From Caldicellulosiruptor bescii DSM 6725 (GTDB taxonomy: Bacteria > Bacillota > Thermoanaerobacteria > Caldicellulosiruptorales > Caldicellulosiruptoraceae): a stretch of DNA of 64,000 nucleotides. This document shows positions 1-64,000 of the stretch, piece after piece; position 1 is the stretch's first letter, and the number at the start of each line of letters is the position of its first letter. A model generated the notes under the pieces. That model had not been told where the DNA came from. It saw nothing but the letters and a program-made list of their open reading frames with translations, and did no database searches. Both the position numbers and the translations under genes were made by a program. The stretch lies in contig NC_012034.1 of the NCBI RefSeq assembly GCF_000022325.1, forward strand, positions 1,072,501 through 1,136,500, in the 5' to 3' direction.

Positions 1-456
1 ATACTTGGAATGGGAGATATTTTGACTTTAATAGAGAAAGCTCAGGAAGCTATTGATCAAAAAAAAGCTGAGGAGCTTGAAAAAAAGCTCAGAAGCATGC
101 AGTTTACTCTTGAAGACTTTTTAGACCAGCTAAAGCAAATAAAGAAGATGGGATCTTTATCTCAGATTATTTCCATGATACCTGGAGTGAAATTAAAAGG
201 TGATGTGGATTTTGATGCTGGCGAGAAGGAACTTAAAAAAATAGAAGCAATCATAAATTCCATGACAAAAGAAGAACGCCAAGATCCAAGTATTATTAAT
301 TCCAGCAGAAAAAGAAGAATTGCTATGGGTTCAGGTACCACTGTTCAGGATGTAAACAGACTTTTGAGACAGTTTGAGGATATGAAAAGGATGATGAAGC
401 AATTTTCAAATCCCAGCTTTGCCAAGAAAGGAAAATTTAAATTTCCTTTCATGTAA
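1..456 (+). CDS. ffh: Signal recognition particle protein Ffh, C-terminal part (5' truncated by window edge)
   Basis: The reading frame is open from the first base, so this is the 3' end of a longer gene. The visible 151 residues begin with ILGMGDI and run through the methionine-rich M domain, including SLSQIISMIPG and a C-terminal amphipathic stretch (VNRLLRQFEDMKRMMKQF). In the Ffh family this domain binds 4.5S RNA and hydrophobic signal sequences during cotranslational membrane targeting; the NG GTPase part lies upstream of the window. It heads a typical Firmicute cluster, with rpsP starting 33 bases downstream. Identification is firm. Confidence 0.96.
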   Translation: MLGMGDILTLIEKAQEAIDQKKAEELEKKLRSMQFTLEDFLDQLKQIKKMGSLSQIISMIPGVKLKGDVDFDAGEKELKKIEAIINSMTKEERQDPSIINSSRKRRIAMGSGTTVQDVNRLLRQFEDMKRMMKQFSNPSFAKKGKFKFPFM

Positions 457-489
457 TACATCAAAAATTTAAAAGAGGAGGTGATGTAA

Positions 490-735
490 GTGGCAGTAAG
501 AATAAGACTCAAGAGAATGGGTGCAAAAAACAATCCTTTTTATAGAATTGTTGTTGCAGATTCACGCACACCGAGAGATGGAAAAACAATTGACGAAATT
601 GGCTATTACAATCCTTTGAAGAATCCTGCTGACATCAAAGTTGATGTTGAAAAGGCAAAAAAATGGTTATCATACGGTGCTCAACCAACAGATACTGTTA
701 AAATTCTGCTTAAAAAAGCTGGAGTAATTGAATAA
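490..735 (+). CDS. rpsP: 30S ribosomal protein S16
   Basis: An 81-residue protein of the usual S16 length. It has the family N terminus ([25 protein letters not shown]) and the GYYNPLK segment. S16 binds 16S rRNA early in 30S assembly. The start is GTG, preceded by an AGAGGAGGTGA Shine-Dalgarno at about 473-483. It lies between ffh and khpA, as in most Firmicutes, and is probably cotranscribed with them. Confidence 0.97.
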
Positions 736-763
736 AACATTTTAAAAGGAGGGGTAGCTTGTC

Positions 764-997
764 ATGCTAAAAGATTTAGTTGAAGTCATAGCAAAATCTC
801 TTGTTGACAATCCAGACCAAGTAAAGGTTAGTGAAATCCACGGTGAGCAGTCAGTAATTATTGAGCTTAAAGTTGCTCCTGAAGATATGGGCAAGGTCAT
901 TGGCAAGCAGGGAAGAATAGCAAGAGCTATAAGAACAGTTGTCAGAGCTGCAGCAAACAAAGACAACAAGAGAGTTATAGTTGAGATTTTACAATAA
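764..997 (+). CDS. khpA: KhpA, single KH-domain RNA-binding protein
   Basis: A 77-residue protein that is essentially one KH domain. The GxxG RNA-binding loop is visible as IGKQGR (about residues 46-51), followed by ARAIRTVVRAAA. The family (YlqC/KhpA) binds RNA, often with KhpB/Jag, and affects cell size and division in Firmicutes. An AAAGGAGGGG Shine-Dalgarno precedes the ATG. The position between rpsP and rimM is the canonical one. Confidence 0.94.
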   Translation: MLKDLVEVIAKSLVDNPDQVKVSEIHGEQSVIIELKVAPEDMGKVIGKQGRIARAIRTVVRAAANKDNKRVIVEILQ

Positions 998-1030
998 AAG
1001 AGTTAGGCGTATCTTGCCTAACTCTTTTTT
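997..1030 (+). terminator. Rho-independent terminator or attenuator between khpA and rimM
   Basis: A perfect GAGTTAGGC / GCCTAACTC stem with a 7-base loop, directly followed by six T. It starts at the khpA stop codon and ends right before the rimM Shine-Dalgarno (AAAAAGGAGG). As the genes otherwise form one cluster, partial termination (attenuation) is plausible. Confidence 0.85.
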
Positions 1031-1046
1031 AAAAAGGAGGTAGATT

Positions 1047-1556
1047 ATGTATAAGTACCTCCAAGTTGGCAAGATTGTAAATACTTTTGGACTCAAAGGT
1101 GAAGTTAAGGTAATACCTCTTACAGATGAGGTTGACAGGTTTTCTGAGCTTGAATATGTTCTTTTGGAAGACAACCTTTCAACAAAGCTCACAATTGAAA
1201 GATATAGAGTAAAAGATAATATTGTGATAATCAAGTTCAAAGAAATTTCCAGCATAGATGAAGCACAAAAGCTGAAAAACAGGTATATAGTGATAGAAAG
1301 AGAAAGAGCCAAAAAACTGCCAAAGGACACTTATTTTATATGTGATATTATTGGGCTTGAAGTGTATGATTTAGATGGCAGAAAACTGGGTAGAATAAAG
1401 GATGTTTTAAAAACCGGAAGCAACGATGTTTACATTTGCGACAGCTATATAGGAAAGAAAGACATACTGATTCCTGCCTTGAAAGAGATTGTAAAAGAGG
1501 TTAATATCGAAGAGGGATATATGAAAATAAAGGTTGTTGAAGGGTTGTTGGATTAA
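1047..1556 (+). CDS. rimM: Ribosome maturation factor RimM
   Basis: 169 residues, normal for RimM. The N-terminal RimM beta-barrel starts [19 protein letters not shown], and a PRC-barrel follows from about residue 95 ([22 protein letters not shown] ... DILIPAL). RimM binds ribosomal protein S19 and assists 16S rRNA 3'-domain maturation. A strong AAAAAGGAGG Shine-Dalgarno precedes the ATG. trmD follows 2 bases after the stop, the usual coupled pair. Confidence 0.96.
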
Positions 1557-1558
1557 AG

Positions 1559-2297
1559 ATGGTATTCAAAGTTCTAACTTTATTTCCAGAAGTTATTTTA
1601 TCTGCAACAAACTATAGCATCTTAAAAAGAGCTCAGCAAAAAGGGCTGATAAAGATAGAGGCAATTAATATACGAGATTTTACTATGAATAAGCACAAGA
1701 GGACAGATGACTATCCATACGGCGGCGGGTTTGGAATGGTTATGAGTGCCCAGCCGATAATTGATGCATATGAGAGTATAAAACCAGCCAAACCTCACAG
1801 AGTTATTTATCTTACACCTCAAGGCAAAACATACACTCAGCGCTATGCAGAGCAGCTGTCAAAAAGAAAAAGAGATTGTAATAATATGTGGGCACTATGA
1901 AGGAATTGACCAGAGAGTAATTGACATGATTGTGACAGATGAGATTTCTATAGGAGACTATGTTTTAACTGGAGGAGAGTATGCTGCACTTGTGGTGATT
2001 GACTCTGTTTCGCGGCTTGTAAAGGGTGTCATTGAAGAAAAGTCAGCTCAAGAAGAGAGTTTTTCAACAGGGCTTTTGGAATATCCGCAGTATACAAGAC
2101 CGGCTGAGTTCAGAGGGAAAAAGGTTCCTGAGATACTTTTGTGTGGAGACCATGAGAAGATAAGAAAGTGGAGAAGGTATCAGAGTTTACTGAAAACAAT
2201 AAAAAACAGACCTGATTTGCTTGAAAACTTTGAGCTAACCAACGAAGACAGAGAATTTTTAATAAAATATTGTGAGACGCAAAAAATTGTGTTATAA
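1559..2297 (+). pseudogene. trmD: tRNA (guanine-N1-)-methyltransferase TrmD, reading frame broken by one extra base
   Basis: TrmD makes m1G37 in tRNAs, using S-adenosylmethionine bound in a trefoil knot. The first part (1559 to about 1865) encodes the N-terminal half, with GGGFGMVMSAQP. The second, in the +1 frame, encodes GHYEGIDQRV, IGDYVLTGGE and the C-terminal helical domain. Joined at the A-run around 1861-1865 they give a normal TrmD of about 245 residues. Left unjoined, frame 1 ends after 113 codons at 1900. Deleting a single A in TCAAAAAGAAAAAG restores EQLSKEKEIVIICGHYEG. TrmD is nearly always essential, so a sequencing error or local slippage is more likely than a dead gene. Confidence 0.9.
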
Positions 2298-2298
2298 T
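2270..2298 (+). promoter_or_regulatory. Candidate sigma-A promoter for rplS
   Basis: TTGTGA at 2270-2275 and TATAAT at 2293-2298, separated by 17 bases, overlapping the end of trmD. It would give an rplS transcript starting near 2305 with a leader of about 100 bases. Confidence 0.6.
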
Positions 2299-2339
2299 TA
2301 CACATGTTCATTTTTGGGCTTTTTTCTTGTAAATAAAGT

Positions 2340-2404
2340 ACATGGTCCTCTGCAAACACGGTTTGCAAGAACATCCTTATTGCTGGAAGGAGGGAAAGTG
2401 GAAG
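2340..2404 (+). promoter_or_regulatory. Probable ribosomal protein L19 leader (autoregulatory 5' UTR)
   Basis: The leader shows TCCTC, then a hairpin TGCAAAC-ACG-GTTTGCA (2351-2367), then AGAACATCCTTATTGCTGG and the Shine-Dalgarno GGAAGGAGGG. CCTC at 2347-2350 can pair with GAGG at 2390-2393, placing the SD in a closing stem. This arrangement resembles my recollection of the Firmicute L19 leader (Rfam L19_leader), in which L19 is thought to repress its own translation. The base pairing is read directly; the family assignment is from memory. Confidence 0.6.
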
Positions 2405-2791
2405 ATGGATATAATCAGAGAGATTGAAAGCGAAATGCTAAGAAAAGATATTCCTGATTTCAAACCTGGTGACACAGTAAGAGTTTACTTTAAGGTTATT
2501 GAAGGTGGAAGAGAAAGAGTGCAAGCTTTCGAAGGGCTTGTCATAAAAAGAAGAGGAAAAGGGCTTTCGGAAACTTTCACAGTCAGAAGAATTTCATATG
2601 GTATTGGTGTTGAAAGAGTATTCCCTCTTCACTCACCAAGGCTTGAGAAGATTGAAGTTATAAGAAGAGGTAAAGTAAGAAGAGCAAAACTCTATTACAT
2701 CAGAGAAAAGATAGGTAAGGCTGCAAAGATTAAAGAGCTTGTTCAGCAACCAGATAAAGAGAATAACAATACCGAAGAGACTAATGCTTAA
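2405..2791 (+). CDS. rplS: 50S ribosomal protein L19
   Basis: 128 residues from the ATG at 2405 ([23 protein letters not shown]), with typical L19 segments [41 protein letters not shown] and AKLYYIRE. L19 lies at the 30S-50S interface. The frame is open upstream to an ATG at 2342, but the SD GGAAGGAGGG at 2387-2394 fixes the 2405 start, and the upstream codons are the structured leader. Confidence 0.97.
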
Positions 2792-2811
2792 AAAAGCTTA
2801 GTCTCTTTTTT
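2775..2811 (+). terminator. Rho-independent terminator after rplS
   Basis: Inverted repeat GAGACTAATGCTT / AAGCTTAGTCTC with an AAAA loop and one bulged base, followed by a T-run. The stem contains the rplS stop codon. It closes the rRNA/tRNA-modification and ribosomal-protein cluster. Confidence 0.85.
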
Positions 2812-2843
2812 ATATTTACAACAAAAAGAGGAGGATTTTTGCT

Positions 2844-3692
2844 TTGATCGTTCAGTGGTATCCTGGACATATGCAAAAGGCAAAAAGAGAAATTTTAGAG
2901 CTAAACAAGTATATTGATTTGTATCTAATTTTGCTTGATGCAAGAGCACCTTTGAGTTCCAGAAACGAACAGCTCGAAGCTTTGATAAAAGATAAGCCTA
3001 AAATTTATGTTCTGAACAAATCAGATTTAGCCGACGAAACAAAAAACCAAGAATTTGTAAAGTATTTTCAGGAAAATAACCAGGTTGCTGTGTGCATTGA
3101 TTCTTTGAAAGGTACAAACGTAAAGAATATATTGAAAATAGCCGAAAATTTATTAAAAGACAAGATTGAAGAGGCAAAACAAAAAGGAAGAAAGAAAATT
3201 ATAAGATTTGGGGTACTTGGCATACCAAATGTCGGAAAGTCGACACTTATAAACAAGATAACAAACTCAGCCAAGGCAAGAACAGGTGACAGGCCTGGTG
3301 TTACAAGGGCAAAACAGTGGATAAAAATCAACGACTATTTTGAAATGCTCGACACCCCCGGAATACTTGTGCCAAAGCTTGAAGATGACAATGTTGCTAT
3401 AAAGCTTTGTGCGATAGGTAGTATTAAAGAGGACCTCTTTGACAAAGAACTTGTTGCAAAGAAAACAATTGGGATGATAAAAGAAAGGTATTCTCACCTC
3501 TTGAATACAAAGTATTTAATCGATTTTTCCACCCTTTCGGAGGAAGAGTACCTAACAGAAATAGGAAAGAAGAGAGGATGTATACTCAAAGAGGGTAGGA
3601 TTGATACTCTTAAAGCAGCAACAATGTTTTTGGACGATTTGAGAAAAGGAAGGATTGGGAGGATAACACTTGATGAGGTTGTCAGAAGATGA
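2844..3692 (+). CDS. rbgA: Ribosome biogenesis GTPase YlqF/RbgA
   Basis: 282 residues with the circularly permuted GTPase order typical of YlqF: G4 (NKSD, residues 58-61) comes before G1 (GIPNVGKST, about 126-134), and G3 (DTPG) follows. The N terminus QWYPGHMQKAKREI is a YlqF hallmark. In Bacillus, RbgA acts late in 50S assembly. The start is TTG at 2844 with an AAAGAGGAGGA SD. Its stop overlaps the start of rnhB, indicating coupled translation. Confidence 0.96.
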   Translation: MIVQWYPGHMQKAKREILELNKYIDLYLILLDARAPLSSRNEQLEALIKDKPKIYVLNKSDLADETKNQEFVKYFQENNQVAVCIDSLKGTNVKNILKIAENLLKDKIEEAKQKGRKKIIRFGVLGIPNVGKSTLINKITNSAKARTGDRPGVTRAKQWIKINDYFEMLDTPGILVPKLEDDNVAIKLCAIGSIKEDLFDKELVAKKTIGMIKERYSHLLNTKYLIDFSTLSEEEYLTEIGKKRGCILKEGRIDTLKAATMFLDDLRKGRIGRITLDEVVRR

Positions 3693-4293
3693 AAACTATT
3701 TTGAAATAGAAGAAAAGCTTTTGAATGAAGGTTACAGATTTATTTGTGGAGTTGATGAGGCAGGAAGAGGCCCTTTGGCAGGACCTGTTTTTGCTGCAGC
3801 AGTTGTTATGGACAGAAAAAGGATAATTGAAGGTGTGAGAGATTCAAAAAAGCTGACTCCTAAAAAGAGAGAAAAACTCTTTGAAGAGATAATAAAAGAG
3901 AGTATAGCGTATTCTGTTGCGATGGTAGACAGCAAAGTCATAGATGAGATAAACATAAACAATGCAACTTTTTTGGCTATGAAAAATGCTATTGAAAACT
4001 TAAAAATTGAGCCTGACATAGTGTTAGTGGATGGTTATAAAATTCCGAACCTGGGCTTTAATCAAAGGGCTATCATAAAAGGCGACAGAAAATCCTACTC
4101 AATTGCCTGTGCGTCAATCTTAGCAAAGGTTTCAAGAGACAGATATATAGTAGAGATTTCTTCAAAGTACCCACTCTATAAATTTGAAAAACACAAAGGA
4201 TATGGCACAAAAGAGCACATAGAGATTTTGCAAAAATATGGTCCATGCGAAATTCACAGGATTTCGTTTTTAAAAAATATTCTTTCTCTTTAA
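3673..4293 (+). CDS. rnhB: Ribonuclease HII
   Basis: About 206 residues. The active-site block GVDEAGRGPLAGPV (catalytic D28 and E29), DSKKLTPKKRE and SIACASILAKVSRD identify RNase HII, which removes ribonucleotides from DNA:RNA duplexes. The ATG at 3673 (or the TTG three bases earlier) overlaps the rbgA end by about 20 bases. The ylqF-rnhB pairing is conserved in Firmicutes. Confidence 0.96.
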   Translation: MRLSEDENYFEIEEKLLNEGYRFICGVDEAGRGPLAGPVFAAAVVMDRKRIIEGVRDSKKLTPKKREKLFEEIIKESIAYSVAMVDSKVIDEININNATFLAMKNAIENLKIEPDIVLVDGYKIPNLGFNQRAIIKGDRKSYSIACASILAKVSRDRYIVEISSKYPLYKFEKHKGYGTKEHIEILQKYGPCEIHRISFLKNILSL

Positions 4294-4304
4294 GGTGAAA
4301 AAGT

Positions 4305-5717
4305 ATGAATTATACAAATAATCTCATAACCTTCTTAAAACAAAATAACATAAAAGAGATACTTAACCTTTTTGGTAATCAAGACAAAGAATTTGACGCT
4401 CAGGTTGTCGGGGTCGAAGGAGATAGACTTATTCTGAATGTAGGTTCAAAAACAATTTTAGCTCAAAATAGCTCCTCATTTTTTTTCAATCCAGGTGACA
4501 GGGTGCGTCTTGCAAATCCTGTGTGGGAAGATGGCAAGCTTACATTCAAGATAATGGACGTTGTTTCTAAACAAGAAAATTTTAATAGTATATCTTACCT
4601 TGAAAATAAACTACAAGAAGAGACTTTATTTAAAACCTTCGATGCTGTAAAGTTAAATAACGTATTTGACCTTGCACAAAATGCAAAAGAAGAGATTTTT
4701 ACTATTCCTAAAGATAGGTTTACAGCTGAGTTTTTGGAGTTTGCAGAGAAAGAAAAGGTGTTTGTTGCTTCTTTGGAAATTGAAAATGATGAAAATGTCT
4801 TTTTGAAGTTGTCTGATAAAACCTTTGAATTTAGAAAAGAGGTTTTTTTGGGAAGCCAAAATGAAAATAGGATATTAGAAAAGCTGAAATTTTCTGACTA
4901 CAAAAGTGAGAGTTTTATAGTGGTATTCGAAAAAGGGAAAGGATTGATTTTTGTTCCTCAGAAGAATTTCATGAAAGATTTTTTTAAAAGTATGTTAAAT
5001 GATCATATAGGAAAGTTTGATATTAAAATAGATAATGAAAATGACTTATTTGCTTTTTTGGGCTTGATTTTTTCTAAAAAGCCTTTGTCAAAAGAGGAAT
5101 TTATAAAAGAAAAAAGTGAATTTATAAGGTTTGTGGAGAAGATTAAAGAGATTTTTGAAAGATTTCAAAATAAAGAAGAAGTTAAAAATCAAGATATTAC
5201 TTTGAATAAAAAAGAGGAATTTTTGCTTTTCAAGATAGCTGATTTTCACAAAGAGTTTTCAGAACAAAAGGTGTTACAGCTGCTGGAGAAGATAAACCCA
5301 AATCAAAACCAGCAAACCACACTTGATTTTGATACCTTTTACATGAATATTCTTAATCTCAAGTATGAGCTTAATAACCACCAATATGAAATTTCAGTTT
5401 TTGTTAACAAAAAGAAGGGAGTTTCAAACTTCAAAGCAAATTCCATTATGCTAAAATTGGCAACCCAGAACATTGGGACAATAGGCATTTATGTTAAAAA
5501 GGTTTCCCAAGGTAGTTTCAAATCAATCATAGTTTGTGAAAGGCTGTCAACTCTGAATTTGATAAGAGAAAACCAGCAGAAGCTCTTAGAGATTCTAAAA
5601 GAAAATGGGTATAAACTTGATATTGAATACAGGATAGACCAAACCTCTAATTCTTCTCTTGCGTTCGACTATTTGATATTTGATAATACTTTAAGCAGGC
5701 TTGATTTGAAGGTGTGA
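4305..5717 (+). CDS. YlqG-like protein with FliK-type C-terminal domain
   Basis: 470 residues, Lys/Glu/Phe-rich and weakly conserved apart from two regions. The N terminus (about 28-90: AQVVGVEGDRLILNV ... FNPGDRVRL) looks like a small beta-barrel. The C terminus (about 345-460: LKLATQNIGTIGIYVKKVSQGSFKSIIV) resembles the flagellar hook-length control (FliK) C-terminal fold. The gene sits exactly where ylqG lies in Bacillus (rnhB-ylqG-ylqH). Function is unknown; the FliK resemblance plus the FlhB-like neighbour suggests a relic or relative of type III export control. Soluble, with no signal peptide. Confidence 0.7.
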   Translation: MNYTNNLITFLKQNNIKEILNLFGNQDKEFDAQVVGVEGDRLILNVGSKTILAQNSSSFFFNPGDRVRLANPVWEDGKLTFKIMDVVSKQENFNSISYLENKLQEETLFKTFDAVKLNNVFDLAQNAKEEIFTIPKDRFTAEFLEFAEKEKVFVASLEIENDENVFLKLSDKTFEFRKEVFLGSQNENRILEKLKFSDYKSESFIVVFEKGKGLIFVPQKNFMKDFFKSMLNDHIGKFDIKIDNENDLFAFLGLIFSKKPLSKEEFIKEKSEFIRFVEKIKEIFERFQNKEEVKNQDITLNKKEEFLLFKIADFHKEFSEQKVLQLLEKINPNQNQQTTLDFDTFYMNILNLKYELNNHQYEISVFVNKKKGVSNFKANSIMLKLATQNIGTIGIYVKKVSQGSFKSIIVCERLSTLNLIRENQQKLLEILKENGYKLDIEYRIDQTSNSSLAFDYLIFDNTLSRLDLKV

Positions 5718-5721
5718 GATA

Positions 5722-6000
5722 ATGAATAAGAAGAAGTTAAAAAAAGCTGTGGCTATAAAGTATGATCTTGAAGATATAGCACCAAAAATCATTGCAAAAG
5801 GAAAAGGTTATGTTGCCGAAAGGATTATAGAGAAAGCAAAACAAGAAGATATTCCTGTATATGAAGACCAAAAGGTGGTAGAAAAGCTATTTAATTTAGA
5901 GCTTCAGGAATATATTCCGGAAGACCTGTATGAGGTTGTTGCGCAGATATTAGTTTTCATTGGGTATCTTGATAAAATTAGTAAGAATGGAGCAAAGTAA
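5722..6000 (+). CDS. YlqH, stand-alone FlhB cytoplasmic-domain homologue
   Basis: 92 residues. KKAVAIKYDLEDIAPKIIAKGKGYVAERIIEKAKQEDIPVYED and IPEDLYEVVAQILVFIGYLDK align by eye with the cytoplasmic domain of flagellar export-switch protein FlhB. The NPTH autocleavage motif and all transmembrane helices are absent. It follows ylqG by 4 bases. In Bacillus this protein is called FlhX/YlqH and can partly replace the FlhB C-terminal fragment, but its role outside flagella is unknown. No flagellar genes lie nearby. Confidence 0.85.
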   Translation: MNKKKLKKAVAIKYDLEDIAPKIIAKGKGYVAERIIEKAKQEDIPVYEDQKVVEKLFNLELQEYIPEDLYEVVAQILVFIGYLDKISKNGAK

Positions 6001-6004
6001 AAAA

Positions 6005-6364
6005 ATGAATTTAAAACAGGTGGGAAGATTTGGTGAGAATTTAGCGGTTGATTTTTTAATAAAACATGGATATGAGATTTTGAGAACCAACTTTCGATGC
6101 AGGCTTGGTGAAATTGACATAATAGCAAAAGAAGACAAGACAATTGTATTTGTTGAGGTAAAAACAAGGAAGAGCTTGAAATTTGGTTTGCCTTCAGAAT
6201 CTGTCAACTTTAAAAAACAGCTTCACATAAAAAAGGTTGCTGAGTATTTCATTGCATACCATCTTTCGCAAGATAAGTATTTGTACAGATTTGATGTTGT
6301 GGAGATATTTATAGATGGCAAAAATAATGTAACTAAAATAAATCTTATCAAAGATGCATTTTAA
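6005..6364 (+). CDS. UPF0102 (YraN) family putative endonuclease
   Basis: 119 residues with the YraN pattern: GRFGENLAVDFLIKHGYEIL, then GEIDIIAKEDKTIVFVEVKTR, which carries the PD-(D/E)xK-like D...E-x-K residues of the restriction-endonuclease fold. Actual activity is not established for the family. An in-frame ATG at 5987 is also possible; I prefer 6005 because a GGAG lies 12 bases upstream and the homologous N terminus begins here. It is the last gene of the cluster, followed by a terminator. Confidence 0.88.
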   Translation: MNLKQVGRFGENLAVDFLIKHGYEILRTNFRCRLGEIDIIAKEDKTIVFVEVKTRKSLKFGLPSESVNFKKQLHIKKVAEYFIAYHLSQDKYLYRFDVVEIFIDGKNNVTKINLIKDAF

Positions 6365-6383
6365 AAAAAGATTGAGAGAGATA

Positions 6384-6414
6384 GAAAGCCACTAAAAGTG
6401 GCTTTTATTTTTTT
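6384..6414 (+). terminator. Rho-independent terminator after yraN
   Basis: AAAGCCACT - AAA - AGTGGCTTT stem-loop (6385-6405) followed by TATTTTTTT. Confidence 0.85.
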
Positions 6415-6486
6415 GTCCAAGCACCTTTTTTGAAATTAATACATAGATTATATTAGCTTTGCAGCAAGAACAAAAAAAGAGGGATA

Positions 6487-7368
6487 ATGATGGAAAAACA
6501 TATAGGTGTTATTGGTGGGGACCAAAGGATTTTGATTTTGGCGGAAAGCTTAGCTGATAAAGGATTTGATGTTTTGCTTTGGGCAACAGATAAAGGCAAA
6601 GTGCTGAGTAGCCCAAATATAAACTTTGCAAAAAGTTTAGATGAAATTATTGAAAAATCAAAGGTATTAATAGGACCAATTCCCTTCACACAGGATGGAA
6701 AGTATATATTTGCACCTCTTTCACAGCAGTCAATAGAGATACAAAGTTTAATAGAAAAACTGTCTGGCAAAGAGATTGTCCTCATTGCAAGTGTAATTTC
6801 TGAAAATATAAAAAGTCTTTGCAGAGAGAAAAATATAAAAATTTTTGACCTATACGAAAAAGAAGAGCTTGCAATCCTGAACGCAATACCTACTGTTGAA
6901 GGATGTTTGATGATTGCAATTGAGAAGATGCCAATTACCCTTCACTCTTCGAACATCTTAATTCTTGGATATGGAAGAATAGGCAAAGTCCTTACGAAGG
7001 TCTTGAGAGGATTTGAAGCAAACATATATGTGGCTTCAAGAAAAAGCTCAGATTTGACATGGTGCAAAGCATTTGGTTTTCTACCGGTCCGCCTGTGTGA
7101 TATAGCAGAGTATGTAAATAAAATGGATTTGATTATTAATACCATTCCTGCTGTGGTTGTTACAAAAGGAGTGATAGATAGGATAAGAGCCGATACTCTT
7201 GTAATTGACCTTGCCTCAAAACCGGGTGGAGTAGACTTTGAATATGCAAGGGAAAAGGGTATTGAAGTGGTACATGCGCTTTCTCTTCCTGGCAAGGTGG
7301 CACCAGTTACAGCTGCCAAATATATATCTGAGGTGCTGTTGAGTTTGCTGGAAGAAATCTGGGGGTGA
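6487..7368 (+). CDS. dpaA: Dipicolinate synthase subunit A (SpoVFA)
   Basis: 293 residues. An N-terminal domain (IGVIGGDQR) is followed by a Rossmann nucleotide-binding motif ILGYGRIGKVL (about 158-168) and LPGKVAPVTAAKYI near the end. With DpaB it makes dipicolinic acid from a lysine-pathway intermediate in the mother cell; dipicolinate with calcium dehydrates the spore core. dpaB starts 4 bases later. Start is ATG at 6487 (or 6490) with a GAGGGA SD. Its presence indicates inherited sporulation capacity. Confidence 0.92.
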   Translation: MMEKHIGVIGGDQRILILAESLADKGFDVLLWATDKGKVLSSPNINFAKSLDEIIEKSKVLIGPIPFTQDGKYIFAPLSQQSIEIQSLIEKLSGKEIVLIASVISENIKSLCREKNIKIFDLYEKEELAILNAIPTVEGCLMIAIEKMPITLHSSNILILGYGRIGKVLTKVLRGFEANIYVASRKSSDLTWCKAFGFLPVRLCDIAEYVNKMDLIINTIPAVVVTKGVIDRIRADTLVIDLASKPGGVDFEYAREKGIEVVHALSLPGKVAPVTAAKYISEVLLSLLEEIWG

Positions 7369-7372
7369 TAGA

Positions 7373-7969
7373 GTGGACTTGAATAATCTAAAAATAGGGT
7401 TTGCTATTACAGGGTCGTTCTGTACATTTGACCAAATAATAACTGTAATTGAAGAACTCAAAAAACAAGGTGCAATCATAACACCAATATTCAGTGAAAA
7501 AGTACAGACAACCAATACACGCTATGGAAAAGCGGATGAAGTCGTAAAGAGAATAGTTTCTATTTGTGGAAACCCGCCAATAACAAATATTGTAGAAGCA
7601 GAGCCTGTCGGTCCTAAAAAACTTTTTGATGTACTGGTTGTTGCACCTGCAACAGGGAACTTTATCGCCAAGCTTGCAAACGGAATTGTTGATGAAACTC
7701 CTGTTATGTGCACAAAAGCGCACCTTAGGAATCAAAGACCGGTGGTTGTTGCGATATCTACAAACGATGCGCTTGGTCTTAACTGCAAAAATATTGCCAT
7801 TCTTCTTAACACAAAAAATATCTACTTTGTCCCATTTAGGCAGGATGACCCTTTGGCAAAGCCAAATTCACTTGTTGCAGAATACACTCTTCTCATTCCC
7901 ACAATAATTGAAGCACTTTCTGGCAGGCAAATTCAGCCGCTTTTGCTTTGTCCTGGTGCAAAAAAGTGA
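7373..7969 (+). CDS. dpaB: Dipicolinate synthase subunit B (SpoVFB)
   Basis: 198 residues with a flavoprotein (PPC-decarboxylase-like) fold: GFAITGSFCTFDQII at the N terminus and LVVAPATGNFIAKLANGIVDETP in the middle. It partners DpaA in dipicolinate synthesis. The GTG start is 4 bases after the dpaA stop with a GGGGGTGA SD, so translation is coupled. A GC-rich hairpin terminator follows at once, making dpaAB a two-gene operon. Confidence 0.93.
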   Translation: MDLNNLKIGFAITGSFCTFDQIITVIEELKKQGAIITPIFSEKVQTTNTRYGKADEVVKRIVSICGNPPITNIVEAEPVGPKKLFDVLVVAPATGNFIAKLANGIVDETPVMCTKAHLRNQRPVVVAISTNDALGLNCKNIAILLNTKNIYFVPFRQDDPLAKPNSLVAEYTLLIPTIIEALSGRQIQPLLLCPGAKK

Positions 7970-7974
7970 TTGAG

Positions 7975-8010
7975 CCCCCTCAAAAGAATATTTTTGGGGG
8001 TTTTATTTTT
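7975..8010 (+). terminator. Terminator after dpaB
   Basis: CCCCCTCAAAA ... TTTTTGGGGG stem (one internal mismatch) followed by TTTTATTTTTTTT, beginning 6 bases after the dpaB stop. Confidence 0.8.
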
Positions 8011-8065
8011 TTGGAAAAAGGCTATAATATTCTTAGAAAATGCGAGAGAAGAAGTGAAGGGATTT

Positions 8066-10252
8066 ATGAGAGCAAAGGCAGTATCAAAAAAGAAGAGATA
8101 TAAGATAAAAAAAGAGGTTTTTGACAGGTTAAATGCCGAAGTGTATGGGACTTTTTTATTTTTTGTTTTTCTATTTTTTGTTTTTTCAGTTGCAACAGAT
8201 AAAGTTGGAATAGTTGGCGATTTTGTTAAGAAGACCTTGCTAGGATGTTTTGGAGTAGGTGTTTTCTTAATTCTTGCTTTCATGCTCTATGTATCACTTG
8301 ATTCAATTTTAAGAAGACCAAGAGTATTTGACAAAAGGGATATAATTGTATTTACCTATATACTTCTTATATTCATGATTTTTACCACCTTTATTCAAGC
8401 AAATATAAAACCTTCTGGTTCATTTATAAAGTTTTTAAAAGATGCATACTTTGATGGCTTGAACTTCAAGGGATTTGGTGTTTTTGGTTCTGCCATTACA
8501 TACCCTTTTGTATCGTTATTTGGTTTTACAGGCACGCTAATTATTTGTTTTTCTACGCTTATAATCATGAGCATGATTGTTTTCAGTTTTTCTATAAGAG
8601 ATTTATTGAAAAAAAAGAAACCTAAGGATACTCAGCAAGATGAGAAAAGAGGAGAAGAGATTACTGAAGAAGAGAATATAAAACTTGAAACTAATGGTTT
8701 TTACAATTTTAATTTTGATACTAAAACTGAAGAAAAAAAAAGTGAAGAAGTTCCTGTAAAATTGTCTAAAAAGGGAAGAAGAAATGACAAAACTGCAGAT
8801 AAAAAAATTTTTTTACCTTCAAGCGAGCAGTATCTTTATCCTCCCGTTGACTATCTTAAAAAACCAAATGATAACTTGCAGGTTTCAAGAAAAGATATAA
8901 ATGAAAACATAAGAAAGCTTGAAGAAACATTAAAAAACTTTGGCATTGAAGCTCAGGTGACAGAAGTAAATGTAGGACCAACAATCACAAGATATGAGCT
9001 GCAGCCGGGACAGGGGGTAAAGGTCAGCAGAATTGTCAATCTTTCTGATGACATTGCGCTTGCACTGGCAGCACCATCTGTTAGAATTGAAGCACCAATT
9101 CCAAATAAGTCTGCAATAGGAATAGAAATTCCAAACAGAGAACCAAAACCTGTTTATATAAGAGAGCTGATTGAAAGTCCAGATTTTTACACACTGCAGT
9201 ACAAGATACCATTTGCCATAGGTAAAGACGTTGCAGGAAGTCCTGTGATAGCAGATATAACAAAAATGCCTCACCTTTTGATTGCAGGTGCAACAGGGTC
9301 GGGTAAGAGTGTGTGTATAAATTCACTTATAATTAGCATTCTTTACAGGTGCATGCCTGATGAGGTAAAACTGATTTTAATTGACCCAAAGGTTGTTGAG
9401 CTGAGTCTTTACAATGGTATACCTCATCTTTTAATACCGGTTGTAACAGATGCCAAAAAAGCTGCAAACGCACTTGCCTGGGCAGTAGGAGAGATGACAA
9501 ATAGATACAAGCTTTTTGCTCAAGCGGGTGTAAGAGATGTTGTGGGTTATAACAAGTGGTGTGAGGAAAATGGACAAGAAAAACTTTCATATATTGTTAT
9601 TATTATAGATGAGCTTGCCGACCTTATGATGGTATCACCTGCCGAGGTTGAAGACAGTATATGCAGGCTTGCACAGATGGCACGAGCAGCGGGTATGCAT
9701 CTTGTTGTTGCAACGCAAAGACCTTCTGTAGATGTCATCACTGGTCTTATAAAGGCAAATATTCCGTCGCGAATAGCCTTTGCTGTATCATCCCAAGTTG
9801 ACTCACGCACAATTTTAGACCAGGCGGGAGCTGAAAAGCTTTTGGGAAGAGGTGATATGCTATATCTTCCAATAGGTTTGGCAAAACCTCTGAGAGTTCA
9901 AGGTGCGTATGTTTCTGAAAGCGAAGTTGAGAAGGTTGTGGAGTTTTTAAAACAGAATTTTAACATTGAGTACAATCAGGAAGTGATTGAAGAGATAAAC
10001 AGCAAGGTTTTAGATGTTAAAGATGATAAGGCTGATGAGCTTTTGATCAAGGCTATCCAGCTTGTGGTGGAAGCGCAAAATGTTTCAACCTCATTTTTAC
10101 AAAGAAAACTCAGGATAGGTTATTCAAGAGCGGCAAGGCTAATTGACCAGATGGAGGAAAGAGGAATAATTAGCAAGATGGATTCTACCGGCAAGCGCCA
10201 AGTTTTAATAACCAAAGAACAGTTTGACGAGATGCTTATGAATATGGAGTGA
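8066..10252 (+). CDS. DNA translocase FtsK/SpoIIIE
   Basis: About 728 residues from the ATG at 8066 (SD GTGAAGGG). Four hydrophobic helices fill roughly residues 25-180, followed by a charged linker. The motor domain carries Walker A GATGSGKS (about 409-416), Walker B YIVIIIDELADLMM (about 510-523) and an ATQRPS segment. The C-terminal winged-helix gamma domain (FLQRKLRIGYSRAARLIDQMEERGII) would read chromosome polarity sequences. It pumps DNA across the division septum. The frame stays open upstream to a TTG at 7970, but that segment is the dpaB terminator. FtsK versus SpoIIIE cannot be settled without the rest of the genome. Confidence 0.95.
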   Translation: MRAKAVSKKKRYKIKKEVFDRLNAEVYGTFLFFVFLFFVFSVATDKVGIVGDFVKKTLLGCFGVGVFLILAFMLYVSLDSILRRPRVFDKRDIIVFTYILLIFMIFTTFIQANIKPSGSFIKFLKDAYFDGLNFKGFGVFGSAITYPFVSLFGFTGTLIICFSTLIIMSMIVFSFSIRDLLKKKKPKDTQQDEKRGEEITEEENIKLETNGFYNFNFDTKTEEKKSEEVPVKLSKKGRRNDKTADKKIFLPSSEQYLYPPVDYLKKPNDNLQVSRKDINENIRKLEETLKNFGIEAQVTEVNVGPTITRYELQPGQGVKVSRIVNLSDDIALALAAPSVRIEAPIPNKSAIGIEIPNREPKPVYIRELIESPDFYTLQYKIPFAIGKDVAGSPVIADITKMPHLLIAGATGSGKSVCINSLIISILYRCMPDEVKLILIDPKVVELSLYNGIPHLLIPVVTDAKKAANALAWAVGEMTNRYKLFAQAGVRDVVGYNKWCEENGQEKLSYIVIIIDELADLMMVSPAEVEDSICRLAQMARAAGMHLVVATQRPSVDVITGLIKANIPSRIAFAVSSQVDSRTILDQAGAEKLLGRGDMLYLPIGLAKPLRVQGAYVSESEVEKVVEFLKQNFNIEYNQEVIEEINSKVLDVKDDKADELLIKAIQLVVEAQNVSTSFLQRKLRIGYSRAARLIDQMEERGIISKMDSTGKRQVLITKEQFDEMLMNME

Positions 10253-10261
10253 GAAAGTAGA

Positions 10262-12131
10262 ATGGCTTTTTTACCTATTTGCAGAGAAGACATGAAAAAG
10301 CGTGGGTGGGACGAGCTTGACTTTGTATTTGTGTGCGGAGATGCGTATGTTGACCATCCATCTTTTGGACATGCAATAATATCAAGAATAATTGAGGATT
10401 ATGGTTTTAGAATTGGAATAATTCCTCAACCCGATTGGAGAGATTCAAAAAGCATAACAGTGCTGGGAAGACCGAGAATTGCTTTTTTGGTATCAAGTGG
10501 TAATCTTGACTCTATGGTTGCACATTACACTTCGTTTAAAAAGCCACGAAGCCAGGATTATTATTCGCCTGGTATGAAAAGAGGAAAAAGACCAAACAGA
10601 GCAACAATTGTTTATTGTAATTTGATAAGAAAAGAGTATGGTGATATTCCCATCATAATTGGCGGTATAGAGGCTTCTTTGCGAAGGTTTGCTCATTATG
10701 ATTATTGGTCTGATAAGGTGAGAGCTTCGATATTGATAGACAGCAGTGCTGACCTTTTGATATACGGAATGGGCGAAAAGCCATTGTTTGAGATTCTACC
10801 AAGGCTCAAAAAGGGAGAGAACATAAAAGAGATAAGAGATGTGCAGGGGACGTGTTATGTAGCAAAGGATATTCAGCATCTTGAGGGAAAAGACTATATC
10901 ATCATTGACAGCTATGAAAAAGTAAAAGAAGACAAAGTGGCATATGCCCATGCTTTTGCTATCCAGTACAGGGAACAAAACCCGTACACAGGAAAAGATA
11001 ATTGTCCAGCCACATAAAAATTTATATGTGGTTCAAAATCCTCCAGCAAAGCCTTTGACAGTGGAAGAGATGGACTATGTTTATTCTCTGCCGTATGAGC
11101 GAAACTATCATCCCATTTATGAAAAAGAAGGCGGTATAAAAGCACTGGAAGAGGTCAAGTTCAGCATTGTATCTCACAGAGGGTGCTTTGGAGGCTGTAA
11201 TTTCTGTGCTCTTCACTTTCATCAGGGAAGGATCATTCAAAAAAGAAGCCAGAAGTCAATCTTAGAGGAAGTAAAAAAGCTAACAAAACTTCCCGATTTT
11301 AAGGGATATATTCACGATGTTGGTGGACCTACTGCAAATTTCAGAAATCCTGCGTGTAGTCTTCAGCTTGAAAGAGGTGCTTGCAAAAATAGGCAGTGTC
11401 TTTTTCCGCAGCCGTGCAAAAATTTGGAGGTTGACCACAGCGAATATTTTGAACTTTTAGAGAAGATAAGAAAGATAAAAGGTGTAAAGAAGGTATTTAT
11501 AAGGTCGGGGATAAGGTATGACTACCTTTTACTTGACAAAAACTACAGAAAGTTTTTGGAAAAGCTCTGCATGTACCATATTTCTGGTCAGTTAAAAATA
11601 GCACCTGAACATGTCTCTAATAATGTGTTAAAATATATGGGTAAACCTCCGAAAGAGGTATATGAAAAATTTGTGAAAGAATATTTTGAGACAAATAAAA
11701 GACTGAATAAAAAACAGTATATCATTCCTTATCTTATGTCAGGACATCCTGGGACAAAGCTTGAAGATGCAATTGAGCTTGCAGTGTTTCTAAAAAGAAA
11801 TGGGTTTGTACCAGAGCAGGTTCAGGATTTTTATCCAACACCCGGAACTGTATCAACTACAATGTATTACACCGAATTGGACCCGTTTACCTTAGAAAAG
11901 ATCTATGTTCCAAAGACGTTGAAAGAAAAGATGATGCAAAGAGCTCTTTTGCACTTTAACAATCCCAAAAATTATGATTTGGTTTATAAGGCTTTGAAGA
12001 TAGCAAAAAGAGATGATTTGATAGGATATGGCAAAGACTGTTTGATTCCACCAAAACCAAAAGATGGAGGTAATAAAAGTGTCAGCAAAGATAATAGACG
12101 GAAAAAAGATAGCGCAAGAAATAAAAAATGA
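10262..12131 (+). pseudogene. YgiQ family (UPF0313) radical SAM protein, frame broken by one extra base
   Basis: The N-terminal part (10262 to about 10996) and the C-terminal part (+1 frame, about 10994-12131) together form one YgiQ-type protein of about 620 residues. The 4Fe-4S cluster motif C-x3-C-x2-C is visible as GCFGGCNFC; upstream are [21 protein letters not shown] and IYGMGE. The break is at ACAGGAAAAGATA (10988-11000): removing one A gives [25 protein letters not shown], an uninterrupted family sequence. Unbroken, the first frame stops at 11017. Function of the family is unknown. The C terminus overlaps the folD start. Sequencing error or recent mutation cannot be distinguished here. 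Confidence 0.9.
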
Positions 12132-12948
12132 AGTAAAGACTGAGGTTGAAAAACTAAAACAAAGAGGAATAGAGCCAACTTTGGCTGTTGTGATTGTGGG
12201 AGATGATCCGGCATCCAGAAGTTACGTAAATTCCAAGAAAAAAGCATGTGGCGAGGTTGGAATAAATTCTGTGGAGTTTGCCCTTAGCAAAGACACAACT
12301 CAAGATGAACTTGAGAGCTTGATTGACAGACTGAACAGGGATGAGAAAATAAACGGTATACTGGTTCAGCTTCCACTGCCAAATGGACTTGATGAGAAAA
12401 GGATTTGCACAAAAATCCTTCCACACAAGGATGTTGATGGATTTCATCCGCTCAATGTTGGAATGGTTGCAACTGGCATAGAATTTGAAAGAGCAATCAA
12501 ACCGTGCACGCCATTTGGGATTATTGAGCTTTTGAAAAGAGAAAATATAGAGATAAAAGGAAAACATGCTGTTGTGATAGGAAGAAGCAATATTGTTGGG
12601 AAGCCTCTGGCTTTGCTTCTTTTGAGAGAAAACGCAACAGTTACCATTTGTCATTCATATACAAAAGATTTAAAAGAAATTTGCAAACAGGCAGATATAC
12701 TTGTTGCTGCAGTTGGAAAGCCAAGGTTTGTCACATCTGATATGGTAAAAGAAGGAGCAGTTGTTATTGACGTTGGAATAAATAGAGACGGTGCTACCCA
12801 GAAACTTGTTGGTGATGTTGACTTTGAAACTGTAGAAAAAGTGGCATCGTTTATTACACCTGTTCCAGGTGGTGTTGGGCCAATGACAGTTGCTATGCTT
12901 ATGAAAAATACACTTTTTGCTACCATGCTTCAAAACAATCTGGTGTAA
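12079..12948 (+). CDS. folD: Bifunctional methylene-THF dehydrogenase / methenyl-THF cyclohydrolase FolD
   Basis: 289 residues. [71 protein letters not shown] and [16 protein letters not shown] are all standard FolD blocks. The enzyme interconverts 5,10-methylene- and 10-formyl-tetrahydrofolate using NADP. The start is GTG at 12079, set by GGAGG at 12066-12070; the frame is open upstream but overlaps ygiQ. It lies in a run with rimO and pgsA. Confidence 0.97.
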
Positions 12949-12966
12949 AAAAGGAGTGCCAAGAAA

Positions 12967-14289
12967 TTGATAAAGGTTGGATTTGTCTCACTGGGATGTA
13001 ATAAAAACCTTGTTGACAGTGAAATAATGATGGGCGCATGTGTCAAAGCAGGGTTTGAGATAACCTCAAATGCAGAAGATGCTGATGTGATTGTTGTAAA
13101 TACATGTGGTTTTATAAACGATGCAAAACAGGAATCCATAGATACCATATTAGATATGGCTGAATATAAGAGCAAAAAATGCAAATTTTTGATAGTAACA
13201 GGATGTTTGACACAAAGATACAAAGATGAGATATTAGAACAAATGCCAGAAATTGATGCAATACTTGGTGTGAAAGAAATGTTAAAACTGCCTGAGGTAA
13301 TAAAAGATTTGTACGAAGGTAAGCAGAAGATAAAAGTGTTCGATGATACTTCTTCTTTTGTATACTTAAGTTCAATGCCAAGAGTGATTGCTACACCCAG
13401 TTACTATGCCTACATAAAGATAGCAGAAGGGTGCAACAACAGATGCTCTTATTGCTCCATACCACTTATTAGAGGCAAGTATACAAGCAGACCCATTGAA
13501 GATATAGTAAAGGAAGCAAAAGAATTAGCAGAAAAAGGATACCAGGAAATTGTCCTCACAGCTCAGGATACTACAAAGTATGGTTTGGATTTATATGGCA
13601 AAAAGATGTTACATGCTTTGCTTGAAGAGCTTGAAAAGATTGAAAAAATCAAGTGGATAAGATTTTTATACTCTTACCCTGAGGATGTGGATGAAAGTCT
13701 TATTGAGGTTGTAAAATCTTCTTCTAAAATAGTTAACTATTTTGACATTCCAATTCAGCATATAAATGATAGAATATTAAAACTCATGAACAGAAAAACA
13801 ACAAAAGAAGGTATAAAAAGGCTGATAGAGAAGATAAGAAGAAGCTTTGATGAGGTTATTATAAGAACAACAGTTTTGGTTGGGTTCCCTACAGAAACTG
13901 ATGAGGAGTTTGAAGAGCTCTGCAGCTTTTTAAAGTGGGCTGAGTTTGACAGGCTTGGTGCTTTTATGTATTCTCAAGAGGAAGGGACGCTTGCTTCGCA
14001 GCTTCCTCAGGTTGACGATGAGGTGAGACAAAGAAGATATGAAAAGGTTTTGAATATTCAGAGAAAAATTTCTAAAAGGCAGAACAAAAAGCGAGTTGGC
14101 AGAGAATACGAAGTTGTTATAGAGGCAAAAGATAAAAACAACTTTTATATTGGAAGGAGCCAGTTTGAAGCACCAGAAGTTGACGGAAAAGTTTTGGTGT
14201 TTTCTCAAAAGAAACTGACAGCTGGCAAGTTTGTCAAGGTAAAGATACTTGATGCGTTTGAGTATGATTTGGTAGGAGAGATAATTTGA
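12967..14289 (+). CDS. rimO: Ribosomal protein S12 methylthiotransferase RimO
   Basis: 440 residues. The N-terminal UPF0004 domain has three cluster cysteines in SLGCNKNLVDSE, NTCGFI and TGCLTQRY. The radical SAM motif is CNNRCSYC (about 157-164), and a TRAM domain occupies roughly the last 65 residues. SLGCNKNLVD and TCGFI favour RimO (S12 Asp beta-methylthiolation) over MiaB. The start is TTG at 12967 after AAAAAGGAG. Its stop overlaps the pgsA start. Confidence 0.95.
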   Translation: MIKVGFVSLGCNKNLVDSEIMMGACVKAGFEITSNAEDADVIVVNTCGFINDAKQESIDTILDMAEYKSKKCKFLIVTGCLTQRYKDEILEQMPEIDAILGVKEMLKLPEVIKDLYEGKQKIKVFDDTSSFVYLSSMPRVIATPSYYAYIKIAEGCNNRCSYCSIPLIRGKYTSRPIEDIVKEAKELAEKGYQEIVLTAQDTTKYGLDLYGKKMLHALLEELEKIEKIKWIRFLYSYPEDVDESLIEVVKSSSKIVNYFDIPIQHINDRILKLMNRKTTKEGIKRLIEKIRRSFDEVIIRTTVLVGFPTETDEEFEELCSFLKWAEFDRLGAFMYSQEEGTLASQLPQVDDEVRQRRYEKVLNIQRKISKRQNKKRVGREYEVVIEAKDKNNFYIGRSQFEAPEVDGKVLVFSQKKLTAGKFVKVKILDAFEYDLVGEII

Positions 14290-14837
14290 TGAATATCGCC
14301 AATATTTTAACAACTGTGAGAATATTGTTGATACCTGCATTTATGTTCTTCTTGCTTTACAGTAGTATTCCATATTCAAAGGTGGTAGCAGCGGCTGTAT
14401 TTATAGTTGCTGCAATTACTGATAGCTTAGATGGATATATTGCAAGGTCAAGAAAAATTGTAACAAATTTTGGTAAATTCTTGGACCCTCTTGCAGACAA
14501 GTTGTTGATAACCGCAGCACTTGTGTGTTTAGTGGAGCTGCGAAAAATTTCGTCTTGGGTTGCCATGATTATAATTGGAAGAGAATTTGTGGTAACTGGC
14601 CTTAGGATGGTTGCAGCGGCTGAAGGTGTAGTTATTTCTGCAAATGTGTGGGGAAAACTGAAAACAATAAGCCAGATTGTGGCAGTTGTGCTTCTTTTGC
14701 TTGACAACTATCCTTTTGTTCTTCTGGGGTTTCCTCTTGATAAGATAATGTTGTACGTGGCAGTAATACTTACAATTTATTCAGGTTTTGATTATATAAA
14801 AGCAAACTGGAAAGTGATAGATTTTACAAAAAAGTGA
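14289..14837 (+). CDS. pgsA: CDP-diacylglycerol-glycerol-3-phosphate 3-phosphatidyltransferase
   Basis: 182 residues, an integral membrane protein with several hydrophobic segments. The CDP-alcohol phosphotransferase signature D-G-x2-A-R-x8-G-x3-D-x3-D is present as DGYIARSRKIVTNFGKFLDPLAD. It makes phosphatidylglycerophosphate, the first committed step to phosphatidylglycerol. The ATG at 14289 overlaps the rimO stop codon. Confidence 0.95.
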   Translation: MNIANILTTVRILLIPAFMFFLLYSSIPYSKVVAAAVFIVAAITDSLDGYIARSRKIVTNFGKFLDPLADKLLITAALVCLVELRKISSWVAMIIIGREFVVTGLRMVAAAEGVVISANVWGKLKTISQIVAVVLLLLDNYPFVLLGFPLDKIMLYVAVILTIYSGFDYIKANWKVIDFTKK

Positions 14838-14848
14838 GGCGAAAATTT

Positions 14849-16084
14849 ATGGTGGCTGAAATAATCTGTGTGGGTACAGAACTGTTGCTTGGTCAGATTT
14901 TGAACACAAATAGTCAATATCTTGCTCAAAAATTGGCCGAGCTTGGTATTGACCTTTATTTTCAGACAACTGTTGGGGATAATATGGAAAGGCTCAAAAT
15001 GGCAATTGATATAGCCACAAAAAGGTCTGACGTATTGATTTTTACAGGAGGGCTTGGTCCAACATCTGATGACATTACAAAAGAAGCAGTAGCAGATTAT
15101 TTTGGTTTGACCCTTGTGCTGGATGAAGATATATTAAGAAGAATTGAAAGTTTTTTTGAACGCAGGCAGGTAAAGATGCCTCAGATTAACAAAAAACAGG
15201 CATATGTTCCCGAAGGTGCAAAAGTTCTTCACAACAAAAATGGTACAGCACCTGGACTTATCATTGAAAAAGACGGCAAGATTGCAATTTTGCTTCCTGG
15301 ACCTCCTTTTGAGATGCAGCCGATGTTTGAAGAAGAAGTCTTGCCTTATTTAGAGAAGTTTTCAAAACAAAAGATTTACTCAAGAGTGTTAAAGTTTATT
15401 GGAATAGGTGAGTCTTCTATTGAAGAGGCTCTGAAGGATTTAATCCTCTCTCAGACAGACCCAACGATGGCTCTTTATGCAAAACCGTTTGAAGTTGAGC
15501 TGAGAATTACAACAAAAAAAGAGAGTGAAGAGCTTGCAAAATCACTTCTTCAATCGATGGAATATAGAATAAGAGAGCGTTTAGGAGAGTATATTTATGG
15601 TGTTGACAGACAGCTGCTGGAAGAAGTTGTGATAGGCTTGCTTACAGAAAAGAAGTTAAAGGTTAGCGTTGCCGAGTCGTGCACGGGAGGGCTTATCTGC
15701 AACAAGCTTACAAATGTGCCAGGCGCATCCGAAGTATTTGACAGAGGGTTTATAGTATATTCAAATGAGGCCAAGATGAAACTGCTTGGTGTTCCAGAGC
15801 AAGTGTTGAAAGAGCACGGGGCAGTAAGTTCTCAGACAGCCAGGTTTATGGCACAGGGAGCACTTTCAAATTCGCTATCAGATATTGCACTGTCTGTGAC
15901 AGGAATTGCAGGGCCAGGCGGTGGGAGTGAAACAAAACCTGTAGGGCTTGTATATATTGGTATTGCAACAAAAGATAATGTTGAGAGTTTTGAATTCAGG
16001 TTTTCGGGTGACAGATTAAGGATAAAAGAGATGACTTCAAAGGCTGCCCTCAACATTTTGAGAAAAAAGATAATTGATTATTGA
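14849..16084 (+). CDS. cinA: CinA-like competence/damage protein (pyrophosphatase and NMN deamidase domains)
   Basis: About 411 residues. The N-terminal MoCF-type domain (AEIICVGTELLLGQILNTNSQYLA, FTGGLGPTSDD) and the C-terminal CinA domain (SVAESCTGGLICNKLTNVPGASEVF, SVTGIAGPGGG) are both complete. The family acts on ADP-ribose-type substrates and NMN in pyridine-nucleotide recycling. The gene lies just before recA, as in many Firmicutes. An upstream in-frame GTG (14834) overlaps pgsA; the ATG at 14849 matches the family N terminus. Confidence 0.94.
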   Translation: MVAEIICVGTELLLGQILNTNSQYLAQKLAELGIDLYFQTTVGDNMERLKMAIDIATKRSDVLIFTGGLGPTSDDITKEAVADYFGLTLVLDEDILRRIESFFERRQVKMPQINKKQAYVPEGAKVLHNKNGTAPGLIIEKDGKIAILLPGPPFEMQPMFEEEVLPYLEKFSKQKIYSRVLKFIGIGESSIEEALKDLILSQTDPTMALYAKPFEVELRITTKKESEELAKSLLQSMEYRIRERLGEYIYGVDRQLLEEVVIGLLTEKKLKVSVAESCTGGLICNKLTNVPGASEVFDRGFIVYSNEAKMKLLGVPEQVLKEHGAVSSQTARFMAQGALSNSLSDIALSVTGIAGPGGGSETKPVGLVYIGIATKDNVESFEFRFSGDRLRIKEMTSKAALNILRKKIIDY

Positions 16085-16128
16085 AAAATTAGAAGCAAAA
16101 GTATATAATAATTCTAAACATATGTTCG
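16081..16128 (+). promoter_or_regulatory. recA promoter with LexA/SOS-box-like operator
   Basis: TTGAAA (16081-16086), 17 bases, then TATAAT (16104-16109): a near-consensus sigma-A promoter. Six bases downstream lies TAAACATATGTTCG (16115-16128), differing in one core position from the Firmicute SOS operator GAAC-N4-GTTC. A repressor bound there would cover the transcription start, as expected for DNA-damage control of recA. Confidence 0.75.
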
Positions 16129-16146
16129 AAAAGATGGGGGTTAAAA

Positions 16147-17217
16147 ATGGAAAACTTAGATAAGAAAAAAGCTTTAGACAAGGTTATTATGGACATTGAG
16201 AAGGCTTACGGGAAAGGCGCTATAATGAAGCTTGGCGAGATGGCAAAAGAAAATATTGATGTTATACCCACAGGTGCGCTTTCTTTAGACATTGCGCTTG
16301 GCGTTGGAGGAGTTCCGCGAGGCAGGATTGTAGAGATTTATGGTGCAGAGTCATCTGGTAAGACCACTATTGCGCTTCATATAATTGCAGAGGCACAAAA
16401 AATGGGTGGTGAGGCAGCATTTATTGACGCTGAGCATGCGCTTGACCCATTTTATGCTAAAAAACTTGGTGTTGACATAAACAATCTTATTGTGTCTCAG
16501 CCAGACAGCGGCGAGCAGGCTTTGGAGATTGTGGAGGCACTTGTTAGAAGTAATGCAATAGATGTTATTGTAATTGACTCTGTTGCAGCGCTTGTGCCTC
16601 AGGCAGAGATCGATGGTGAGATGGGAGAGGCGCATGTTGGGCTTCAGGCAAGGCTCATGTCACAGGCGCTCAGAAAGCTTGCCGGTATTACAAGCAAGAC
16701 AAAGACCACAGTCATATTCATAAACCAGCTTCGCGAAAAGGTTGGGATAATGTTTGGCAATCCTGAGACAACACCAGGTGGTAGAGCGCTTAAGTTCTAT
16801 GCATCTGTCAGATTAGAAGTTAGAAAAGGTGAGATTATCAAGTCTCAAGGCCAACCGATAGGCAGCAAGGTAAAGGTTAAGGTTGTGAAGAATAAGGTTG
16901 CGCCACCGTTTAAAGAGGCTGAGTTTGATTTGATTTATGGAGAAGGAATCTCAAAAGAAGGAAATGTTTTAGATGTTGCAGTTAACATCGATGTTATTCA
17001 AAAGAGTGGGGCGTGGTATACCTACAACGGTCAAAAGATTGGTCAGGGTAGAGAAAACGCAAAACAGTTTTTGAAAGAAAATCCTGATATAATGCAGGAG
17101 ATAATTGAAAAGATAAGGCAGAATGCAAACCTTGCATTTGAGAAAATAAAGACAACAGCAGAGATTTCTGATGAGGATTTGCTGTTGAGTGGTGAAATTA
17201 ATGAGGATATTGGATAA
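16147..17217 (+). CDS. recA: Recombinase A
   Basis: 356 residues. Walker [10 protein letters not shown] (about 66-74), Walker [11 protein letters not shown] (about 140-149), the loop-2 region [25 protein letters not shown] and a C-terminal acidic tail all fit RecA. It pairs homologous DNA and triggers LexA self-cleavage. A strong SD (GATGGGGG) precedes the ATG, and the promoter carries an SOS-box-like site. recX overlaps its 3' end. Confidence 0.98.
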
Positions 17218-17803
17218 AAAGATAGTTGGGAACAGAGCTTTGCTTGTTTTTGACGATGGCAAAGAAGTTGAGATAGACAGAGAGGTCTATCTTGAAAGAA
17301 GATTGTATGCAAAAGATGAGATAGACCAAAAAGAATTGGAAGAGGTTTTATTTGAAAGTGGCCTTAAAAGTGCAAAAAAGTTGCTGGTAAGCTACATTCA
17401 AAGGTATCCGCTCAAATCTGAATATGGATATTACAAATATTTGCTTTCCCGCGGGTATGATTCGGCTACTGCTTTGAAAGCGGTAGCTTATTTTGTTAAT
17501 AGCGGATACATTGATGAGCTGGAAGCTGCCAAAAAGCTTGTAAATAAGTATCAAAAGAGAAAGTCAAGCTTTGAGATATTACAGCTTTTGCGGAAAAATG
17601 GGTTCAAATCGTCCACAATTTCAAAGCTAAATTTAAAGTCTGAAAATGATAAAGAAATTCTTGTAAAGCTTTTACAAAAGAAGTTAAGGAGAGTAGATAA
17701 TGAGGATAGCAAAGAGATTTTAAAGGTTATTAAGTGGTTTGTGGCAAGAGGATATGACTACAATACAGTGGTTGAAAAAATTAGAGAATTCTTAGATTAT
17801 TGA
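17201..17803 (+). CDS. recX: Regulatory protein RecX
   Basis: About 200 residues, helical, with RecX three-helix repeat patterns ([38 protein letters not shown]). RecX modulates RecA filaments. It overlaps the recA end by about 17 bases; possible starts are GTG 17189 and ATG 17201. Position behind recA strongly supports the call. Translational coupling to recA probably keeps it SOS-responsive. Confidence 0.88.
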
Positions 17804-17816
17804 GAAGACGCCATTG

Positions 17817-17845
17817 TTGACACTGTATGCAAAAAGTAATAAAAT
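17817..17845 (+). promoter_or_regulatory. Sigma-A promoter for rny
   Basis: TTGACA (17817-17822), 17-base spacer, TAAAAT (17840-17845), located 14 bases after the recX stop. The predicted leader to the rny SD is about 40 bases. Confidence 0.75.
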
Positions 17846-17908
17846 TTAATTGAAGCAGTTTTTTTATAATTTAATTTTAACTTATTCAACACAAAGGAGG
17901 TGCAAAAG

Positions 17909-19465
17909 ATTAGTGAGACATTGAAGTTTGTAATTATTGGAGCAATTGTTTTGGTAGCATCAATGGTTGCCTTTTTCTTGGGCTATTTATATAGAAAGAA
18001 GATTGCAGAAAAGACCATAAAAAGTGCTGAACAAGAAGCCCAAAGAATTGTTGAGGAGGCCAAAAAACAGGCCGAGGCATACAAAAAGGAGGCAACACTC
18101 CTTGCAAAAGAAGAGATACACAGAGCAAGGAGCGAATTTGACAGAGAGGTAAGAGAACGAAGAGCAGAGCTCCAGAGGTTCGAAAGAAGACTTATCCAAA
18201 AAGAAGAGATGCTTGACAAAAAGATGGCGTCTGTAGAGGAAAAAGAAGAGCAGCTCAATCAGAAGCTGAAAGATATTCAAAAACTTCAAGAGGAGATTGA
18301 ACTTTTAAAACAAAAAGAGCAGGAAGAGCTGCAAAGAATTTCTGGGCTCACTCAGGAAGAAGCAAAACAAATTATACTCAAGAGTGTTGAACAAGATGTC
18401 AAACATGACGTTGCGCTCATGATAAAAGAGCTTGAACAGCAAGCAAAAGAAGAGGCTGACAAAAAAGCCAGAGAAATTATTGCTACTGCTATCCAACGCT
18501 ATTCGTCAGACTATGTTGCAGAAAACACTGTTTCTGTTGTGACACTCCCAAATGATGAAATGAAAGGTAGAATCATAGGTAGAGAAGGAAGAAACATAAA
18601 GACATTTGAGACTGTCACAGGAATAGACCTTATAATTGACGACACACCCGAGGCAGTAATATTATCAGGGTTTGACCCGATAAGGCGTGAGATAGCAAAA
18701 TTGACGCTTGAAAAGCTCATTTTAGATGGGCGAATACATCCTGCGCGAATTGAAGAAATGTACGAAAAAGCAAAACGAGAGGTTGAGAATAAGATTCGAG
18801 AAGAAGGAGAAAGGGTTGTATTTGAGCTTGGGATTCACAACTTGCATCCAGAACTCATTAAGCTCATAGGAAAACTTAAGTACAGAACAAGCTACGGTCA
18901 AAATGTTCTTGCACATTCTATTGAGGTAGCAAACATAGCAGGTATCATGGCAGCAGAGCTCGGTCTTGACCAGAGCATTGCAAAGCGTGCAGGTCTTTTG
19001 CATGACATTGGCAAAGCAGTTGACCATGAAATGGAAGGGTCACATGCCCTGATTGGTTATGAGCTTGCTAAAAAATACAAGGAGACAAACCCGGATGTCC
19101 TTGAAGCGATTGGTGGGCATCACGGTGAGATGGAAACAAGGTCAATTTACAATGTGTTAATTCAGGCTGCTGACTCTGTTTCAGCGGCACGACCAGGAGC
19201 TCGAAGAGAATCTCTTGAGTCTTATATCAAAAGACTTCAGAAACTTGAAGAGATTGCGAATTCTTTTGATGGTGTTGAAAAGGCTTATGCAATTCAAGCA
19301 GGAAGAGAGATAAGAATAATGGTAAAGCCTGACCATGTGAGTGATGATGATATTGTTATAATGGCAAGAGAGATAGTAAAGAGAATTGAAAGTGAGCTTG
19401 ATTATCCAGGTCAGATAAAGGTAAATGTAATCAGAGAAGTTCGAGCAGTTGAATATGCAAAATGA
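17909..19465 (+). CDS. rny: Ribonuclease Y
   Basis: About 519 residues. An N-terminal transmembrane helix ([22 protein letters not shown]) is followed by a long coiled coil (about 30-200), a KH domain ([17 protein letters not shown]) and an HD domain with [12 protein letters not shown], giving the RNase Y order. It is the membrane-anchored endonuclease that initiates mRNA decay in Firmicutes. The start is unusual. The SD AAAGGAGGT spans 17893-17901; the only upstream standard start, GTG 17900, lies inside it, and the next, TTG 17921, is 20 bases beyond GGAGG. ATT at 17909 has correct spacing (8 bases), so I annotate from there. Confidence 0.93.
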
Positions 19466-19468
19466 GAA

Positions 19469-19524
19469 AAAAAGCGTGTTTTGTTCATGGCTTTTAAAAG
19501 CTTTGAACAAGACACGCTTTTTAT
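19469..19524 (+). terminator. Strong terminator after rny
   Basis: Long inverted repeat: AAAAGCGTGTTTTGTTCA pairs with TTGAACAAGACACGCTTTT, with an inner palindrome CTTTTAAAAG, ending in a T-run. It starts a few bases after the rny stop. Confidence 0.88.
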
Positions 19525-19557
19525 AAATTTATTCTGGAAAATATCTGGAGGTATGGA

Positions 19558-20337
19558 ATGAGATTTTTAGCTATAGGAGACGTTGTTGGAAGACCGGGGA
19601 GAAACATTCTAAAGAGCACCCTATCTAAACTTAAGGAAAACTACAAGATAGACGTTGTGATTGCTAACTGTGAGAATGCTGCGGGCGGTAATGGACTTAC
19701 CAAAAAGGTCGCTGATGAGCTTTTTTCTATAGGAATTGATGTTATGACAATGGGAAACCATGTGTGGGCAAATAAAGAGATTTTTTCTTTCATAGAAAAT
19801 GAGACCAGGATAATAAGACCTGCAAATTATCCCGAGGGTACTACTCCGGGCAGAGGATATAATGTGTTTGAAAAAAATAATGTAAAATTTACAGTTATTA
19901 ACTTGTGTGGCAGAGTATTTATGGAAAATTTGGACTGTCCTTTTAGGAAAATTGATGAGATTTTGAAAAAAATAGAATGTCCAATAATCATTGTTGATTT
20001 TCATGCAGAAGCCACATCAGAAAAGATAGCACTTGGCTTTTATGTTGATGGCCGTGTTTCTTGTCTTTATGGAACTCACACACATGTGCAAACAGCAGAT
20101 GAAAAAATACTTCCAAACGGTACAGCTTATATAACAGATATTGGTATGACAGGGCCGTATGACTCTGTTTTGGGTGTTGACAAGGATATTGTAATTCAAA
20201 AATTCACAACCCTTCTTCCTGTCAGGTTTGAGGTTGCCAAAGGTAAAGCTCAGTTCAACGGAATTGTGTTTGAAGTGGACAACAACAGCGGAAAAGCAGT
20301 TTCTATTGAGAGGATAAACTTTACGCTGGAAGAGTAA
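19558..20337 (+). CDS. ymdB: YmdB family metallophosphoesterase (TIGR00282 type)
   Basis: 259 residues. Metal-binding motifs GDVVGRPGR (Asp), NCENAAGGNG (Asn/Glu), TMGNHVW (Asn-His), VDFHAEATSEK and GTHTHVQTAD match the YmdB phosphodiesterase family, which hydrolyses cyclic nucleotides such as 2',3'-cNMP in vitro and affects biofilm or sporulation choice in Bacillus. Location after rny is conserved, although here a terminator separates them. SD TGGAGG precedes the ATG. Confidence 0.94.
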   Translation: MRFLAIGDVVGRPGRNILKSTLSKLKENYKIDVVIANCENAAGGNGLTKKVADELFSIGIDVMTMGNHVWANKEIFSFIENETRIIRPANYPEGTTPGRGYNVFEKNNVKFTVINLCGRVFMENLDCPFRKIDEILKKIECPIIIVDFHAEATSEKIALGFYVDGRVSCLYGTHTHVQTADEKILPNGTAYITDIGMTGPYDSVLGVDKDIVIQKFTTLLPVRFEVAKGKAQFNGIVFEVDNNSGKAVSIERINFTLEE

Positions 20338-20360
20338 ATAAAGATTTGTACACACTTTTT

Positions 20361-20400
20361 AAGAGCTGCAAGTAATCAAAATTTGCAGCTCTTATTTTTT
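20361..20400 (+). terminator. Terminator after ymdB
   Basis: AAGAGCTGCAA ... TTTGCAGCTCTT stem with an approximately 10-base loop, followed by ATTTTTT. Confidence 0.88.
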
Positions 20401-20469
20401 CTCATAATCTTCTGGGTAACATAATAATAATTTAATATAGAACAAATGAGAAAGGAATGTGAGGTCTTA

Positions 20470-21411
20470 ATGACAGCTTTAAGTATAAATACAGAAGTTG
20501 AGAAACTCCTTGACAGGCTTCCTGCCGAGATTGTTTACACAATCAAAACAACCTTTGAAGAAAATCTTCATGAAATTTGTGAGATAAAAATAAACTTAAA
20601 CTGTCCACTAATTGTAATTGGTAAAAGAGAGTATGTCTTTGAAAGTTTGATAATTACAAAAGAGATTTTAAACAAATGTATAAGCAGGCTGACAAACAAC
20701 TCTCTGTTTACATACGAAAAAAATATACTCCAGGGATACTTTACAGTTAACGGTGGGCACAGAATTGGAGTTGCTGGAAAATTCACGTTCGAAAATGGGA
20801 ACAAACAGGGTTTTGTCAGTTCAATCAGTGGGCTTAATATTAGAGTGGCGAAAACAGTTAGAATAGAATCTGAAAAAATTTTGAAAAGTATAGTGAAAGA
20901 GAATCTTGATAGTATCTATAACACTCTCATAATCTCCCCGCCTGGCTGTGGGAAAACTACACTTCTCAGAAACATTATAAGAATCTTAAGCTCTGGTGAA
21001 GGAATTTTGGCAGGAAGAGGATTAAGAGTAGTGGTAATTGATGAAAGGTCTGAGATTTGTACAGAGAATAATGACAAAAGGGAGATTGGTATCAGAACCT
21101 TTGTATTGGACGGAGTGGATAAGCTCAGAGGGATTTTAATGGCTGTGAGAAGTTTAAATCCTCAGATAATTGCGATGGATGAGCTTGGGTCGCCTTCTGA
21201 TTATTTGGCAGTTTGTGAAGCATCAAAAATGGGTGTTAGAATAATTGCAACAATGCACGCAGAGTCGATAAAAGACATTTATATGAGGGAGTTTTCTAAA
21301 AAAATAATCAATCAAGGTGTATTTGAAAAGGTGATTGTCTTAAGTTCTAAAAACGGTCCCGGAACTATTGAAAAAATAGTATCACTGGGTGAAGAGAGAA
21401 ATGGTGATTAA
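20470..21411 (+). CDS. spoIIIAA: Stage III sporulation protein AA (ATPase)
   Basis: About 313 residues. A P-loop SPPGCGKTTLLRN (about 155-167) and a Walker B region IIAMDELGS identify the secretion-ATPase-like SpoIIIAA. It is thought to energise the mother cell-forespore channel (feeding tube) built by SpoIIIAA-AH and SpoIIQ. It is first of eight tightly packed genes. ATG 20470 follows GTGAGG by 5 bases; an in-frame ATG at 20446 is an alternative. AB overlaps its end. Confidence 0.93.
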   Translation: MTALSINTEVEKLLDRLPAEIVYTIKTTFEENLHEICEIKINLNCPLIVIGKREYVFESLIITKEILNKCISRLTNNSLFTYEKNILQGYFTVNGGHRIGVAGKFTFENGNKQGFVSSISGLNIRVAKTVRIESEKILKSIVKENLDSIYNTLIISPPGCGKTTLLRNIIRILSSGEGILAGRGLRVVVIDERSEICTENNDKREIGIRTFVLDGVDKLRGILMAVRSLNPQIIAMDELGSPSDYLAVCEASKMGVRIIATMHAESIKDIYMREFSKKIINQGVFEKVIVLSSKNGPGTIEKIVSLGEERNGD

Positions 21412-21886
21412 GGTAATTGGTTCGGTTTTGATTATTTTTTCTTCTTGCATGATTGGGTACTATCAAACCTTGAAGCTGTGGCAGCAGGTAAAGATTGTAA
21501 ACCATATGATAGTATTTTTTACATATGCAAAAGCAAATGTAATTGCAGCACGTCTGACGTTTGCCGAGATTTTGGAAAATTTTAAGCTCAAAGAGGAAAG
21601 TAAGTTTAATCAGGTAATTGAATACTACTTTTTGTCCATAGGGAAAAACCAAAGTGATGTTAAAAATGTTTATCAACTTGATGAAAATCTTCATAGCCTT
21701 CTTGTTAGCCTTTTTAATGTCATAGCTTTTTATTCTATAAGCGAGATAGAAAAGGTTTTGGATGAAGGAATCAGAGAACTTAGAGAATACTACGATACTT
21801 ACAAGCTCAAATACAAGAAAAATAGCAAAATGTTTGCTGTACTTGGGATTTTTTGTGGAGTGTCTCTTTGCATATTACTTCTATAA
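21401..21886 (+). CDS. spoIIIAB: Stage III sporulation protein AB
   Basis: About 161 residues. One N-terminal and one C-terminal hydrophobic helix (VIKVIGSVLIIFSSCMIGYY and MFAVLGIFCGVSLCILLL) flank a soluble helical domain, as in SpoIIIAB, a relative of type II secretion GspF-like proteins. It overlaps the spoIIIAA stop by 11 bases (GTG 21389 also possible). Assignment relies on position and topology. Confidence 0.9.
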   Translation: MVIKVIGSVLIIFSSCMIGYYQTLKLWQQVKIVNHMIVFFTYAKANVIAARLTFAEILENFKLKEESKFNQVIEYYFLSIGKNQSDVKNVYQLDENLHSLLVSLFNVIAFYSISEIEKVLDEGIRELREYYDTYKLKYKKNSKMFAVLGIFCGVSLCILLL

Positions 21887-21905
21887 GTGGGTTGAGGTGT
21901 AAGAA

Positions 21906-22109
21906 TTGATGAATGGAATAGATTTGATTTTCAAGATAGCAGTAATAGGTATAATCCTGTACCTTGTAAATCAAGTGCTTGCAAAAGCTGAAAAGGAAGA
22001 ACTTGCGATGATGACAACCCTTGTAGGAGTTATAATTGTACTTTTTCTCATAATTGACCTCATAAGAAGGTTTTTTGATACTGTTAAATCAGTTTTCAAT
22101 CTTTACTAA
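21906..22109 (+). CDS. spoIIIAC: Stage III sporulation protein AC
   Basis: 67 residues with two transmembrane helices (IDLIFKIAVIGIILYLVNQVL and MTTLVGVIIVLFLIIDLI), typical SpoIIIAC length and topology, directly upstream of the related SpoIIIAD. Part of the membrane platform of the forespore channel. Confidence 0.92.
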   Translation: MMNGIDLIFKIAVIGIILYLVNQVLAKAEKEELAMMTTLVGVIIVLFLIIDLIRRFFDTVKSVFNLY

Positions 22110-22130
22110 GATGCTGAGGGACCACGAAAA

Positions 22131-22517
22131 ATGGAAATATTAAATATCGTTGCGCTTTGCATGGTCTCAATATTTGTTGTGAGTATATTAAAAAGAACTC
22201 AAAAAGAGATTGGACTTGCTGTGGCGGTCATTGTTGGAATACTCATTTTTTTGATGCTGATTGATAAACTTGTGTATGCTGTTGAGAAGATTGTTGAGAT
22301 GAGCAATAGAGTCTCTTTTGCAAGCGGCTATGTAAAGACGCTAATAAAAATGACTGGTATTGCACTGGTTTCAGAGTATACAGCAAGCGTGTGTAAAGAC
22401 AGCGGTGAGAGTGCAATTGCTGAAAAGGTAGAATTTGCAGCAAAAGTTATAATCTTGTTTTTATCACTTCCTTTAATAATGAGCCTATTCGATTTGATTA
22501 CTAAATTTTTAAGATAA
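22131..22517 (+). CDS. spoIIIAD: Stage III sporulation protein AD
   Basis: 128 residues. The first half resembles SpoIIIAC (two helices, with AVAVIVGILIFLMLIDKL), followed by a conserved segment YVKTLIKMTGIALVSEYTASVCKDSGE and a final helix. This matches SpoIIIAD, an integral membrane component of the channel. Order within the operon is canonical. Confidence 0.93.
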   Translation: MEILNIVALCMVSIFVVSILKRTQKEIGLAVAVIVGILIFLMLIDKLVYAVEKIVEMSNRVSFASGYVKTLIKMTGIALVSEYTASVCKDSGESAIAEKVEFAAKVIILFLSLPLIMSLFDLITKFLR

Positions 22518-22526
22518 GAGGAATGA

Positions 22527-23639
22527 ATGATGGGACAAAAGAGTTTAGTTTCAGTGTGTATACTTGTATTTTTCATAGTAGCACTTGAATGTTGCCAAGC
22601 ATCCCAGATTTCGCAAGAATACATCAAAAAAACGAAACAAATTTTAAATGACTACACTGAAAAAGATATAAGTAGTTATCTGGAAAGTATTGTAAAACAA
22701 AAAAGAGCAACCTTAGATATGGTAAATATTTTAAAAGAGAAAATAATGGGACAGATTTTTTCTACTTTTCGTCAAATAAGTTTGATACTTATTATAGCCC
22801 TATTATATATACTCATTGCAAGCGTTCAAACAGGTCTTAAGAATCAGTCGGTTGCAAATGTAACGTTTTTGGCTTTTTTCTTTACAGAGGTTTTGATTGT
22901 ACTTCAAAATTTAAAAGATGTTCTTTTAGATGCCCAGCAGACAGTTCAAAATGCGTGCAATTTTGCTGAAGTATTTTTTCCTCTTTTTGTTTCTCTGATA
23001 GCTTCTATGGGATATCCAACATATGCGGCTGCAATGAGCCCCAAGATAATGTTTGCCATTGTATTCTCATCTGAATTTTTGAAAAACATCATCTCCCCCT
23101 TTGCATATACTTACATACTTATTAGTATTTTATCGAATATTGATAGTGGAAGATTAGGATTGAGAAGGGTTCTGGGTTTCTGTAAAACTGCGTTGATGTG
23201 GTGTACAGTAGTTGGGATTGTTGTGTTTGTGGCTATTGTTTCTGTCGAAGGTATTGCAAATGTTACAGTGGACAGCTTAATTACAAAATCAATAAAATAC
23301 AGCGTTGGTAACTTTGTGCCATTTGTAGGAAAGATATTATCCGATGCCGCTGATACTCTTGCGACAAGCCTTGCGATAGTGAAAAATTCTCTTGGTGTAG
23401 TAGGCTTGATAGTTTTGCTGATAGGGATTGGAGTTTCCCTATTAAAAATTTTAGCAGTGTTTGTGGTATTCAGAGTGGCAGCTATTTTTGTAGGTTTAGT
23501 TGGTGATGCAATGCTTGCCCAGTTTTTGGATGACTATGCCGACGTACTCATTTTGATTTTTGCAATAGCATTTACAGCTTTGTGTATGTTTGTTGTTGCG
23601 TTCTCCTCAACCCTCTTTTTGCTTCAGGTTGGAAGGTGA
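22527..23639 (+). CDS. spoIIIAE: Stage III sporulation protein AE
   Basis: 370 residues. An N-terminal signal-anchor-like segment (SVCILVFFIVALECCQA) precedes six or more transmembrane helices. The size, polytopic character and position between AD and AF match SpoIIIAE, the largest membrane subunit, with export-apparatus-like topology. ATG 22527 is immediately followed by a second ATG. Confidence 0.93.
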   Translation: MMGQKSLVSVCILVFFIVALECCQASQISQEYIKKTKQILNDYTEKDISSYLESIVKQKRATLDMVNILKEKIMGQIFSTFRQISLILIIALLYILIASVQTGLKNQSVANVTFLAFFFTEVLIVLQNLKDVLLDAQQTVQNACNFAEVFFPLFVSLIASMGYPTYAAAMSPKIMFAIVFSSEFLKNIISPFAYTYILISILSNIDSGRLGLRRVLGFCKTALMWCTVVGIVVFVAIVSVEGIANVTVDSLITKSIKYSVGNFVPFVGKILSDAADTLATSLAIVKNSLGVVGLIVLLIGIGVSLLKILAVFVVFRVAAIFVGLVGDAMLAQFLDDYADVLILIFAIAFTALCMFVVAFSSTLFLLQVGR

Positions 23640-23643
23640 GAAC

Positions 23644-24138
23644 ATGCAGGAGGTTCTAAACGAAATTAGCCTCTCTCTGTTTTATATAGTAATAATTTCA
23701 ATTTTAATTGAAAACTTAGTAAATGAAAGATACAGAAAATACATAAATGTTTTTCTGGGACTGATAGTAAGTATGGTATTAATAGCGCCCATTGTCCAAA
23801 AATCAGATTTTTTAAAGTTTGAGTTTCAAAAAACTCTACAGAGGATAGAGAGCGAATTTAACCAGCAAGGAATTTACTCTCAAGACATCTACAGGGAAGC
23901 TCTTGTACAAGAGTATAAAAGTAAATTGCAAGATGAAATTAAAGATGATGTTAGTTCTACCTGTGGAAAAGAGATACAGATTGTTGAAATGAACATCTAT
24001 GAAAACATGGATTCGCCTGATTTTGGTAAGATAAATGAAATAAAAATTGAAGGTGAGTATGATGGTAAGGTGGTTGAGATAATTTCAAACAAGTATCATG
24101 TGCGCAAAGATAAAATCTATTTCCAAAAGCTGAGGTGA
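23644..24138 (+). CDS. spoIIIAF: Stage III sporulation protein AF
   Basis: About 164 residues. Two N-terminal helices (LFYIVIISILIENLV, YINVFLGLIVSMVLIAPIV) are followed by a soluble domain (residues about 70-164) that in this family adopts a ring-building-motif-like fold. The ATG at 23644 follows GGTGAG and lies just past the spoIIIAE stop. Confidence 0.9.
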   Translation: MQEVLNEISLSLFYIVIISILIENLVNERYRKYINVFLGLIVSMVLIAPIVQKSDFLKFEFQKTLQRIESEFNQQGIYSQDIYREALVQEYKSKLQDEIKDDVSSTCGKEIQIVEMNIYENMDSPDFGKINEIKIEGEYDGKVVEIISNKYHVRKDKIYFQKLR

Positions 24139-24144
24139 AGAAAA

Positions 24145-24699
24145 ATGGCTGATTTGAGAAAGATAAAAAATTTGCTTGAAAATGTTATGAAAATCAAAGA
24201 TTTGATTATTTTTTTGGGCGTATGTGGAATATTTCTTCTTGTAGTTTCTTCAAACTTTTCTACATCTTCAAAACAAACAAGTGCTACTATAAAACAACAA
24301 GAAATTCAAGAGGATGGGCAGCAGTATGAACAGCTAATTGAGAAAAAACTTGAGGGTATATTAAAGGAAATAGACCCAACAAGAGATGTTTCAGTGATGA
24401 TAACTTTTGACGACTGCTATGAGTACGTGCTTGCTACTGAAACAAGAGAGAACAGGCGAAGTGAAAAACAAAACCAAAATACAACCATTTCTGAAGAAGA
24501 AATAGATAGCAAAGTAGTTGTGTTGCAACAGCAAGGTGAATCAAAACCTTTTGTGGTGAAAAGGATATACCCAAAAGTCAGAGGAGTGGCTATAGTTTCC
24601 AAAGGAGCAAGGGATAAGAAGGTATATATAGGTCTTGTTAAGGCTGCATCAACTGTGCTTGGTATAACTCCTGATAAAGTGGAGGTGTTTGTTAAGTGA
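24145..24699 (+). CDS. spoIIIAG: Stage III sporulation protein AG
   Basis: 184 residues. One transmembrane helix (about 17-35, LIIFLGVCGIFLLVVS), then a domain with LEGILKEIDPTRDVSVMITFDD, RVYPKVRGVAIVSKGARD-like text and KAASTVLGITPDKVEVF. This matches SpoIIIAG, whose ring-building motif forms the large channel ring. Its end overlaps the spoIIIAH start (GTGA). Confidence 0.93.
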   Translation: MADLRKIKNLLENVMKIKDLIIFLGVCGIFLLVVSSNFSTSSKQTSATIKQQEIQEDGQQYEQLIEKKLEGILKEIDPTRDVSVMITFDDCYEYVLATETRENRRSEKQNQNTTISEEEIDSKVVVLQQQGESKPFVVKRIYPKVRGVAIVSKGARDKKVYIGLVKAASTVLGITPDKVEVFVK

Positions 24700-25232
24700 A
24701 CAAGAAGATATTTGTAAAAGTATATAGCAAAAGACAGCTTATGACAATTTCGCTTGTCATCTTGCTTATAGTAGCAGGAATTATAAATTCAAGAGTGGAG
24801 CTTGGAAATAAAAAGAAGATAAACCCTTCTGTAATTGAAGTAAGTAATCCGACTGTACACAAAAGTGAAAGCGATGCTGAAGAGAGTACAATTGATGAAA
24901 TGAAGCTAAAAAGAGAAATAGAACGCTCTAAAGAGATAAACCTTTTAAAGTCTCTTTTAAATGACCAAGCTGATGCAAATGCTCAGAAAAAGATTGATGA
25001 TAAGATAGCTAAAATTATTGATATCAGCAACAAGGAAATGACATGCGAAAATGTTCTAAGTTCCAAGGGTTTGGGAGAGAGTGCAGTGTTTTATACAGAT
25101 GATACAATATATGTTGTGGTACAAAAGAAGCTTGAAAAGAGAGAGCTAATTCAGATTCAGAATGTGATAATGAACGTATTTAAGGTGGATTTTAACAAGA
25201 TAAGAGTGTCTCAAAGTAAAAACTTAAATTAA
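24696..25232 (+). CDS. spoIIIAH: Stage III sporulation protein AH
   Basis: 178 residues. One N-terminal transmembrane helix (LMTISLVILLIVAGII), a variable charged linker, then the YscJ/FliF-like domain (about 80-178). In Bacillus SpoIIIAH meets forespore SpoIIQ to zip the two membranes. GTG start overlapping the AG stop. It ends the eight-gene operon. Confidence 0.92.
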   Translation: MNKKIFVKVYSKRQLMTISLVILLIVAGIINSRVELGNKKKINPSVIEVSNPTVHKSESDAEESTIDEMKLKREIERSKEINLLKSLLNDQADANAQKKIDDKIAKIIDISNKEMTCENVLSSKGLGESAVFYTDDTIYVVVQKKLEKRELIQIQNVIMNVFKVDFNKIRVSQSKNLN

Positions 25233-25238
25233 CTGATG

Positions 25239-25268
25239 TTGTTAAAACAAAAAAGTATAGGGTATAAT
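25239..25268 (+). promoter_or_regulatory. Candidate promoter for the Asp23/AmaP genes
   Basis: TTGTTA (25239-25244), 18 bases, TATAAT (25263-25268), just after spoIIIAH. It suggests the envelope-stress-type genes are transcribed separately from the sporulation operon. Confidence 0.6.
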
Positions 25269-25318
25269 ATATAACATAGAATGAAAATTCTTATTAAAGA
25301 TTGAGGAGGTATTTTAAA

Positions 25319-25705
25319 ATGTCAGAAAACACTATTGGCGAAACAATGGGTGGGGTTGTAAAGATTGCTGAAGAAGTTGTGGCTATAATTGCAGCTGTTG
25401 CAGCCTCTGAAGTAAAAGGTGTTGCATCAATGGTTGGGTCTTGGACAGGCAATATTACAGAAGCTCTGGGTAAAAAGAACTTAGCAAAAGGTGTAAAAGT
25501 CCAAGTTGGAGAAAAAGAAGCGGCAATTGATATCTACATAACAGTAGAGTATGGTGTCAGAATTCCAGAGGTCGCATGGGAGATTCAGGAGAGAGTAAAG
25601 AGTGCTGTTGAGAGCATGACAGGCTTGAAAGTTGTTGAAGTCAATATACATGTTCAGGGGATAAAGTTTGAAAAAGAAGAGCAAAAAGAAGAGGTGGCAG
25701 AGTAA
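25319..25705 (+). CDS. Asp23/Gls24 family envelope stress protein
   Basis: 128 residues with the Asp23 pattern: GVVKIAEEVVAIIAAVAASEVKGVASMVGSW, VQVGEKEAAIDIYITVEYGVRIPEVAWEIQERVKSAVESMTGLKVVEVNIHVQGI. The family is soluble and membrane-associated through AmaP, and is linked to cell-envelope homeostasis. SD TGAGGAGGT precedes the ATG. A terminator hairpin overlaps its stop codon. Confidence 0.93.
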   Translation: MSENTIGETMGGVVKIAEEVVAIIAAVAASEVKGVASMVGSWTGNITEALGKKNLAKGVKVQVGEKEAAIDIYITVEYGVRIPEVAWEIQERVKSAVESMTGLKVVEVNIHVQGIKFEKEEQKEEVAE

Positions 25706-25738
25706 ATCTCTGGGCAGCAGAGATTTACTCTCATTTTT
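25699..25738 (+). terminator. Hairpin terminator overlapping the Asp23 stop
   Basis: Perfect 13-bp inverted repeat AGAGTAAATCTCT / AGAGATTTACTCT with a 7-base loop, followed by CATTTTT. It probably reduces readthrough into amaP, giving more Asp23 than AmaP. Confidence 0.82.
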
Positions 25739-25757
25739 GTGAGGAGGAAAGGTGCAA

Positions 25758-26297
25758 ATGAAAATTGGTGAGAGAATACTTTTGACCATATTTACGTTAA
25801 TTGTAATATTTTTTTCAGTAATTGCTATTTTGCTTCCACTCAACATCTTTGACGTAGATACAGTTCAGGCTGCTGTATATAATTATATGAACACACCCAT
25901 ATATGCCATCATACCGCTACTTCTGATAATAATGGGGTTTTCAGTAATGTTTATTGGTGTTAAGAAGAAAAAAGCAAGGCTTGGGATAATTCACACAAAC
26001 GAGTTTGGAAATCTCTTAATCTCACCAAAGACATTTGAGTCTGCAGGGTACAATGCAGTAAAGGATATAAAGGGAATAAAAGATGCCTCAATTGAGATAG
26101 AGTTTGACGAAAGTGGTGTTATATATTACATTGATGCTATTGTCACAAATGATATCAATGTGCCTGAGTTGACAAAAGAGGTTCAAAATGCTATAAAGAG
26201 TCATGTGGAAGTGGCAATAGGAATCACTGTTAAAGCTATTAACTTTCACGTGAAGGATATGGTTGCCCCGCAAGTACCTATTACTCATTTGAGGTAG
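25758..26297 (+). CDS. amaP: AmaP-like alkaline shock response membrane anchor
   Basis: About 179 residues. Two transmembrane helices (about 5-28 and 48-68) are followed by an Asp23-like soluble domain (GNLLISPKTFESAGYNAVKDIKGIKD ... VAIGITVKAINFHVKDM). AmaP anchors Asp23 at the membrane. SD GAGGAGGAAAGG precedes; ATG 25758 follows an alternative GTG at 25752. The asp23-amaP-DUF2273 trio is a common Firmicute arrangement. Confidence 0.9.
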   Translation: MKIGERILLTIFTLIVIFFSVIAILLPLNIFDVDTVQAAVYNYMNTPIYAIIPLLLIIMGFSVMFIGVKKKKARLGIIHTNEFGNLLISPKTFESAGYNAVKDIKGIKDASIEIEFDESGVIYYIDAIVTNDINVPELTKEVQNAIKSHVEVAIGITVKAINFHVKDMVAPQVPITHLR

Positions 26298-26307
26298 GGG
26301 TGTTAAA

Positions 26308-26517
26308 ATGGATTTGTTGAAGGAATTTTTAGTAAAACATTTAGGAGAAGTAATAGGCGGGCTGATTGGTCTTGTATTTGCAATATTTGTGCTTATTTTT
26401 GGTTTTTTTAAAACACTGTTTATATTCATCTGCATAGCGGTTGGAATATTTATAGGCGGACGATATTTTGAAAAGAAAAAACTAATTGAGTTTTTAGACA
26501 AACACTTACCATGGTAA
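26308..26517 (+). CDS. DUF2273 small membrane protein
   Basis: 69 residues. Two hydrophobic stretches (GEVIGGLIGLVFAIFVLIFGFFKTLFIFICIAVGIFIGG) fill the centre with charged ends, typical of DUF2273 proteins encoded next to Asp23 and AmaP. A role with AmaP in envelope stress is inferred from context only. Confidence 0.85.
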   Translation: MDLLKEFLVKHLGEVIGGLIGLVFAIFVLIFGFFKTLFIFICIAVGIFIGGRYFEKKKLIEFLDKHLPW

Positions 26518-26541
26518 AAAAGGGGTTGAAAATGAAAAAAA

Positions 26542-26979
26542 ATGCACAGAAGAAGGAAGACAAGAGAACTCTGCATGAAAATCTTGTATGCTTACAGATT
26601 TGAAAATAATACACAAGACATAATAGAATTTTACAAAAAGTTTAGAGAATTAAATCAAGATGAAGATTTCAAGGACATAGATGAGAAGTATCTTGAAAGA
26701 TTATTAAAAGGAGTAATTCAAAACCAGCAAAAAATAGATAACATTATTGAAAAGTACTCAAAAGATTGGCCACTTAGCAGACTTCCAATGGTTGAGCTTG
26801 AACTTATGAGAATTGCTGTGTATGAGCTTTTATTTGAAGAGGAAGTGCCTGTTTCTGTTGCAATTGACGAGGCTGTTGACATGGCAAGTATATTTGGGAT
26901 AGAAAAGGCGCCAAGCTTTGTGAACGGTATACTTGGCAGGATTGCTGCAAATGAGGTGAAAAGAGGCCAGAAATCATGA
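26542..26979 (+). CDS. nusB: Transcription antitermination protein NusB
   Basis: 145 residues: RRRKTRELCMKILYAYRF at the start and VELELMRIAVYELLFEEEVPVSVAIDEAVDMASIFGIEKAPSFVNGILGRIA at the end are typical NusB. It binds boxA RNA with S10 during rRNA antitermination. The ATG at 26542 matches the family start; a nearby out-of-frame ATG at 26532 does not. Its stop overlaps the xseA start. Confidence 0.95.
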   Translation: MHRRRKTRELCMKILYAYRFENNTQDIIEFYKKFRELNQDEDFKDIDEKYLERLLKGVIQNQQKIDNIIEKYSKDWPLSRLPMVELELMRIAVYELLFEEEVPVSVAIDEAVDMASIFGIEKAPSFVNGILGRIAANEVKRGQKS

Positions 26980-28340
26980 TGATAAGCAATATAGTTTCTA
27001 AGAAAGAATGGAGCGTTTATGAGCTTACAAGCTATTTAAAAAAGAAAGTTGAAATGGATGTGCTTTTGAAAAACATATACCTAAAAGGTGAAGTTATAAG
27101 ACCTTCAGTTTCAGGTGACCATCTTTATTTTGAACTGAAGGATTTAGAATATGATGCAAAAATAAAGTGTGTATTTTTTTGGTTTGACAAAAATGTTGAG
27201 ATAAAGCATGGCTCAAAAGTGCTTGTAAAGGGCAATGTCATTTTTTATGAAAAAGAAGGGATAATTGAGCTAAAGGTAAGCGAAATCACTGATATAGGAC
27301 TTGGAGAGCTGTTTGTAAAATTAAAACAACTTGAAGAAAAGCTAAGACAGGAGGGACTTTTTGATTCAAAATACAAAAAAGAAATTCCACGTTATCCTAA
27401 AAAAGTGGGAATAGTTACTTCAAAAAATGGCGCAGCAATCAGGGACATTCTTAATACAATTTATACCCGATTTGAAAACATTCAGGTATATATTTACAGC
27501 TGCTCAGTTCAGGGACAAAACGCTCCATATGAGATTTGCGAAGGAATAGAATATTTTAACACCGAGGAGCCTGTTGAGGTTATTATTGTTGGACGTGGTG
27601 GCGGCGCATTTGAAGATTTAATGGCGTTCAACAATGAGATGGTAGTAAGGAAGATATTTGAATCTAAAATTCCTATTATATCAGCGGTAGGGCATGAGAG
27701 GGACTATGTTTTAAGTGACTTTGTTGCGGACATGAGGGCTATAACTCCCACCAATGCCGGCGAAATGGTGGTGAGTTTTCAGAAACAGGCACTGGAGAAA
27801 CTGATTGAATATCAAAAGAAAATGAAAAGTGCAATTGAAAAGAAATTTAATAATGTCAAAGAGAAAGTAGGAATACTTCAATACAAATTATACCAAAATT
27901 CGCCAGCAAATACCGTTGCAAAACGTGCACAGGATATTGATTTGTATTGCCACAAGCTTTCTTTTGCAATTAGTAGAAAGCTCCATGAAGCTCATAGAAA
28001 TTTGAAGAATTTTGAAAAAAGATTGGCTGATTTGAATCCTGAATCAAGGCTTTCGATTGCGAGAACAAATTTTGATATATGTAGCAAAAGGCTTGGGGAA
28101 GCTTTCAAGAAGATTTTTCAGCAAAAAGAGTTTGCATATAAGGTAAATCTGGAAAAATTAATTGCTCTAAATCCTCTTAATGTTTTAAAGAGGGGGTATT
28201 CTATAACATTACATAATTCTAAGATTTTGACTTCCATTTCGCAGGTAAGTAATGGAGATGAGATAGTTACTCAACTTTCAGATGGTATAATAAAATCTAA
28301 GGTGTTTTTCAAGCAAAAAGGAGCTGAAAGTGATGTGTGA
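26976..28340 (+). CDS. xseA: Exodeoxyribonuclease VII large subunit
   Basis: 454 residues. N-terminal OB fold (VYELTSYLKKKVEMDVLLKNIYLKGEV), then the catalytic domain with RYPKKVGIVTSKNGAAIRDI, VIIVGRGGGAFEDLMAFN, ISAVGHERDYVLSDFVADMRAITPTNAGE, and a C-terminal coiled coil. It degrades single-stranded DNA with XseB. The ATG overlaps the nusB stop and xseB overlaps its end. Confidence 0.96.
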   Translation: MMISNIVSKKEWSVYELTSYLKKKVEMDVLLKNIYLKGEVIRPSVSGDHLYFELKDLEYDAKIKCVFFWFDKNVEIKHGSKVLVKGNVIFYEKEGIIELKVSEITDIGLGELFVKLKQLEEKLRQEGLFDSKYKKEIPRYPKKVGIVTSKNGAAIRDILNTIYTRFENIQVYIYSCSVQGQNAPYEICEGIEYFNTEEPVEVIIVGRGGGAFEDLMAFNNEMVVRKIFESKIPIISAVGHERDYVLSDFVADMRAITPTNAGEMVVSFQKQALEKLIEYQKKMKSAIEKKFNNVKEKVGILQYKLYQNSPANTVAKRAQDIDLYCHKLSFAISRKLHEAHRNLKNFEKRLADLNPESRLSIARTNFDICSKRLGEAFKKIFQQKEFAYKVNLEKLIALNPLNVLKRGYSITLHNSKILTSISQVSNGDEIVTQLSDGIIKSKVFFKQKGAESDV

Positions 28341-28593
28341 AGTGCAAAAAGATATAAAATTTGAAGATGCGATGAAAAGATTAGAGGAGATTGTAAAGAG
28401 CTTGGAAGATGGTAATCTTTCTCTTGAGGAGGCTATAAAGCTTTACGAAGAGGGAATTAGGCTTACAAAGGTTTGCAATGATATACTCCGCAGCGTGGAA
28501 AAGAGAGTAGTGTTAATTGAAAAACTAAATGGAGAATACATTCAAGATGACATTACCAATGATATTTATGGAGGCTTAGGGCAGAAAGAATGA
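28333..28593 (+). CDS. xseB: Exodeoxyribonuclease VII small subunit
   Basis: 86 residues: FEDAMKRLEEIVKSLEDGNLSLEEAIKLYEEGIRLTKVCNDIL is the classical XseB helical hairpin. It overlaps xseA by about 8 bases and its stop overlaps the ATG of the next gene (ATGA), so translation is coupled through the operon. Confidence 0.96.
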   Translation: MCEVQKDIKFEDAMKRLEEIVKSLEDGNLSLEEAIKLYEEGIRLTKVCNDILRSVEKRVVLIEKLNGEYIQDDITNDIYGGLGQKE

Positions 28594-29489
28594 TAAGCAG
28601 GAAATTAGAGGAATATATATACCTTTCACAGAAAAAAGTAGAAGAGAATTTAGAAAAAATTTTAAAAGAAAGGTCTCCAGAAATAATATATCAGGCTATG
28701 CGATACAGCGTTTTTGCAGGGGGAAAAAGGCTAAGACCTTTGCTGTGTTTGCTTTCATATCAGATGGTTTCAAAAGACCAAATAGTAGACGAAAAGATTT
28801 TGGATATTGCATCTGCAATAGAACTTATTCACACTTATTCTCTTATTCACGACGACTTGCCGGCGATGGACAATGATGTTTTGCGCAGAGGAAAACCGAC
28901 AAATCATGTTGTGTTTGGAGAAGCAATAGCTATTTTAGCAGGAGATGCACTTTTAAATTTAGCAGCAGAAGTTTGCATGGACTGGATATTGCGTTATGGC
29001 TGTGATAAAAATTTAGTAAAAGCAGCTAAATACCTTTTCTGGGCATCTGGTGTGGAAGGTATGATAGGTGGTCAGGTTATTGATATAACAAACTCTGGAC
29101 AGGATATTAAAAGTGAAGAACTTTTGTTTGAGATGCACTTGAAGAAAACCTCAAGATTGATTCAGGCATCGTGTGTATGCGGAGCTCTTGTAGCAGCCGC
29201 AGAAGATGATGTTGTATCTGACTTGGAGGAATACGGTAAAAATCTTGGTCTTGCCTTTCAAATAAGAGATGATGTTTTGGATGTTATTGGTGACAGTAAA
29301 AAAGTGGGCAAGAGCATAGGAAAGGATATAAAAGAAAAGAAGAATACCTTTGTAACCTTTTATGGTTTGGGAAAAGCACAACAGCTTGTTGAACATTATT
29401 CTAAGAAAGCCATAGATGTGATAAAAAAGTATGACAATTCAGAACTTCTTATAGAGCTTACCAATTATTTGATAAACAGAGAAAAGTAG
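28590..29489 (+). CDS. ispA: Polyprenyl (farnesyl/geranylgeranyl) diphosphate synthase
   Basis: 299 residues. First aspartate-rich motif DDLPAMDND, FGEAIAILAGDALL, GQVIDI, and second motif QIRDDVLDV (Mg-diphosphate binding) identify an E-family trans-prenyltransferase. The xseAB-ispA order supports an FPP synthase for quinone or undecaprenyl precursors. Exact chain length cannot be read with certainty. The start overlaps the xseB stop. Confidence 0.92.
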   Translation: MISRKLEEYIYLSQKKVEENLEKILKERSPEIIYQAMRYSVFAGGKRLRPLLCLLSYQMVSKDQIVDEKILDIASAIELIHTYSLIHDDLPAMDNDVLRRGKPTNHVVFGEAIAILAGDALLNLAAEVCMDWILRYGCDKNLVKAAKYLFWASGVEGMIGGQVIDITNSGQDIKSEELLFEMHLKKTSRLIQASCVCGALVAAAEDDVVSDLEEYGKNLGLAFQIRDDVLDVIGDSKKVGKSIGKDIKEKKNTFVTFYGLGKAQQLVEHYSKKAIDVIKKYDNSELLIELTNYLINREK

Positions 29490-29492
29490 CAG

Positions 29493-29520
29493 TTGACATA
29501 ATTTAAATAGAATTTATAAT
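29493..29520 (+). promoter_or_regulatory. rnpB promoter
   Basis: Consensus TTGACA (29493-29498), 16-base spacer, TATAAT (29515-29520), about 10 bases before the mature RNase P RNA 5' end. A second TATAAT lies at 29522-29527. Confidence 0.82.
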
Positions 29521-29529
29521 ATATAATAT

Positions 29530-29880
29530 GCGAGCAGGTCGAACGGCTGCGCAAGGGAATAACCCTTGTGAGGAAAGTCCGAGCTCCACAGGGCAGGGTG
29601 CTGGGTAACACCCAGTGGAGGCGACTCCAAGGAAAGTGCAACAGAAAAGAACCGCCGTCCATTTTTGCATGGATGGTAAGGGTGAAAAGGTGAGGTAAGA
29701 GCTCACCAGCAGTCAGGCGACTGACTGGCTGTGCAAACCCCACCCGGAGCAAGACCAAATAGGGGAACAATGCAGTGGCCCGCTGCGTTCCCGGGTTGGT
29801 CGCAAGAGGTCTGATGGCAACGTCAGACCCAAAGAGAAATAGCCGTTCTCGACAGAACTCGGCTTACAGACCTGGTCGCA
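29530..29880 (+). ncRNA. rnpB: RNase P RNA (M1-type, class A)
   Basis: The 5' end GCGAGCAGGTC pairs with the 3' GACCTGGTCGC as helix P1 (one mismatch). Conserved blocks include GAGGAAAGTCCGAGCTCC, GGCGACTCCAAGGAAAGTGCAACAGAAA in pieces, AAACCCCACCCGGAGCAAGACCAAATAGGGG and ACAGAACTCGGCTTACAGACC near the 3' end. The RNA is the catalytic part of RNase P, which removes tRNA 5' leaders. It is about 351 nt. No protein gene occupies 29,490-29,952; this RNA, its promoter and its terminator account for the region. Confidence 0.97.
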
Positions 29881-29900
29881 CATCAAAAATAGATAATTCA

Positions 29901-29940
29901 AAAAATGCCCAAAGCTTCATTTTGCTTTGGGCATTTTTGC
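29901..29940 (+). terminator. rnpB terminator
   Basis: AAAAATGCCCAAAGC / GCTTTGGGCATTTTT hairpin, about 20 bases after the RNase P RNA 3' end. The A/T flanks also make it usable on the minus strand for the convergent MFS gene. Confidence 0.88.
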
Positions 29941-29952
29941 ATTTTGTCCGTT

Positions 29953-31293
29953 TTATGATCTTTTTATTTTACTCTTGATAACATTCTTGAGGCTCTTTGC
30001 GCCGGGTTCCTTTACGTTCTTTTTAAGATAAATCACAGATAAAAATCTTAAAAAACCTGATACAAAGAATGCAACATGATATGTAGTTATATCAAAATGC
30101 ATATAATTTTTGAAAAAAGTAACAACATAAGGTGCGATATCTTCTATAAGATAGCCTCCAAGTATAATTGGAATAGCCGATCCAAATATTGCATTGAACA
30201 TGTTTATAACACCAACATACATAGATGTTTGGGTTTGATCAGATAGTTTCAGGATTAAATTATTGTTACTCATATCAATTATAGGCCACAACAGTCCTGC
30301 AAAAATACTTATTATAGCTACTAAATACTTGTAATTGTTTTCATTAGTAAAGCACCATACAATAGGCAAGAACGACAAAATACTTGCTGCAAAAAGGAGC
30401 ATGGGTCTGTTACCTATTTTATCTACCACTCTTCCTATGTATGGTAATGTGAGTATGGTTACAATGTTGCTCACAATCTGGGTCAGGAGAATTATATCAA
30501 AATAACTCATTTTGAGGTTTTTTATCATATACATATTAAAGTACGGACCTGCAATGCTAAGTCCAAAATTCCAAATGATAAAAAAGACCATAAATTTTTT
30601 AAAATGATTATTTTTAAGTGTTGAAACAAACATATTTTTCAGATCAGTTTGTTGATTTTGGACCTTCATAGGAATATCTTTTACAAAGAAAAAACAAGCA
30701 ATATCAAGCATTCCCATTATAGCTGCAAACACAAAAACTATAGAAAATCCTAAAAGGTTATTATAAATGTCCAGAAATTTACCAATGGCAAGTCCGCTGA
30801 GCATTCCAACTATGGTAGAGATTGTTGCTCTTCTGGAAAAGAACCTACCTCTTATGTGCATTGGGACCAAGTCATTAATCCATGACCAGAAAGAAACATT
30901 TGTAAACGAATTAGATATTGAAGATATTGTCATCAATAGTACCAGAAAGAATAACAAAATATACGAGCCTTTTCTTAAAATCAGTGGCAAAATGGCAATT
31001 AATGCCCATGGTAGTCTGTGAATAAATCCGCTTATTAAAAATATAAACTTTCTTTTTTTTGACTTTTCAAGAAAATAAGATGCAAAAACTTGCGCTACAC
31101 CACCAAGCACTGGCAGGGCAAGCATCACACCATACATCAGATCGCCAAATCCTATAGCCTTTGCAAATCCTGCAACTGGTGACCCTGTTGTTACATTGAA
31201 AAAAACTATGCCAAATGTGATGCCAAGTATTACAAAATTGAGACTTTTGCGCAGTGAATTGTCTGATGTCAAGTCTGCGTTTAATTTGAACAT
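29953..31293 (-). CDS. Major facilitator superfamily transporter
   Basis: 446 residues with about twelve hydrophobic helices and MFS-like loops (GRFFSRRATISTIVGMLSGLAIG between early helices, GRVVDKIGNRPMLLF in the second half). Inner-membrane permease; the substrate cannot be told. It is transcribed alone toward rnpB, whose terminator hairpin could serve both genes. It is flanked on the far side by the spoVT terminator. Confidence 0.85.
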   Translation of the reverse strand: MFKLNADLTSDNSLRKSLNFVILGITFGIVFFNVTTGSPVAGFAKAIGFGDLMYGVMLALPVLGGVAQVFASYFLEKSKKRKFIFLISGFIHRLPWALIAILPLILRKGSYILLFFLVLLMTISSISNSFTNVSFWSWINDLVPMHIRGRFFSRRATISTIVGMLSGLAIGKFLDIYNNLLGFSIVFVFAAIMGMLDIACFFFVKDIPMKVQNQQTDLKNMFVSTLKNNHFKKFMVFFIIWNFGLSIAGPYFNMYMIKNLKMSYFDIILLTQIVSNIVTILTLPYIGRVVDKIGNRPMLLFAASILSFLPIVWCFTNENNYKYLVAIISIFAGLLWPIIDMSNNNLILKLSDQTQTSMYVGVINMFNAIFGSAIPIILGGYLIEDIAPYVVTFFKNYMHFDITTYHVAFFVSGFLRFLSVIYLKKNVKEPGAKSLKNVIKSKIKRS

Positions 31294-31377
31294 CTAATGA
31301 CCCCCAACATGTTGCATTGTTTACGTTGTAGTAAATTAATTTTTTTTACACAGATTATTATACTTGAATATTTCATT

Positions 31378-31408
31378 AAAAAAAACTGTAGGTTTAAAAA
31401 CCTACAGT
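31378..31408 (-). terminator. Terminator of spoVT (minus strand)
   Basis: ACTGTAGGTTT / AAACCTACAGT perfect stem (31385-31408) with an A-run on the plus strand at 31378-31384, giving U-run termination on the minus strand after spoVT. Confidence 0.85.
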
Positions 31409-31435
31409 TTAACCTTAAAATTTTGTTAAAAACAA

Positions 31436-31987
31436 CTACTGTTCAAGCTGTTTTCCGAAAAAAGATGTTGCAGCTTGAACAAGCTTGTACTCTGAGTCAC
31501 CCATAACAACATTGGATTGTGTTGAACACATAATCACGCTACCGATTACACTTCCTTCGGAAAGTATAGGACTTACTATCTGCGCAGTATATCTTGTTGT
31601 GTCACCTTCGACAATCGGTATGCTGCTCATGTCATTTTCAGATTTCACAACAACAATAGAATTTTCTTCTATCACCCTTTCCAGTTCTTGGCTCAAAGGC
31701 TTATCCATATAATCCTTTTTAGAAGCACCTGCAACAGCAATTACTCTATCTCTATCAGTGATAATTATGATATGTCCACTTACCTGATGAAGTGTTTCAG
31801 CATATTCTTTGGCAAATGCTCCCATTTCGCCTATCGGTGAATATTTCCTTAAGATTACCTCACCTTCGTTATCGGTATATATTTCAAGCGGGTCACCTTC
31901 TCTGATTTTAAGAGTTCTTCTTATTTCTTTCGGGATTACAACTCTTCCCAAATCATCAATTCTTCTTACAATCCCTGTTGCCTTCAT
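31436..31987 (-). CDS. spoVT: Stage V sporulation protein T (AbrB-like regulator)
   Basis: 183 residues. The N-terminal swapped-hairpin AbrB domain MKATGIVRRIDDLGRVVIPKEIRRTLKIREGDPLEIY is nearly diagnostic, followed by a GAF-type domain (about 55-180). In Bacillus SpoVT acts in the forespore to tune sigma-G genes. SD AAAGGAGCTG precedes the ATG. In non-sporulating relatives it may have a wider regulatory role. Confidence 0.95.
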   Translation of the reverse strand: MKATGIVRRIDDLGRVVIPKEIRRTLKIREGDPLEIYTDNEGEVILRKYSPIGEMGAFAKEYAETLHQVSGHIIIITDRDRVIAVAGASKKDYMDKPLSQELERVIEENSIVVVKSENDMSSIPIVEGDTTRYTAQIVSPILSEGSVIGSVIMCSTQSNVVMGDSEYKLVQAATSFFGKQLEQ

Positions 31988-32053
31988 TTTATTTCAGCTC
32001 CTTTTTTAAATATTTCTATAATTAGTTTTGATAATTTTTTGCAGCCTTATTCT

Positions 32054-32425
32054 TTACTTTTCATCATCAACCTTTTTTATTAAATTTTCCAGTTGAATTT
32101 TTCTAAATGTCTGCCTTCTAAGCATGTTATTCACAATTTGTTTTGGTAACTTATCTTTATAATGTTTCAAATATCCTTCTGTATAGAGATAGTTTTTAAC
32201 TAAATTTCTGACTTCATCTTCCCTATCGTGTTCGTTTAATATGGCTTTCTGTATATTTTCTATTTGTTCTTCTCTTCGCCTTTGCTTTTGAATAACCTGT
32301 TGAATCTTTTCATATGGCAAAATCTCACCATACTCTTCAAGATGACGTTTTGTTCTGGTATAATTTTCAACAAGGTTTTTAAAATGCTCGAATCTGCGTT
32401 TGTTTATATGAAGGTCATCTTTCAT
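32054..32425 (-). CDS. Small charged helical protein with internal duplication
   Basis: About 123 residues; I do not recognise the family. Two copies of a roughly 45-residue unit are visible: NLVENYTRTKRHLEEYGEIL... followed by KIQQVIQKQRRREEQIENI, and NLVKNYLYTEGYLKHYKDKL... followed by NMLRRQTFRKIQLENLI. It is predicted all-helical, soluble and basic/acidic mixed. ATG 32425 has an AAAGGTG SD about 6 bases upstream; the GTG at 32434 overlaps that SD. It is a single gene on the minus strand between spoVT and iorA. Confidence 0.72.
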   Translation of the reverse strand: MKDDLHINKRRFEHFKNLVENYTRTKRHLEEYGEILPYEKIQQVIQKQRRREEQIENIQKAILNEHDREDEVRNLVKNYLYTEGYLKHYKDKLPKQIVNNMLRRQTFRKIQLENLIKKVDDEK

Positions 32426-32574
32426 CGTTTTCACCTTTGAATAAAATATTCTACTTAGTATTTTTTACAAATGAATATAGTTTTAATCTTAAAAATGATT
32501 TTAAATCAAACAAATTTACAGTATAATAAACTACAAGTCAGCTTTATGTAGTAGAAAGGGTGAGGAGTAAAACT

Positions 32575-34371
32575 ATGAAAAAAGTCTTAATGGGCAACGA
32601 AGCTGTAGCATATTCTCTTTTTATCAATGGCGTAAATGTTGCTGTTGGATATCCAGGTACGCCTTCAACAGAGGTCATAGAGACGTTGAAAAACTTTCAA
32701 GATGATGATTTTTATGTAGAATGGTCGACAAACGAAAAAGTAGCACTTGAGATAGCAGCAGGTGCGAGCCTTGCAGGTGCAAGAACTGTGGCTGCGATGA
32801 AACAAGTTGGTTTGAACGTTGCAGCAGACCCTCTTTTATCACTTTCGGTTGTAGGTGTAGAAGGCGGACTTATAGTGTTTGTAGCTGATGACCCTGGACC
32901 TCATTCCTCTCAGACAGAGCAAGACACTCGAAACTTTGCAAGGTTTTGCAACCTGCCAGTTTTTGACCCTTCTTCTCCAAAAGAGGCATTTGAACTCATA
33001 AAACCTGCTTTTGAGATTTCAGAAAAATACAAGCTGCCTGTGCTTTTTCGAATGACAACACGAGTTTGTCATTCGAACCAGTCAATTGAGTTTGAATTCA
33101 AAAGAGAAAAGAGGAAGATTAAAGGGTTCGAGAAAAAGCCAGACTGGGTTATTTTACCAGCCCTTTCGTACAAAAAACATATGGAACTTGAACAAAAGCT
33201 TCAGGATATGAAAAAAGAACTTTCTGTTTACAACAAAGTTGAAGGTAAAGGGAAAATAGGAATTGTAACGGGTGGAGTATCATATTTTTACGTGAAAGAA
33301 GCTATAAAGGGTTTTGAGGATTTGTTTTCAATCTTAAAGATTACAGTTGCCCATCCTTTAGATGAAGAACTTATATTGGAATTTGTAAAGGATAAAGAAA
33401 TACTAATATTCATCGAAGAGCTTGACCCTGTTTTGGAAGAAGAAGTTAAACTAATACTTTTTGAGAATGGTAGAATCATCTCAACATATGGAAAACGAAA
33501 TGGTTATGTTCCATTTGCAGGTGAACTTGATGTTGACAAAGTAAAGGACATTTTTTACAAGGTACTTTCTGACAAGCGATTCTTAATGAAAAATACATTT
33601 ACGGATGTTCTGCAAATTCCCAAAAGACAAGCACAACTTTGTGCTGGATGTCCTCACAGGAATTCTTTTTTGATTGTCAAATATGCAACTAAAGGGCAGG
33701 ATGTAATCTTCACAGGAGATATTGGTTGTTACACTCTTGGATTTGCTAAACCCATTTCAACAACAGACACTTGTCTTTGTATGGGTGCAAGTATTACTAT
33801 GGCACAAGGTCTTAAAATTACAGATGGTTCAAAAAAGGTTATTGCCTTTATAGGGGATTCAACCTTTTTTCACAGCGGCATTACAGGACTTGTAAATAGC
33901 TACTACAATAGACACAACATAACCATATGCATTTTAGACAATCTGACAACTGGTATGACAGGATTTCAGCCTCATCCTGGAACAGGAAAGAAGATTTATG
34001 GGGAAGAAGGAAGAAAGGTTAGTATTGAAAGTATTGTAAAAGGAATAGGTGTTGAAAAAGTTTTAATGATTGACCCTTATTCAGATTTTACACAAAATGT
34101 AGACAAAGTAAGAGAATTTTTAAATAACGACCAACTTGGTGTAATAGTTTTTCGAAGAGAATGTGCCAACTTAAATTCAAGAGAAGGCTACTTTAAAATA
34201 AATCAGAACTGTTTAAAATGTAAGGTATGCTTGAATGTGACAGGCTGCCCTGCAATAGATGAAGATGAAAATGGGAATATTTTCATAGATTCAGTTTTGT
34301 GTAAAGGCTGTGGGCTTTGCAAAAATTTTTGTCCTTATTATGCGATTGAAAAGGTGATGGAAAATGAATGA
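32575..34371 (+). CDS. iorA: Indolepyruvate ferredoxin oxidoreductase, alpha subunit
   Basis: About 598 residues. N-terminal pyruvate:ferredoxin-type domain (GYPGTPSTEVIE), a thiamine-diphosphate domain (CAGCPHRNSF, FTGDIGCYTLG, GDSTFFHSGITGL) and two C-terminal 4Fe-4S motifs (CLKCKVC...GCP about 545-560; CKGCGLCKNFCP about 576-587). It oxidatively decarboxylates aryl-2-oxoacids to aryl-acetyl-CoA, reducing ferredoxin. ATG 32575 follows GTGAGGAG. iorB overlaps its end; paaK follows. Confidence 0.94.
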   Translation: MKKVLMGNEAVAYSLFINGVNVAVGYPGTPSTEVIETLKNFQDDDFYVEWSTNEKVALEIAAGASLAGARTVAAMKQVGLNVAADPLLSLSVVGVEGGLIVFVADDPGPHSSQTEQDTRNFARFCNLPVFDPSSPKEAFELIKPAFEISEKYKLPVLFRMTTRVCHSNQSIEFEFKREKRKIKGFEKKPDWVILPALSYKKHMELEQKLQDMKKELSVYNKVEGKGKIGIVTGGVSYFYVKEAIKGFEDLFSILKITVAHPLDEELILEFVKDKEILIFIEELDPVLEEEVKLILFENGRIISTYGKRNGYVPFAGELDVDKVKDIFYKVLSDKRFLMKNTFTDVLQIPKRQAQLCAGCPHRNSFLIVKYATKGQDVIFTGDIGCYTLGFAKPISTTDTCLCMGASITMAQGLKITDGSKKVIAFIGDSTFFHSGITGLVNSYYNRHNITICILDNLTTGMTGFQPHPGTGKKIYGEEGRKVSIESIVKGIGVEKVLMIDPYSDFTQNVDKVREFLNNDQLGVIVFRRECANLNSREGYFKINQNCLKCKVCLNVTGCPAIDEDENGNIFIDSVLCKGCGLCKNFCPYYAIEKVMENE

Positions 34372-34924
34372 TATTATAATAGCGGGAATAGGTGGACAGG
34401 GAAATATTCTTCTTTCAAGGGTGATCTGTCAACTTTTCATGAACAGAGGTTTTGATGTAAAGTCAGCTGAGAATATTGGAATGAGCCAAAGAGGCGGTTC
34501 TGTTGTAAGTTATATCAGAGTAGGAGATGAAGTTGGACCAATTGTGCCAGATGGTAAAGCTAACATTCTAATAGGACTTGAGATGTCTGAAGCAGCAAGA
34601 AATGTTAATAAAATTAATAAAAATTCTTTAGTTGTTCTAAATAATAGGTTTGTAAGACCTAAAAACTCAGATTTAAAAAAACAACAAATACTCAACCTCA
34701 TTGAGTCAAACATTCCAAAATTTTATATATTAAATGCATTTGACATTGCTTTAGAATTGGATATGCCAAAAGCAGAAAATATTACAATGTTAACTTTGAT
34801 ATGTAAAAAAGAAATATTCCCTTTTTCAAAAGAAGAAATTATGACAGCTTTAAAGCTGGTTTTGAGTCCCCAGATGTACGAAATGAATAAAATTCTTGTT
34901 GAAAAAATTTATGAGAAATATTAA
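34364..34924 (+). CDS. iorB: Indolepyruvate ferredoxin oxidoreductase, beta subunit
   Basis: 186 residues, the gamma-type domain of 2-oxoacid oxidoreductases: DIIIAGIGGQGNILLSRVI, SAENIGMSQRGGSVVSYIRVG and ILIGLEMSEAAR. Partner of IorA. The 8-base overlap with iorA indicates coupled translation. Confidence 0.94.
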   Translation: MNDIIIAGIGGQGNILLSRVICQLFMNRGFDVKSAENIGMSQRGGSVVSYIRVGDEVGPIVPDGKANILIGLEMSEAARNVNKINKNSLVVLNNRFVRPKNSDLKKQQILNLIESNIPKFYILNAFDIALELDMPKAENITMLTLICKKEIFPFSKEEIMTALKLVLSPQMYEMNKILVEKIYEKY

Positions 34925-34980
34925 AATTTTATATATTAGCAATCAAATTAAGAAGAGAAAAGAAGAGAGGAGAAGAGATT

Positions 34981-36228
34981 ATGGAAAGTGTTGAGATGAG
35001 AGAAAATGTAAGTGAACTTTTTTTGAGCCAGCTCGAAAATGTCTTTAAAAACAGTCCTTTTTATCAAAAAAAATTCAAAGAAACAGGGGTAAAACTTAGT
35101 AAGATACAGGACTTAGATGATATCAAAAAACTTCCATTTACAACAAAAGAAGAGTTAAGAGATGCTTATCCCTTAGGGCTTATGGCTGTTGATGAGAAAA
35201 AGGTTGTAAGAATTCACTCTTCGTCAGGTACAACTGGAATGCCAGTGATTATTCCTTACACTCAAAAAGATGTTGATGACTGGAAAGAAATGATGAAAAG
35301 GTGTTATCAGTTAGCAGGTGTAACAGAGCTGGACAGAGTCCAGATAACTCCTGGATATGGCCTTTGGACAGCAGGTATTGGATTTCAGCTTGGTGCTGAG
35401 TTTTTGGGTGCGATGACAATTCCTATGGGGCCCGGAAATACAGAAAAACAGCTTCAGATGATGGTGGATTTAAAGTCAACAGTCATTATTGCGACTTCAT
35501 CTTACGGGCTTTTGCTTGCTGAAGAGGTAGTTAAAAGAGGTTTAAAAGACAAGATACATTTAAGAATTGGGATATTTGGTTCTGAAAGATGGGGAGAAAA
35601 ACAGCGAAAAACTATTGAGGCGTATCTGGGCATAGAAAGTTTTGATATTTATGGGTTAACAGAGATTTATGGACCGGGAATTGCAATAGATTGCAAAAAA
35701 CATACAGGCCTTCATTATTTTGATGATTTTCTGTATTTTGAAATAATTGACCCTCAAACAGGAGAGAATGTGCCTGATGGAGAGTTTGGTGAACTTGTTA
35801 TTACCACTTTGAGAAAAGAAGGTGCTCCTCTTATAAGATACAGAACAAGAGACATCACACGAAAAATTCCAGGTGAGTGCAGTTGTGGTTCTAAGTATCC
35901 ACGTATTGACAGGATTGTTGGTAGAACTGACGACATGATAAAGGTCAAAGGTGTTAATATCTTTCCTGCTCAGATAGACACATTTTTGAATGATGTAGAT
36001 GGTGTTGGAAGTGAATATCAAGTGATTATAGAGAGGATTGATTACAGGGATAAACTTACATTAAAGGTTGAGGTTAAAGATGAATATTTTACTTCTGAGA
36101 TGAAAGAGTTAATCTCTCATGAATTTAAAAATAAGATAGGAGTATCGCCTGAGGTCATTTTGTGCAGGGTAGGTGAACTTCCTCGAAGCGAAAAGAAGAC
36201 AAAACGCATATTTGATTTGAGAGGCTGA
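34981..36228 (+). CDS. paaK: Phenylacetate-CoA ligase
   Basis: 415 residues. ANL-family P-loop HSSSGTTGMPVIIPYT (about 78-93), YGLTEIYGPGIA, and the C-terminal hinge with RTDDMIKVKGVNIFP match PaaK-type ligases, which couple aryl acetates to CoA with ATP to AMP. Next to iorAB it could run in either direction: activating aryl acetate, or recovering ATP-equivalents from aryl-acetyl-CoA. SD GAGAGGAGAAGAG precedes the ATG. Confidence 0.92.
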   Translation: MESVEMRENVSELFLSQLENVFKNSPFYQKKFKETGVKLSKIQDLDDIKKLPFTTKEELRDAYPLGLMAVDEKKVVRIHSSSGTTGMPVIIPYTQKDVDDWKEMMKRCYQLAGVTELDRVQITPGYGLWTAGIGFQLGAEFLGAMTIPMGPGNTEKQLQMMVDLKSTVIIATSSYGLLLAEEVVKRGLKDKIHLRIGIFGSERWGEKQRKTIEAYLGIESFDIYGLTEIYGPGIAIDCKKHTGLHYFDDFLYFEIIDPQTGENVPDGEFGELVITTLRKEGAPLIRYRTRDITRKIPGECSCGSKYPRIDRIVGRTDDMIKVKGVNIFPAQIDTFLNDVDGVGSEYQVIIERIDYRDKLTLKVEVKDEYFTSEMKELISHEFKNKIGVSPEVILCRVGELPRSEKKTKRIFDLRG

Positions 36229-36235
36229 AAGAAAA

Positions 36236-37213
36236 ATGGCAAAAAAGATTAAGTCAGATAGAGGGAAGCAGATGCTTTCCTCTATTTTGCTTGTTGTAAT
36301 AATTTACATCTTGTCTCCAACTTCAGTTTCTTACGACAAACTAAGTGCAAATAGAATACTTACGTGGCTTTTTGCGTTGCAACTATTTATATTCTTTAGT
36401 GTGGCAATTACTATTTCATTTGTACTACGATTACTGAGAATAAAATATTCTCAAAAGGTTTGTTCGTTTATCTTTTCTCTTTGTTTAAATGATATGCTTA
36501 TTCTGACGATGCTATTAACAACTATACATATTATATTTATGCTAACAATTGTGAATGTCATAGGAAGCTCATACAGGTGGGTGGTAAAAGGTATAAACTT
36601 TGATATTATGCTTTCAGTAGCAGACCTGGTTATAGTTATTGCTTATTTTTGGGTATTATATAAAAATAGTTATCCTGTCAATTTTCTCAATGCGCTATTA
36701 AAAGCTTTGAAAAGGGCTGTACAAGAGAGCAATAAAGAAGAAATCAACGAAAAACTTTTAATTTTAAAACAGTTTCTTCAAAATTACCCTTATCGTTTTA
36801 ATCAAAATCTGTTGGAACCTATACTTGTAAGTAACGAAACCATCAAGATTTTATCAGAAATAAAGAATGAAAATAGCTATTTGAGAGAGATTGTTGATCT
36901 TCTTATTTCTTTGTACTTTCATCTTCTGAATTCCCATGAGCTAAGAAGTGCTTATAAGCTATTTGAAATAATCCTTGAGTATGGTAATATCAACCAGTTG
37001 AAAAGGAAGATAAGGTTTTTGGCATATACAGGGATAGAAAAAAGAAAAATATTCTATCTGATAAAATGTCTTGAAAGAGGAAGAAGAGAAAACTGTTTTT
37101 ATCCTAAGCTCAAAGTTTTCAAGAAATATTTGATTACAATTGGATTTTGCAGACCAAATAAGGAATGGTTCAAAAAGGTGATGTATAAACAGCGCTCGCA
37201 AAAAGAAAATTAA
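36236..37213 (+). CDS. Membrane protein of unknown function
   Basis: 325 residues, not recognised. Four hydrophobic helices lie in about residues 14-145 (SSILLVVIIYILSPT; LFALQLFIFFSVAITISFVL; MLILTMLLTTIHIIFMLTIVNVI; IMLSVADLVIVIAYFWVLY). The remaining 180 residues are helical, charged and probably cytoplasmic. It starts 8 bases after paaK, so may share its transcript. No motif suggests a function. Confidence 0.7.
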   Translation: MAKKIKSDRGKQMLSSILLVVIIYILSPTSVSYDKLSANRILTWLFALQLFIFFSVAITISFVLRLLRIKYSQKVCSFIFSLCLNDMLILTMLLTTIHIIFMLTIVNVIGSSYRWVVKGINFDIMLSVADLVIVIAYFWVLYKNSYPVNFLNALLKALKRAVQESNKEEINEKLLILKQFLQNYPYRFNQNLLEPILVSNETIKILSEIKNENSYLREIVDLLISLYFHLLNSHELRSAYKLFEIILEYGNINQLKRKIRFLAYTGIEKRKIFYLIKCLERGRRENCFYPKLKVFKKYLITIGFCRPNKEWFKKVMYKQRSQKEN

Positions 37214-37220
37214 GAATAAA

Positions 37221-37270
37221 ACCCCTTCTCTTTGGAAAAGATAGTAAATAGAAATACCAAAGAAAGGGGT
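37221..37270 (+). promoter_or_regulatory. Long hairpin covering the SD of the DUF421 gene
   Basis: ACCCCTTCTCTTTGG (37221-37235) pairs with CCAAAGAAAGGGGT (37257-37270), with one bulged base and a 21-base loop. The 3' arm holds AAAGGGG, the SD for the GTG at 37277. ATTTTTG follows, so it may be a weak terminator for the preceding gene, a translational lock, or both. Confidence 0.6.
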
Positions 37271-37276
37271 ATTTTT

Positions 37277-37963
37277 GTGGTTATAACCATTTTTTTTAGG
37301 ACATTAATTTTATATGTATTAGTGGTATTGGTGATGAGACTTATGGGAAAAAGACAGATGGGTGAACTTCAGCCATTTGAACTTGTCATAACAATAATGA
37401 TTTCTGAGCTTGCGGCTGTTCCAATGCAAAACACCGGTGTGCCTCTCATAAACGGTATCATTCCTATTTTAACTCTTTTATTTTTGCAAACGTTAATTAC
37501 ATTTGGAAGTTTGAAATCTGATTTTATAAAAAGACTTGTGTGTGGAAGTCCTACCATCTTGATAGCGAAAGGCAGAATTTTGGAAGATGCACTGAGGAAG
37601 ACACAGTATAACTTGAATGACCTTATGGAACAGCTGAGAATAAAAGGATTTTTCAACATTCATGACATAGAATACGCCATACTGGAGACTGATGGAGATA
37701 TTTCTGTGATTCCGAAGTCTCAAAAAAGATATCTCACGCCTGCTGATTTGGGAATACCAACAAAGTATGAAGGAATTCCAGTAAGTGTAATTGTCGATGG
37801 CAAGATAAAAGAAGAGGCTTTGAAATATGCCAATTTAACATTGGAGCAGGTGCTCACAGAGATTAAAAAAAGAGGAATAGATAGCGTACAGGATGTTTTT
37901 TTTGCCTGCATTGATCCTGAGGGCAACTGGTTTGTTCAAAAAAAGGAGGGAAAAGGCAAGTGA
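37277..37963 (+). CDS. DUF421 (YetF/YcaP-type) membrane protein
   Basis: About 228 residues from GTG 37277. Three hydrophobic helices at the N terminus contain the DUF421 signature VMRLMGKRQMGELQPFELVITIMISELA. A cytoplasmic domain follows (GRILEDALRKTQYNLNDLMEQLRIKGFFNIHDIEYAILETDGDISV). The family is widespread in Firmicutes, including spore-formers, but the biochemical role is unsettled. The stop overlaps the next gene's GTG. Confidence 0.88.
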   Translation: MVITIFFRTLILYVLVVLVMRLMGKRQMGELQPFELVITIMISELAAVPMQNTGVPLINGIIPILTLLFLQTLITFGSLKSDFIKRLVCGSPTILIAKGRILEDALRKTQYNLNDLMEQLRIKGFFNIHDIEYAILETDGDISVIPKSQKRYLTPADLGIPTKYEGIPVSVIVDGKIKEEALKYANLTLEQVLTEIKKRGIDSVQDVFFACIDPEGNWFVQKKEGKGK

Positions 37964-38340
37964 AAGTATGGTCCACAGTGGTTTGCTTTTTCATCTTAAT
38001 AGTTATGCTTACACTAATTTCGACACTGCTAATATTAGGTGCTGCTGATAAGATTGAAAATGACCTGTCTGACTTGTATGAAAATGTTGTTAAAAGCAAC
38101 TACAATCTTGCAAAGTCAAACTACTTTGATATTGTGAAGAAGTGGAATGAATATAAAAAAAGCTGGGCTATGCTTATTGAGCATCAAGAAATAGATAAGA
38201 TAGATGAAGAGCTCACAAAAATAAGGGAATATCTTTTAGAGCAAAACCGCGTTCTTTTGGTAAGTGAAATTGGTCTACTTAAATTTTATATTCGTCATGT
38301 TAGGGAAATGACTTTACTCAGGATTGAAAATATTTTTTAA
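37960..38340 (+). CDS. DUF4363-type membrane-anchored protein
   Basis: 126 residues. One N-terminal transmembrane helix (VVCFFILIVMLTLISTLLILGA) and an outer helical domain with conserved W (KKWNEYKKSWAMLIEHQEIDKIDEEL). DUF4363 genes commonly follow DUF421 genes, as here (4-base overlap). Function unknown; probably an extracytoplasmic partner of the DUF421 protein. Confidence 0.82.
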   Translation: MKVWSTVVCFFILIVMLTLISTLLILGAADKIENDLSDLYENVVKSNYNLAKSNYFDIVKKWNEYKKSWAMLIEHQEIDKIDEELTKIREYLLEQNRVLLVSEIGLLKFYIRHVREMTLLRIENIF

Positions 38341-38415
38341 AAATTTTTTAATACAAATGTGCGTTTGAGTGGTATATAATATATAAGAAATGTTTTTTAA
38401 ATGGAGGGGAGAGCC

Positions 38416-39060
38416 ATGAAAAGGTACGCTTTAGTTATGGGCTACTCCTTTGAGGAATACGACATTGAAAACGGCAACGCAGGTTTTGCTTACTTTTTCG
38501 TAGAAGACTTGAAAGAGCTTGAAAAAGACAAATTCACTAATATTCCCTACAAAGATTATAATGAGTTTGCAATAAAATTTAAAGAGGCAGCTTTAGCAGA
38601 AAAGTTGGATACTTATTTGATAGATAATATTATTGAAGCCTGCGTCGATATTTCCCGGATAATATATCCGTCGGATAGATTCTTCTCTGTCATTACCTAT
38701 AATGTTTCAGAAGGGTTTAAAGAATTGATGTACGAAACAAAAGCTAACGAGTTTAAGATTATATATGACAGAAAATCAAACTCTGTCGAAATAAGAGGAG
38801 AAGGAGTATTGCGTGACCCGGTGATTATAAAAGAATACGATATTGTTGATGCTGTTGATGAGTTTTTGTTTGAGTACAGAAAAGAAAATGTGAAACAGTT
38901 CATGCTTAGTCTAAAGAAAATGTATAAAGACAAATATGGTGAAGATTTGAGGATGAATGTTGTGGGGAACAAGCTTTTGATTTCGATTGGGAAAGACACG
39001 TTTGAATTTGATGATAGCAGGCTGGATGTGGTTTATAACTTTATTATGAGCAGAAAATGA
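38416..39060 (+). CDS. Hypothetical protein, about 214 residues
   Basis: Not recognised. Starts MKRYALVMGYSFEEYDIENGNAGFAYFFVEDLKELEK; mixed alpha/beta, acidic, no membrane segment. It follows a TATAAT at 38375-38380 and a clear SD (ATGGAGGGGAGAG). The last codons overlap the ATG of the CoA-binding gene (ATGA), suggesting a two-gene transcript closed by the terminator at 39482. Confidence 0.72.
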   Translation: MKRYALVMGYSFEEYDIENGNAGFAYFFVEDLKELEKDKFTNIPYKDYNEFAIKFKEAALAEKLDTYLIDNIIEACVDISRIIYPSDRFFSVITYNVSEGFKELMYETKANEFKIIYDRKSNSVEIRGEGVLRDPVIIKEYDIVDAVDEFLFEYRKENVKQFMLSLKKMYKDKYGEDLRMNVVGNKLLISIGKDTFEFDDSRLDVVYNFIMSRK

Positions 39061-39467
39061 GGTGGAAAGATGTGAATTCAGAAGCTATTGTGTCAGCGTT
39101 GAGTTTTAAAAACTGGGCTGTGGTAGGTGCAACACCAAACAAACAAAAATATGGATACATGGTCTACAAAAAGCTCAAAGAGAAAGGCTACAATGTGTTT
39201 GCTATAAATCCTTTGTATGATGAGATTGAGGATGACAAGGTATACAAGACATTGTTGGATTTAAATCAGAGAATAGATTGCGTGAGCATGGTTGTTTCAC
39301 CAAAAAGAGGAAAATTATATATCGAACAGGCAACAAAAATAGGAGTAAAGTATGTTTGGTTTCAACCAGGAGCAGAAAGTGATGAGCTTGTTGAACTATG
39401 TGAGAAGAATAGTATAGTTCCAATTTACAACGCATGTGTTCTGGTTGCGTTAAACCATAAGAAATAA
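39057..39467 (+). CDS. CoA-binding domain protein (YccU-type)
   Basis: 136 residues forming one Rossmann-like CoA-binding domain: NWAVVGATPNKQKYGYMVYKKLKEKGYNVFAINP near the start and IGVKYVWFQPGAESDELVELCE later. The family binds CoA in structures, but the role is unknown. Coupled to the upstream gene by a 4-base overlap. It is the last host gene before the island. Confidence 0.9.
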   Translation: MRWKDVNSEAIVSALSFKNWAVVGATPNKQKYGYMVYKKLKEKGYNVFAINPLYDEIEDDKVYKTLLDLNQRIDCVSMVVSPKRGKLYIEQATKIGVKYVWFQPGAESDELVELCEKNSIVPIYNACVLVALNHKK

Positions 39468-39481
39468 CTTTTCAAAAATTT

Positions 39482-39530
39482 ACCGCCATCTGCGCTTGTA
39501 AATGTGGCAGGATGGCGGTTTTTGTTTTTT
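39482..39530 (+). terminator. Terminator after the CoA-binding gene
   Basis: ACCGCCATC (39482-39490) pairs with GATGGCGGT (39511-39519), followed by TTTTGTTTTTT. It ends 2 bases before the left island boundary. Confidence 0.82.
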
Positions 39531-39532
39531 AC

Positions 39533-39577
39533 TGGAGCTCCATGGGGGATTCGAACCCCCGACCGGTCGATTACGAA
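39533..39577 (-). repeat. attL: displaced 3' fragment of tRNA-Thr(CGT)
   Basis: 45 bases identical to 51583-51627, covering CCA end, acceptor 3' strand, T arm, variable loop, and anticodon 3' stem plus part of the loop. After base 39577 the sequence diverges from tRNA. It is the left island boundary. Confidence 0.92.
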
Positions 39578-39692
39578 ATCGCTGAGATACTATTTTACAA
39601 ACTTTAACAAACCACAAACAACTTGATACATCTTAATTACAAAACTTTGAAAATTTATTCCAGCTCAATAAAAAGCACATTTTTTTATTTCG

Positions 39693-39722
39693 GTAGCTGT
39701 AGTGTAGCTGTAGTAGCTGTAG
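39693..39722 (+). repeat. Left arm-type repeats GTAGCTGTAG (x3)
   Basis: GTAGCTGTAG at 39693-39702, 39704-39713 and 39713-39722. The same decamer occurs twice near the right end (51514 and 51525, the first with a final A). Placement just inside both att cores fits integrase arm-binding sites. Confidence 0.65.
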
Positions 39723-39729
39723 TAAAATT

Positions 39730-40146
39730 TTAGTTGCGGTTGTAGTCATTTATTCCTAATTTTTCTTTTAGTGCTTCTTGAAGCACTTGAGAAAAATTTA
39801 TGTTGTTCTTTTCTGCTAAGATATTTAACCACTGAGGAATTGTCAAAGTCTTTTTTACTGCTTTATTGTCCATCTCATGCCGAACAAGTGGCATCCATAC
39901 TTCAATCAACATTGGTATTTGATTTTGTTCAAGTTTTAAGTTGTTCACAGGTGTTGGCTCTGGTATTGGTTCATTGTCTTTTTCCATGCTCCAAAGATAC
40001 AGCCCTAATACTTCTTTTGCATTTTTCACTGCTTCATCCAAAGTATCAGCACATGAAATACAACCGGGCAGGTCGGGAAATTCAATTGTTATACCGTCAT
40101 CATCAAAAGTAAAAATAGCTGGAAAGACATAAATATCTCTATTCAT
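39730..40146 (-). CDS. hicB: HicB-type antitoxin
   Basis: About 138 residues from the ATG at 40146. The partial RNase H-like HicB fold is clear: YVFPAIFTFDDDGITIEFPDLPGCISCADTLDEAVKNAKEVLGLYL. The C-terminal part (TLTIPQWLNILAEKNNINFSQVLQEALKEKLGI) looks like the DNA-binding/dimerisation region of HicB proteins. It lies 7 bases after hicA in the same transcript. It would neutralise HicA and repress the operon at the repeats upstream of hicA. Confidence 0.92.
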   Translation of the reverse strand: MNRDIYVFPAIFTFDDDGITIEFPDLPGCISCADTLDEAVKNAKEVLGLYLWSMEKDNEPIPEPTPVNNLKLEQNQIPMLIEVWMPLVRHEMDNKAVKKTLTIPQWLNILAEKNNINFSQVLQEALKEKLGINDYNRN

Positions 40147-40153
40147 TTCTTTT

Positions 40154-40363
40154 TCACTCCCCAATATCTTCAATTTTAATTCCAGCTTGTTGTAAAATAC
40201 TTTTAACTGTTCTAATTGGCAAATTCTTTTTGGGATGAGGGACAGTAACTTTTCCTTTTTTGACAGGATGTTTAAATTGATAGTGGTCTCCTCTAACTGC
40301 CTCTAAATACCATCCGTCAGCCATTAGAATTTTTATTATCTCTCGTGAAGAATAAGCTTTCAT
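40154..40363 (-). CDS. hicA: HicA-type mRNA interferase toxin
   Basis: 69 residues, a small double-stranded-RNA-binding-like fold: SSREIIKILMADGWYLEAVRGDHYQFKHPVKKGKVTVPHPKKNLPIRTVKSILQQAGI. The His in GDHYQF is in the catalytic position of the family. HicA cleaves mRNA; HicB blocks it. The pair probably stabilises the island. An SD (AAAGGATGAG) precedes the ATG, and the promoter carries a tandem operator. Confidence 0.93.
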   Translation of the reverse strand: MKAYSSREIIKILMADGWYLEAVRGDHYQFKHPVKKGKVTVPHPKKNLPIRTVKSILQQAGIKIEDIGE

Positions 40364-40385
40364 TACAACTCATCCTTTCACCATT

Positions 40386-40414
40386 ATTTTAATACGTATT
40401 TTAATACGTGTCAA
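40386..40414 (-). promoter_or_regulatory. hicAB promoter overlapped by a tandem 12-bp operator
   Basis: Minus strand: TTGACA (40414-40409), 17-base spacer, TAAAAT (40391-40386). The 12-mer ATTTTAATACGT (plus strand) is repeated head to tail at 40386-40397 and 40398-40409, so it fills the spacer and -10 element. This is the expected place for HicB autorepression. Confidence 0.72.
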
Positions 40415-41187
40415 TAATTTGTTAACCTTAACATTCAAGTTTTCTCAAGTTTTATCAAATTCAAAACCTTAACGAACCTTAAGTTTTACTAAGTAGCTTT
40501 TTGCTCAAAATTCTGGAGTTTAAACTAAAGCCTGCAAAGAACAGACAAGCTCCAAAAGACATTGAAAACTTGCGGTCACATATGCAAACCCCAGCGCGCT
40601 GGTCCTGATTCTCGATGGTTGTTAAGCTTGTTCCACTTTGACCGCTGCGGTCAAAATCAGCTCTGTTAAATTGTCAACCTGTCACGTTAAACTTTGCATT
40701 TGACACGTTTGACAACCTTCTCAAAGCGCTTTTAAAGTCTCTACAACGTGCAGAATGAGATAGGGGAATATAAAATACCATCTTGCCATTTTGATGTGCT
40801 TATAAACGATGGTAAGAATGGAATTACTGGAAAGGAATTATAAGGTTCAATTTGAACATTTAAATTACTGGCTATGCTGTGAATGTTTCAAAGGTTCAAA
40901 ATGATCTTTTGAAATTTTGTATCTGTTCTCTGTCTTTCCTTTTTGTCCTGTGAAAGCTTTTTAGCCTCTTTAAAATTGCAATGTTTTAAGCAATTTTAAA
41001 ATTATTTCAGACTTTTTAAGCTAAAATGCGAAATTTTGTTTGTTTTTAGTCTTTTTTGTTTAACCCCCCTCGTGTGCGTGTAAGGTGTAGGCTTTTGTAG
41101 GTGGCCCCGCCGGTCTCCAAGGGTTTGTTTCTCGGTCAAGGTGGGGGGATATGCAGAAGCTTATATACCCCATATAGGGTATACAAC
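40415..41187. other. Gene-free region of the island with dyad symmetries
   Basis: No convincing coding frame on either strand. Visible: a perfect hairpin TTTGACCG-CTG-CGGTCAAA (40637-40655); a looser dyad with TTGTCAA (40671-40677), TGTCA, TGACA and TTGACAA (40709-40715); a locally GC-richer block around 41063-41155 (GTGGCCCCGCCGGTCTCC, GGTGGGGGG); and TATACCC-CATATA-GGGTATA at 41165-41184. It lies between the sigma-like gene and hicA at the distal end of the leftward block. A packaging (pac/cos) or control site is possible, but nothing proves it. Confidence 0.5.
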
Positions 41188-41347
41188 CTTTTTTAGCACT
41201 TTTTTAGCAAGCTTAAACTTTAGATGCCACAAGCTATTGAGATTATTTGAAAAACTTTTTTAGCTTTGCCTGCTAAAAAAGTAGGTATACCAAAACCCTT
41301 GATATTCCTATTCTCAAGACTTTTTTAGCTTTTTTCGCTTTTTTAGC
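41188..41347. repeat. Cluster of six CTTTTTTAGC decamers
   Basis: CTTTTTTAGC at 41188-41197, 41199-41208, 41255-41264, 41320-41329 and 41338-41347, plus the inverse GCTAAAAAAG at 41272-41281. All six are perfect. The third and fourth face each other (41255-41281) and could form a hairpin. The cluster lies just past the 3' end of the sigma-like gene. Confidence 0.75.
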
Positions 41348-41366
41348 AATGATAATTTTTTTATCT

Positions 41367-42299
41367 CTATCCAGTTATCTTTTTCATGACTCTTTTTAAT
41401 TGTTCTCTGTACTTGCTTCCATACTTTTGTACCATCGAAAGATGTGAAAGACAAAATACAAAGTAATCTTTAAGAAGTCTTACATTGTAGACTGTGAGAT
41501 TATCCCAGTTACGTTCTATAAACTCTTCTACTTCCCACTTGGCAGCAAGAAGTTTCATCCTGTCCTGTTCGCCTTGTTGCTTTAAAACCCTCAGCTTGTC
41601 CAATTGTGGTATTGCAGACAAAACCTCAAGCTGTTTTCTTTTCTCTTCTCTATCAATAACAGTTGCCTCAACTGGTGAATAGCCAAAATTACTACCACTT
41701 GCTATGTGCACAGCTGGGCAGGATATAAACACTGTCAAGTCGTCAAGGTCTGCCTCAAACTGTTCTTGTCTCATCTTGGCTATTATCTTTCTTCTTGCTT
41801 TTTTGAACACCTTATCACTGGCAGGTAAATTCTTTCCTGTGGAGATGTAATATAAGACTCTTTCTTTTTCCTCTTCGGTTAAGATGGCAAAATACCTATG
41901 TAGCTTTTGGACTGTGTCTTTCCTAATCACTTCGCTTTCGACTGAATAACCATCTGAGATTATATCTGCAACTGTAGATGTATCTTCTTCGGGTTCTTTT
42001 GATATCGGACTGTCCAAAGAGATGGCACAAGATAACTTGTATTTTGGCAAGCTTCTTTTTATCTTGCTCTCAATCACCTTGCAAGCATAGGTTGAAAAAC
42101 TGCCTTTGGCAGGGTCATAGTTCTTTGCTGCAACAACAAGTCCAATGTACCCTTCACTGACAAGGTCATCAACTTCATAGTAATAGCCCTTTGGACATGG
42201 CATAAATTTATTTGCAACATGATACACAAGCTTCAGGTTGTCGACAATTAAAAGCTGGCTTTGTACCTTGGCAAACTGTCTTGTTTCTGACTGCTGCAT
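41367..42299 (-). CDS. Sigma-70 region 2-containing protein (island-encoded sigma-like factor)
   Basis: 310 residues. Residues about 18-85 form sigma region 2: DNLKLVYHVANKFMPCPKGYYYEVDDLVSEGYIGLVVAAKNYDPAKGSFSTYACKVIESKIKRSL, in line with the core-binding and -10-recognition helices. A normal region 4 is not obvious; the C-terminal 200 residues are helical and unfamiliar. It may direct island transcription, like late or activator sigma-like proteins of phages. It is in the leftward block, 30 bases after the terminase-like gene. Confidence 0.8.
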   Translation of the reverse strand: MQQSETRQFAKVQSQLLIVDNLKLVYHVANKFMPCPKGYYYEVDDLVSEGYIGLVVAAKNYDPAKGSFSTYACKVIESKIKRSLPKYKLSCAISLDSPISKEPEEDTSTVADIISDGYSVESEVIRKDTVQKLHRYFAILTEEEKERVLYYISTGKNLPASDKVFKKARRKIIAKMRQEQFEADLDDLTVFISCPAVHIASGSNFGYSPVEATVIDREEKRKQLEVLSAIPQLDKLRVLKQQGEQDRMKLLAAKWEVEEFIERNWDNLTVYNVRLLKDYFVFCLSHLSMVQKYGSKYREQLKRVMKKITG

Positions 42300-42329
42300 T
42301 TGTTTATTGCCACTTCTTATATTGCAAGC

Positions 42330-42812
42330 TTAGTTTAAAACAGAAGGCTCATCTGGTTCATGAAGTGCTTTGATAAGTTCTCTAATACTGTCTTCAATCT
42401 GCGGTTGATTTGAGTTTTTCTCATCAAGTCCAAGAGCAAGTCTCTGTCCTTTTTGCACCTTCTCAACCACCAAAGCCAGCTTTTCAAGTGCATAAATGTT
42501 TATTCTGCCATCCTTGGTTTTGATGTTTTTCTCATCATGCAAAGCCTGCCACACCAAGTCAAGAAGCCTGTCCCAAAACTCAACATGCAAAGTATTGTAG
42601 TCGCTTGCTTTTTCTATTTGTTTTTGCAATGTCTTTTCAACCACAAGCTGACTCTTGGTTTTGCTAAGTTGTCTTTTCTCCTGAGTCCAGCCTTTTGCTT
42701 TGTTTCTCAAAAATCCATAGCTTATATTTTTAGCCTGTGCAAACTCTTTGAGAGTCTTGAAATCTCCAAGCATAAACTCACGTTTTAAACTTTCCCAGTC
42801 ATAGTATGGCAT
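42330..42812 (-). CDS. Terminase small subunit-like protein
   Basis: 160 residues. The N-terminal MPYYDWESLKREFMLGDFKTLKEFAQAKNISYGFLRNKAKGWTQEKRQ has the helix-turn-helix layout of phage small terminases (YDW...I-K-x-E-Y ... TL-x-E-L-A ... G-I-S-Y), followed by a helical oligomerisation-like region. TerS recognises pac sites and recruits the large subunit. No large terminase exists here, so in a satellite it would redirect a helper phage's packaging motor. Assignment is by motif resemblance; another HTH phage protein is possible. Confidence 0.6.
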   Translation of the reverse strand: MPYYDWESLKREFMLGDFKTLKEFAQAKNISYGFLRNKAKGWTQEKRQLSKTKSQLVVEKTLQKQIEKASDYNTLHVEFWDRLLDLVWQALHDEKNIKTKDGRINIYALEKLALVVEKVQKGQRLALGLDEKNSNQPQIEDSIRELIKALHEPDEPSVLN

Positions 42813-42908
42813 TTTGAAATCACTTCAAACTTATGTTCTTACTATGATTATACTATATGCAAAGCTTTTATGTCGAATTTTGTCATAATCTTGTTATGTG
42901 TTTGCAAC

Positions 42909-42940
42909 AAAAAAGGTATCCCCAAATAAGGATACCCCCT
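42909..42940 (-). terminator. Minus-strand terminator after the 43000-43650 gene
   Basis: GGTATCC (42915-42921) pairs with GGATACC (42930-42936), with A-run 42909-42914 on the plus strand, giving a U-run on the minus transcript. The 187-base gap 42813-42999 holds this and otherwise nothing evident. Confidence 0.7.
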
Positions 42941-42999
42941 TTTGCGAAATAAAGGGAACTTTGTGCGCGCTGACTTGCCCCGCGCGGTCCATAAGCTTT

Positions 43000-43650
43000 T
43001 TACAAAATTTTTGACTCCCCCCTACCCCTGCCTTTTATCAGTTTCAAATGTTTTGGTCTTTCTTTAACTCTTATAGTTCTGCCTGTTTTTTCATCAAGCA
43101 AAAACTTTTTGCCATTGCTGCTTTGATACAATCTATAAGTTTTAAGCCCAAGTTCTTTTGCCATCTCTTCAGCAAGGGATGGTTTGCCTTCAAATCTTCT
43201 TAATTTGCTGACTGTGACCATGTATCTTACAAGAAATTCTTCTATGTCGTCATTGGCATAATCCCATAAAAAAACAATAACCTTGTAACCAATAGGACTG
43301 TTCATATCAACTTTGCTGAGCATTTCTTTTGTTGTGTAGTAATCTTTGGTTGAATACTTGCTACCCTTGTAAAATTTCCTGATAGGGAAGATGTTTAAAA
43401 ACTGTTTTGGTGTCATCTGAGAAAAGAATTGTAGTACAGTCCACTGGAGCGAAAGTTCAGCGTCAACCTCTTCTTTTGTTATAAACTCAGGTTCTGGTTT
43501 AGTAATTACATACTTCAAAAGATAATATGCAATCTTTGTTGAGATTTCTTTAATTTCTTCTTCAGGTATTAAGCCTAATTGATTGCCACGCACAAAGTTT
43601 GAGCTCAATCTCTTGGCAGCTTTAAGATACAAAATAGGACTAACTTTCAT
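43000..43650 (-). CDS. Island hypothetical protein, 216 residues
   Basis: Not recognised. Soluble, mainly helical, with a basic C terminus (TGRTIRVKERPKHLKLIKGRGRGESK) that might bind nucleic acid. The segment LAEEMAKELGLKTYRLYQS resembles a small helix-turn-helix but is not convincing. It lies in the leftward block between small ORFs and the terminase-like gene. A SD-like AAAGGGAGG stretch precedes the ATG. Confidence 0.7.
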   Translation of the reverse strand: MKVSPILYLKAAKRLSSNFVRGNQLGLIPEEEIKEISTKIAYYLLKYVITKPEPEFITKEEVDAELSLQWTVLQFFSQMTPKQFLNIFPIRKFYKGSKYSTKDYYTTKEMLSKVDMNSPIGYKVIVFLWDYANDDIEEFLVRYMVTVSKLRRFEGKPSLAEEMAKELGLKTYRLYQSSNGKKFLLDEKTGRTIRVKERPKHLKLIKGRGRGESKIL

Positions 43651-43685
43651 TGCCTTTAATCCTCCCTTTACAATTTTATACCTTA

Positions 43686-43714
43686 GAGCCGACAGGCTGA
43701 AAACCTATCGGCTC
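43686..43714. other. Strong hairpin without U-run
   Basis: GAGCCGACAGG (43686-43696) pairs with CCTATCGGCTC (43704-43714), one mismatch, 7-base loop. No T-run follows on either strand, so it is unlikely to be a simple terminator. It lies between two leftward genes and may be an mRNA processing or stability element. Confidence 0.5.
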
Positions 43715-43728
43715 ATCAATCTGTTATT

Positions 43729-44031
43729 TCATTCAGTCAAAAGCTTTACTGTCAGTTTTGCACCATCTTTGAGACCTTGTTTGTAACCGTGAAGTGCATA
43801 AATTGCACATAGGTAGTTCTGGAGTTCTTCAATCTCTGTGTAAATTTCTAAAGCTTCTTTACTCATCAGTTCTTTGAGCTTTGCCTCAAGGATATCAATT
43901 TTGCCTGTTGTCTTTAAATACTCTGGGTCTTTTAAAATCTCGTTAGACCTATAGCTTACAAGGTCAACTGTTAGCTGCGAAAAGACTTTTTCAAATACAT
44001 CATTTGTTTGAGCTTTCTCAATTGTTATCAT
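43729..44031 (-). CDS. Island small hypothetical protein, 100 residues
   Basis: Not recognised with confidence. Helical: MITIEKAQTNDVFEKVFSQLTVDLVSYRSNEILKDPEYLKTTGKIDILEAKLKEL and a C-terminal HGYKQGLKDGAKLTVKLL, like small phage-type proteins of unknown function. The ATG at 44031 overlaps the upstream stop (ATGA), so it is translated with that gene. Confidence 0.7.
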   Translation of the reverse strand: MITIEKAQTNDVFEKVFSQLTVDLVSYRSNEILKDPEYLKTTGKIDILEAKLKELMSKEALEIYTEIEELQNYLCAIYALHGYKQGLKDGAKLTVKLLTE

Positions 44032-44510
44032 TGATAAACCGCCTCGCTTTCTGAATTGGATTTTAGAAGTATGTTCTCTGGAATTGTAAAGCCTTTGTCC
44101 TGCCAAAACTTGAGTTCTTCATCCAAAGGTGGATATCTGAGCTCTACCAGATTTTCAATACCTTCATTGTGTATACACTCTTTCAAGTACTCAAGCAATA
44201 TGAGAGTTCTTAAACACTGAGAAGTTTCTCTGTTATTTCCAACTTTGAGGTTCTTTATAAAGACTGATGAGAATAACTCTGTGCCTTGGTCTAAAAATGC
44301 AATCAAAAGCTTTCTGTAATCCATATCAATGGCAGAAGCAATTGTAAACCAGTGAGCTGTTTCTAACTCTCTTTTGGTAGCTCTTCTTATAGTGTCAATC
44401 AAAATTCCACTTGCATGGGTTACAATCTCGTCCAAAGTCCTGCCTTCAACTGCAAGTTTACAAAGCTTGTCATAGACTGGCTTAGGTATGTTCACTGTTA
44501 CCTTTGGCAT
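44028..44510 (-). CDS. Island protein with ribbon-helix-helix-like N terminus
   Basis: 160 residues. KVTVNIPKPVYDKLCKLAVEGRTLDEIVTHASGILIDTI (about 3-41) has the strand-helix-helix pattern of ribbon-helix-helix DNA-binding proteins. The rest is helical and unassigned. It could be a regulator of the island or a partition-type factor. Overlaps the next leftward gene by 4 bases. Confidence 0.6.
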   Translation of the reverse strand: MPKVTVNIPKPVYDKLCKLAVEGRTLDEIVTHASGILIDTIRRATKRELETAHWFTIASAIDMDYRKLLIAFLDQGTELFSSVFIKNLKVGNNRETSQCLRTLILLEYLKECIHNEGIENLVELRYPPLDEELKFWQDKGFTIPENILLKSNSESEAVYQ

Positions 44511-44530
44511 TGTAAAATCTCTCCTTTCAC

Positions 44531-44707
44531 TTAATAATACCTTGAATTGCCTTTGTCTGCTGAAAGTCTATTGCGCTTTTTGAGGTCTTCAAGAAATTCT
44601 TTTACCGCTTTTGTCGTTTCCCTTTTGTAGCCTTCAAATACTTTATCATTTAAGTAATCTAAAAATCTTTCAAGTTCTTCAAGGTCAACAACAACCTTTT
44701 TGGACAT
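44531..44707 (-). CDS. Island small protein, 58 residues
   Basis: A short charged helical protein (MSKKVVVDLEELERFLDYLNDKVFEGYKRETTKAVKEFLEDLKKRNRL). A clear SD (AAAGGAGATG) lies before the start (ATG 44716 or 44707). It fits the closely spaced leftward block, so it is likely to be real. Function unknown. Confidence 0.6.
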   Translation of the reverse strand: MSKKVVVDLEELERFLDYLNDKVFEGYKRETTKAVKEFLEDLKKRNRLSADKGNSRYY

Positions 44708-44751
44708 TGAAAACATCTCCTTTCAATTTTAATTTTCTTGTTATCTGAATT

Positions 44752-45399
44752 TTAAATTTGTGCCATAGTCTGAATGCTGATTTCTTCTTGTTTTTTAGCT
44801 GTCCTGTAGAGAGGATAAAGCTCATAGATATATTCATTCGTAAGAGGCTGGGTATAACTTATAACTTGAATAGCAATGTCGCTTTGAGGAAAGCAATTTT
44901 TACAGACAAAAGCGCCTATTGCCTCAAAATATGCAAGTTCTTTACTACCGCATACATTACAATTGAAATCTGTGAAAGCTTCTTTTGCTTTTTCAATCTC
45001 AATTGGTTTTTTGCTTTTTATGACAAAAGCTTTTTGTCCTACTGGTGCTCTCTTTTTCGTAAACTCTGTATCTAAAACCTTGCTGCCTTTCTTAGGTTCT
45101 GTTTTGTTTAGCTTTGCCTCACTGTCCATGTCAAAAAAGCTGATAGAGATACTTTCTCTGAGATTTTTAATTGCTTTTTTAACCTTATCCTTGTCCAAGA
45201 ATATAAGGGCTGTTTCAATGTCTTTTAATTGCTCCTCTGTTGCATATTTCTTATACTCTCCAATCTCCTGCCAAATTTCTTCACAAAGCTGTGTATATTG
45301 AGCTTTTAGCTCTGGATTGCTTTCTATCAATCTTTTTGCACGTTCTAAAGCTTGCTGGTCTCCAAGCTTATAATACTTTTGTTTTAGGGTAGGGAACAT
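44752..45399 (-). CDS. Island zinc-ribbon protein, 215 residues
   Basis: From ATG 45399 (SD GAGGTGAT). The N-terminal 90 residues are helical (KYYKLGDQQALERAKRLIESNPELKAQYTQLCEEIWQEIGEYKKY). At about 145-165 a zinc ribbon CNVCGSKELAYFEAIGAFVCKNC is plain (C-x2-C ... C-x2-C). It may bind nucleic acid. First gene on the leftward side of the putative origin. The family is not recognised. Confidence 0.72.
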   Translation of the reverse strand: MFPTLKQKYYKLGDQQALERAKRLIESNPELKAQYTQLCEEIWQEIGEYKKYATEEQLKDIETALIFLDKDKVKKAIKNLRESISISFFDMDSEAKLNKTEPKKGSKVLDTEFTKKRAPVGQKAFVIKSKKPIEIEKAKEAFTDFNCNVCGSKELAYFEAIGAFVCKNCFPQSDIAIQVISYTQPLTNEYIYELYPLYRTAKKQEEISIQTMAQI

Positions 45400-45498
45400 T
45401 TTAATCACCTCACAGTTTAAACATGTTATTACCAGCGGAATTGGAATTATTTCCAATTAATTACCCTCAAATTTGATTTTGAAGGGTGGTTTTTAGAA

Positions 45499-45829
45499 GG
45501 TAACCAGTAGTACTGGTTACCTTTTTAAAATTTAAAACCATTGTAAATTCCTATGTGCACATTTTTGTGCTCGGGTAACCAGTAAATTTTAAATACATAT
45601 ATACTTTTTTATATTTTTGAGGGTAAAATTTTTCCAATGGTAATTACCAAATATTTCCCCTCAATTTTTATTTTTTATAAAGTATTATTATTTTTACTGG
45701 TTACTCTGGTTACTGGGGGTATATAAAAGCTTATATTATCTGCTTTTTAATAGGTAACCAGTAAGGTAACCAAGGTAACCAGTGAGTCCACTAAAGCTTT
45801 GAGAATGCTTGAAAAGTCTACTGGTTACC
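45499..45829. other. Putative replication origin of the island (nine iterons around an AT-rich core)
   Basis: The decamer GGTAACCAGT or its complement ACTGGTTACC occurs at 45499(+), 45512(-), 45574(+), 45753(+), 45774(+) and 45820(-) exactly, and with one or two changes at 45696(-), 45705(-) and 45765(+). The first pair makes a near-perfect palindrome. Between the two clusters, 45584-45695 is almost purely A/T. The region begins 25 bases from the primase-helicase stop codon, as SaPI origins sit beside rep. The gap 45,400-45,854 contains no plausible gene. Confidence 0.78.
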
Positions 45830-45854
45830 TTTGGACATACCATAATGGGGTATT

Positions 45855-48383
45855 CTATATAACTTTGCTTTCTTCTTGAGAAGGAAGTTTAATCTCCACA
45901 ATCCTAAAAACTTTTCCTGCCTTTTTCTTAAGAACAGAGTACCTTTTGCAATCTTTTTCATAGGTAACTTTAATCAAACCTTTTTCTTCCCATGCAGCGT
46001 AAACTTTTTTCGGATTGAAATTCATTTCTCGCAAAAGTTTTTCCAACACACTTGGGAAAAATTCTACAACGCCATCTTGCAAAAACCCCCACCGCTCCTT
46101 GGCTTCTTCTTCAAAGTTTTTTATATGGGCATTTATCATGTCCAAAATATAGTCATAAGCTCGCTGCCCAATGTCTACTTCCTCTACCCCTTGAAGTTGT
46201 TCAGCTATAGCTGATATAACAATTTCTGTTATAGGTTCTGGATGTTTTTCACCAAAGATTAATTTTGATGTAGTCATATCAACTGCACCCACCAATGCTA
46301 AAGCCATTGCGTGACTTTGAAGAATTTTAGGATATTTTTTAAGGATTGTGTCAAATAAACTTTGTGATGTAGTTTTGATTTTTTGGATAATGTTTTTATT
46401 CTGCTGAATGGTTTTTATCCACTCTCTGCCAGCCCAACCATAGTTGCTTTGGATTACCTCATAGCAAGCCCTTGCCTGTTCTTCATTGTCGAAAGGTTTA
46501 AGATTTATCTCTATTGTTCTGGTAAATACACCCTCATTTGAAGTTGTGCTGCTCAGAGGTTCTTCACCTGTTGATAAGATAACAGTGTGCCAAGTACTGA
46601 GTGGTTGTAATCCACCACCTTTTGATCCTCTGAGCTTGCCTTTACCCAGTGACAGCATATATACAAGGTTTTCTATAAATTCTTGGTTATTTGCGACTTG
46701 TCGCTCATCAATGCCGATAGGTAGGTCATTATAAAAATTTGCAATTTTCTCAAGACCAACTTTAGTGGCATTGAATGTTACAACAAGGTCGTCTGGATTA
46801 CCCCAAATTGACAGGGCAGCCTTGAGTGTTGCGGTTTTCCCAGAACGACTATCTCCCCATAGGTGAATAAGGAATATTCGTTGATTCAATAACCTCAAAA
46901 GAGGTGCTGTAAAAGACGCAGCCATTAGAAATCTAAAGGCTTCGTTATAGCGAAATTCTTTCATTCCTTGCTGCCAAGCTTGGAATGTTCCAGCTGGTAT
47001 TAAGCCTTCAAATAGAGCATCACTTTGAACAACAATAATGTTTGGTTCATAGGGAATAAACATTTCTTTATACCAACCAAGCTTTTTACTCATAAGTAGA
47101 GTAGGTAGTTCTTTAAGATTTGCACTTTCAAAATCATACAGATACTGAACTAATAGCTTTGCATTATTTGAGTTGACAAGAATACCATAGTTAGCAAGTT
47201 CTAAAATCTCGCGTGTGCTTACTATTACTCCTTTATCAATTACAATAGAGTTTTTCAAATTATTTGTAAGATAAACAAGTTCAACTTTTTCAAGGTTTGT
47301 TTCAATTTCTTTTAATTTTTTACTAATGATAACTGGAGTTTTAGTAACCTCAATAGTAGTAATTTCTTCAGTCTTCTTTGATACATTTTCTTTCAAAATC
47401 CCTTCTGGTGTGATATAATACCCCTGTGGAGTATTATATTTGAAATCCACACCAAAGAGATTTTTATTTTGTTTTTCAATATTTATTGGCTTTGCATTTT
47501 CTATAATGCTGTTTATTTCTTCAACAAATCTTTCGTGATTACTGTTGTGGTGGATGTGTATTTCGGACACATCCTTAAATTTATCGCTTTGCAGTATAAA
47601 GCAAGGTTTATCAAAACCAGTTTCACCTGCAAGTCTTATAAACCTTTCTATAAAAGTTGTCCCACCCCTGTCTGGTTCCTGCCAAATATATACTTTTTCA
47701 AACTTCTCTAAGTGTTTAAAATCTTCACATCTTAAATTGCTGGCTCCAGCAATACCCAAAGCTTGATATCCATGATACCAAAGGGTTTGGGTATCACTCT
47801 CACCTTCAACAAGTATAATGTAATCCTTATTGAATTCGCTTAGTCGCCAGAGTCCATATGGAACAACCCGCGCACCTTGAACCCAAGCGAACCTTTTTTT
47901 GCTACTTGGATAATACCTTTTCCTGATTCCTGCTGTGTTCCCTTGATCGTCCTTGTAATATATGCTTACATATCTTTTGTTGTAATCTTCTTGTTTCATT
48001 TCACATATTTTTGTCAAAAATTCGATTGGTAGTTTCTTTTCTTTGCTGTAATCATCTAAAGTATATTTCATTAATTTCTCCTTCTTCTCGTCATCTTTTA
48101 ATAATCCTGCTTCCTTGAGTAAAATTTTATAAGCTTCTTTCCTGCTTATTTTTTCTATTCTTTCTAAAAACGTGATAGCGTTGCCATTGCCACAACCTGC
48201 CTCACATTTCCAACAGCCATTTTGGATTCGGAACCAGAAGCTGTTGTGCTGGTCATCATGAAAAGGACACTGAGCGCTTATTTTATCAGTGCCAGTCTTT
48301 TTCATGTTGGAGAGGTATCGACTATAAAACTTCTCATAATCTATATATTTATCTAAATCTACGTTCTTGTATTGTTTTGTCAT
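45855..48383 (-). CDS. Island primase-helicase (CHC2 zinc finger, TOPRIM, DUF927-type ATPase)
   Basis: 842 residues. A CHC2-type zinc finger (CPFHDDQHNSFWF...CWKCEAGCG, about 39-66) is followed by a TOPRIM region (VEGESD about 191-196; WQEPDRGG). A DUF927-like ATPase follows, with Walker A GDSRSGKT (about 509-516) and Walker B LPIGIDE (about 550-556). A C-terminal winged-helix-like tail ends it. It would prime and unwind at the adjacent iteron origin. ATG 48383 has an AAAAGGAGG SD. Pri-Rep-type enzymes of this kind are typical for satellites and some prophages. Confidence 0.9.
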   Translation of the reverse strand: MTKQYKNVDLDKYIDYEKFYSRYLSNMKKTGTDKISAQCPFHDDQHNSFWFRIQNGCWKCEAGCGNGNAITFLERIEKISRKEAYKILLKEAGLLKDDEKKEKLMKYTLDDYSKEKKLPIEFLTKICEMKQEDYNKRYVSIYYKDDQGNTAGIRKRYYPSSKKRFAWVQGARVVPYGLWRLSEFNKDYIILVEGESDTQTLWYHGYQALGIAGASNLRCEDFKHLEKFEKVYIWQEPDRGGTTFIERFIRLAGETGFDKPCFILQSDKFKDVSEIHIHHNSNHERFVEEINSIIENAKPINIEKQNKNLFGVDFKYNTPQGYYITPEGILKENVSKKTEEITTIEVTKTPVIISKKLKEIETNLEKVELVYLTNNLKNSIVIDKGVIVSTREILELANYGILVNSNNAKLLVQYLYDFESANLKELPTLLMSKKLGWYKEMFIPYEPNIIVVQSDALFEGLIPAGTFQAWQQGMKEFRYNEAFRFLMAASFTAPLLRLLNQRIFLIHLWGDSRSGKTATLKAALSIWGNPDDLVVTFNATKVGLEKIANFYNDLPIGIDERQVANNQEFIENLVYMLSLGKGKLRGSKGGGLQPLSTWHTVILSTGEEPLSSTTSNEGVFTRTIEINLKPFDNEEQARACYEVIQSNYGWAGREWIKTIQQNKNIIQKIKTTSQSLFDTILKKYPKILQSHAMALALVGAVDMTTSKLIFGEKHPEPITEIVISAIAEQLQGVEEVDIGQRAYDYILDMINAHIKNFEEEAKERWGFLQDGVVEFFPSVLEKLLREMNFNPKKVYAAWEEKGLIKVTYEKDCKRYSVLKKKAGKVFRIVEIKLPSQEESKVI

Positions 48384-48482
48384 TGTTTGTTCCTCCTTTT
48401 GTTACAAAGCCACCAACACCTTACAACCTCTACTATTCCTATCAAGCCATTCTGCCGATGACCGCACGGAATTAAGTACCTG

Positions 48483-48701
48483 TTATTTATTCTGGCAAGC
48501 CTGTTCATTGACCCAGCGAATAAAAGCTTCTTTGGGTATAAGGATTCGTCGCTGCCCAGCTAAGATTTTGGGGAAGTCTTTTCTGTGGACTAAAGTGAGC
48601 ATTACGTTATAGCTTATGCCAAGCATTTGGGCAGCTTCCTTAATGCTTATGGTGAGTTTTTCTATTTTGTCTCTTTGAGGTTGGGGATTGTAGATTTCCA
48701 T
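48483..48701 (-). CDS. Excisionase-like HTH protein (Xis/AlpA type)
   Basis: 72 residues. LTISIKEAAQMLGISYNVMLTLVHRKDFPKILAGQRRILIPKEAFIRWVNEQ is the standard MerR-like excisionase DNA-binding domain, with helix-turn-helix and wing. It is the first gene of the leftward block, opposite the repressor, with SD AAAGGAGGT. It may help excision or activate island genes. Confidence 0.88.
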   Translation of the reverse strand: MEIYNPQPQRDKIEKLTISIKEAAQMLGISYNVMLTLVHRKDFPKILAGQRRILIPKEAFIRWVNEQACQNK

Positions 48702-48718
48702 TATCCTTGACCTCCTTT

Positions 48719-48808
48719 ATGTTTCGTTATAAAACAAAATAATGTTTCATTCTTCATCTAAATTAATTATAATGTTTCAAATAATATTTGTCAATAAAAA
48801 TGTTTCAT
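48719..48808. promoter_or_regulatory. Divergent control region with four ATGTTTC operator-like repeats
   Basis: ATGTTTCGT (48719-48727), ATGTTTCAT (48742-48750), ATGTTTCAA (48772-48780) and ATGTTTCAT (48800-48808), all in the same direction, lie between the excisionase-like gene and the repressor. A TATAAT at 48826-48831 may serve the repressor. Probable binding sites for the CI-type protein. Confidence 0.65.
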
Positions 48809-48864
48809 TTTTGCTTATAGAGTGTTATAATGTATTAAAAAGAAGCATAATAGAGGTGATTGAT

Positions 48865-49707
48865 TTGATAGAAGAAAATATTTTTGCTATGCGATTAAAA
48901 GAGTTACGTGAAGAAGCAAATTTAACTCAAAATGAATTAGCAGAAAAGCTTGGTATAGGAAGGGCTACCTTGAGTAATTATGAACTTGGTGTGAGAAAAC
49001 CAGATATTGATACATTACAAAAAATAGCAAATTATTTTAATGTATCAAGTGATTATCTTCTTGGTATGACACCAATAAAAAAGAGAGATTCTTTAAACTC
49101 GATAGAAGAAATAATCAAAGAAAAGAAAGTAAAAGAATTAAAAAACTTTTTTAAACATGAAGAAAACGTCAAAGCTTATTTTGAATATATTGTTTCATTG
49201 TTTGAGCCATTGCTAAAGGCAATTTCTATCTATGAAGATGAAAAAATTATTGTCGATAGTTATCAAAAAGTAAAAGCAAATTTTTTTGACCTTTTTATGC
49301 CTATTCTGGATATGCTAAAAACTTTATTGAAGATTTCTTATATGAAAAGTTTTCCTTTTATACTTGACACATACGTATTTGAAGATGCACTTTCTTATTT
49401 AAAAGACAAAAAATTAAAATATTTCATTTTTGATATTCCCACATTAATTAATGAGACACATAAAATAGTAAAATTATTTGTAGAAGAATTGAGCAAAAAA
49501 TCAAAAGCAATATCTGACAACAGCTATTCACTATATAACTTTTTCTATGAGAACCTCACAGAACTACAACAAAAGCTTTTGGCAACTACAATTTGGCTTT
49601 ATGAATATGATGTTGGTTTGCATTCAGAATTAGATGAATTAAAAAATCTTTTTTTAAAAAATAAAAATTCTAAAGAAGGTGAATCCAATGGAAGCCAGAA
49701 TACCTAA
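48865..49707 (+). CDS. Cro/CI family repressor of the island
   Basis: About 280 residues. HTH_3 domain at about 10-65: MRLKELREEANLTQNELAEKLGIGRATLSNYELGVRKPDIDTLQKIANYFNVSSDYLLG. The 210-residue C-terminal part is helical and lacks the Ser/Lys peptidase signature of LexA/CI self-cleaving repressors. That fits derepression by a protein partner, as with SaPI Stl, rather than by RecA. TTG 48865 is chosen because GAGGTG ends 6 bases upstream; the frame is open further upstream but through the operator region. Confidence 0.85.
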   Translation: MIEENIFAMRLKELREEANLTQNELAEKLGIGRATLSNYELGVRKPDIDTLQKIANYFNVSSDYLLGMTPIKKRDSLNSIEEIIKEKKVKELKNFFKHEENVKAYFEYIVSLFEPLLKAISIYEDEKIIVDSYQKVKANFFDLFMPILDMLKTLLKISYMKSFPFILDTYVFEDALSYLKDKKLKYFIFDIPTLINETHKIVKLFVEELSKKSKAISDNSYSLYNFFYENLTELQQKLLATTIWLYEYDVGLHSELDELKNLFLKNKNSKEGESNGSQNT

Positions 49708-50269
49708 ACTTTACACCTATGCAGACTATCTTCAGCTGCCACAAGACGCAAGGGTAGAGCTTATTGACGGTATCATTTATGATATGAGTCCTGCACCTTC
49801 AAGAGTGCACCAAGAAATTGTAATAGAGCTTGCAACATTGATAAAGAATTATCTCAAATCTTCTAATAAGCCCTGCAAAGTTTATACAGCCCCCTTTGAT
49901 GTAGTTCTAATAGAGGAAGGGCAGGATGAGAAGCAAGCAACTAACGTTGTTCAGCCTGATATATCAATCATATGCGACAAGAAAAAGCTAACTGAAAAAG
50001 GCTGTGTTGGAGTTCCTGAGATGATAATTGAGGTTGTGTCACAAAATAATCCTGCACATGATTATATTCGAAAACTTAATCTTTACACTCAATTTGGAGT
50101 CAAAGAATATTGGATTGTTAATCCATATGAACAAAACATTTTTGTGTATGTATATCGTCCAGAGACTGGATATTCATATCCAAAAGTCTACACTTTTAAT
50201 GACAAAATAAAAGTTTCTCTTTTTGAAGACCTTATGATAGACTTTGCGCAAATCAAAGAGGTGTTATAA
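49688..50269 (+). CDS. Uma2 family (DUF820) putative endonuclease
   Basis: About 193 residues. VELIDGIIYDMSPAPSRVHQEI, VVQPDISII and PEMIIEVVSQNNPAHDYIRKLNLYTQFGVKEYWIVNP give the Uma2 PD-(D/E)xK arrangement (Asp in PDI; Glu in IIEV). Activity is rarely shown for the family. It lies between repressor and integrase, overlapping the repressor end by 20 bases, so it is cotranscribed with both. A defence or accessory role is possible. Uma2 genes also occur outside mobile elements. Confidence 0.88.
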   Translation: MEARIPKLYTYADYLQLPQDARVELIDGIIYDMSPAPSRVHQEIVIELATLIKNYLKSSNKPCKVYTAPFDVVLIEEGQDEKQATNVVQPDISIICDKKKLTEKGCVGVPEMIIEVVSQNNPAHDYIRKLNLYTQFGVKEYWIVNPYEQNIFVYVYRPETGYSYPKVYTFNDKIKVSLFEDLMIDFAQIKEVL

Positions 50270-50270
50270 A

Positions 50271-51473
50271 ATGCCTACCAAAACAAAAAAGAGAGGGAAT
50301 AATGAAGGCAGCATATACAAAAGAAAAGATGGGCTCTGGTGCGGTCAAATCACCATAGGAAGAGATGAAAACGGCAGACAAAAGCGGCAGTATTTCTATG
50401 GCAAGACAAGACAAGAGGTTGCTGAAAAGATAGCAAAGACACTAAATGACTTAGCCAATGGAGTATATGTTGACCCTGCAAAGACAACGTTGAAAGATTG
50501 GCTTAACACATGGCTTTGGGAATATAAAAAGCAGACATTGCGACCTTCAACGTTCAAAGATTATTTGTGCTATATAGAAAGACATATAAATCCTGCCATT
50601 GGTCATTATAAGTTAAAAGATTTGAGACCTGAACATCTTCAAGCTTTGTATAATGCCAAATATCAAGAAGGTTTGAGTATAAGTACAATTAAGCAGATTC
50701 ATACTGTTTTGCATTCAGCTTTAGACCAAGCTTTAAAGAATGGACTTGTCAACAGAAATGTTTCAGAGGCAACCACTTTACCAAAAGGCAAGCCAAAAAG
50801 AGAGATAAGGATACTAAGTTTAGAAGAACAACAAAGATTTATTGCAGCTTTGGAAGGGGAAAGATTAAAAACTGCGTTTCTTGTTGAGTTAGCAAGTGGA
50901 CTTAGAATTGGTGAACTTTTAGCTTTGCGCTGGAAAGATGTCAATTTCAAGGATGGATACATTGAAGTTAGACGGTCTTTACAGCGTGTAAGGATTTTTG
51001 ATGGAGGCAATTCTAAAAAGACTGCACTTGCTTTTCAAGAACCTAAAACAGAAGCAGGTAAAAGAATAGTGCCTTTGCCACCAGTAATAATTGAAGAGTT
51101 AAAACAGCACAGAAAAAAACAGTTAGAAGAAAAACTGAAAGCTGGAGCGCTTTATGAAGATAACGATTTAGTATTTGCAACAGAGCTTGGTACCCCAATT
51201 GACCCAAGAAATTTTGAAAGGCTTTTTTACAGAATTAGAGAAAAAGCGGGACTTGACAAGAGTGTCAATTTTCATGCATTAAGACACACATATGCAACAA
51301 GGCTTTTAGAAGCAAATGAACATCCCAAAGTTGTTCAAGAGCTTTTAGGACACAAAGATATTTCTACAACCCTCAATATTTATTCTCATGTTATGCCTGA
51401 GATAAAGAAAGCTGCTGCAATGAAATTAAACAGTTTATTTGAGAATATAAAAACAAAGGGTAACCACTCCTAA
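50271..51473 (+). CDS. int: Tyrosine integrase of the island
   Basis: 400 residues. N-terminal AP2-like arm-binding domain (GSIYKRKDGLWCGQITIGRDENGRQKRQYFYGKT), SAM-like core-binding domain (about 65-150), and catalytic domain with R212 (GLRIGELLALRW), H335-x2-R338 (HALRHTYATR), H361 (LLGHKD) and nucleophile Y371 (LNIYSHV). It would recombine the 45-bp att sites. ATG 50271 follows GAGGTG. It ends 110 bases from the right att core, the usual position. Confidence 0.96.
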   Translation: MPTKTKKRGNNEGSIYKRKDGLWCGQITIGRDENGRQKRQYFYGKTRQEVAEKIAKTLNDLANGVYVDPAKTTLKDWLNTWLWEYKKQTLRPSTFKDYLCYIERHINPAIGHYKLKDLRPEHLQALYNAKYQEGLSISTIKQIHTVLHSALDQALKNGLVNRNVSEATTLPKGKPKREIRILSLEEQQRFIAALEGERLKTAFLVELASGLRIGELLALRWKDVNFKDGYIEVRRSLQRVRIFDGGNSKKTALAFQEPKTEAGKRIVPLPPVIIEELKQHRKKQLEEKLKAGALYEDNDLVFATELGTPIDPRNFERLFYRIREKAGLDKSVNFHALRHTYATRLLEANEHPKVVQELLGHKDISTTLNIYSHVMPEIKKAAAMKLNSLFENIKTKGNHS

Positions 51474-51500
51474 GAAAGTGGAGTAGTTACCCTAAAATTT
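51458..51500 (+). terminator. Terminator-like hairpin overlapping the int stop
   Basis: GGGTAACCACTCC (51458-51470) pairs with GGAGTAGTTACCC (51480-51492), one mismatch, followed by TAAAATTTT. The 5' arm contains GGTAACCACT, nine of ten bases matching the origin iteron. Confidence 0.65.
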
Positions 51501-51513
51501 TACAGTTTCTCGG

Positions 51514-51534
51514 GTAGCTGTAAGGTAGCTGTAG
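51514..51534 (+). repeat. Right arm-type repeats GTAGCTGTA(G/A) (x2)
   Basis: 51514-51523 (final A) and 51525-51534, 11 bases apart, the same pitch as the first two copies at the left end. Both ends also carry a nearby TAAAATTTTA-like string. Likely integrase arm sites. Confidence 0.62.
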
Positions 51535-51582
51535 AAAACGCACTTGTTATATTTTACCTATCCTCAAATCCCTTGATTTTCT

Positions 51583-51627
51583 TGGAGCTCCATGGGGGAT
51601 TCGAACCCCCGACCGGTCGATTACGAA
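51583..51627 (-). repeat. attR: island right boundary within tRNA-Thr
   Basis: Identical to 39533-39577 over 45 bases; divergence begins at 51628 within the anticodon stem (5' side). Crossover therefore occurred between the anticodon loop and the CCA end. Confidence 0.92.
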
Positions 51628-51657
51628 TCGACTGCTCTGCCACTGAGCTAATGGAGC
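51583..51657 (-). tRNA. tRNA-Thr (anticodon CGT)
   Basis: On the minus strand the cloverleaf reads: acceptor GCTCCAT/ATGGAGC, D stem GCTC/GAGC, anticodon stem GTCGA/TCGAC with loop TTCGTAA, T stem GGGGG/CCCCC with loop TTCGAAT, and encoded CCA. The anticodon CGT reads ACG (Thr). The 3' 45 bases are shared with the left island end, so the island rebuilt the gene. Confidence 0.95.
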
Positions 51658-51660
51658 GCG

Positions 51661-51678
51661 TATGACATATATGTCATA
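51661..51678. other. Perfect 18-bp palindrome upstream of tRNA-Thr
   Basis: TATGACATATATGTCATA, 3 bases beyond the tRNA 5' end. It lies where the tRNA transcript should start, so it may be an operator, or a chance AT-rich palindrome. Apart from the tRNA, att site, arm repeats and this, nothing is seen in 51,474-51,778. Confidence 0.45.
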
Positions 51679-51778
51679 TACAATTATAATATTCTTCTTG
51701 ACAACAAATCAAGAGTTATTAATACTTTATTTTGTATCTTGGCTAAAGAATTTAACTTCAAAGGGAGTGAGCTTTTAA

Positions 51779-52675
51779 TTGAAGAGCCTTGTTGATTGCA
51801 TTCACTGCTACCTAAAACAGGCAGTTTCATGTATGGAGATGATAAAAGTTCCCGATGAAAAAAAGATAGAAGTGCTCTATAATCTCATGGATTTCATAAA
51901 AACTTTGGAGCCTTCTGACTCACCAGCGTATAACTCTTCACTTGTATTGCTAAAAACATATGAGTATATAAATAATCCAGACCCATATTATGAAGCGAAA
52001 AAATCTTCAAACAAATTGGCACTTGAACTGTATCCAAGAGTGAAAGAAAAGGTACAAACAGCTGATGATACTCTTTATGAAGCGTTGAAAGTTTCTGTTG
52101 CAGGCAATGTTATTGACTTGGGGATTCAGAGAGATTTTGATATTGATAAGGAATTAGAACACGCGTTTGATTTTGGATTTTGGATTGATGACTATCCTCT
52201 ATTAAAGGAAAAGATTGAGAAGGCAAAAGATGTAGTGATTGTCGGTGATAATGCAGGTGAGATTGTGTTTGATAAGGTATTGGTAGAAATTTTAAATAAA
52301 ATGGGAAAAAATGTTTATTACATTGTGAAGTCTAAGCCCGTACTTAACGATGCTACGTTAGAAGATGCAGAGGAAGTTTCTATGAGCAGAATAGCAAATG
52401 TTGTTGAGAGCGGAGCAGGGCTTTTGGGAGTTCCAAAAGACTTTATTTCTGAGCAACTCAAAAATCTTATATCTACTGCTGATGTGATTATTTCAAAAGG
52501 GCAGGCAAACTTTGAGACTGTGGATGACTTTGAAGATGTTCAACCCAATGTTTTTTATCTTTTGAAAATAAAATGCGAATACTTAGCCAAAAAACTAAAA
52601 TTCAAGCAGGGCAGCTTGGTGCTCATAAATGGTGAGAAATTAAAAGAGAGAAAAGAGAAATATCTTTTAAAGTAA
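51779..52675 (+). CDS. DUF89 family (damage-control phosphatase type) protein
   Basis: 298 residues. The N-terminal cysteine pair DCIHCYLKQAV, then SVAGNVIDLG and VIVGDNAGEIVFDKVL (metal-binding Asp/Asn), and VIISKGQANFET match DUF89/ARMT1-like proteins, which hydrolyse damaged phosphometabolites in a metal-dependent way. Start is TTG 51779 with AAAGGGAGTGAG SD. It is the first host gene right of the island, convergent with the next. Confidence 0.88.
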   Translation: MKSLVDCIHCYLKQAVSCMEMIKVPDEKKIEVLYNLMDFIKTLEPSDSPAYNSSLVLLKTYEYINNPDPYYEAKKSSNKLALELYPRVKEKVQTADDTLYEALKVSVAGNVIDLGIQRDFDIDKELEHAFDFGFWIDDYPLLKEKIEKAKDVVIVGDNAGEIVFDKVLVEILNKMGKNVYYIVKSKPVLNDATLEDAEEVSMSRIANVVESGAGLLGVPKDFISEQLKNLISTADVIISKGQANFETVDDFEDVQPNVFYLLKIKCEYLAKKLKFKQGSLVLINGEKLKERKEKYLLK

Positions 52676-52692
52676 GACAAACAATATAAGTT

Positions 52693-54009
52693 TTATGAGG
52701 TTCTTCTAAAAAACTCAAAACTCTTTTTATCCTGCAAAAGTATATGAGAATAGTCTCCAACCTCAGTATTTTCAAAGAGCTTGTGACCTTCATTTTCGCA
52801 GTCATTACATGCGTCGTGTGGAATTACTATGGCTAAAACCCTATATCCCAAACAAAGAGAGTCTATTAATATTAGACCTGAGCATTTTTTGCAGTTCTTT
52901 ATTTTTTCAAGCTGATTTTCTCTGAATCCCATTGTGTCATAATAAATGGATTTTTTTCTGACATAATAATCTTGATTTGCCATTTTGATTTTGTATTCTC
53001 TTTCTTCTTTTGATTTCCATATACTGTATACATGTTCACAAAGCCGTTTGATATAATCAGTTGTTCTTTGAGACTGTTTAAGTCTTTCAGGATTGTAATC
53101 AGGTTCTTTTATGTTTGAATAATCAATACCTGCAAGTGCAAATATTATACCTAAATTGACGTAAGGAAGAGCACTTTCAATAGAATACCCGCCTTCTAAA
53201 ACAGAAATATTTGGACTTAACTTTTCTGTGAGTTTTGCGTATCCTTGTGCTGAAAAGTTCATGTTTGTTAGTGGGTCAGAATAATGGTTGTCCTGCCCTG
53301 CTGAGTTTATTATGATATCAGGCTTAAATTCTTCTAAAACAGGGATGATAAGATTGTCTAAGCAATATAAAAAGCCATCATCAGATGTATACGGTGGCAA
53401 GGGCAGATTCAAAGTATAACCAATTGCTGATGGTCCCCCTATTTCGTCAGTAAAACCAGTGCCGGGATATAGGGTTGTGCCATCTTGGTGCAGAGAAATA
53501 AACAAGACATCTTTGTCGTTCCAAAAGATATCCTGTGTTCCATCACCATGATGACAGTCAGTGTCTATTATTGCTATCTTTTTAATTTTATATTCTTTTC
53601 TTAAATATTCCACCATTATCGCCTCATTGTTTATAATACAAAATCCTCTGTCGCCATATGTTACTCTGTGTGCATGATGGCCGGGTGGTCGAATAAGAGC
53701 AAAGCCTTTCTCTACTTCCTTTGACAGAACCTTTTTAGCAATAGTTATTGCTGAGCCTGCAGCTATCTTGTGAGATACGGTAACAATTGAAGAAATAGTA
53801 GGAATGCAAAAATGGGTCATCTCTATATATTTTGAGTCAATCATTTCAGGATTGTAAATTTTTATATTTTCATAGTCAAAAAGTCCCTCTTCTTCTATCT
53901 GGTCAATTGTATACAAAAGTCTTTCTTCTCTTTCAGGATGCGTTGGAGAAATTCTCCAGTCAAAGGCAGGAAAGAGTATGAGTCCTAAACTATTTTTTGC
54001 TTTTAACAT
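52693..54009 (-). CDS. Histone deacetylase-like (acetylpolyamine amidohydrolase type) hydrolase with C-terminal zinc ribbon
   Basis: 438 residues. Class II HDAC-fold motifs RPPGHHAHR (H111-H112), IIDTDCHHGDGTQD (zinc ligands D151, H153) and NSAGQDNH (D240) are intact. The extra C terminus (about 355-430) has CKKC...CNDC, a probable zinc ribbon rarely attached to bacterial HDAC proteins. Substrates in bacteria include acetylated polyamines, acetoin-linked enzymes and short amides. It is 21 bases downstream of the hydantoinase-type gene, in one operon. Confidence 0.9.
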   Translation of the reverse strand: MLKAKNSLGLILFPAFDWRISPTHPEREERLLYTIDQIEEEGLFDYENIKIYNPEMIDSKYIEMTHFCIPTISSIVTVSHKIAAGSAITIAKKVLSKEVEKGFALIRPPGHHAHRVTYGDRGFCIINNEAIMVEYLRKEYKIKKIAIIDTDCHHGDGTQDIFWNDKDVLFISLHQDGTTLYPGTGFTDEIGGPSAIGYTLNLPLPPYTSDDGFLYCLDNLIIPVLEEFKPDIIINSAGQDNHYSDPLTNMNFSAQGYAKLTEKLSPNISVLEGGYSIESALPYVNLGIIFALAGIDYSNIKEPDYNPERLKQSQRTTDYIKRLCEHVYSIWKSKEEREYKIKMANQDYYVRKKSIYYDTMGFRENQLEKIKNCKKCSGLILIDSLCLGYRVLAIVIPHDACNDCENEGHKLFENTEVGDYSHILLQDKKSFEFFRRTS

Positions 54010-54030
54010 CTTGTCTCACTTCCTAAAAAA

Positions 54031-55671
54031 TCAATCTCTCAAATTTAAAAGCTTGGGTTTTAACTGAGCTTTAATTCTAATCATTCTTCCACAGAATCTA
54101 AAATTTCTTATCATATTAAATGAACTTTCATCTACAATCTCTATATCGTCTTGATTTTTAGCTTCTCTGCACTCTAAGACCTTTTCAATTAAAACCTTCT
54201 TTGCCTGGTCAATAGTAAAATCTGCAGGAATATTATGATATATATTTAGCTCTGGAATTATCATTTTGCCTTGGATAGTGTCTGCAACTAAGTTGTACTC
54301 TTTTGAGATTGAGCCGATCGCACAACCAATTGCGTTTGCAACCATGTAATATTTCGGAACTTCAACTTTTATTTTAAACTTGTTCTCTAAATAAGGTTTT
54401 AAAAGCTGAGCTGGTCCACCAATTAGAATTATCTTCTGAGGTGCGAATTTTTCTCCATACAATAGCTTATTTATGGTATAAACTGGAAGATTATTGATGT
54501 ACTCAATTCCCTCTTTCAATTTTTCTTCTATCATTGCTACTGCCCTGCTTATCACTAATTTACAAAAGTCTTCTTGGCTCATATTCAGCTGAGAAGATAA
54601 AGACTTTAAACGAACATTTACAGGACTTTCAGAGTGTGAACTTGAAAATTGAAGAACATCATGCAAAGTAGCAAACTCATTTTTGTCCTGTTCATACCAT
54701 CTTTTTGTTTCTGGTCCTATCTTAATTGTATTATCTACTATTTTAACAATACTTTCAGCCCCCAGCCCCACAGAACGTGAATATATTGATCTTACCAAAG
54801 TAGGATACTTTCCAATTTTTGCTCCATATGGTTCAAGAACAAGATTACCGTTTGACAAGAACGCAATGTCAGTTGTTGTTCCACCAATGTCAATTATGAC
54901 TGCATTTTTTGCAAAATTAGATAAGACAAATCCGCCTTGAGCAGATGCAGCTGGACCTGAGAGAATAGAGAATATCGGAAAATTTTCAATATTTTGCAAA
55001 TTTACAATTCCCCCATCTGGCTTTTGAATAAATATCTTCTCAAGAGGAATTTTTCTTTCTTGTGAAAATGTTAAAATACTTTTATAAAACATGTTAAATG
55101 TACTGTGGACTGCACAGTTCAAGTATGTGGAAAAAACTCTTCGGGGAAAGTTGAGTTTGCCAGAAAGTTTGTAGCCAACTGACATAAATTTAAAGTTGTA
55201 TTCTTTAGCTGCCTCATACACAGCAAGTTCATGCTGTGGATTTCGAACAGAGAACTTGCCAACAATGCCCAAGTTTTCTATACCTTCTTGTTTAAAGCTA
55301 TGCAAAGCGTTCTTTACGCTTTCGATATTTACTGGTTTTACCTCTATGCCTCTGTTATTTATATATCCATCTGCCAAAAAATTCATATCACCACACATCA
55401 AAAATTCAGGATTTGATCCAATACCGTTTTCTATTATCATTCCAACCTTATCTAAATTATTTTGAACTATTGCGTTTGTAGTAACGGTTGTACTGAGTGT
55501 TATTCTTTCAAGGTTCGAAATTATCTCTTTAGATATAAACTGGTTTAAACTTTCTAATACAGAGTCTATTAAACTTCTACCACGTTCGAATTTTTTAAAT
55601 GCAACAACTTTTCCGTTTTCTATTGCCACTGTGTCGATGGTTGTACCACCAACATCAAGGCCTATTATCAT
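54031..55671 (-). CDS. Hydantoinase/oxoprolinase family protein (HyuA-type)
   Basis: About 546 residues from ATG 55671 (SD AAGGTGA). MIIGLDVGGTTIDTVAI at the start and NAVIIDIGGTTTDIAFL in the middle are the two ASKHA-fold phosphate-binding loops, and SRSVGLGAESIVKI and ILIGGPAQLL follow. Family members use ATP to open cyclic amides with a B subunit. No HyuB is seen nearby; the neighbour is an HDAC-like amidohydrolase instead. A shorter, single-chain relative is likely. Confidence 0.88.
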   Translation of the reverse strand: MIIGLDVGGTTIDTVAIENGKVVAFKKFERGRSLIDSVLESLNQFISKEIISNLERITLSTTVTTNAIVQNNLDKVGMIIENGIGSNPEFLMCGDMNFLADGYINNRGIEVKPVNIESVKNALHSFKQEGIENLGIVGKFSVRNPQHELAVYEAAKEYNFKFMSVGYKLSGKLNFPRRVFSTYLNCAVHSTFNMFYKSILTFSQERKIPLEKIFIQKPDGGIVNLQNIENFPIFSILSGPAASAQGGFVLSNFAKNAVIIDIGGTTTDIAFLSNGNLVLEPYGAKIGKYPTLVRSIYSRSVGLGAESIVKIVDNTIKIGPETKRWYEQDKNEFATLHDVLQFSSSHSESPVNVRLKSLSSQLNMSQEDFCKLVISRAVAMIEEKLKEGIEYINNLPVYTINKLLYGEKFAPQKIILIGGPAQLLKPYLENKFKIKVEVPKYYMVANAIGCAIGSISKEYNLVADTIQGKMIIPELNIYHNIPADFTIDQAKKVLIEKVLECREAKNQDDIEIVDESSFNMIRNFRFCGRMIRIKAQLKPKLLNLRD

Positions 55672-55845
55672 TTTTAACTTCACCTTGCTTTTCAAAAGTA
55701 TATTTTACTTCATCTAATATTATAACCCTTTCTTGATTTTATGGGTAAAAATACTTTAAAATAGATAGTAGTCAAGTAGGAGTTTTTATTTTTCTTCGAA
55801 TAAAGATTTTTTTACAATAACATTGAAAGGATTGGTTGCATTATC

Positions 55846-56727
55846 ATGATTAAAAGTATGACGGGTTACGGTGGATGTAAAAGAATAATAAATGAGAGGG
55901 AATACAGCGTTGACATAAGAAGTGTAAACCACAGATACTTAGAAATAAACTTGAAGATGCCTAAAGAGTTTATCAAATTTGAAAATGAGATAAAAAATGT
56001 TGTTTCGCAATATATTTGCCGTGGAAAGGTTGATATATATATTAGTTTTAAAAGCTTCAGCGAAAAAGACTACAGGATTATTCCTAACATAGGGATAATG
56101 AAGCAGTACTTGGAAGCAATAAATAGGGTTAGGGAAAACTTTTCGGAAATTCAGGACGATTTTAGCCTTTCGACTTTTATAAAACTTCCAGATGCCCTTG
56201 TGATTGAGACTGAAGAACTTGACATCAGTACTGTAAAGTCTGAGCTTTTGGATTGTATTGAAGAGGCACTTCAAAATTTAGATAAAATGAAAAAGATAGA
56301 AGGTGAAAATCTTAAAAAGGATATTCTGATGAGATTAGAAACCATCAGAGCTTTGGTGAGTAGAATAGAAGAGTATTCAAAGGATTTAGTTGAAAATTAC
56401 AGAGAAAAACTTTACAAACGGGTAAGCGAATATTTCGATTTAAAAAACATTGATGAAAACAGACTTATGCTGGAGATAACACTGTTTGCTGACAAAAGTG
56501 ATATAACAGAAGAGCTTGTGAGGCTTAAGAGTCATATAAGTCAGTTTGCTGAGTGTTTAGAAGCTGGAGGAAGTATTGGCAAAAAACTTGACTTTATAGT
56601 TCAAGAGATGAACAGAGAGACAAATACAATTGGCGCTAAATCTACTATTTTTGAAATCTCCCAATGTGTTGTAAGTCTTAAAGATGAGCTTGAAAAAATC
56701 CGTGAACAAGTTCAAAATATTGAATAG
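55846..56727 (+). CDS. YicC family endoribonuclease
   Basis: 293 residues. [39 protein letters not shown] and the C-terminal [22 protein letters not shown] are YicC signatures. The family cleaves RNA and affects small-RNA stability and stationary survival. It leads the yicC-remA-gmk-rpoZ-coaBC run, the usual Firmicute order. Confidence 0.95.
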
Positions 56728-56740
56728 AGGTGAGTTTGTT

Positions 56741-57049
56741 TTGAGCAATAGCGGTAATATAAAACTGATAAATATTGGGTTTGGTAACATAGTTTCAGCG
56801 AACAGGCTGATAGCAATAGTAAGTCCTGATTCAGCACCTATAAAGAGAATAATCCAGGAAGCAAGAGAAAGAGGTATGTTGATTGATGCCACATATGGCA
56901 GAAGAACGAGAGCGGTAATAATAACTGACGCTGACTATGTAATACTTTCTTCTGTTCAGCCTGAGACTGTAGCACACAGAATTATAGAACCTGAAGAAGA
57001 GTTTGAAGAAGAAGACATTGAAGTTGAAGATGAGGATGACAAAAAATGA
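56741..57049 (+). CDS. remA: RemA-family DNA-binding regulator (DUF370)
   Basis: About 102 residues. [74 protein letters not shown] is nearly the whole RemA sequence, plus an acidic tail. In Bacillus RemA is an octameric-type activator of matrix and osmoprotection genes. TTG 56741 is preceded by TAGAGGTGAG; the frame is open upstream into yicC. Overlaps gmk by 4 bases. Confidence 0.93.
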
Positions 57050-57645
57050 GAGAAGGACTTTTGATTGTGATTTCAGGGCCAGCAGGGACTGGAAAGGGTA
57101 CAGTTGTTGGAAGGCTTCTTGAAAAAAATCCCAATATTAAACTTTCAATTTCCAAAACAACAAGAAAGCCAAGGCCAGGGGAAAAAGAGGGTGTGAATTA
57201 TTTTTTTGTCTCGCGCGAGCAATTTGAAGAAGAGATTAAAAATGAAAGATTTTTAGAATATGCTGAGTATAACAATAACTATTATGGTACGCCCAAAGAC
57301 TTTGTCTTTGAAGCATTGGGAAAAGGCTATGATGTAATTTTGGAGATTGAAACAAAAGGAGCACTTCAGATTAAAAAAGTATTTTCGGATGCAGTACTGA
57401 TATTTTTACTGCCACCATCCATAGAAGAGCTTTACAAAAGACTTGTAAAAAGAGGCACTGAGTCGGAAGATGAAATAAGAGCAAGGCTTGAGATTGCCAA
57501 GAACGAGATAAAACTTGTGCCAGAGTATGACTATTGTGTTATAAATGATAATGTGGATGATGCTGCTGAAAAGATACAAAAGATTATTGAAGTTGAGAAA
57601 CTAAAGAGTAGGAGATTTGATATACAAAGTTTTTTGAAGGAGTGA
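57046..57645 (+). CDS. gmk: Guanylate kinase
   Basis: 199 residues. P-loop [10 protein letters not shown] (about 9-18), [21 protein letters not shown] (GMP-binding) and [15 protein letters not shown] are typical. It phosphorylates GMP to GDP using ATP. The ATG overlaps the remA stop; rpoZ follows 7 bases later. Confidence 0.97.
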
Positions 57646-57652
57646 ATGAAGA

Positions 57653-57886
57653 ATGCTTTTGCGACCAGGGCTTGACGAGCTTTTAAAGTATGTGGACAAT
57701 AAATACACACTTTCTGTACTTGTTGCAAAAAGAGCAAGACAACTTCTTCAGCAGGCACAAAAAAAGGTTGATATTACCAATTTTAACTCTGACAAGTATG
57801 TTACAATGGCAGTAAATGAAGTTGCTTCTGGGAAGATTTCTTACAAGTACGTAAAGCCGGTGAAAAAGAATGAGATTAAAAAATAA
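57653..57886 (+). CDS. rpoZ: RNA polymerase omega subunit
   Basis: 77 residues: MLLRPGLDELLKYVDNKYTLSVLVAKRARQLLQQAQ and KYVTMAVNEVASGKISY fit omega. It binds the beta-prime C terminus and helps assembly. The start of coaBC overlaps its end by 17 bases. Confidence 0.94.
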   Translation: MLLRPGLDELLKYVDNKYTLSVLVAKRARQLLQQAQKKVDITNFNSDKYVTMAVNEVASGKISYKYVKPVKKNEIKK

Positions 57887-59072
57887 AAACGTATTAATAG
57901 GAATATGCGGTGGGATAGCAGCATACAAGGTATGCGAGCTTATAAGACTTTTAAAGAAAAATGAAGCAAACGTAAAGGTAATAATGACAAAAAATGCCCA
58001 AAAGTTTATAACTCCTTTGACACTGCAAACTCTTTCTCAGAACAAGGTTTATACAGACACTTTTGAGAGCGAATATTTCTACGATATAGAACATATCTCT
58101 CTTACAACATGGGCAGATATTCTTGTGGTGGCTCCTGCAACTGCAAATATAATTGGGAAATTTGCAAATGGTATTGCTGATGATTTGCTGACCACAACGT
58201 TTTTGGCATTTGACAAACCTGTGCTAATTGTGCCTGCAATGAATTCAAACATGTTCGAAAATGCTATTGTGAAGCAAAATATTCACAAGCTAAAATCGAT
58301 TGGGATAAACTTTGTCGAGCCTGAATCAGGGTTTTTGGCTTGCGGTGTGTATGGCAAGGGAAGATATCCAGAAAATCAAAAAATATTGATTGAGATAGAA
58401 AAGCTTCTTTGCAGTCAAGACTTGGCAGGAAAGAAAGTTCTCATTACTGCAGGACCTACAAGGGAATATTTAGACCCTATCAGGTTTATTTCAAACAGAT
58501 CATCTGGCAAAATGGGTTATGCCTTAGCTGAAGAGGCATACAAAAGAGGAGCTCAAGTTACAGTCGTCTCAGGTCCAGTGAGTATCAACACCTATGCTGA
58601 CATAGAAATTATACACGTGCAAACAGCTTCTCAGATGTATCAGAAGGTAAAAGAGATTTACGAGCAGTACGATATACTAATCTTTTCTGCAGCTGTGGCA
58701 GATTATAGACCTAAAACTACGAGCCAAAACAAGATTAAAAAGGAAAACAAGGATGAACTTACTATTGAACTTGTTAAAAATCCAGATATCTTAAAGTTTG
58801 TGGGAGAGAATAAAAAACCGAATCAAGTAATCGTGGGGTTTTCAGCAGAGACAGAGAATGTTTTAGAGAACTCTCAAAAGAAATTAGAAGCAAAAAATGC
58901 TGATTTGATTGTTGCAAACAATGTGCTTGAAGAGGGTGCAGGTTTTGATGTTGATACAAACATTGTAACACTCATATCAAAAGAAAAGGTAGAAAATCTT
59001 CCGAAAATGAGCAAAAGTGAAGTTGCTAAAAGGATTTTCGACCATGTAGTGACTTACCTCTGCAAAATGTAG
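57870..59072 (+). CDS. coaBC: Phosphopantothenoylcysteine decarboxylase / phosphopantothenate-cysteine ligase
   Basis: 400 residues. The N-terminal flavoprotein domain has NVLIGICGGIAAYKVCELIR, VVAPATANIIGKFANGIADDLL and the decarboxylase PAMNSNMF loop. The C-terminal CoaB domain has LITAGPTREYLDPIRFISNRSSGKMGYALAEEA and KNPDIL. Two sequential steps of coenzyme A synthesis. The stop lies within a terminator-like hairpin. Confidence 0.97.
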   Translation: MRLKNKNVLIGICGGIAAYKVCELIRLLKKNEANVKVIMTKNAQKFITPLTLQTLSQNKVYTDTFESEYFYDIEHISLTTWADILVVAPATANIIGKFANGIADDLLTTTFLAFDKPVLIVPAMNSNMFENAIVKQNIHKLKSIGINFVEPESGFLACGVYGKGRYPENQKILIEIEKLLCSQDLAGKKVLITAGPTREYLDPIRFISNRSSGKMGYALAEEAYKRGAQVTVVSGPVSINTYADIEIIHVQTASQMYQKVKEIYEQYDILIFSAAVADYRPKTTSQNKIKKENKDELTIELVKNPDILKFVGENKKPNQVIVGFSAETENVLENSQKKLEAKNADLIVANNVLEEGAGFDVDTNIVTLISKEKVENLPKMSKSEVAKRIFDHVVTYLCKM

Positions 59073-59087
59073 CAGAGGTAATAATTT
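59054..59087 (+). terminator. Terminator-like hairpin at the coaBC end
   Basis: Perfect 10-bp stem TTACCTCTGC (59054-59063) / GCAGAGGTAA (59072-59081), 8-base loop, then TAATTTTTA. It includes the coaBC stop codon. Confidence 0.7.
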
Positions 59088-59113
59088 TTAATGGATGGAG
59101 TTTGGGTTTTAAG

Positions 59114-61288
59114 ATGATAGCTCAGGTTTGTATTAACTACCAGGACGCCAATGTTGATAAGGTATTTGATTATTTGGTACCAACACATCTTGAAAATAGC
59201 ATTGAGATAGGGAAAAGAGTGTATGTAAGCTTTGGAGTTTCAAATAGAATTGTGGAAGGGCTTGTTGTTGGGATAAAGCAAACTACTGATATAGAGGAAA
59301 ATAAGATAAAGTGCGTGCTTGCTGTAATTGATAAGTTTTCAATTGTTTCAAAGGAACAGATAGAACTTGCTTTTTCAATGAAAAATTACTATGCGTTGAA
59401 TTTGGGTGAGGCTTTGTCACTTGTTATACCTCCTTTTGTGAGCAGCAAACAGATATATAATATCTGTGCAAAAAAGTGTGAAGAAAATAAGAACTTAGAT
59501 GATGATCTAAAAGAACTGTATGAAAGTATTTTGAAAAAACCTGTAAGCATAAATTCAAAGCTTGTGAAAGAGAACAAAGAAAAAATAGTAAAACTCTTTT
59601 TGGAAGGGCTTTTGGAGTTTGATTTAAAGAATTTTGATACAAGAGAAAATACTGAGAAAAATCTGCCGCGGGTAGAACCAGAGTTTAATTTAACTGAAGA
59701 ACAGAACAAAGCCCTAAATAATATAATCTCTGCGTTTGATGAAGGAGGATACAGAAATATTCTCTTATTTGGAGTCACAGGAAGTGGGAAAACAGAGGTT
59801 TATATAAGAGCGATACAATATGTAATTGAAAAAGGCAAGAGTGTCATATTTATGGTACCAGAAATCTCACTCACACCACAGATGATAGAAAATGTTCAAA
59901 GTAGAATAGGCAACAAGGTTTTAGTATATCACAGCAAAATGAAAAGTATAGACAGGCTAAATAGTTGGCTTGCTGCCAGAAACAAAGAGGCGGTTGTGGT
60001 GATTGGTCCGCGATCAGCAGTTTTTGCCCCTGTCAAGAACCTTGGTCTTATAATTGTCGATGAAGAGCATGAACCAAGCTATAAATCTGAAAAATCGCCG
60101 CGGATAAATGCTGTTGAGGTTGCCCAGATGAGAGCTAAAATTAATAATATACCCATTATACTTGGCTCTGCAACTCCATCTATTGAGCATTATTATTATG
60201 CTAAAAAAGGAAAGTATTCTCTTTGTACATTGAAAAATAGAATAAACAAGACCCTGCCAGAAGTTTTGATTGTTGATATGAAAAAAGAAATCTTAGAAGG
60301 TAACAAGTCCATTTTTAGCAGGCTTTTACTTAGTGAAATAGAGAACAACTTGAAAAAAGGGGAGCAGGTTCTCCTTTTTTTAAACAGGAGAGGTTATTCT
60401 CCAATTGTTATATGCCGTGAGTGTGGCTACGTTTATATGTGTAAAAACTGCAGTATTTCACTTACATACCACAAAGAGGGGTATTTGAAATGTCACTACT
60501 GCGGGTATAAAGAGGAATATAAAGGTGTGTGTACAAAATGTAACAGCAGGTATGTCAGACAATATGGTAGTGGCACCCAGAAGATAGAGGAAGAGATAAA
60601 AGCGTACTTTAAAGATGCAAGGGTTTTGCGTATGGACAGTGATACAACTTCAAAAAAAGATGCGACAGAACAGATTGTGAAAAAGTTCAGGGAAAAAGAG
60701 GCAGATATTCTTGTTGGTACGCAGATGATTGCAAAAGGTTTGCACTTTCCTGACTTGACCTTGGTGGGTGTGATAGATGCAGATATTCTTTTGAACATGC
60801 CAGATTTTAGGAGCAGAGAAAGAACATTTCAACTGCTTACACAGGTTGCAGGAAGGTCTGGCAGGGAAAAACCAGGAAAAGTTATAATTCAAACTTTTAA
60901 CCCTGAAGATTACAGCATTGTGTTTGCTTCAAAGCACGACTATGAAAGCTTTTATGCCCAGGAAATGAAACTGAGAAAAATGATGGTATATCCACCGTAT
61001 TCTTATGTAGTTAACTTTGTTACAGTAGCAAGGGAAGAGAATATGGCAAAAAGAGGAATAGAGCATGTATATGCTTTGCTCAAGGAGAATGAAATGGAGA
61101 ATGACATGAAAATTTATGGTCCAAGTGAAAATCCCATCTTTAAAATAGAAAACCAGTACAGGTATCACATATTGGTAAAGTTCAAAAGAGCTGGGCAGAT
61201 GATTAGTATAGCAAATCTAATCAAAGAAAGATATAATTATAGTAACGCGTCGCTTATCATCGACGTAAATCCTTTGGATACACTTTAA
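59114..61288 (+). CDS. priA: Primosomal helicase PriA
   Basis: About 724 residues. N-terminal DNA-binding domain (QVCINYQDANVDKVFDYLVP), Walker A GVTGSGKTEVY (about 219-229), DEEH box (IIVDEEHEPSYK), and a zinc-binding cluster from about 434: CRECGYVYMCKNC, CHYCGYKEEYKGVCTKC. Motifs V-VI are GTQMIAKGLHFP and QVAGRSGR. PriA restarts stalled replication forks. ATG 59114 is chosen; an in-frame TTG at 59102 is too close to the GGATGGAG SD. Confidence 0.96.
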   Translation: MIAQVCINYQDANVDKVFDYLVPTHLENSIEIGKRVYVSFGVSNRIVEGLVVGIKQTTDIEENKIKCVLAVIDKFSIVSKEQIELAFSMKNYYALNLGEALSLVIPPFVSSKQIYNICAKKCEENKNLDDDLKELYESILKKPVSINSKLVKENKEKIVKLFLEGLLEFDLKNFDTRENTEKNLPRVEPEFNLTEEQNKALNNIISAFDEGGYRNILLFGVTGSGKTEVYIRAIQYVIEKGKSVIFMVPEISLTPQMIENVQSRIGNKVLVYHSKMKSIDRLNSWLAARNKEAVVVIGPRSAVFAPVKNLGLIIVDEEHEPSYKSEKSPRINAVEVAQMRAKINNIPIILGSATPSIEHYYYAKKGKYSLCTLKNRINKTLPEVLIVDMKKEILEGNKSIFSRLLLSEIENNLKKGEQVLLFLNRRGYSPIVICRECGYVYMCKNCSISLTYHKEGYLKCHYCGYKEEYKGVCTKCNSRYVRQYGSGTQKIEEEIKAYFKDARVLRMDSDTTSKKDATEQIVKKFREKEADILVGTQMIAKGLHFPDLTLVGVIDADILLNMPDFRSRERTFQLLTQVAGRSGREKPGKVIIQTFNPEDYSIVFASKHDYESFYAQEMKLRKMMVYPPYSYVVNFVTVAREENMAKRGIEHVYALLKENEMENDMKIYGPSENPIFKIENQYRYHILVKFKRAGQMISIANLIKERYNYSNASLIIDVNPLDTL

Positions 61289-61315
61289 AAAACAGGAGGG
61301 TTTAAATTTAGACAA

Positions 61316-61816
61316 ATGGCACTGAGAAAGATAAGAACATATGAAGATGAGATACTGCGCAAAAAATCGAAGGTTGTTGAGAAATTTGACCAGCGACTTT
61401 GCCAGCTTCTTGACGATATGAAAGACACCATGTATGAAGCAAACGGCATTGGTCTTGCAGCGCCGCAGGTGGGAGTACTCAAAAGAGCAGTTGTGATTGA
61501 TATAGGAGAAGGAGCAATTGAACTTGTCAATCCCGAAATAGAACAAGTAGAAGGAAGTGCTGTGGATGTAGAAGGTTGTCTTTCTGTCCCAAACGTGTGG
61601 GGTGAGGTGGAAAGACCACAGAAAGTGGTAGTAAAAGCTCAGGATAGGTTTGGAAATGAGTTTAGACTTGAAGCAGAGGGGCTTTTAGCAAGGGCTGTGT
61701 GTCATGAGATAGATCATCTTGATGGTATTTTGTTTGTTGACAAGGTTATACGATTTGTATCTGAAGAGGAGATCGAGCAAAGGCGCTCAAGAGGCGATAA
61801 GATGGATTTAGAATAA
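61316..61816 (+). CDS. def: Peptide deformylase
   Basis: 166 residues. All three deformylase motifs are present: [17 protein letters not shown] and HEIDHLDG (metal-binding Cys, His, His; catalytic Glu). It removes the formyl group from new proteins. Sits between priA and fmt as usual; SD AACAGGAGGG. Confidence 0.97.
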
Positions 61817-61847
61817 ATTGCTTGGGTTTTAGAAAGGGGAAAGTGAA

Positions 61848-62792
61848 TTGGACATTGTGTTTATGGGAACACCAGATTTTGCAGTTGATATTTTGCAAAA
61901 ACTGATTCAAGAGCCTTTTGTCAATTTAAAACTTGTTGTGACCCAACCTGACAAACCTGTTGGGAGAAAAAGAATATTGACAGCACCAGCTGTCAAGGAG
62001 TTTGCTCAAAAGGTTGGAAAAGATGTTGTTCAACCAGAAAAGCTAAAGAATAACGAGGAGTTTTTTGAACTTCTAAAAGAAATAAATCCTGATACAATCG
62101 TAGTTGTTGCATATGGGAAAATTCTTCCCAAAGAAGTGCTTGAGATACCCAAGTATGGCTGCATAAATGTTCATGCTTCCCTTTTACCAGAGTACAGAGG
62201 AGCTGCACCAATTCAAAGAGTACTTATGGATGGAAAGGAATATACAGGTATTACCATTATGAAAATGGACGAGGGATTAGACACAGGAGATATTCTTCTT
62301 CAGAAAAAAGTTAAAATTGAAAATGATGATGACATTTTAACACTTTCAAAAAAGCTTGCAGAAGTGGGTAGCCAGCTTTTAATTGAAACTTTGAGGAATA
62401 TCGAAAATATAACTCCTGTAAAACAGGACCACAGCAGAGCAACATATGCCCCACCTATCAAAAAGGAAGAAGGAAATATTGACTGGAATATGAGTGCGAA
62501 GGAAATTTATAATAGATTTAGAGCTCTTAAAATATGGCCAGGAATTTTCACAACTTTCAAAGGAAAACTTTTAAAAATTCACGATATTGAAATTGCTCAG
62601 GATAATAAAGACAATATTAATAGTAATGTACCAAATGGTACTGTAGTTGAGATAGATGACAGCAGCATTATAATAAAAGTTAGAGATGGACTGATAAGAC
62701 TTAAACTTCTTCAGCTTGAAGGTGGAAAAAAGATTGGAGCAAGAGACTTTGTCAATGGGTATAAAATAAAAAAAGGAGATGTTTTAGCCTAA
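61848..62792 (+). CDS. fmt: Methionyl-tRNA formyltransferase
   Basis: 314 residues. DIVFMGTPDFAVDIL, TQPDKPVGRK, the SLLPEYRGAAPIQ catalytic loop with NVHAS, and TYAPPIKKEEGNIDW are canonical. It formylates initiator Met-tRNA from 10-formyl-THF, tying it to FolD upstream. TTG start at 61848 after AAAGGGGAAAGTG. Confidence 0.97.
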   Translation: MDIVFMGTPDFAVDILQKLIQEPFVNLKLVVTQPDKPVGRKRILTAPAVKEFAQKVGKDVVQPEKLKNNEEFFELLKEINPDTIVVVAYGKILPKEVLEIPKYGCINVHASLLPEYRGAAPIQRVLMDGKEYTGITIMKMDEGLDTGDILLQKKVKIENDDDILTLSKKLAEVGSQLLIETLRNIENITPVKQDHSRATYAPPIKKEEGNIDWNMSAKEIYNRFRALKIWPGIFTTFKGKLLKIHDIEIAQDNKDNINSNVPNGTVVEIDDSSIIIKVRDGLIRLKLLQLEGGKKIGARDFVNGYKIKKGDVLA

Positions 62793-62813
62793 AATCAGGG
62801 GAGAGGATGAAAA

Positions 62814-63509
62814 GTGTTTTACTATTTTGACCCTTTGTATCTTGTGTTTGCTATTCCTGCATTTTTGATATCTCTTATAGCCCAAATGAGGGTCCAGATG
62901 GTTTTTTCAAAGTATTCCAGAGTCAGAACATTTTCAGGGCTGACAGGTGCCGAGGTTGCCAAAAATATACTGTGGTCCAACGGTATTTATGATGTCAGAG
63001 TAGAATATGTACCGGGACTTTTGACAGACCATTACGACCCGCGATTTAGAGTGCTCAGACTATCACAGGGGGTTTTTGATTCCAATTCTGTTGCTGCAGT
63101 TGGAGTTGCTGCACATGAGGCAGGGCATGCCATTCAGCACTACCAAAAATATCCGTGGCTGGCTCTTAGAACTGCCATGGTACCTGTTGTGAATATAGGG
63201 TCGAATTTGGCTTTTCCGCTTATTTTGATAGGGCTTTTACTGAAGAATGGAGATATATTTATAAATCTTGGAATTTTGCTTTTCAGTTTAGCAGTTGTGT
63301 TTACCTTGATTACACTGCCTGTTGAATTAAATGCCAGCAAAAGAGCTGTAGAGGCGTTAAAAGTATCAGGCGTTATACTTCCTGACGAGGAGATAGCAGT
63401 AAAGAAAGTGCTTGGTGCGGCTGCTATGACATATGTTGCAGCGGTATCTGTTGCAATACTTCAGTTATTATATTATCTTAGTTTAGTTCAACGAAGAAGG
63501 GATGATTAA
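62814..63509 (+). CDS. Membrane zinc metallopeptidase (YugP type)
   Basis: 231 residues. The HEAGH zinc motif (about 101-105) is preceded by the family segment LLTDHYDPRFRVLRLSQGVFDSNSVAAVGVAAHEAGHAIQ. N-terminal helix (YLVFAIPAFLISLIAQ) and three C-terminal hydrophobic helices. Substrate unknown; commonly between fmt and rsmB in Clostridia. GTG start. Confidence 0.92.
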   Translation: MFYYFDPLYLVFAIPAFLISLIAQMRVQMVFSKYSRVRTFSGLTGAEVAKNILWSNGIYDVRVEYVPGLLTDHYDPRFRVLRLSQGVFDSNSVAAVGVAAHEAGHAIQHYQKYPWLALRTAMVPVVNIGSNLAFPLILIGLLLKNGDIFINLGILLFSLAVVFTLITLPVELNASKRAVEALKVSGVILPDEEIAVKKVLGAAAMTYVAAVSVAILQLLYYLSLVQRRRDD

Positions 63510-63511
63510 AG

Positions 63512-64000
63512 ATTAATACGAGAGAAGCTGCTTTTCTTTTACTGTTTGAGGTTGAAAAGAAAAAGTTTTCTGGCATGGACTCTTTGATGGAGAAATTCCA
63601 TCAAAAGTTAAAAAATGAAAAGGACAGGGCTTTGTTTGTTGAGCTTGTTCATGGTGTTTTGAGATACAAAAGCCTTATTGACTACTATATTAATTTTGTT
63701 GCTAAAAAAGGAGTAAAGGATAAAAGGATATTAAACATTTTAAGGGTTGCCACATATGAACTTCTTTTTCTTGAAAAGATTCCAGAGTATGCAACAGTAA
63801 ATGAGGCATGTGAGGTTGCAAGCAAAATAAATCCACATTTAAAGGCTTTTGTGAATGCAATTTTGAGAAATATAATCAGAAACAAAAATCAAATAGAAGA
63901 GTCATTGGAAAGAATTAAGGACGTGGACTATAAAAGTTATTTATCAATAAAGCTTTCTTATCCCAGATTTTTAATAGATTATTTAGAAGAGAGTTATGGA
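63512..64000 (+). CDS. rsmB: 16S rRNA m5C967 methyltransferase RsmB, N-terminal part (cut by window end)
   Basis: The frame is open to the last base. NTREAAFLLLFEVEKKKFSGMDSLMEKF, RALFVELVHGVLRYKSLIDYYI, ILRVATYELLFLEKIPEYATVNEACEVASKINP and FVNAILRNI form the NusB-like RNA-binding domain of RsmB. The SAM-binding part would follow beyond the window. There is no ATG, GTG or TTG near the expected N terminus: a stop lies at 63503-63505 and the first ATG is 63576. The SD AAGAAGGG (63494-63501) points to ATT 63512. Confidence 0.92.
   Translation, partial: MNTREAAFLLLFEVEKKKFSGMDSLMEKFHQKLKNEKDRALFVELVHGVLRYKSLIDYYINFVAKKGVKDKRILNILRVATYELLFLEKIPEYATVNEACEVASKINPHLKAFVNAILRNIIRNKNQIEESLERIKDVDYKSYLSIKLSYPRFLIDYLEESYG

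Follow-up and report, generated by a model that had tools for sequence, protein, structure and literature searches.

The region at positions 45499 to 45829 of the 64,000-nucleotide stretch of the Caldicellulosiruptor bescii chromosome analyzed here (the window) is very probably the replication origin of an integrated, PICI-like phage satellite of about 12 kb, used by the satellite's Rep protein through iteron binding, melting of an AT-rich core, helicase loading, and priming. Comparison of about 100 relatives further suggests that one Rep amino acid dictates the last bases of its iteron. For the whole SaPIbov1-Rep/Cch superfamily, we consider it rather likely that one residue near the wing tip of the DNA-binding domain (K820 in the window) reads the last base of each iteron in a four-letter code (R for A, K for C, W for G, and S for T), with W and Y also turning the preceding base to G.

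The putative origin, to which no strand is assigned, consists of nine iterons in two sets flanking an AT-rich core. Six match the decamer exactly, one carries one mismatch, and two carry two mismatches, all within 331 bp. On one side lie iteron 1 (45499 to 45508, plus strand, GGTAACCAGT), iteron 2 (45512 to 45521, minus), and iteron 3 (45574 to 45583, plus), each exact; the other set comprises iterons 4 (45696 to 45705, minus, one mismatch), 5 (45705 to 45714, minus, two mismatches), 6 (45753 to 45762, plus, exact), 7 (45765 to 45774, plus, two mismatches), 8 (45774 to 45783, plus, exact), and 9 (45820 to 45829, minus, exact). Iterons 1 and 2 form a palindrome, GGTAACCAGT-AGT-ACTGGTTACC (45499 to 45521). 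The core between the sets (45584 to 45695; 112 bp, 16% G+C) is presumed to be the unwinding element and occupies the same place in relatives. The first-pass annotation, made from the sequence alone, had described nine sites (six exact, three near) in two clusters with a palindromic first pair, and both the sites and their coordinates were correct; it had also called some 110 bases between them almost pure A/T, which captures the AT-rich core but slightly overstates its composition. The array begins about 25 bp beyond the stop codon (at 45855) of the minus-strand rep gene, and so stands directly after the primase-helicase gene as that annotation had it, the placement 3′ of the initiator gene that is expected of a PICI. 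It had further predicted that the decamer would be concentrated here rather than common elsewhere in the chromosome. Across the whole genome (2,931,662 bp), the exact decamer occurs seven times, six of them within the 331-bp array; a reversed-pattern control occurs twice. With up to one mismatch allowed, the 64-kb window holds 10 matches versus 1.9 expected, 7 of which are inside the array. A non-iteron block within the core (TTTTGAGGGTAAAATTTTTCCAATGGTAATTACC, 45615 to 45648) is conserved across the genus, well in all four elements known there and least in the G002 remnant described below. In the window it is accompanied by an inverted TTACCCTCAAA copy at 45461 to 45471, and the block is possibly a second protein site.

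Other functions were considered for the repeats. The perfect 10-bp inverted pair at 45499 to 45521, 3′ of rep, could be read as marking the end of the gene with a terminator, an attenuator, or a structured RNA. We regard this as extremely improbable: the terminator scan returned 0 matches, tRNA was the only Rfam family detected, and the repeats occur in both orientations across 331 bp around an AT-rich core that belongs to a conserved plan. The array is also intergenic, upstream of an open reading frame at 44752 to 45456, and DNA-binding regulators are encoded close by, so the repeats might instead be operators at which the Stl-like repressor (48742 to 49707) or the HTH_17 protein (48483 to 48701) controls the operon downstream of rep. 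This too is very unlikely: phages and a plasmid with other neighbors carry the same array 3′ of rep, the bases of the iteron vary together with a wing residue of Rep itself, and scanning the region for promoters revealed none on the minus strand. On the promoter, terminator, and Rfam results, neither a terminator nor an operator-only function is favored. A combined role is a less remote prospect, though still a doubtful one, in which the region is an origin and an operator at once: when occupying the iterons closest to the gene downstream, Rep would also repress that gene or gauge copy number, much as happens in iteron plasmids. The stretch from the core to that gene does contain iterons 1 to 3, with the palindromic pair 43 bp ahead of the listed start of the open reading frame; however, the promoter scan recognized no promoter there.

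The rep product (45855 to 48383, minus strand) is homologous to SaPIbov1 Rep and Cch in both sequence and fold. It combines a CHC2 zinc ribbon and DnaG-like primase, its N terminus matching DnaG primases, with a DUF927 helicase (200.6 bits versus a curated cutoff of 22.6) and, at its C-terminal end (residues 737 to 835), an HTH_56 (Cch) winged helix (70.5 versus 26.2 bits). Among solved chains, it is closest to SaPIbov1 Rep (8tch; phmmer E value of 1e-28, Foldseek E value of 2e-25) and Cch (5dgk). In the AlphaFold model (mean pLDDT of 85.7), the domain has a helix at 777 to 786, a recognition helix at 791 to 800, and wing strands at 817 to 821 and 824 to 832, the former containing K820. The suggestion that the iterons serve a new Rep family was therefore not borne out: the protein belongs to the SaPIbov1-Rep/Cch family, and its fusion to a DnaG-type primase has precedent in known phages.

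The element around rep is bounded by 45-bp direct repeats (39533 to 39577 and 51583 to 51627) identical to the 3′ end of a tRNA-Thr (CGT) gene (51583 to 51657, minus), the integration site, and spans about 12.05 kb, as expected of PICI attachment sites. Its gene order is that of Gram-positive PICIs as described previously (PMC6092414). A tyrosine integrase (50244 to 51473, plus) and a divergent HTH_3 repressor in the Stl/Rpr position (48742 to 49707, plus) lie on one side; on the other are a small HTH_17 protein in an Xis/AlpA-like position (48483 to 48701, minus), the primase-rep gene, the origin, accessory genes, and a probable small terminase subunit (42330 to 42812, minus), the last assigned on a moderate match (PHROG 1206, E value of 2e-6). 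No virion structural or lysis genes were detected among the element proteins scanned against Pfam, PHROGs, and NCBIfam, several small proteins having no match. The element also encodes a HicA/HicB toxin-antitoxin pair just inside its far end (39730 to 40363, minus), a putative Uma2-family endonuclease between repressor and integrase (49679 to 50269, plus), and a sigma-70 region 2 protein (41367 to 42299, minus), which is unusual for a PICI.

The Cch winged helix, SaPIbov1 Rep as the closest structure, and the PICI gene order together support a SaPI-type origin, and the SaPI-like plan adjoining rep that had been noted earlier gains from both the Rep homology and the gene order. SaPI Rep uses its C-terminal domain to recognize an iteron origin that lies immediately downstream of rep (PMC7581432); E. 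coli PICI origins reportedly always have two iteron sets around an AT-rich region, an organization identical to that of Gram-positive PICIs (PMC6092414). By analogy with this SaPI work, once the element is excised, Rep would bind the nine iterons through its winged helix and assemble in two groups, one on each side of the core. These groups would melt the core and load as an MCM-like helicase, and Rep would then prime replication at the origin with its own DnaG-type domain.

Like the window, SaPIbov1 has a homologous DUF927 helicase with a C-terminal DNA-binding domain, and its origin, directly 3′ of rep, is described as an AT-rich core with a set of iterons on either side (Ubeda et al. 2007, as cited in PMC7581432). 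The SaPIbov1 Rep differs in being only about 19% identical over the helicase half and in that the window Rep has a fused primase; iteron sequence and host differ as well. SCCmec Cch (5dgk, NF047345) shares DUF927, HTH_56, and the fold, but the window Rep scores far under the equivalog cutoff (86.5 versus 700 bits) and its gene sits in a tyrosine-integrase element with phage-satellite genes rather than in an SCC. The fused architecture recurs in the primase-helicases of Thermoanaerobacterium phage THSA-485A and Faecalibacterium phage FP_Epona (41% and 33% identity to the window Rep, respectively), which, unlike the window satellite, are full phages. Our analysis found iteron arrays directly 3′ of both genes (TCGGTTACC and AGGTGAAACA, respectively); origin or repeat annotation is absent from the two records.

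The 3′ array is a recurrent feature of this family. In IMG/VR, 67 loci offered both a complete relative and sufficient flanking sequence. In 49 of them, the best 8-mer in the 450 bp 3′ of rep occurred at least five times, whereas upstream of rep none of 65 reached even four copies; among control windows, 15 of 2,801 held at least five copies, some being displaced arrays of the same loci. In about one-quarter of homologues, the 450 bp 3′ of rep lack a strong array; some of these homologues have an array farther downstream (up to about 2.4 kb). Iteron-like arrays about 2.1 to 2.5 kb 3′ of rep, not adjoining it, were seen at L177, L184, and L185. Besides the two phages, SaPIpT1028, read directly, has 3′ iterons (TAGTTCCCG) and, as in the window, a K as its wing residue; AC844P2 and a Eubacterium callanderi plasmid have weaker arrays. 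The layout is conserved among relatives, each element having its own iteron; in a recurrent arrangement, one inverted iteron, three direct, and two inverted precede an AT-rich stretch of about 80 to 112 bp, which is followed by one or two direct iterons, one inverted, and one direct. Class- and order-level genome searches for additional HTH_56 members yielded no new loci, a single-protein scan of genome contigs gave no match, and a reverse search of viral contigs from iteron pairs to genes reached an HTH_56 gene at only two loci, both already known. The six contigs viewed that carry ACTGGTTACC pairs at a regular 15-base period resemble a repeated coding sequence (AATCAGGTAACCAGT, NQVTS by eye); a decamer pair alone is thus not diagnostic.

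In the first set of loci, residue X of the wing motif K-X-F (K820 in the window) went together with the final two bases of the iteron: CA for R, CC for K, GG for W, and GA for Y. This rule was set as a prediction before a second clade, the helicase-only relatives, was fetched, and iteron frames were aligned by a program blind to the proteins, some helicase-only loci being nearly symmetric. In the second clade, R and K obeyed the rule at 15 of 18 loci, or at 11 of 14 once relatives more than 80% identical were removed (P = 0.004; a modest test within this clade alone). S with CT first appeared in this clade; the S-to-T and G-to-A rules were first noticed there and so are not independent tests, the predeclared part being R and K. 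Among additional loci, previously unused, five W loci all end in GG and one, L146, ends in CA; two more W loci, L381 and L396, have variant repeats with mostly G at position 10, as does L144 of the first set. Overall, the last base follows position 820 (A with R, C with K, G with W, and T with S), and the rule fits 68 of 72 called loci, compared with 40 in the best of 20,000 permutations. The exceptions are L146 (W with CA), L167 (R with CG), and L293 and L352 (K with CT); a further exception, L351 (R with CC), is ambiguous in orientation.

Relatives share both traits, and the tree offers few supported independent pairs, so residue 820 might simply mark clades that happen to carry certain iterons. 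Shared ancestry alone is nevertheless an unlikely account of the association. Among pairs with 60 to 75% domain identity, the last base was shared in 108 of 109 with the same residue but in 12 of 126 with different residues. In a scan of about 200 columns, residue 820 was the top column for iteron position 10 (phi of 0.87; the next, a neighboring column, reached 0.47) and also for position 9 (0.65). The scan found no single residue for iteron position 3, 4, 6, or 7. On a tree built from the helicase only, with the winged helix left out, nearly all residue and base changes coincide, the minima being at least 17 residue changes, at least 18 base changes, and at least 20 changes of the combination. 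R versus other residues gave nine supported independent pairs, of which a mean of 7.3 changed in the same direction and none in the opposite one (median P = 0.016); other single-residue contrasts had too few supported pairs for significance.

The covariation strengthens the earlier proposal that the iteron may define Rep specificity. We infer direct contact between K820 and the final bases of the iteron, and specificity would then comprise the wing residue for the iteron 3′ end together with further residues elsewhere. In geminiviruses, iterons likewise vary from one relative to another, in step with a few residues of Rep; the parallel is conceptual, as that Rep is an unrelated rolling-circle protein with a different DNA-binding fold. 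The origin itself is a further SaPI/PICI-type origin, a kind already known, and adds a PICI-like replicon from a genus for which we found none described. The residue-to-base rule turns the general statement that the Rep C terminus recognizes iterons into one testable across phages, satellites, and a plasmid. Our search of the open-access literature found no report of it, and an earlier description is possible in subscription papers, including the original SaPI origin studies, which were outside its scope. If the rule is true, sequence would be enough to predict origin specificity and compatibility groups, metagenomic satellite origins could be matched to their initiators, and orthogonal Rep/origin pairs could be identified; evolution would swap one residue along with all iterons of an origin.

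Homologous elements were found in three further species of the genus, two with Reps 62 to 64% identical to that of the window (G007 and G003) and one with a broken rep (G002). All four share iteron positions (the same alignment columns), yet the iterons themselves differ: ACTGGTTACC in the window, ACTGGTTAGG in G002, AGTGGTTACA in G003, and AGGTGTTACA in G007. Nine sites were recognized in the window and G007, eight in G003, and seven in G002. The G003 and G007 elements are about 95 to 97% identical on either side of the helicase/winged-helix part of rep and the origin, compared with about 70% in that part of rep and 82% in the origin spacers. Because divergence is confined to the 3′ half of rep and the origin, these may form a single cassette that has been exchanged as a unit between elements. 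DNA similarity also covers the sigma-70 region 2 gene in both elements. The G002 copy (L034, G002:C1:1160000-1178000) is a decayed element at the same tRNA-Thr site, its rep broken by stops and frameshifts; array and wing are still matched (W, with an iteron ending in GG). Near the G003 element (L033), a second integrase-region-like stretch at 17855 to 18461 suggests a neighboring element.
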